From positions 1-21,201 of the IMG/VR virus record IMGVR_UViG_3300031539_000371: a stretch of DNA of 21,201 nt; one strand, written 5' to 3'. Shown here in pieces: positions 1-21,201 of this stretch. The notes beneath the pieces were generated by a model. The model made no database searches and had not been told where the DNA came from. It worked only from the letters and a program-made list of their open reading frames with translations. Positions within the stretch are counted from its first letter, which is position 1. Every line of letters begins with the position of its first letter. A program made the position numbers and the translations under genes. This stretch comes from a virus.

Positions 1-3000
1 CATCTTTTTGTTTTTCGATACTTGCTTCAAATTTTTCTCTCATTTTTTCCAAAGCATCAACTTGGAGATTGTATTTTCTATCTTCTTTATCTTCGGTTAT
101 TTCTTCTTCGAGGTTTGCGGCATCTTCTTCTAGCCCTAATCTTTTTGCTTTAGCTTCTTCACTGTCATCGAGAGCAAGTATTGTTATTTCTGTCTTTAAC
201 TTTGCTAAAGATTTATTCTTTTTAGCTAATTCGTCATTAAAATCGGCTTCTTCCTTTTGAAGTTTTAAAGACTCTATTTGCGCATCAATGTATTTGTTGT
301 AAGCCTTGAGTTGGTCATCATAAGCTTTTTTCTTCTTCTCGTAATACTTGATTTCTGCTTCGAGCCTGTCTTTTTCAGGATTATCTGCTGAACCGCCGCC
401 GCCACCACCGAAGGTAGGCATCGTTGGTGAATAATTAGAAAGTCCTGCTGCTTTTGCGGCTAAACCAGCACCAGCAGAGCCTAACAGATTTAATACCTCC
501 AGAGATTTACTCCCAGCTTGAACTATAAGCTCCTGAATAGATATAGAATGTGTTGCTATAGCTTGACCTACTTGTTTTGCCGAGGTTAAAGCATTGCCTG
601 CTGTGTCAGTTAAAGATGCCCCGGAAAATACAGCCGCATCGTATATTGTTTGAGCCATAGTTTGTCCAACACTTTGATATTGAGATTCTGTTAGTCTAAT
701 ACCTTCAACACTTCTTTCTAAGTTTTCTTTTGTTTCGTCCCAATATCCTTTTCCAGCAGCACTAAGTTCATAATATGAGTCTAAAGAATTAGTTTGTTCA
801 TCTAAAAATTTTTGATATGCGTCAGTAGCTACTATAATTTTGTTTCCAACAATATCCCATTCTTCAATTCCTGCTTCTTTCAATATGCCTATTTCTTTTG
901 AACCACCCTCACCACTGCGTAGTTTTTCAATGGCATCATCAACGGCATTAATGGTACTCATAACTTGCTCAACCTGTTTGATTAGGTCTTCATCTTCTAA
1001 TTTTACAGGAATTATTAATTCGGGATGTTCTTTTTCGAGTATAGCTTGTGCTTCAGCCAGTTGTGTTCGAACTTCGTGTGCCATGACTGCGGATACTCCC
1101 GCTGGGTCTAAACCTCCAATAAAACTAGCTTTATCGGCTTGGTCTTCTAAAGTTTTATAAATATCTAAAACATTACGAACATGTTGCTTTTGTTCTAAAA
1201 TAATTTGGGCGTTATCTATTTTTGCTTGTGCGGCACGCTCACGTCTATAATTTGCGTCCGTCTGTGCTCTAAGTTTATCAAATTCAGATATCTGTTCTCC
1301 GAATTGCCATTCTCCCCCACTGTCTGCTATTTTCTCATTTAAAGCAAACTTTTTTGCTTTGTCCTCTGCAACTTGTTGATAACCGTAAACAGATGCCTTA
1401 GCTTTTTCTACTGCAATTTCTTTTAATATATCTAACTGACCATCTAATAACTCATTGGTTTGTTCAAGATTAGCATTTTCATCAATGATATAATTCATTT
1501 TCTCGTCGTAATCACCGAGGATAGTTCCCATACTTATATCATTTAATCTATTTTGCAAGTCTATAAGTTTTTCTAATTCTTCTGCTGTTTTACCTTGTTT
1601 ATCTCTAAGTTCTTCAAATTCTTCCCATAATTTCTTAATATGTTCTTTAGAATCTCCCAATCTCTTATAATTATCTCTTGCTTCTTTTACTGCTGTAATT
1701 TCTTCTTCCCAAGCTTTTTTGCGTCTTTCTGAGCCCTCTTTTATGTATTTATCAAGAGCTGCAAGCGCAACAATAGCTATTCCTACTCCGGTTGCAACTG
1801 CGATAAAACTTCCTACAGCAGCAGTAGCGGATGCTAGTCCGGCAGCAGTGATTTTCGCCGCCGTCGCTGTATTTCCCAGAGCCATATTTAGCCCTGCTGC
1901 GGCAGTAGTCCCTAAATCAAAAACACTAAACATTTTAGCAATATCTTTGGCAATCAACAGCTTATTAAGTTTAAGATATAGTGCTATTGTTACTGGTAAT
2001 ACTGTATTAAGACCGCCTATTGCGTCTATAAGTTTTACAATCCATGTAACCGTATCTATTAAACTTGTTATTAATCCGCTTTTTATAGCATCTTGCCATA
2101 AGCCTTCTATAGATGCTTTAAGTTTATTTTGTGCAGCCTCAACTCCTTCTAGATAAATTCTGTATCTATCAGCAGCAAGTCCTGTTGATATAAACTGTTC
2201 GGTTTGCAAGTCTAACGCATCATTCATATTCTGCATTAGAACTACAAATGTATTTCTTTGTCGTACTCCAGCTATAGATTTAGCAATATTTGCCTGTTCT
2301 ACTTCTGTAAATTCTGACCATCTTCCTGCAACTTCTTCTAGAACATCTCCCATATCTCTAAAACTTTCTGATGTATCTCTTAGAGGTATTTCAACACGTT
2401 TTAAAGCTATTTCAACGTTGTTTATTCCCAAACCGTCTTCATCAATAGCGCCAGCTTTAATATCCTCCATCCGGGTAAACATTGTTTTCATACCCTGACC
2501 AATAGATTCAGCATTTTGTCTTGTTGTAGATGAAACAACGGCAATATAAGATATAAGTTGTTCTAGAGATACTCCAGCTTCATTAGCTGCTGCTGCTGAA
2601 TATCTTAGAGCAGTAGCCATTTCTTTAGCACTTGTAGCAGAAACATTATCTACAGCTATCAACTTATCAACAACTCCGATAACATCTTCTGTTGCTAAAC
2701 CATAAGAGTTAACTGTTGAGGTTAAATATTCCGTTGATTCTGCCAAAGATAAGTTACCAAGTTTACCAAGCATTGTTGATGCTCTAAGTAATTCTGTTGT
2801 TTCTGTTATTGTTTTACCTTGTCTTAACCATTCTACACTTCCTTTGGCAACTTCTAAGGTTGTAACACCCATTTCTTGAGCAAGATTATTAAAAGATTTT
2901 GCTAAAGCATTAACCTCTTCGGGAGTTTGTGCTCCTTTAGCCTGAAGTACTTGAATATTAACTAATTCTCTATTTAATTCAATTGCATATTTAATTCCGT

Positions 3001-3775
3001 CATTTAGAAATCTTTGAGCGTTATGCATCAAACCTATTGAAAAAGTATAAGCTATTGTTTGCTTAATAGCATTTCTAACATGAGATGCAAAATTACTAAA
3101 TGCGCCAGCACCAACGTTTGCGCTATCCACTAGTTGCTTAATAGAATCGCTTGTTCTCTGTAAATTAGCCTGTGCTTCTTCTGCTCCTTCCATAGAAGAA
3201 GTATTTAGAATGTCTTTATATGTTTGGGCTTGTTGTTTTAAGATAGCATTGAGTTGCTGCATTCTCTGTTTTTTATTTTTGTCCCAATTTTCAGATTTTG
3301 TAGCGTAAGATTTTCCACGCTCGAGCATCTTATCAACTTCTTTTAGTCTTTGCTGATAAAGTTTGCTTATTTCTCTTACGCTTGCGCCAAGTTTTACATT
3401 TCCTGCAATTTGTTCGTCAACCTTGAATCCTTTAGGAATTTTTGATACAGCACTTTCAAGCTCTTTTACTACAGTAAGTAGGTTCCCGTTTTCATCTTTA
3501 TATTTAATGGTCATTTGGGTTAAACCAGTTAAAGTATCTCCTGCTACATTCTTTAAGGTTCTTTGTTTAACAATTACACTTTCTATGGCTGTAGCTTCTT
3601 GCTGTATTGAGCTTAGATATTCCTGCGCTTTACCTGTATCTACATTAGCAAATTGCGCGTCTATTTTTATAGGTTGTATTTTTCCCAACGAAGAGGTTAC
3701 GTTATTTACTTGCTGTTTCAGTTGGTCAACGTCTAAGTATGTACCAATTCCAACATTAAAAGCAGTTTCTCCCAT
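1..3775 (-). CDS. Phage tail tape measure protein (3' end outside window)
   Basis: This is the scaffold that sets tail length and is threaded through the tail tube. I translated it directly: the frame is open from an ATG at 3775, behind AGAGGAGG with about 6 bases of spacing, to the window edge, giving about 1258 residues without a stop. Residues about 290-440 carry the conserved tape-measure core (for example VAKGSVEWLRQGKT, then LSLAESTEYLTSTVNSYG, then SATSAKEMATALRYSAAAANEAG), matching the PhageMin_Tail type. Residues about 590-680 are hydrophobic and Ala/Gly rich and may form membrane-inserting helices. After about residue 1120 a run of six glycines forms a hinge, followed by a long charged coiled coil. 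Long helical stretches elsewhere fit the family. It starts 37 bases after the recombinase stop. The C-terminus, where lytic domains sometimes sit, is not visible. Confidence 0.93.
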   Translation of the reverse strand, partial: MGETAFNVGIGTYLDVDQLKQQVNNVTSSLGKIQPIKIDAQFANVDTGKAQEYLSSIQQEATAIESVIVKQRTLKNVAGDTLTGLTQMTIKYKDENGNLLTVVKELESAVSKIPKGFKVDEQIAGNVKLGASVREISKLYQQRLKEVDKMLERGKSYATKSENWDKNKKQRMQQLNAILKQQAQTYKDILNTSSMEGAEEAQANLQRTSDSIKQLVDSANVGAGAFSNFASHVRNAIKQTIAYTFSIGLMHNAQRFLNDGIKYAIELNRELVNIQVLQAKGAQTPEEVNALAKSFNNLAQEMGVTTLEVAKGSVEWLRQGKTITETTELLRASTMLGKLGNLSLAESTEYLTSTVNSYGLATEDVIGVVDKLIAVDNVSATSAKEMATALRYSAAAANEAGVSLEQLISYIAVVSSTTRQNAESIGQGMKTMFTRMEDIKAGAIDEDGLGINNVEIALKRVEIPLRDTSESFRDMGDVLEEVAGRWSEFTEVEQANIAKSIAGVRQRNTFVVLMQNMNDALDLQTEQFISTGLAADRYRIYLEGVEAAQNKLKASIEGLWQDAIKSGLITSLIDTVTWIVKLIDAIGGLNTVLPVTIALYLKLNKLLIAKDIAKMFSVFDLGTTAAAGLNMALGNTATAAKITAAGLASATAAVGSFIAVATGVGIAIVALAALDKYIKEGSERRKKAWEEEITAVKEARDNYKRLGDSKEHIKKLWEEFEELRDKQGKTAEELEKLIDLQNRLNDISMGTILGDYDEKMNYIIDENANLEQTNELLDGQLDILKEIAVEKAKASVYGYQQVAEDKAKKFALNEKIADSGGEWQFGEQISEFDKLRAQTDANYRRERAAQAKIDNAQIILEQKQHVRNVLDIYKTLEDQADKASFIGGLDPAGVSAVMAHEVRTQLAEAQAILEKEHPELIIPVKLEDEDLIKQVEQVMSTINAVDDAIEKLRSGEGGSKEIGILKEAGIEEWDIVGNKIIVATDAYQKFLDEQTNSLDSYYELSAAGKGYWDETKENLERSVEGIRLTESQYQSVGQTMAQTIYDAAVFSGASLTDTAGNALTSAKQVGQAIATHSISIQELIVQAGSKSLEVLNLLGSAGAGLAAKAAGLSNYSPTMPTFGGGGGGSADNPEKDRLEAEIKYYEKKKKAYDDQLKAYNKYIDAQIESLKLQKEEADFNDELAKKNKSLAKLKTEITILALDDSEEAKAKRLGLEEDAANLEEEITEDKEDRKYNLQVDALEKMREKFEASIEKQKD

Positions 3776-3812
3776 TTAGAACCTCCTCTCGAAGCGCTAA
3801 TAGTGTTCTGTG

Positions 3813-4811
3813 TTATAGTTTTAAGTTTTCAAGTTCTGGATATTCCCTATCTCGAGCTGTAGTGTCATCATAAAGTTCAACCATATTTATCGAGCTCCAA
3901 CCAAATATCTCTTTAATAAGCACATTTGGTATATTCTTTTTAGAAAGAAGAGTAGTTAGATAGTGCCTAAGCGAGTGAGTATAAAATGGTACTTTTAAGT
4001 GCCTTTCGAAACCTTCTACCCACCCTCTAATTGAAGCATCTGTGGCTGGTTCCCCGTCCTCTTTTATAAAAAGAAAATTATGATTTATATTTTTTTCTTT
4101 TAAAATAGAAGTTCTTTCTTTTAACCAAGCATTATAATACGGAATAAATTTATCCCGCAAAATATACTTGTATAGCAGTTTTCCAGATTTACCCCTGCCT
4201 TTGGTCTTAATTTGGCGGGTTGTTTCGAGGAATATATCTCCAAATGCCGTTCTGTTTTCATCTATCAAATCAATTTCAAAGTTTAATAGTTCTGAAAAAC
4301 GAGCGCCGCTTGTTACAGCCAGCGCAAGCCAGCATGCCTTTTGTTTGTCTGTTTTCTTCAAATATTTCAAAAGGTTTTCTACTTGTTCGTCTGTAAGTAT
4401 TGTTTTTTCCCTGCGTGTTTCCTTCGGGGCGGATTCTATTACGCGTAAAATAACATTTCTAAAGTCCGGATATTCCTCATCAAAAAATTTCTCAATGAAA
4501 TTTGATAGGGAAGATAGGGTACTGCGTATATTATTTAATCGGGAAGAGCCAAGTTGTAATTCTTCCGCCGCATATGAAAAGAAGTTAGAGAATTCTAATT
4601 TTTTTATTTCTGTAAAATGTTTATTTTCATTATAAAGTAAGTTCCATGTTAAAAACATTAGCATATTGGATTCGTATACCACTAGTGTTTTTGTGCTTGT
4701 TCTAATAGATTTATCTTTTATAAATTGTTCTACAAGAGACATATTTTCAGGATTAATCTTAGCGGTATTCTCTTCTGATGTAATTATTTTTCGAAATGTT
4801 TTTCTAGCCAT
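3813..4811 (-). CDS. Tyrosine recombinase / integrase family protein
   Basis: A 332-residue site-specific DNA recombinase that would cut and rejoin DNA through a tyrosine. The catalytic set is readable: Arg171 (TSGARFSELLNF), a lysine in the beta-hairpin region (about 203-208), His279 and Arg282 (HSLRHYLTT), Trp305 in the second His/Trp position (FGWSS), and nucleophile Tyr314 (VELYDD). Residues about 25-125 resemble the helical SAM-like core-binding domain. Length is normal, so it looks intact. The start is supported by AAAGGAAT, which overlaps the stop of the RusA-like gene 12 bases upstream, so the two are probably translated as a pair. It sits directly before the tape measure gene, an odd place for an integrase. 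No attachment site or excisionase was recognised nearby. It could be a true integrase, a resolvase or invertase-type enzyme, or part of a mobile cassette. Confidence 0.92.
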   Translation of the reverse strand: MARKTFRKIITSEENTAKINPENMSLVEQFIKDKSIRTSTKTLVVYESNMLMFLTWNLLYNENKHFTEIKKLEFSNFFSYAAEELQLGSSRLNNIRSTLSSLSNFIEKFFDEEYPDFRNVILRVIESAPKETRREKTILTDEQVENLLKYLKKTDKQKACWLALAVTSGARFSELLNFEIDLIDENRTAFGDIFLETTRQIKTKGRGKSGKLLYKYILRDKFIPYYNAWLKERTSILKEKNINHNFLFIKEDGEPATDASIRGWVEGFERHLKVPFYTHSLRHYLTTLLSKKNIPNVLIKEIFGWSSINMVELYDDTTARDREYPELENLKL

Positions 4812-4823
4812 TTTTAAATTCCT

Positions 4824-5255
4824 TTAATATATAAATGTTATTTCTGTTCGGGGGTCTTCTTTGCAATAATTACCTTTAATAGTTAAAGATTGCACATGAT
4901 TAAAATCATCGTCTACCAAAAGACCTGATACAGTGAATGAATCAAAAAGATTTTTGGGTGTAAAATTGTCAGAATCTCGTCTGCGCTTATCTGGAAAAAA
5001 ATATTCAATAACAATTCTACATTTCTCTAATTTTTTATTTTCTAAACCATCTCTTTTTACAAGCCATTCTCCAAATTCTTTCCAAGTTTGCTTCTCGTGG
5101 TTCATTTGATATCTCTTCATTACCATCCACTGATTTAAACTTGGTGGTATTGGTTTTTTAATTGGTTTTACTTTCCTTTTTGGATATTTTTTGAAATAAT
5201 ACTTATTATACTCTTCAATAGATTTATTATCAATAACAATTTTTATTTTATTCAT
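4824..5255 (-). CDS. RusA-like Holliday junction resolvase
   Basis: A 143-residue protein of the RusA fold, a family of dimeric nucleases that cut four-way DNA junctions. The evidence is the acidic motif RRRDSDN (Asp94, Asp96), followed by Lys101, Asp105 and the VDDD cluster (Asp115-117), spaced as in RusA (DxDN, K, D, DD), and an IPPSLNQW segment near residues 36-43 like the family's N-terminal strand. I place the start at ATG 5255. The frame can be read up to 5297, but the extra residues lie inside a perfect terminator hairpin and are not credible. RusA genes usually sit in replication modules, so this position between tail genes is unusual. It shares a tight two-gene unit with the downstream recombinase. 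Only a weak ribosome binding site (GGAA) precedes it. Confidence 0.82.
   Translation of the reverse strand: MNKIKIVIDNKSIEEYNKYYFKKYPKRKVKPIKKPIPPSLNQWMVMKRYQMNHEKQTWKEFGEWLVKRDGLENKKLEKCRIVIEYFFPDKRRRDSDNFTPKNLFDSFTVSGLLVDDDFNHVQSLTIKGNYCKEDPRTEITFIY
5205..5233 (-). promoter_or_regulatory. Possible sigma-70/sigma-A promoter inside the RusA-like gene
   Basis: On the minus strand, TTGATA (5233-5228) is followed after exactly 17 bases by a perfect TATAAT (5210-5205). It would start transcription near 5198, driving the recombinase and tape measure genes downstream of the terminator at 5271-5294. The region is AT-rich, so a chance match is quite possible. It lies within coding sequence and would not include the RusA-like start codon. 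Confidence 0.35.
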
Positions 5256-5263
5256 ATTTATTC

Positions 5264-5303
5264 CAAAAAAAGTAGGGCGGTTCCCCGCCCTACTCATTTT
5301 TTT
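5264..5303. terminator. Bidirectional intrinsic terminator
   Basis: A perfect 10-bp stem (AGTAGGGCGG at 5271-5280 with CCGCCCTACT at 5285-5294) closes a 4-base loop, GGAA (GNRA type) on the minus strand. On the minus strand it runs straight into a T tract. On the plus strand a 7-T tract starts two bases after the stem. It follows the membrane protein gene, whose stop is at 5306, and separates it from the RusA-like/recombinase/tape measure genes. Confidence 0.9.
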
Positions 5304-5305
5304 GG

Positions 5306-5683
5306 TTAACCCGCTATAGTTCCTCTGTTGCCAGCCGCTTTTTGTACACCAGCGCCAACAATAAATGCCATTAGAGCAACAACAAGAGCTATCAGTTCCG
5401 CATCTGAAATAGCTAAATCCGGGAAGAAAATCTTAACAACTGAAACCAGAAGACCAGCAAGCAATGCTTGGAATTTTTGTGATTTCAACATTGTCATTAA
5501 ATTAACTCCAATAACTCTTCCTCCAATACCTTCGCCTAATACATAAGCAGCAATTAAGCCAATGAACAGAACTGACTGTTCTTCTGTGAAGGGTAGTTCT
5601 GGAAAAATAGCTTGTAAAACTAAAAATATCATTCCACCCAAAATAGCAAATATCATACGTGCACGTCCTTTTAAATCAATCAT
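5306..5683 (-). CDS. Small membrane protein with internal duplication (holin-like candidate)
   Basis: A 125-residue, strongly hydrophobic protein with about four predicted membrane helices. It consists of two similar halves: residues about 10-55 (IFAILGGMIFLVLQAIFPEL, then an ending LIAAYVLGEGI) and about 72-115 (ALLAGLLVSVVKIFFPDLA, then an ending LMAFIVGAGV). Each half has a helix, an FP(E/D)L turn with acidic residues, then a second helix ending in GxG. The first ten residues are basic. AAAGGAG precedes the ATG. Small multi-helix phage membrane proteins are often holins, but no endolysin is visible beside it, so a holin role is only a guess; a virion membrane component is another possibility. 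A strong terminator follows the stop directly. Confidence 0.8.
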   Translation of the reverse strand: MIDLKGRARMIFAILGGMIFLVLQAIFPELPFTEEQSVLFIGLIAAYVLGEGIGGRVIGVNLMTMLKSQKFQALLAGLLVSVVKIFFPDLAISDAELIALVVALMAFIVGAGVQKAAGNRGTIAG

Positions 5684-5709
5684 TCTTATTTCTCCTTTTC
5701 TTTATTTTA

Positions 5710-6774
5710 TTAGTCTGCCGGGATTGGTTTCTCCGCAAGAGTTGAATATATTGTTTGGTTGCCAATTATATCTCTCTTAGTATATCCGTAAAGCTGTTTT
5801 AATAACTTTGGATTTGTCTTTATGTGGGATAACAAGTCTATTTCTAGCTTATATAGTTCTGCAAAAGTAATAATACCTTGTGCATTTCTTGTTTGCGATA
5901 GTCTAATTACAAATGCTTGTTTCCATATTGGTATCCCGTTTTTATCTATCTTTCCTGTATCCCCATAGTCTTTTGAAGAAATGTCTACTCCAACAATGCT
6001 CATACTCTTTCCGCTATATATTTTATCTATCAGAGTCTTTAATACTAATTCAGCAAATAAGGTTAGTTCTTCAATTCTTATTTGTGTTGTACCAAATTTT
6101 TCTTCGAAAAATATATACAAAAGATTTTGCATCTTTTTTATCATTTCGTTTAAAGCTACATCTCTTCTAATTCTGTCAAGAAGTTCTTCTCCCATCTGGC
6201 TTTTTTGTGATTTACCATTTTTGTCTTTATAATATACCCCCGGGGGGAGTCCGGTTACTGTTATACTTCCAGCCCTTAAAGGAGTTCCGCTTGAAGTTGT
6301 TCTTGTTGCTTTTAATTCTACTCCTATTGGGTCTAACACCTCATCGTAATATTTCATTATATTTTGAATATCTGGTTCATCAAGCTCTTGCCCAGAAACT
6401 CCTGCTCCACCTCCGGTGGAAAAGCCAAACATGCTTTGTTCAAAGAATGCTCCATAGGCATTTGATTTTGTTCCAGATGTACTTTTAGCATTGATATTAA
6501 ACTGTTTTCCTTTTGAAACTTCCATCCAACCCCCCCTCCCGGGGCGGTTGGGGAAAATTGAGCCCAATATTCCATCAAAAGCCTGAATAGTTCCTTCCTG
6601 CAAAAGATGTGTTGCAAAACCTTCTAGAACTCTTTTTTTAAAATTTGCTAATTCTTCATCATTTCTTTGTCCGAAAGAACCGCCTCCTTTTTTTACTCCT
6701 TCTACAAGGACTTTTGCCCAATTGCTTATATCGCCTATATCTCTTGATGGTGAGTGTTTTGGTGGTATACCCAT
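5710..6774 (-). CDS. Uncharacterised phage protein, 354 residues
   Basis: I do not recognise this protein. The N-terminal third is rich in Gly, Ser and Lys with little clear structure (KKGGGSFGQ, NRPGRGGW, GFSTGGGAGVSG). The C-terminal part, from about residue 190, looks helical and folded (for example RIRRDVALNEMIKKMQNLLY, then ELTLFAELVLKTLIDKIYSG). There is no signal peptide or membrane segment. AAGGAAA lies about 6 bases before the ATG. It is followed after 26 bases by the duplicated membrane protein and ends upstream of the same terminator, so the two are probably co-expressed. Its DNA holds two very GC-rich palindromes unlike the AT-rich surroundings. Placement between tail genes suggests a virion or tail-associated role, but this is inference. 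Confidence 0.75.
   Translation of the reverse strand: MGIPPKHSPSRDIGDISNWAKVLVEGVKKGGGSFGQRNDEELANFKKRVLEGFATHLLQEGTIQAFDGILGSIFPNRPGRGGWMEVSKGKQFNINAKSTSGTKSNAYGAFFEQSMFGFSTGGGAGVSGQELDEPDIQNIMKYYDEVLDPIGVELKATRTTSSGTPLRAGSITVTGLPPGVYYKDKNGKSQKSQMGEELLDRIRRDVALNEMIKKMQNLLYIFFEEKFGTTQIRIEELTLFAELVLKTLIDKIYSGKSMSIVGVDISSKDYGDTGKIDKNGIPIWKQAFVIRLSQTRNAQGIITFAELYKLEIDLLSHIKTNPKLLKQLYGYTKRDIIGNQTIYSTLAEKPIPAD
6526..6551. repeat. GC-rich hairpin inside the 354-residue gene
   Basis: CCAACC (6526-6531) pairs with GGTTGG (6546-6551), and CCCC (6532-6535) with GGGG (6541-6544), leaving a small loop and one bulged base. It encodes the Pro/Arg/Gly-rich stretch NRPGRGGW. No T tract follows, so it is not a standard terminator. 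A second GC palindrome (CCCCCGGGGG) lies about 290 bases away, near 6237-6246, in the same gene. Confidence 0.5.
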
Positions 6775-6820
6775 ATTATTTTCCTTATCTGTAATATATA
6801 TAAAGGCTCTAAGGAAAATT

Positions 6821-7036
6821 TTATAAAATTAAATCTTCATTTTCCTGTATGCGCCTCCTTTTCTGCTCTATCTCTCTTTCATAGTAGCAATTTTTATCAG
6901 AGCAGCAAATATATTCTTCTGGTATAATTATTTCTATACCCTTTCTTATTGATTTAATTTCATTTACTCTAATTTGAAGTATTTTCCCACATTCGGGACA
7001 TCTTTCTTTTAAAGAATGTTTTAGTCTGCCAAGCAT
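6821..7036 (-). CDS. Small zinc-ribbon protein
   Basis: A 71-residue protein with two cysteine clusters, CPEC (Cys13, Cys16) and CC-x4-C (Cys44/45, Cys50), spaced as in a small zinc ribbon. The C-terminus is highly charged and helical (EREIEQKRRRIQENED). It lies 28 bases after the chaperone candidate. In many tailed phages the second ORF here is a frameshift extension of the chaperone. I found no convincing slippery site and the frames do not connect, so I treat this as a separate gene with its own start. The ribosome binding site (AAGAGAAG) is weak. Function is unknown; nucleic-acid or protein binding is plausible for a zinc ribbon. Confidence 0.75.
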   Translation of the reverse strand: MLGRLKHSLKERCPECGKILQIRVNEIKSIRKGIEIIIPEEYICCSDKNCYYEREIEQKRRRIQENEDLIL

Positions 7037-7064
7037 TTCAACTTCTCTTTCTTTTATCTGCTAA

Positions 7065-7607
7065 TTATTTTTCAAGAATTTTAGATTTTTCTAGTTTTTC
7101 TAGTAGTTCTAAACCAGCATCCCTTGCTTTCTCTAATTCTTCTGGACTTATTTCTGAAAACTTATCTAATATTACCAATGCTTTTTCAATTAGATTAGAT
7201 AAAACTGTTCCAACAGAACTATCTAAAACATTTTGTTGTTTTATTTCATTGATAATAAAGTTTAATTTATTTCTAAAATCAAAATAATTCGTTATTGAAG
7301 CTGTTATCTTTTGCGTAAAATCAGTATCAGAGTAAAAATTATTATCTAAATTTTCTGTATCAATATTTGTTTTTAATTGAAGAATATAATTAATCATGCT
7401 ATACTCAGCGTTTAAATGGGAATATTTTGATTCACTAGTCAAATTTTCTTCTTTTTCATTTTTGTTAAAATATTCTTCCAAATATTTGCTAATTAAAAAT
7501 ACCTGTTGAGCTGTCGTTAAAAAGGGGTTTACCTCAATAGTAATACCGTTGTAATTAACTTTAACATTTTTTGGAGCTGTAAACTCCAATTTAACTTTGT
7601 CTGCCAT
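7065..7607 (-). CDS. Putative tail assembly chaperone
   Basis: A 180-residue acidic, mostly helical protein. The N-terminal strand-rich part (KVNYNGITIEVNPFLTTAQQ) followed by helices resembles proteins that occupy the tail assembly chaperone position, between the tail tube and tape measure genes. Such chaperones coat the tape measure during tube assembly and are not kept in the virion. The C-terminus is a charged helix (ISPEELEKARDAGLELLEKL). CGGAG precedes the ATG. It is the first gene after the terminator at 7631-7665, so it may be expressed at lower level than the tube gene. The assignment rests mainly on position and overall look; no diagnostic motif was found. Confidence 0.55.
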   Translation of the reverse strand: MADKVKLEFTAPKNVKVNYNGITIEVNPFLTTAQQVFLISKYLEEYFNKNEKEENLTSESKYSHLNAEYSMINYILQLKTNIDTENLDNNFYSDTDFTQKITASITNYFDFRNKLNFIINEIKQQNVLDSSVGTVLSNLIEKALVILDKFSEISPEELEKARDAGLELLEKLEKSKILEK

Positions 7608-7630
7608 TTTAATCTCCGTTTTATATTATT

Positions 7631-7665
7631 AAAAAAATACACCGCTACCTTTCGATAGCGGTGTA
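7631..7665 (-). terminator. Intrinsic terminator after the tail tube group
   Basis: On the minus strand a stem of 11-12 pairs (ACACCGCTATC with GGTAGCGGTGT, one G-U pair) closes a GAAA tetraloop and is followed by a 7-T tract. The plus strand lacks a T tract, so it acts leftward only. It separates the highly expressed capsid and tube genes from the chaperone candidate and later genes. Confidence 0.92.
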
Positions 7666-7681
7666 CTTTAGTTTTGATTGT

Positions 7682-7687
7682 CCTCCT
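7682..7687 (-). promoter_or_regulatory. Orphan consensus ribosome binding site
   Basis: The minus strand shows TATAACAGGAGG, ending at 7682, in the gap between the 122-residue gene and the terminator, with no ATG, GTG or TTG at a usable distance. The same TATAACAGGAGG string precedes the real start at 12650. It may be the remains of a lost gene or a chance match. Confidence 0.35.
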
Positions 7688-7706
7688 GTTATACTTTTGT
7701 CAAGAA

Positions 7707-8075
7707 TTAGCTTCCAACTGCTATCCAAGTAACTGTCTGATAAACATCTGTTGTACTTCCAGAAGATGCTGCCAAATCAGTTGTACTTCCGCTAAACGTC
7801 CATTGGTTAAGGATAATATCGCTTGCATATCCAGTACTACCGCTTGTTGCTGTGGACATGCTGTGTTCTAATGTTGGGCTACCTGACATTGCAACTACCA
7901 CATATTCAACATCTGTTAAATCTGTAGTAACCACATGCCTTGCGCTTGATGGTACAACACTTCCGCTGTCAATGAGGTCGTTTAGCACATTGTTTAAAAG
8001 TGTGCCAAGACCAATTCTTTGTGCAGCTTCCATTGAGTTGTTTAACTGCGTTATTTGAGTGCTTGTTAAAGACAT
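7707..8075 (-). CDS. Small Ser/Thr/Gly-rich phage structural protein candidate
   Basis: A 122-residue protein. Residues 1-38 form an amphipathic helical region (TQITQLNNSMEAAQRIGLG, then LLNNVLNDLIDSG); residues about 45-122 are rich in Ser, Thr, Gly and Val and look like beta structure (GSTTDLAASSGSTTDVYQTV). There are no membrane segments. AGGAGG with 8 bases spacing supports the ATG. It is the last complete gene before the terminator at 7631-7665, so it is probably expressed with the tail tube gene. The helix plus beta domain design suggests a virion decoration or fibre-like component, but I do not recognise a family. Confidence 0.7.
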   Translation of the reverse strand: MSLTSTQITQLNNSMEAAQRIGLGTLLNNVLNDLIDSGSVVPSSARHVVTTDLTDVEYVVVAMSGSPTLEHSMSTATSGSTGYASDIILNQWTFSGSTTDLAASSGSTTDVYQTVTWIAVGS

Positions 8076-8100
8076 ATTTTGTTCCTCCTATTAGAATTTT

Positions 8101-8358
8101 TTAGAAATTGATATAAATAAAGTCTCCCACTTTTGCATCTATATACTTTTTTTCAAATGGGACTTGAAAACCATGCATCTTGTCGTCTACAAGCATTAAA
8201 TGATTTTCTGTTATCCTTTGTATCTTTACTTTCCTTCCGGCAGGCGGAGCAGTGAATTTCTTTTCAACTTTAATATCCTGCGGGATATCGGAAAGTTCTT
8301 TTTTCGCTTCATTTAATTTTTCGTTAAAGAAGTTGTTATTTTCCTTTTTTATTTCCAT
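8101..8358 (-). CDS. Uncharacterised 85-residue phage protein
   Basis: Not recognised. The first half is charged and helical (NNNFFNEKLNEAKKELSD); the second half looks like a small beta domain (AGRKVKIQRITENHLMLVDD, ending KVGDFIYINF). I use the ATG at 8358. The in-frame ATG at 8370 overlaps the ribosome binding site GGAGGT that serves the inner start with 4-5 bases spacing. It sits between the tail tube gene and the 122-residue gene, so a small virion or tail assembly role is likely but unproven. Confidence 0.7.
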   Translation of the reverse strand: MEIKKENNNFFNEKLNEAKKELSDIPQDIKVEKKFTAPPAGRKVKIQRITENHLMLVDDKMHGFQVPFEKKYIDAKVGDFIYINF

Positions 8359-8411
8359 ATACACCTCCATGTAAGATTAGGTAAAATATTATTCTATTAT
8401 TATCTAGTTTC

Positions 8412-9461
8412 TTACGTTATGGTTACCTCAGCAGTCGTACTGACATCTGAAGCAGAAGTAACAAGAGCCTGTAATAAAGCAGAACCGGCGGTTGAACCAG
8501 AGGCAACAATACCAGTGGATGCGCCAATAGTAGCTTCCCCAGCAGTACCACTTAATTTTGAGAAAGTAAGATAAGCATTTGGTACTTTAAAGGAATTTCC
8601 GGTATTCGGAACAGCATATACAACCAAAGTTGCGGTTGTATTTACGTCCATGTCAAAATCTCCACCGGATATAGATAAATCGTAGATATTATCATACCAG
8701 TTTGAGTTATCAATGATTTCAATGATTTTGGCATAATAAGGTTCGTTACCGCAAGCATCTGTACCAACAGCACCAGTATAAGCTAGGGCTGTACCTGTAA
8801 GCGGTGTGTTCGCTACGCCATCAGCCGTCATCGAGATGGTAAAACCACCAGAAAGAACAACTGTTGGTGCAATAACCTGCACAATACCAATTTTATTTGT
8901 TGTAACATCAGCCGAGTTCAATTGTGTTTCCATAACAAGCTTAACAACCTCTGGAATCATGTTTGCTTTTATGGTAAATGATTTTCCATCACTAATATTT
9001 GCGGTATAATATCTAATGCACCACAAACCAGTTAATTCGGTTCCTGTAACAGTGAAAGTACTACCTGTAAACGTTATCCTCTGGGTAATTCCTAGCGGTG
9101 ATGTAGCCCAACCATAAATTGTTGAGCCAGTAAACGCTATAGGTGTTACGCTTGCAGTTGCAGAGCCCGCTGTTAGAGTAAGAGTTTCCTCTTTATAAAA
9201 ATTACCGAGCTCAAACTCAGAACCAACTGTAGAACCGAGCATGCCCAAGTTCCATTGAGTATCTGTAAGGGTAAAGGTCATTTCTCCAGTGTGGTAATAA
9301 ATATACTGAAGTTGATTGCCGCGTCCTCCCCTTACGGGAGCTGAGCCAAGTGATACTTCGATTGAACTGTCTAAAAGCGTTTTTCCTGTAAAAACAATAT
9401 TATCGCTTTCGTCATACGCATAAACATCTGCAACACTAGTTAAAAATTTTCTTGTAGCCAT
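8412..9461 (-). CDS. Major tail (tube) protein with C-terminal Ig-like segment
   Basis: A 349-residue beta-rich protein that probably polymerises into the tail tube. The N-terminal part (residues about 1-80) resembles tube proteins: a leading strand, then SSIEVSLGSAPVRGGRGNQL and GEMTFTLTDTQWNLGMLG, like the conserved region of siphovirus major tail proteins. Residues about 90-140 are repetitive Thr/Ser/Gly strands. The last 40 or so residues (ATIGASTGIVASGSTAG, ending TTAEVTIT) match the closing half of a bacterial Ig-like group 2 domain. Such Ig-like decorations are common on tail tube proteins and project outward. AAGGAGG with 9 bases spacing supports the start. It could instead be another abundant tail protein, but position and sequence favour the tube. 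Confidence 0.75.
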   Translation of the reverse strand: MATRKFLTSVADVYAYDESDNIVFTGKTLLDSSIEVSLGSAPVRGGRGNQLQYIYYHTGEMTFTLTDTQWNLGMLGSTVGSEFELGNFYKEETLTLTAGSATASVTPIAFTGSTIYGWATSPLGITQRITFTGSTFTVTGTELTGLWCIRYYTANISDGKSFTIKANMIPEVVKLVMETQLNSADVTTNKIGIVQVIAPTVVLSGGFTISMTADGVANTPLTGTALAYTGAVGTDACGNEPYYAKIIEIIDNSNWYDNIYDLSISGGDFDMDVNTTATLVVYAVPNTGNSFKVPNAYLTFSKLSGTAGEATIGASTGIVASGSTAGSALLQALVTSASDVSTTAEVTIT

Positions 9462-9503
9462 ATTTTTAAGCCTCCTTATTCTTTATAATATTTATTGAAA
9501 AGA

Positions 9504-10289
9504 TTACTTTTTAGCACTTTCCAATGAGACCGTACCTTTCATTTTGTCTAAATCTAGTTCAACTTCTTCGTACTTATTTTCTTTTTCCAAATTAGTCAAC
9601 CAATGTTTTATAAAAGACTTGTCTTTAAATTCAACCATACCAGACATGCTTGCGGATAAATAAATCTTGTAATGAAGCAAGTTGTCTATTCTTCGTATGC
9701 TTTTTATGAATTTTCTTATGCTAAGAGAATAAATATACTCAAGTGTCCAACCAGTAACTACTGAAATAGAAATTATATAGTCCTCAAAACTTCCGGGCTT
9801 ATTGCCGTTGAGTTTGTTTTTGTAGTTAATAGCTTCTTCTAATGAATCTCTGACCTCTTTTGATATATTTTCATCTGGTAAATCCACAAGATTTTGCTCA
9901 CATATTATAGTTTTTATTTTATCAAAATCTCTTGAATTATATATCTCTTCGCCTATCATAAATATTGCTTTGTTATCTTTATTGTAACCATAACGTTTTA
10001 AACTATCTTCGATTTTGATAAATGTTTCGTCGTCTTTCAAGCACATAGCAAGTAATCTATCAAACCAATAAAGATAGGGCTGTTCGTTGACGTTTTGTTC
10101 TGTCGCATAAAGTATATAATCCAAATTGCTCATAGAAATCACTTTTGCGTCTGGAATCTCGTTTTTATTTAAAGTCAAACAGCGTACATAAGCATTAAAA
10201 AGCACATAGTCTTTTACAGTTGCTGGATATATATTTATATTTTTATAGGGAACTGGTAAATCATAAGTAAGATAATTTGTTATATCCAT
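9504..10289 (-). CDS. Conserved phage tail-region protein, function unknown
   Basis: A 261-residue, charged, largely helical protein with no signal peptide or membrane segment. The start of the protein (TYDLPVPYKNINIYPATVKDYVLF) suggests a short beta segment followed by helices, as seen in phage proteins encoded near the tail tube gene. The C-terminus is acidic then basic (EEVELDLDKMKGTVSLESAKK). It begins 3 bases after the preceding stop with no clear ribosome binding site, so it probably relies on translational coupling. It might be an assembly factor, since it is soluble and charged and lies between a neck-type gene and the tube gene. I cannot name a family. Confidence 0.72.
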   Translation of the reverse strand: MDITNYLTYDLPVPYKNINIYPATVKDYVLFNAYVRCLTLNKNEIPDAKVISMSNLDYILYATEQNVNEQPYLYWFDRLLAMCLKDDETFIKIEDSLKRYGYNKDNKAIFMIGEEIYNSRDFDKIKTIICEQNLVDLPDENISKEVRDSLEEAINYKNKLNGNKPGSFEDYIISISVVTGWTLEYIYSLSIRKFIKSIRRIDNLLHYKIYLSASMSGMVEFKDKSFIKHWLTNLEKENKYEEVELDLDKMKGTVSLESAKK

Positions 10290-10292
10290 TTT

Positions 10293-10847
10293 TTATGCTG
10301 AATAGGTGCTGAATAACAGCTGCTTTCCGCCAAAAGGTATTTGTCCAGCTTGAAACATGCGAGAACTTTTGTCAGCCATTCTACTGAATGTCAGCAAACC
10401 TAAACCACCAGCGTCTATTCCGTTAAATGTTGCGAGCAGTTCCTCAGCAATAGTATCAATTCTTGTTTGATAATTTGAAAGGTGATTTATCTTATAATGC
10501 GAAAATACTTCCATGCTTACTTGAACTAAGCCTACTGTTCTATTTAAACCTATTGCGGCGTGAGGCATTATTCTCACAAGGCTTACTTCGTTTACCAAAA
10601 CGTCTGGCTGCTTACCATCCATAAATACGTTAAATTGGGAAGTGTCCTGCTGTCCAGCATAGACCAACGCACCCTTTTCCTCCTGTGTCAAATCGTCTCT
10701 ATCCCAAGCGTCGGGGTCAGTGTATTTCAAAAGCTTCCATATCAATTCGTTGTCGTCCATCATAATCTTTATGCAATTATATGAGAGTTTTGAAAGAGCA
10801 GTAAAATCATTATAAGCAGTACTTCCAATAGAGGGTGTCTCAGCCAT
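10293..10847 (-). CDS. Putative head-tail connector or tail completion protein
   Basis: A 184-residue protein. It starts with a helical region (NDFTALSKLSYNCIKIMMDD), has an acidic central part (TDPDAWDRDDLTQEEKG) and then alternating strands and helices (VLVNEVSLVRIMPHAAI; VGLVQVSMEVFSHYKINHLS). Mixed alpha/beta proteins of this size, just before the tail tube gene, are commonly tail terminator or neck proteins. The role is inferred from position and size only. AAAGGAGG with 8 bases spacing supports the ATG. The last codons carry the short direct repeat ATTCAGCA. Confidence 0.6.
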   Translation of the reverse strand: MAETPSIGSTAYNDFTALSKLSYNCIKIMMDDNELIWKLLKYTDPDAWDRDDLTQEEKGALVYAGQQDTSQFNVFMDGKQPDVLVNEVSLVRIMPHAAIGLNRTVGLVQVSMEVFSHYKINHLSNYQTRIDTIAEELLATFNGIDAGGLGLLTFSRMADKSSRMFQAGQIPFGGKQLLFSTYSA

Positions 10848-10890
10848 CTACATGCCCTCCTTTCTTAGTTGATATTCTTAGTAATATTTT

Positions 10891-12189
10891 TCACCAAGCA
10901 CCACGCAAATAAATGTCAAATGTTTCAGTATTTAAACCAGATACACATTGTATTGTTAAATACGAAGAGACATCTCTTAACTCATTAGCAATAGAAAAAG
11001 CATTTGCACCAGTTTGAGTGAACGTGTAACTTGTTGTTGGTACACTATTTGCACCACACGTTATTGTAAACGCATCAGCTTGCACAATATCATCTTCATA
11101 CAAATATACTGTGTAGCTTCTAGTACTTCCTTCGAGAACATAATTAGTATTAGGTGTAATTCTTGTGTCTGTATTTACTGTAGGACTTCCAGATACTACG
11201 ACAGCGCACGATGCGCTGGTAGGGTTATCTTCAATATTTGCTGTTATAGTACAGCTTCCTGTTGCAACAAATGTAATACTTCCAGATGTGCTAACTATAG
11301 CAATTTTAGAGTTGGAACTTTCCCATTCTACATCTCTTGTAACACTATCGCCATTGTATGTAATTGTTGTAGATAAATCAGCCCCGCCAAAAGGTGAACC
11401 TGATATACTAGTTTTGTTTAAACTCATGGTGTAAACATTTGTATTTACATCAGCAATTCCGTTTACAACATCGTCTAGCTCATTGTTAACAAAGTTAGCT
11501 ACCAAATCTAGTGTTAGTATTTTAGCAGTATCGTTGTCATATGTTGTTAAATTTTTAAAGTCGTTTATACCAGTACCAAGCACTTTATAGCAAGTCCAAT
11601 GCTCTGAATTCCCAAATAGAAATCTTTGGTTTTGTCTTATTAAACTCGTTCTTTCATTAAATTGTGTTTCAATATGTAAAAAGCCCCCCGGGGTCATAAA
11701 AGGGGAGCCTTGAGTTGCATAATCTCTAGGTTCTTTAACTAAATATTCAATGCAGCATGGTTCTTCATAGTAAGCACCAGTGCTTTCGTTAATCCATCTT
11801 AACGAGTTATTACATCTTCTAATTGTACATGTAGCAGATAAGTTCTTAATTACTTCGGTATTTATTGTTAGCCAAGTGTTATCGTCAAAAATATAATGCT
11901 TACCCAATCCAACCGGGTGGTCTATGCTATCAAAAAGAACTGTTTTCCAGTCGTCACCAAGTTTTAAGCCTGTTTCGGCATTAATAACATGGTTTATGCG
12001 TACATCAACATTTTCATATACGCCACTTCCAACGGTTGTTTCTTCTTCGATAGTCCACCAATTTGATGAATTGAAAAATTGTTCGCTTAATGTTTGTTGA
12101 AATAAGTCTAAATACTGGTCTTTCGGGGTTGCCCCTTTTCTGGTTGCAGCGGTTAAAGCTGCGCTTATATATTTATATTCGGTAGGCAT
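10891..12189 (-). CDS. Neck-type virion protein with C-terminal Ig-like domains
   Basis: A 432-residue protein using ATG 12189, two bases after the previous stop. An upstream in-frame GTG at 12222 lacks a good ribosome binding site and would overlap the previous gene. The N-terminal domain (residues 1 to about 250) starts with helices (ISAALTAATRKGATPKDQYL, LDLFQQTLSEQFF) and continues with many short strands (KHYIFDDNTWLTINTEV, FMTPGGFLHIETQFNERT, FGNSEHWTCYKVLGTGINDF). It resembles conserved neck or virion proteins of Bacillota phages. Residues about 255-335 form an Ig-like group 2 domain (VEWESSNSKIAIVSTSGS, then GSCTITANIED, ending SASCAVVV), followed by a second beta-rich segment. The Ig-like part probably faces outward and may bind surface sugars or proteins. 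The neck role is inferred from gene order. Confidence 0.7.
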   Translation of the reverse strand: MPTEYKYISAALTAATRKGATPKDQYLDLFQQTLSEQFFNSSNWWTIEEETTVGSGVYENVDVRINHVINAETGLKLGDDWKTVLFDSIDHPVGLGKHYIFDDNTWLTINTEVIKNLSATCTIRRCNNSLRWINESTGAYYEEPCCIEYLVKEPRDYATQGSPFMTPGGFLHIETQFNERTSLIRQNQRFLFGNSEHWTCYKVLGTGINDFKNLTTYDNDTAKILTLDLVANFVNNELDDVVNGIADVNTNVYTMSLNKTSISGSPFGGADLSTTITYNGDSVTRDVEWESSNSKIAIVSTSGSITFVATGSCTITANIEDNPTSASCAVVVSGSPTVNTDTRITPNTNYVLEGSTRSYTVYLYEDDIVQADAFTITCGANSVPTTSYTFTQTGANAFSIANELRDVSSYLTIQCVSGLNTETFDIYLRGAW

Positions 12190-12191
12190 GG

Positions 12192-12650
12192 TTATGTACC
12201 CGCAAAAATTTGGTCGTTCCACTCATCCCAGTTGACGTTGCTAAATCCATAGTCAACAAGGAGCTGAGAGCATTGTTCTTTTACAGTATTGAGATATGAG
12301 ACCTTTTCTCTTAGGTTTTGAGCTTCTGATGCTATCTTAAAATCTCTGTCAGTAATATGCAGATTCATTTGAGTTACATCATTAACTAGTTTTTGAAGCC
12401 AGTGTTTCATCATTAGAGTTGATAATATAACTTTATTTTCAACTGTTAAAGTTTCTGTAAAAATTTTGGTATCTTCATCAAAAACTAGGCTCTGGTCACA
12501 TATATTATCAAAATCGTGTATGCTAAATATTAACCATGCCTCCAAATAGTTTTCAAAATCTTCTTCGGAGGTTTTGTACAACTCCAACAAACGGTAATCG
12601 GTGACTTGCATCATAAACAAATCATATACGCTGCTTAAGTTGGTTGCCAT
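12192..12650 (-). CDS. Putative head-tail connector protein
   Basis: A 152-residue, mostly helical, acidic protein (YDLFMMQVTDYRLLELY; DFENYLEAWLIFSIHDF; KVILSTLMMKHWLQKLVNDV). Small helical proteins of this size just after the capsid gene usually form the connector ring under the portal (gp6/gp15 type). I infer that role from size, predicted helices and position; there is no diagnostic motif. ACAGGAGG with 5 bases spacing supports the ATG. It is followed almost directly by the neck-type protein. Confidence 0.6.
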   Translation of the reverse strand: MATNLSSVYDLFMMQVTDYRLLELYKTSEEDFENYLEAWLIFSIHDFDNICDQSLVFDEDTKIFTETLTVENKVILSTLMMKHWLQKLVNDVTQMNLHITDRDFKIASEAQNLREKVSYLNTVKEQCSQLLVDYGFSNVNWDEWNDQIFAGT

Positions 12651-12674
12651 TTTACCTCCTGTTATATTTTGAAA

Positions 12675-13313
12675 TTAGTTGTTATTGTCTATTGATTCTA
12701 AATCTTTCATTTCTTTTGCAATTTTAACTATGTCTCTGCCTCCCATTTTTGATATTTGAGAAATAACGTTAAAGTCAATCTTTTTTTCATCATCGGTATC
12801 TTTTACCTTTTTGATTAACATACCGTCAATAATTTCTCGTTGAGCATCACTTGCCCCGGTATATAACTTTACAGCATTGTCGGGGTTGAACGTTAGAATA
12901 TTCTCAATCATTTCCTTTGTTAATATTTTCTCATACATATCATCCAAACCATGTTTCCTAATTACCTTTTGGTTTAGTATATAGAAATAACCATCCTCCA
13001 TGAAACTTCTGTAATTTTCAAATATGCTAGCTAGGTCATTATAAAGAATTCTCTTTACTTCTCCAAATCTGCTAAATGAAAATTGTCTTCCCCGTCCTAG
13101 TTTTTCTGTGGAGAGGTTTAACTTAAATGGGACAAGAGACATAACTTCAATATAAGCATCTAAAGCAATGCCTGTATTCTCGTCTTGCTCTATTAACTGT
13201 CGTTCAAGTTTTAACTTTTCTTTTTCCAGAGTTTTGATACTTTCTTCTAACTGTTCTGTCGTAAGGCTCTTTTTGCTTGCAACAGATTTGCTGATTGATT
13301 TGTCTTCAGCCAT
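12675..13313 (-). CDS. Coiled-coil phage protein after the capsid gene, function unknown
   Basis: A 212-residue charged protein. Residues about 18-45 form a coiled coil (TTEQLEESIKTLEKEKLKLE). The middle is a conserved-looking helical domain (FGEVKRILYNDLASIFENYR, then FMEDGYFYILNQKVIRKHGL). The C-terminus is acidic and ends in an Asn tail. There are no membrane segments or catalytic motif. AAAGGAGAA precedes the ATG. It probably once followed the capsid gene directly, before the HNH gene was inserted. A virion or assembly role is likely from position; I do not recognise the family. Confidence 0.72.
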   Translation of the reverse strand: MAEDKSISKSVASKKSLTTEQLEESIKTLEKEKLKLERQLIEQDENTGIALDAYIEVMSLVPFKLNLSTEKLGRGRQFSFSRFGEVKRILYNDLASIFENYRSFMEDGYFYILNQKVIRKHGLDDMYEKILTKEMIENILTFNPDNAVKLYTGASDAQREIIDGMLIKKVKDTDDEKKIDFNVISQISKMGGRDIVKIAKEMKDLESIDNNN

Positions 13314-13340
13314 TGGTTGTTCTCCTTTTCTATTATAGTA

Positions 13341-14186
13341 TTACTTTAATATGATTTCCTTGCTTTTTATTTTATCTACAAATTCATAAAATTCTTCTGG
13401 AGTATTATTCTCTTTCCCATAGATTTTATGAAATTTTTTGTGAGAATTTTTACAAAGACAAACTCCTGAGGGATGTTTGAAATGAAGTTCTAAAACTTTA
13501 GAGACGATTTTTTGAATATTTTCTTCTCCATAATCAATCATCCTGTCTTTTTCTGTATATCCTAATTCAATTAGAGAATCTTCTATGATATTACTTAGTG
13601 AATACAGATGGTGTATATCATCAAAAGAGTGGGCACCAGAACAGGCGACACACTTATAGTTGGAATTTTTCATAGACAATTCTTTCCAACTATCTAAAGT
13701 GCATTTTATATAAGGTCTTAGTTTTGTTATACCACCTTTCCACAAATTACTTTTACGACCAGATTTGATTTTGCCCATTTCTTTTAGCCAGCATTTTCTA
13801 CAAGCATATTTTTGATGTAAAACGTTATGAATATCTGAAATAAAAATGTTTCCACAACGATTACATTTAAATTCTGACTCTTTATGAGAAGTACCGCCGT
13901 ATTTTAATAGAGTGATATTTCCTTCGTGCTTTTTCAAAAGCTTCTTTTCAACATCTTGAAATGTAAGACGATTTTGCCCTCCACCTCCTTTATTGTTTCC
14001 ACAATTAGGACACCCTGTTCCTTGATTTATTATGCAGGTAACCGCAGTTTCCCAAATATTTCCGCATATATTGCATGTAAAATCTGCATGCTTATCGCAG
14101 GCTAAATAATTGTTTATTGTGATTTTATTTCCGTGCTTTTCTTTTATTCTTTTTAATACTTCTTCTTTTGTTAGTTTACGAGACAT
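13341..14186 (-). CDS. HNH homing endonuclease with zinc-ribbon repeats
   Basis: A 281-residue free-standing DNA endonuclease, probably a mobile homing enzyme. Residues 1-135 hold two similar units, each with a helical start and two cysteine pairs (Cys38/Cys41 with Cys59/Cys62; Cys108/Cys111 with Cys129/Cys132), likely zinc-bound DNA-binding ribbons. Residues about 178-255 form the nuclease: a CVAC pair (179/182), the HNH histidines in DDIHHLY (192/193), then VCLCKNSHKKFH, giving Asn247, His249 and His253. It sits between the capsid gene and a virion-type gene, a typical site for phage homing nucleases. AAAGGAGATAATA precedes the ATG. The gap before it can fold into a branched hairpin. Codon use is at least as AT-rich as its neighbours. 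Confidence 0.9.
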   Translation of the reverse strand: MSRKLTKEEVLKRIKEKHGNKITINNYLACDKHADFTCNICGNIWETAVTCIINQGTGCPNCGNNKGGGGQNRLTFQDVEKKLLKKHEGNITLLKYGGTSHKESEFKCNRCGNIFISDIHNVLHQKYACRKCWLKEMGKIKSGRKSNLWKGGITKLRPYIKCTLDSWKELSMKNSNYKCVACSGAHSFDDIHHLYSLSNIIEDSLIELGYTEKDRMIDYGEENIQKIVSKVLELHFKHPSGVCLCKNSHKKFHKIYGKENNTPEEFYEFVDKIKSKEIILK

Positions 14187-14210
14187 TATTATCTCCTTTA
14201 ATAATCATGA

Positions 14211-14284
14211 GAACCGGGCAGAAGAATATTAAGGAATATATTCTTATCGGAAAATTAATTAGAAATTCCTATCTGTCCGGCTTC
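14211..14284 (-). other. Branched hairpin between the capsid and HNH genes
   Basis: In the minus-strand RNA an outer stem (GAA-G-CCGG-A-CAGA with TCTG-C-CCGG-TTC, one bulge and one mismatch) joins 14272-14284 to 14211-14222. Inside it is a perfect 8-pair hairpin, AAGAATAT with ATATTCTT (14238-14245 and 14222-14229), plus a weaker GGAA/TTCC helix, giving a three-way-junction shape. There is no T tract, so it is not a normal terminator. It ends about 14 bases before the HNH ribosome binding site. It could limit HNH translation or protect the 3' end of capsid mRNA. The rest of the gap (14285-14323) shows nothing further. Confidence 0.5.
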
Positions 14285-14323
14285 ATAAACCATTTATTTA
14301 CACTTATATTACATCTGTAAATC

Positions 14324-15451
14324 TTACGGCAATGTCATGACTCCCGCAATCGAGCTCGTAGCAACACCGCTTGCCCAACTCTTATAAAGAGTAGCGTTCT
14401 GATTCAAGTTTGCATTTGCAAATGTTGAATCAATATTGGACATTGTTGAACCTTCAATAACCATTTTAACAATCTTCCCCGCTGAAGGAGATAACACATA
14501 TAATCTTGTGTCATCAAGCATCAGTTTAAATGGAGAAGCGAAATCTGCTAATTGTGGAATAGAAAGAACGTCGTATGTAGCTAATGTATTAATGTAACCC
14601 ATTTTTACATAATCGCTCTCTAAGGTATATCTGTAGTTTGCGTCAGTAGGAAGTACGCTCAAAAGAGCAACCGGAGTACCAACGATAACAGCCTTATTTC
14701 CACCATTCCATGCAGATACCTTTTGTGACAACGTAATCAAATCGCTCTGGCTATAACCAGCATATTTCAGCTTGTCGTCGCCCGTAGCGGATAGGTTTGT
14801 CATAGCGGTATTGAAAACTGTGTAAGCATCCTTTGCCATATCTGTCTCGAGAGAACGAATTACCTTAGCAACAAAATCGCCAAGAGATTCTTTTCCGGCA
14901 AGAACTTTGTATAGAGAAACTTGTACAGTAAGTTCGCGCATTGTAGGAACAAGGGTAACTTGCCCGTTGAACTGCTTGTGAACTTCTGCTGTCCTCATTC
15001 CTCTACCTGCTTTTGAAACAACAAACAGGTCACGAGGTTTAATTTCGAATGCTGCGCTATCTCCCCAATCTATCTGGCGTACATCGGTATATAGACCAAT
15101 ACTGTCAATAATTGTATCGGGTAATACCATATCTACCAGTTGGTTCACAACTGCGAATGTAGCCCACGAAATCATTGGGTTTGTAATCCATTGTTCCAAA
15201 GGAAATGCTTCAAAGTTTTTGATATTAGCGTGCCTCAGAATTTCTCTGCGCAACGCATTGTTCATTTGGATTTCCTTTTCGTCAAAGGTTATTGTGCTTC
15301 CATCACTACGAGTACGTTGAAAATCATATTTCTGTGCGTTTCCTCTGTCCGTCATGGAGCGGAAGTGATTCCAATAGTCAATAAATGCCCTATAAGGAGC
15401 GGAATTTTCTTCTCCACCAGCGAAATTTAAAACTTTTTTTGATAGTTTCAT
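14324..15451 (-). CDS. Major capsid protein (HK97 fold)
   Basis: A 375-residue protein that would form the icosahedral shell. The helical N-arm region (residues 1-75, KKVLNFAGGEENSAPYRAFI) is followed by mixed alpha/beta sequence typical of HK97-fold capsids: an E-loop-like stretch (about 120-180, VRQIDWGDSAAFEIKPRDLF), a long spine-helix candidate (about 190-220, ESLGDFVAKVIRSLETDMAK), and P- and A-domain strands (KAVIVGTPVALLSVL; MLDDTRLYVLSPSAGKIVKM). It follows protease/scaffold and decoration genes, the standard order. Having a separate scaffold fits the absence of a long N-terminal delta domain. AAAGGAGAA precedes the ATG. The assignment rests on order, size and overall pattern rather than one motif. 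Confidence 0.88.
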   Translation of the reverse strand: MKLSKKVLNFAGGEENSAPYRAFIDYWNHFRSMTDRGNAQKYDFQRTRSDGSTITFDEKEIQMNNALRREILRHANIKNFEAFPLEQWITNPMISWATFAVVNQLVDMVLPDTIIDSIGLYTDVRQIDWGDSAAFEIKPRDLFVVSKAGRGMRTAEVHKQFNGQVTLVPTMRELTVQVSLYKVLAGKESLGDFVAKVIRSLETDMAKDAYTVFNTAMTNLSATGDDKLKYAGYSQSDLITLSQKVSAWNGGNKAVIVGTPVALLSVLPTDANYRYTLESDYVKMGYINTLATYDVLSIPQLADFASPFKLMLDDTRLYVLSPSAGKIVKMVIEGSTMSNIDSTFANANLNQNATLYKSWASGVATSSIAGVMTLP

Positions 15452-15477
15452 TTTATCTGTTCTCCTTTCTTAAGGTT

Positions 15478-16029
15478 TTAGTCTATCTGAGTAACTTGGA
15501 ATCTGTAAGCTGTAATTCTTTGATTATCAATAGCGCCAGTACCAATTGAAATATAGCTTGTATCGGTATACTTGAGTGTTAATCCGTCTAAAAGAGGAGT
15601 AGCCGACCATGTTAACTGTAGTGATATGTCTGCGGCAACTACATAGTCTCCTGTTGACTTAGAACCAGTAAGCACATCAGGGGTCAACATAACTAAGTCG
15701 CCCATTTGAGGCTTAAACGCTGAGAAAACATCACCAGCAGGAATATAGAAATTCCTTGGGTCAGGGTCAATACCTTTGTAATAACTGTTTCCGCTAACGG
15801 TTTGTACTACTTCTGGCTCGTATGCCATCCATAAGTCTATAAGGCTTCCTGTTACAGGAAATTCAGCCGTCCAAACTTCGTTAGCAACAGTGCTACCGGA
15901 GTTTGTTGATTTTGCTAGCAAATTAAATACCATACCATTTTCAACGTCAGATGCTGATACTACCGGACGATTCAATGAATCAATATTTAACGCTGCAACT
16001 TTTTCTTGAACTAAAATACCATATGCCAT
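15478..16029 (-). CDS. Putative capsid decoration or cement protein
   Basis: A 183-residue, beta-rich protein with few Lys/Arg and many Val, Thr, Ser and Asp (VWTAEFPVTGSLIDLWMA; FKPQMGDLVMLTPDVLTG; YVVAADISLQLTWSATPLL). There is no signal peptide. It lies between the protease/scaffold gene and the capsid gene, the classic place for a decoration protein such as lambda gpD that stabilises the expanded shell. AAAAGGAGAC precedes the ATG. Function is inferred from position and composition; a structural fibre-base protein would be an alternative. Confidence 0.65.
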   Translation of the reverse strand: MAYGILVQEKVAALNIDSLNRPVVSASDVENGMVFNLLAKSTNSGSTVANEVWTAEFPVTGSLIDLWMAYEPEVVQTVSGNSYYKGIDPDPRNFYIPAGDVFSAFKPQMGDLVMLTPDVLTGSKSTGDYVVAADISLQLTWSATPLLDGLTLKYTDTSYISIGTGAIDNQRITAYRFQVTQID

Positions 16030-16055
16030 CTTTTTGTCTCCTTTTCTTTAATTTT

Positions 16056-16889
16056 TTATTCCCATATTTGGTCGGGTTTTACTTTTTCTTCGGTGAAAGG
16101 CATACCAATTTTTACAAACCCGGGTTGTCTTTCGTTTCTCTTTGTAGTATTTACAAAAACAAACGCCTTTGCTTTTACCATGTTCTTAAATGCATCTATT
16201 GTGTCTAAGGAAAACTCTAATGCTTTTTCCCTAAATGCAGCAATATCGTCTTTCGACATACCAGCTTCATAAGCTTCGCTTAGAACAGAGTTAACTTCAA
16301 ATTCAAATTTTTCTCTTTCGCTATCTGTTTTGAATTTCTTTAATGCTACAATTTCTTCTCTGGCTTCTGTTAAATCTAAAGATGCTTTCTTAACCTTATC
16401 AATAGTATTTTTGAATAAGGTTGTTAACATCTTGCTTATGTTAATAGAAAAATCAAAAGTTCCTTCAGAAACATCTACGGCAAATTCTTCGAAGAGTTTT
16501 ACAACGCCATCACCGTACTCATCTTTCATGGCACGAAAGGCAGGAGCTTCTTTTTTGCATAATTTTAGTATTTTGCCTATAGCAAAAGCCATTTTAACTT
16601 CTTGGGAAAGCTCTTTTGTTTCTTCCTTATCGTCTTCTACAGCCATATCTTCTTTCTCTTCTTCCTTGTCGTCTTCCTTGTCATCTTCTTCGGCAGCTAG
16701 CTCTTCTTCTTTTTCTTCTTCTTTCTCTTCTTCAGCAGCTAGTTCTTCCTTCTCTTCTTCTTTCTCTTCTTCGACAGCTAGTTCTTCTTTCTTTTCTACA
16801 TCTTCCTCAAAGAGCTCTTCAGAATTTTTTTCCTCCAATGATTTTTCGTCAAGGGTTTCCTCTACAACTTTCTTTCCAATTATTCCCAT
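16056..16889 (-). CDS. Nested scaffold protein from an internal start
   Basis: A predicted 277-residue product that shares frame and stop with the protease fusion. It starts at ATG 16889 (codon 402, MGIIGKKVVEE). The start is preceded by AAAGGAGG, a perfect ribosome binding site, with 8 bases spacing. The product would contain the acidic repeats and the helical C-terminal region but none of the protease. Scaffolds made this way are known in lambda (Nu3 inside C) and relatives, where many copies of scaffold are needed for few of protease. Here the internal site is as strong as the gene's own. Making the protein is inference; the start signal is seen directly. Confidence 0.68.
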   Translation of the reverse strand: MGIIGKKVVEETLDEKSLEEKNSEELFEEDVEKKEELAVEEEKEEEKEELAAEEEKEEEKEEELAAEEDDKEDDKEEEKEDMAVEDDKEETKELSQEVKMAFAIGKILKLCKKEAPAFRAMKDEYGDGVVKLFEEFAVDVSEGTFDFSINISKMLTTLFKNTIDKVKKASLDLTEAREEIVALKKFKTDSEREKFEFEVNSVLSEAYEAGMSKDDIAAFREKALEFSLDTIDAFKNMVKAKAFVFVNTTKRNERQPGFVKIGMPFTEEKVKPDQIWE

Positions 16890-18092
16890 TTCTTGTTCCT
16901 CCTTTCCTAATGTTTCTTCAAGATAAACTTCTTGGATTTCTTCCTGCGAAGAACTTTCCTTCTTAGGCACAGCTTCCTTTTTAACCCACACGCTATCTTT
17001 AACAGTATGAGTTTTCTTGAAGTTGCTAATAGCAATTGCCCAACCATTTTTATCTTCATCAACGCCGACTGCATCGGCTTGTTTGGCTATCTCGTTTGCT
17101 TGGGCTAAGTTAATTGGTGGCTTTATCCCTTTTAAAGCAGGATTTATATCCTTAGTAGATTTATAAGGGAAAGTTAACAACTGTGCTTTTTTTGCCATAT
17201 TTTCTTCCTTTTCTTCTTTCAGTTTATTTACAACATCTTGAGACCATATTTTACACTCATCACCACCAAAGAGCAACCAAGCGATATTTTTTCCAGATAA
17301 CTTTTCTTCTTGGTCAGAATCTTCTTCGTGTTCTAGAAAGTATGCGGAAATAAAAGCAGCCTTATTAGGAGATATTTCATCCATGTTTATCAAATAGCGA
17401 GCGGTAGCTATTTCTATTGATGTGGCTCCTTTGGCGTAGTTTTTCATGAGTTCCATGCCTTTCACAGCATTATCCTTAACTTCTTTTGGAATTTTCATAT
17501 GAATCTTGTCGGGTTGTTCTTTACAGAATTCTTTTTCGACATCTTCATTATATTCTTTTTTAATATCCGCGAAAGATAGCACATTAGCATTTGCCAATGG
17601 AATTGCAGGTGTTACTTCACTTCCAAGAACTGTTATACCTTCATATTTAAAATCAATAAGTTCTGTTATACCACCTTTATCTTCCATCTCATATACGCTC
17701 ATTTCTACGCTGATTGGCTTTTGCCCGCCGTCTCTCCTAAATATTTCCAAAAGTTTTCCAGTATATCTTTTCCAAACATAAGCTATAACTGAGAGCATAA
17801 CTCTTCCGTCTTTTAGATGCTTTCTTTCTATTTCAGATTTCTCTGGCACAAAACCACATGGTACTTCGTCTTTATCGTGGGTATATGCATCATCGCTTTG
17901 AGAATCAAATTTCCAGACTATAGGACAGTTTTTTATGGTGTTTGCAGTACGCATTAGGGTATCTTCTGAAACATACATGTCATGCAAGTTCATGCCTGAA
18001 GAGAAAAAGTCTAAGGATACTACAGCAAAGTTGGAATCAGGATTTTCGTCAATTATCTCTGTGTTGTCAATTGAAAAACTTATTTTTTCCAT
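16056..18092 (-). CDS. Prohead protease-scaffold fusion protein
   Basis: A 678-residue protein that would build and then digest the inner core of the procapsid. Residues 1 to about 175 look like a phage serine protease, with His72 (YTHDKDEVPCGFV) and Ser128 (KPISVEMSVYE) as the likely catalytic pair. Residues about 197-290 resemble a small domain often attached to phage head proteases (KEVKDNAVKGMELMKNYAKG, ending AWLLFGGDECKIW). Residues about 305-372 resemble a ChaB-like module (FPYKSTKDINPALKGI, then NGWAIAISNFKKTH, VWVKK). Residues about 410-495 are acidic repeats, and about 500-640 a helical scaffold. AAAGGAGG with 7 bases spacing sets the start. An internal ribosome binding site starts a separate scaffold at residue 402. 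Catalytic residues are inferred by pattern only. Confidence 0.85.
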   Translation of the reverse strand: MEKISFSIDNTEIIDENPDSNFAVVSLDFFSSGMNLHDMYVSEDTLMRTANTIKNCPIVWKFDSQSDDAYTHDKDEVPCGFVPEKSEIERKHLKDGRVMLSVIAYVWKRYTGKLLEIFRRDGGQKPISVEMSVYEMEDKGGITELIDFKYEGITVLGSEVTPAIPLANANVLSFADIKKEYNEDVEKEFCKEQPDKIHMKIPKEVKDNAVKGMELMKNYAKGATSIEIATARYLINMDEISPNKAAFISAYFLEHEEDSDQEEKLSGKNIAWLLFGGDECKIWSQDVVNKLKEEKEENMAKKAQLLTFPYKSTKDINPALKGIKPPINLAQANEIAKQADAVGVDEDKNGWAIAISNFKKTHTVKDSVWVKKEAVPKKESSSQEEIQEVYLEETLGKEEQEMGIIGKKVVEETLDEKSLEEKNSEELFEEDVEKKEELAVEEEKEEEKEELAAEEEKEEEKEEELAAEEDDKEDDKEEEKEDMAVEDDKEETKELSQEVKMAFAIGKILKLCKKEAPAFRAMKDEYGDGVVKLFEEFAVDVSEGTFDFSINISKMLTTLFKNTIDKVKKASLDLTEAREEIVALKKFKTDSEREKFEFEVNSVLSEAYEAGMSKDDIAAFREKALEFSLDTIDAFKNMVKAKAFVFVNTTKRNERQPGFVKIGMPFTEEKVKPDQIWE
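16611..16787 (-). repeat. Acidic low-complexity coding repeats
   Basis: Residues about 436-494 of the protease fusion consist of four imperfect copies of a 12-18-residue Glu/Lys unit, each starting A(V/A)E and ending near EL or DM (for example AVEEEKEEEKEEL, AAEEEKEEEKEEEL). The DNA is a purine-only-like repeat (GAA/GAG), so unit number may vary by slippage. It probably forms a flexible or helical highly negative linker in the scaffold. Confidence 0.75.
16898..16905 (-). promoter_or_regulatory. Internal ribosome binding site for the nested scaffold
   Basis: AAAGGAGG inside the protease coding sequence, 8 bases before the in-frame ATG at 16889. It uses the Lys-Glu-Glu codons (AAG GAG GAA) upstream. 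It matches the site before the full-length gene (AAAGGAGG, 7 bases spacing). Confidence 0.7.
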
Positions 18093-18131
18093 AAATTATC
18101 CTCCTTTCTTATGAGCTATATTCTCACAAAA

Positions 18132-18338
18132 TTAATGTTTTGTGAAAATGGCTTGTAGTTTAAAGCCAAGCGGCATTCGCTTTAGACATTCTTTCAGTGT
18201 CTCGTTATTTGTAAAATAATACATATTATCTTCGGGAGAGATGCTAAGTACAGGAAGTTTGCACTCGCGTATTAAATAGTGCGCAACTTTATCTCTACAT
18301 TTATACGTATTCTTAAGAATATTCCAATTTGTTATCAT
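18132..18338 (-). CDS. Uncharacterised 68-residue phage protein
   Basis: Not recognised. The start is ATG 18338, 7 bases after GGAGAG, which lies in the last codons of the ferritin gene; the genes are 4 bases apart and probably coupled. An earlier TTG at 18353 would put the start inside that gene. The protein is small, basic and mixed alpha/beta (NTYKCRDKVAHYLIRECK, then NMYYFTNNETLKECLKRM). The helix, strand, helix pattern is like small domains seen in several phage proteins, but that is a weak impression. It ends 39 bases before the protease fusion. Confidence 0.65.
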   Translation of the reverse strand: MITNWNILKNTYKCRDKVAHYLIRECKLPVLSISPEDNMYYFTNNETLKECLKRMPLGFKLQAIFTKH

Positions 18339-18342
18339 AAAA

Positions 18343-18819
18343 TTACTCTCCAAAAAGCATATCGAATTGTACTAAATCTTTTGCTTTTTTAATGTTTGTA
18401 GCAAAATTATCTGCACTGTCCTCTTCTTCAACTTGTTCTTTCAGCATTTCAGAAAGAAAAGGCAAATCAATATAGGACTTATTTTCTAGTGCAAATTCAA
18501 AAATTGACTCCAATGATTCAGTTGTACCTTGCTCAACAGAAACATATGTGTCTGCGATTTCCTCAATACTATACTCGCTTATATCTGGGGCATCTACTGT
18601 GCCAATTTTTACTTTTCCACCAATTCTATCGCTTATATGTTTTACAATCATATCGCCATGACTTTTTTCCTGAGCAGATTGTTCGTTAAAATATTTTGCA
18701 ATATTTTTTAATTCCAAGTTTTCAAATATAGCTTCTATTTGAGTATATATCAACTGGTTTCTATATTCATGAATTATTTGCTCATTTAAAAACTCATTTA
18801 AAGAATTTGAGAGTTTCAT
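18343..18819 (-). CDS. Ferritin-like iron-storage protein
   Basis: A 158-residue four-helix protein that would oxidise Fe(II) and store iron, probably as a hollow 24-subunit shell. The start is ATG 18819 behind GAGGAGG; a longer reading to 18879 overlaps the portal gene and has no support. The ferroxidase ligands of E. coli FtnA all have counterparts: Glu18 (HEYRNQ), Glu51 and His54 (AQEKSH), Glu96 (SVEQ), Gln129 and Glu132 (LKEQVEEE), plus Tyr25. FtnA's third-site Glu49 is Gln50 here. The link HISDRIGGKVKIGTVDAP is typical of bacterial ferritin. The gene follows the portal stop by one base and precedes a coupled small gene, so it is part of the head operon. Its C-terminus (DLVQFDMLFGE) lacks the longer tail of FtnA. 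A phage ferritin here is unusual. Confidence 0.9.
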   Translation of the reverse strand: MKLSNSLNEFLNEQIIHEYRNQLIYTQIEAIFENLELKNIAKYFNEQSAQEKSHGDMIVKHISDRIGGKVKIGTVDAPDISEYSIEEIADTYVSVEQGTTESLESIFEFALENKSYIDLPFLSEMLKEQVEEEDSADNFATNIKKAKDLVQFDMLFGE

Positions 18820-18820
18820 T

Positions 18821-20497
18821 TTATATTTTTCCTCCTCTAGGAATATTAGTACCTTGGTCACGGGTAGCTCGCCCTTCATCTCCTAGTTTAGAACTGGATT
18901 TGCGGGGTCTACCTCTCTTTGCCTCAGTATCCTCTTTTGGTTTGCTTGTACTAGTTGAGCTTTGTGGCATTGCCGCTAGAGCTGGATTTACTTTAATTAA
19001 TTGTTTTTGTTCTTCAACACTAGGCGGAGTTAATAAACTCATGAAATCGTCACTTTTTGCCTGTTCCATATGTTTTCTAAATTGGGCTGGGCGCATTCCA
19101 AGTGCTGCCGCTATTTTTTGTGGCAGAACAATTCCTTTAGCGAACAAGGTCATTGCGTTTTCAAGTCTTATTTCTCTATCTAAAAAGAATTCAGTGCCTT
19201 CAAAGTTTATGGTAAATTTATATGTCTTTGTTCTTTTGTTGATGAAATATTCCATAAAATAGTCAAATTGCTCATACAGAGCTATCATCATTTGTTCATC
19301 AACATTTAAGCTCAGTTGTGTCTCTATTGAGTTTGGTTTAACATCACTGGTAAATATAAGATTTGTGTTAACTCCACTAGCTGCTAGAGCTGTTCTTAAA
19401 TAGTCATTATAAATAGAATTGTCTGCGTCAAAGCTAATTCCCCTTATATTTTCAAGGGGCGCAGAAGCAACTTTAACAGAATCTGATATTGCGCTTCTTA
19501 ATAAAGCCATGAACTTCCCAAGTAATTCCGGACTAATAGCAATGCTATCTTTAATAGTTGCTTTTGAATCTTTATTGAGCATTGGTACTTCACCCATAAT
19601 AATTTTACTTGCAGCAGCCATGTTAAGATTCTTTTGCAGATTTCTCATTAATCCCTGTAGTATTAAGTCGTTAAACAAGGGAGTGAAATAAGGAACTCTT
19701 GTAGCTAATTCTGGAGCAAGTTTAAAACATACCCCGAAATTTACGGGGATATCAACCCAATATATCCATGAAGATTTTGACCTCATATCTGGTGCTAAAG
19801 AAGGAACATATTGCGGAGGTTTCCCGCCTTTACCCCAGAGTTCTTTATATTTTCTTTTGAAAAAAGAGGGGTACATATTAATGTCTATTCCGGGTTGTAT
19901 AAACCAGTACATATTAAAACTGAACAGGAAACCGCCTTCCCATCTTCCTGTAATTTTACAATAATCGGACGGGAGTTCTTGTAAGACGTATTTGTTTTCT
20001 GTTTCTATGAAGCAGCCAAAATACGCATCGTTTCTCAGCATTTGCCTTACAACGGTACGTAATTCCCTTTTATATTCAAACTTTTCAAGGAACTCTTCTA
20101 CAACGTCTAAATCTTTCTTATACTTTGCTGAGTCTAAATCTTTTGACTGTGCGGTTGAAGTGTAAGTAACATCAAAAGCAAGCATGTTTGACAGATATGC
20201 CATCAGCCTTTTGTAAATCATTGATTGTATTTCAAAATCCTGACTGAATGCCTGAAGCTGTTTTTCGCTTCCCTTTGGATTTTCCATAGCTTTATCAAGA
20301 TTTGCCTGCTTAGGCTGCATCGGATTAAGGGAAATATCCTGAAGTCTAGCATTTATCATATCAGGAGTTAGGAAAGGTTGCCCATAAAGCCCACTCATAG
20401 AACGAGCAAACTCTATAACAGACCAAACATTTTCTTCGGAAAGAAGGTTTTCATTTTCTTCATTTTCACTAACTTCTGTTTTTTCTACTTTAGCCAC
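18821..20497 (-). CDS. Portal protein
   Basis: The ring-forming vertex protein through which DNA is packaged and leaves. I start it at GTG 20497 (558 residues): GGAAGGGAGGG lies 5-6 bases upstream, inside what a longer reading from ATG 20515 would treat as coding. Residues about 60-220 show the portal pattern (SQDFEIQSMIYKRLMAYLSN; MLRNDAYFGCFIE; LQELPSDYCKITGRWEGG), and residues about 330-440 a conserved helical part (ISFDADNSIYNDYLRTALAA; SIETQLSLNVDEQMMIALYE). It follows the terminase gene by about 56 bases. The C-terminal 45 residues are basic and disordered, with KRGRPRK at 527-533, an AT-hook-like motif. The ferritin gene starts one base after its stop. Confidence 0.9.
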   Translation of the reverse strand: MAKVEKTEVSENEENENLLSEENVWSVIEFARSMSGLYGQPFLTPDMINARLQDISLNPMQPKQANLDKAMENPKGSEKQLQAFSQDFEIQSMIYKRLMAYLSNMLAFDVTYTSTAQSKDLDSAKYKKDLDVVEEFLEKFEYKRELRTVVRQMLRNDAYFGCFIETENKYVLQELPSDYCKITGRWEGGFLFSFNMYWFIQPGIDINMYPSFFKRKYKELWGKGGKPPQYVPSLAPDMRSKSSWIYWVDIPVNFGVCFKLAPELATRVPYFTPLFNDLILQGLMRNLQKNLNMAAASKIIMGEVPMLNKDSKATIKDSIAISPELLGKFMALLRSAISDSVKVASAPLENIRGISFDADNSIYNDYLRTALAASGVNTNLIFTSDVKPNSIETQLSLNVDEQMMIALYEQFDYFMEYFINKRTKTYKFTINFEGTEFFLDREIRLENAMTLFAKGIVLPQKIAAALGMRPAQFRKHMEQAKSDDFMSLLTPPSVEEQKQLIKVNPALAAMPQSSTSTSKPKEDTEAKRGRPRKSSSKLGDEGRATRDQGTNIPRGGKI

Positions 20498-20553
20498 GAG
20501 AACCCTCCCTTCCATGTTTTCTTTTTATTTTATTTTTCATGTTTTCTTTCTAA

Positions 20554-21201
20554 TTAATATACTGTTGTAACTCCCATGAGTTCTGCTTCATCCTCATCTC
20601 TGGTATATCTAATTTGCAATAAATCTAAATCCATAAGAGACACATAATAATTTAGATATGAAACAGAGGTGTAGCGGTCTTTGCGAGCGCCCGGGGGCTC
20701 TATCAGTTTTATTAGTCCGTTTTGCATAACCATTTCTAAAGCAATTGATTCGTTGATAAATAAACTGGTTTGTAGGTGTGCTTGTAGTAAATATGCTCTA
20801 ACGGTAGAATTATCTTGAGTTAAAATATCTTTGTTTTTAGATTTTATTAAAAATTCTTCTTCTAAACTATCATCAACAAGAAATGTAACCAGTTTCTTCT
20901 TTAGCCTCTCTCTAAATTTTACAGCAATCAGAGAGTTTAATGCGGCAGTAGCTGATATCGGAAAAATACATTCTTTAGCATCTTGCCCGAGTGTTCTATC
21001 TTTAAGTTCTTCATAGACTTTGTAATCCACATTAGGCGAATTCATTACTGTAAGCGCCGAGTACTCCGTTCCGCGCTGTTCATCTTTCGTAACAGATGAT
21101 AGAGCGTCAAAAACCGAGATTCCCGCCGCCGCCAAATCAAGCACTAATATATCTCCTTGAAATTCTTCCATTATTTGTTTTATTCTTAAAGCTTGTAGAG
21201 C
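20554..21201 (-). CDS. Terminase large subunit, C-terminal nuclease part (5' end outside window)
   Basis: The motor that cuts concatemeric phage DNA and packs it into the procapsid through the portal. The frame is open to the right edge (ALQALRIKQIMEEFQGDILVL), so the ATG at 21171 is internal. The last 215 residues are seen. The nuclease-domain strand and acidic residue appear in GDILVLDLAAAGISVFDAL, matching the family's second Asp motif (LDxxGxGxxxxDxL). The end (EPPGARKDRYTSVSYLNYYV) matches the closing KDRxSSLxYxNYY-type segment. The ATPase domain and first nuclease Asp are outside the window. The portal gene follows, as in most tailed phages. Confidence 0.88.
   Translation of the reverse strand, partial: ALQALRIKQIMEEFQGDILVLDLAAAGISVFDALSSVTKDEQRGTEYSALTVMNSPNVDYKVYEELKDRTLGQDAKECIFPISATAALNSLIAVKFRERLKKKLVTFLVDDSLEEEFLIKSKNKDILTQDNSTVRAYLLQAHLQTSLFINESIALEMVMQNGLIKLIEPPGARKDRYTSVSYLNYYVSLMDLDLLQIRYTRDEDEAELMGVTTVY

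Follow-up and report, generated by a model that had tools for sequence, protein, structure and literature searches.

What does a ferritin gene do among the head genes of a phage? The question arises in a stretch of viral DNA of 21,201 nucleotides (positions 1 to 21,201 of IMG/VR virus record IMGVR_UViG_3300031539_000371; hereafter the window), in which a ferritin gene directly follows the portal gene. Little genetics has so far been brought to bear on iron in virions or on what phage iron genes do. Our preferred answer, to which we give a probability of about 0.5, is that the gene encodes an accessory, late, dispensable but selected ferritin of the host cytoplasm, predicted to be catalytically competent.

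Position and signals of the ferritin gene

The ferritin ORF (158 aa) is on the minus strand, from an ATG at 18817–18819 to a stop codon at 18343–18345; stops are abundant on the plus strand across 18343–18819. The portal gene ends with a TAA at 18821–18823, and a single base (18820) separates it from the ferritin ATG, exactly as the original prediction had it. The head genes of the window are as follows, in the direction of transcription.

20554–21171, minus: large terminase, C-terminal part, running off the contig; 88% identical to the same part of a 606-aa ORF in two related loci (L002 and L003)
18821–20515, minus: portal protein (564 aa), directly upstream of ferritin; phrog_2739, 5.8e-61
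18831–18837, minus: Shine-Dalgarno-like GAGGAGG of ferritin, within the final portal codons
18343–18819, minus: ferritin CDS (158 aa); ligands E18, E51, H54, E96, Q129, and E132; helix-E region shortened
18132–18353, minus: small ORF after the ferritin slot, 73 aa (about 70 aa); DUF5659-like in phage TR-TP1
16056–18092, minus: 678-aa protein in the protease/scaffold position, by synteny; only match phrog_3313 (unknown function)
15478–16029, minus: 183-aa head-module protein in the decoration position, by PHROG search and gene order
14324–15451, minus: major capsid protein (375 aa); about 41% identical to the protein annotated as major capsid protein in Enterocloster phage PMBT24

A terminase is named at the corresponding place in TR-TP1 and PMBT24. 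The gene had been placed between portal and protease. The portal side of this placement holds, whereas on the other side the 73-aa ORF intervenes and the 678-aa protein, for which no protease family match is found, is called a protease from its position. A consensus scan of the minus strand finds no sigma-70-like site directly upstream of the ferritin gene and no terminator-like site at either of its edges; ferritin and portal are therefore likely co-transcribed.

Fold and iron site

The window protein matches Pfam Ferritin (E = 1.2e-19) and the ferritin of T. maritima (2.8e-13, phmmer). Its AlphaFold2 model (pLDDT 95) superimposes on P. furiosus ferritin with Z 22.6 and 1.4 Å over 156 residues, and the whole length of the model is superimposable on solved ferritins (Z about 22), indicating the four-helix bundle of ferritin rather than another fold.

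Residues E18, E51, H54, E96, Q129, and E132 align one to one with E17, E50, H53, E94, Q127, and E130 of FtnA, confirming the six ferroxidase-centre ligands that had been picked out by their spacing, and Y25 aligns with the catalytic Tyr24 of FtnA. The ligand string E-E-H-E-Q-E and the catalytic Tyr are invariant in 33/33 contigs, a set retrieved through the portal and not through the ferritin, with one ferritin each and a few near-copies. Pairwise identity in this set goes down to 21%. Of the 158 positions, only 13 never vary, and these include all six ligands (hypergeometric P = 9e-8). The ratio dN/dS is about 0.05–0.14 in close pairs and 0.28 in one, much like that of the portal, and the gene is under purifying selection.

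By its sequence, the protein classes as a ferritin but not as FtnA itself, since it misses the cut-off of the FtnA equivalog NF007638 (34.6 bits against 178); it also misses that of the bacterioferritin model TIGR00754 (17.7 bits against 125.6). The residues of site C are not kept. In ferritin 24-mers the four-fold pores are lined by helix E; this helix has only 6 residues in the window model and is short throughout the two phage lineages described below (A and B). The short tail of these lineages has a common hydrophobic-[FW]-[DN] motif that we considered as a C-terminal cargo peptide; by eye it is a truncated helix E, and the candidate was dropped. The original view of a likely active iron oxidase thus stands in that the protein is a true ferritin whose diiron ligands are all present, with the activity itself predicted from the residues.

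Ferritin genes recur behind phage portals

As a single query, the window ferritin finds no match in IMG/VR. The portal, in contrast, finds nine IMG/VR loci; six of these share the gene order and extend beyond the portal, and ferritin is the next gene in 6/6, whereas a more distant locus (L010) has other DNA after the portal. With a ferritin alignment as the query, 25 loci are found in IMG/VR, and ferritin lies directly downstream of the portal in 25/25. A wider portal scan comprises 74 loci, and ferritin genes next to portal genes recur in dozens of phage contigs.

Apart from a third family described below, the phage ferritins form two clades, A (including the window) and B (100/99 each), which together make a clade of phage proteins only (98/98) when compared with 12 cellular ferritins, a small cellular sample. 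Identity to any cellular ferritin found is at most about 36%, on which we reject recent capture from a host. The fixed slot, the recurrence, and the invariant ligands therefore argue against both a recent host copy and a one-phage oddity, the outcome that the original prediction had named as damaging. The window protein shares the fold, the six diiron ligands, and the catalytic Tyr with the classical non-heme ferritins (FtnA; those of P. furiosus, A. fulgidus, and T. maritima), but is set apart from them by its low identity, its phage-only clade, its short helix E, and its site C.

Two scans of bacterial genomes, one for the ferritin and one for the portal, return no relative. Lactococcal 949, SPbeta-like, Sundance, KKP_3916, and phi127 phages have no gene between the portal and the next large gene (protease position). 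Ferritin matches in fecal contigs named 'Bacteriophage sp.' (L011–L013) are surrounded by ordinary bacterial genes and are likely bacterial DNA, as is the match named 'Staphylococcus phage SA 1306 Kay', which is 35.9% identical to the query, the same as S. aureus FtnA.

BFVD lists a few metagenomic phage ferritins. Three of its proteins from uncultured Caudovirales named 'prohead protease' (A0A6J7WIS1, A0A6J7WPK9, and A0A6J7XDU5) have a stretch weakly matching the ferritin/Dps fold, possibly a ferritin-like domain fused to a head protein.

Gain, loss, and exchange in the slot

When 51 portal clusters are compared, the slot is occupied by B in 20, by A in 10, by a third family (C, see below) in 8, and by none of these in 13; a few contigs of the last group stop shortly behind the portal. 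Mapped on the portal tree, these states need at least 16 changes, compared with a mean of 29 when shuffled; the row of TR-TP1 (L017) has an implausibly long branch, and its place in the tree is not used. Other contigs have short repeat-rich or beta-rich ORFs in the slot (PHROG unknown function or no match).

Two events can be read at the level of DNA. L039 (with B) and L068 (with A) are about 84% identical on both sides, and the similarity breaks off at the ferritin gene and picks up again after it, indicating a gene-exact swap. In L073, a relative of L059 (with B), the ribosome-binding site and the first codons of the ferritin gene remain and are followed at once by the small ORF, which leaves a deletion scar. 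Relatives with 59–61% identical portals are also found that have no ferritin gene. The ferritin is thus not a fixed capsid part but is exchangeable, losable, and replaceable by C. The original statement that it is made with the capsid applies to its place in the head operon and, probably, to translation with the portal; as a statement about a part of the capsid, it does not survive the deletion scar and the portal relatives that lack the gene. In being patchy and dispensable the gene behaves as a moron or auxiliary gene, although the promoter and terminator of its own that a moron has are missing from the consensus scan.

Endonuclease genes adjoin some of the copies. In L071, an ORF of the HNH/homing endonuclease family lies on one side of the ferritin gene and a GIY-YIG/NUMOD3 ORF on the other; in L092, a GIY-YIG ORF precedes it; and L067 has an endonuclease remnant. 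Such neighbors are what would be expected if the ferritin were a selfish passenger, carried along by homing endonucleases without benefit to the phage. However, most copies have no adjoining endonuclease, and purifying selection, seen in the low dN/dS together with the invariant ligands, already weakens this explanation, to which we give hardly any weight. As part of our preferred reading, the cassette would spread between phages by recombination in the conserved flanks, the portal gene and the 73-aa ORF, probably with the help of the free-standing homing endonucleases where they adjoin it.

A ferritin fold without the iron site

The third family, C, occupies the same slot in L053, L091, L098, L099, L100–104, and L111, and also in cultured Enterocloster and Thomasclavelia phages; the cultured carriers are PMBT24, CB457P1, and TR-TP1. 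An hhalign comparison of A/B with three C sequences is weak, and the relationship was settled with more C sequences: Pfam Ferritin matches 6/6 members (best 5e-9), a PDB profile search reaches P. furiosus ferritin at 8.5e-10, and a predicted structure (pLDDT 91) gives Z 21.5. On these profiles and this model, we assign family C to the ferritin superfamily.

The iron site is another matter. The columns of E18, E96, Q129, and E132 contain neither an acidic residue nor Gln in any C sequence; the E51 column is Asp in 3/9 and the His54 column is His in 9/9, with the caveat that C is not securely aligned in its first half. Judged from this alignment, family C is devoid of the diiron ligand set. PMBT24 ORF39 and TR-TP1 XPO98013, both named 'ferritin', share with the window the slot (between the portal and the small ORF) and the ferritin fold, but belong to family C and lack the diiron ligands that the window protein has. 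ORF39 is merely listed under other functions in the description of PMBT24 (PMC11035940).

Association with ribonucleotide reductase type

Among phages with a reductase gene, those with a diiron ferritin have PF02867 in 5/5 (G002, G004, G006, G007, and G010) and NRDD in none, whereas those with family C have the anaerobic NRDD in 4/4 (G011, CB457P1, PMBT24, and TR-TP1) and PF02867 in none. The exact p is 0.008 for 5 versus 4, and about 0.03 if some 4 versus 3 phages are taken as independent. Two phages with no ferritin have NRDD (G008) and a weak PF02867 (G003). The association is suggestive only, coming from few genomes and partly following phylogeny. Ferroxidase chemistry requires O2 or H2O2. 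Ligands that are invariant with PF02867 and lost with the oxygen-sensitive NRDD would fit an iron oxidation that needs an oxidant.

The reductases also bear on a role in iron supply or theft, in which the ferritin would collect iron from the host, either to serve phage enzymes such as ribonucleotide reductase or to deprive the host of it. The complete iron site and the large-subunit reductase genes in several A/B contigs are consistent with such a role. However, the iron-dependent class I small subunit (PF00268) is absent from all 11 contigs examined, which are fragments, and the position in the head operon suggests expression late, after nucleotide synthesis. We consider this explanation improbable.

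In TR-TP1 (L017, PQ571309.1), NRDD is matched in two pieces at 62773–65533, with stops inside, pointing to an intron, an intein, or a frame break.

Cytoplasmic enzyme or head component

Our preferred reading of a cytoplasmic enzyme runs as follows. The ferritin would be translated with the portal during virion production, would assemble into a cage, and would bind and oxidise Fe(II) with O2 or H2O2. Levels of free iron and oxidants would thereby fall during the making and packaging of progeny genomes, and late in infection less damage would be driven by iron. Where the host is a strict anaerobe, the phage would instead have the ferritin-fold protein without the iron site in this slot.

The slot itself poses a difficulty for this reading. 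A plain stress-protection gene could sit anywhere, and the 25/25 loci in the head-gene slot therefore leave room for a head-linked role. One such explanation, less probable in our judgment but to be taken seriously, is that the head takes up one of these ferritin-fold proteins (A, B, or C), either inside it or bound to it, so that the protein would be an optional decoration or internal component that may or may not carry out iron chemistry. Consistent with this, the ferritin-fold gene is invariably found behind the portal within the head operon, where three lineages of the fold replace one another, and C has kept the fold while losing the iron site. In addition, the short repeat-rich or beta-rich slot proteins of other relatives resemble surface decorations, but this is a matter of appearance. 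A protein modelled as ferritin, gp217 of the Vi01-like phage Sajous1, has been detected by mass spectrometry in CsCl-purified particles (PMC10892097). However, the slot can be empty, the proteins have no known packaging signal, and recombination in the flanks explains the same-slot exchange as well. Like the window ferritin, gp217 is encoded near a virion gene, but that gene is for tail completion, and no Vi01-like phage is among the sequence matches of the window ferritin.

Iron cargo in the head and the Ferrojan horse idea, both raised originally, are conjecture at this stage, and a ferritin cage, a 24-mer of about 12 nm, would be too big to exit through the portal channel. A second, virion-linked role may be reflected in the constant position among the head genes and in the fold being kept without the iron site. 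A more specific version, in which the ferritin-fold protein is an optional head part that oxidises iron in phages of oxygen-exposed hosts and is fold-only in phages of strict anaerobes, seems to us rather unlikely; if true, it would be a case of a metabolic enzyme turned into a virion protein.

The comparison with encapsulins made originally proves superficial. An encapsulin with its encapsulated ferritin likewise has a ferritin-superfamily protein beside a capsid gene, but the window has a DNA-packaging head with terminase and portal in the same operon, a classical full-length ferritin, no shell-forming encapsulin, and no known cargo peptide.

Ferritin-superfamily genes of phages are already known, as is a C protein named ferritin in PMBT24 and TR-TP1. 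Gratiaviridae gut phages have Dps and Mn-catalase (PMC8008677) and Lactobacillus phages have Dps-like proteins (PMC6669764), both with a proposed defence against oxidative stress. These are phage-carried members of the superfamily, as in the window, but of other subfamilies, and the Dps-like genes of Lactobacillus phages lie near DNA metabolism genes, not in a head operon. In the literature searched, with most subscription journals outside it, we found no paper that deals with this slot, with the exchange of ferritins in it, with the lineages whose diiron site is intact, or with the loss of that site. The conserved locus offers natural versions with the gene, without it, and without its iron site, one clean gene-for-gene swap, and cultured carriers of C. 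These natural variants make the virion and oxidative-stress questions directly testable.

Other features of the window

Further features of the window are recorded here. Between the capsid gene and the next gene, 13341–14186 (minus) encodes a 281-aa zinc-finger/HNH-like protein, probably a free-standing endonuclease, with a 63% identical ORF in the same place in L006. A tape measure gene (PhageMin_Tail, 1.2e-31) on the minus strand runs off the contig within 2–4811; a tyrosine recombinase at 3813–4811 lies directly upstream of it, an unusual place within a tail module. Finally, 7707–8075 (minus) encodes a small 'LNxMNxAxQxxxLGT' protein (phrog_18880, unknown), and proteins resembling it are found in the ferritin slot of L082, L084, and L086 and beside ferritin in L083 and L105.
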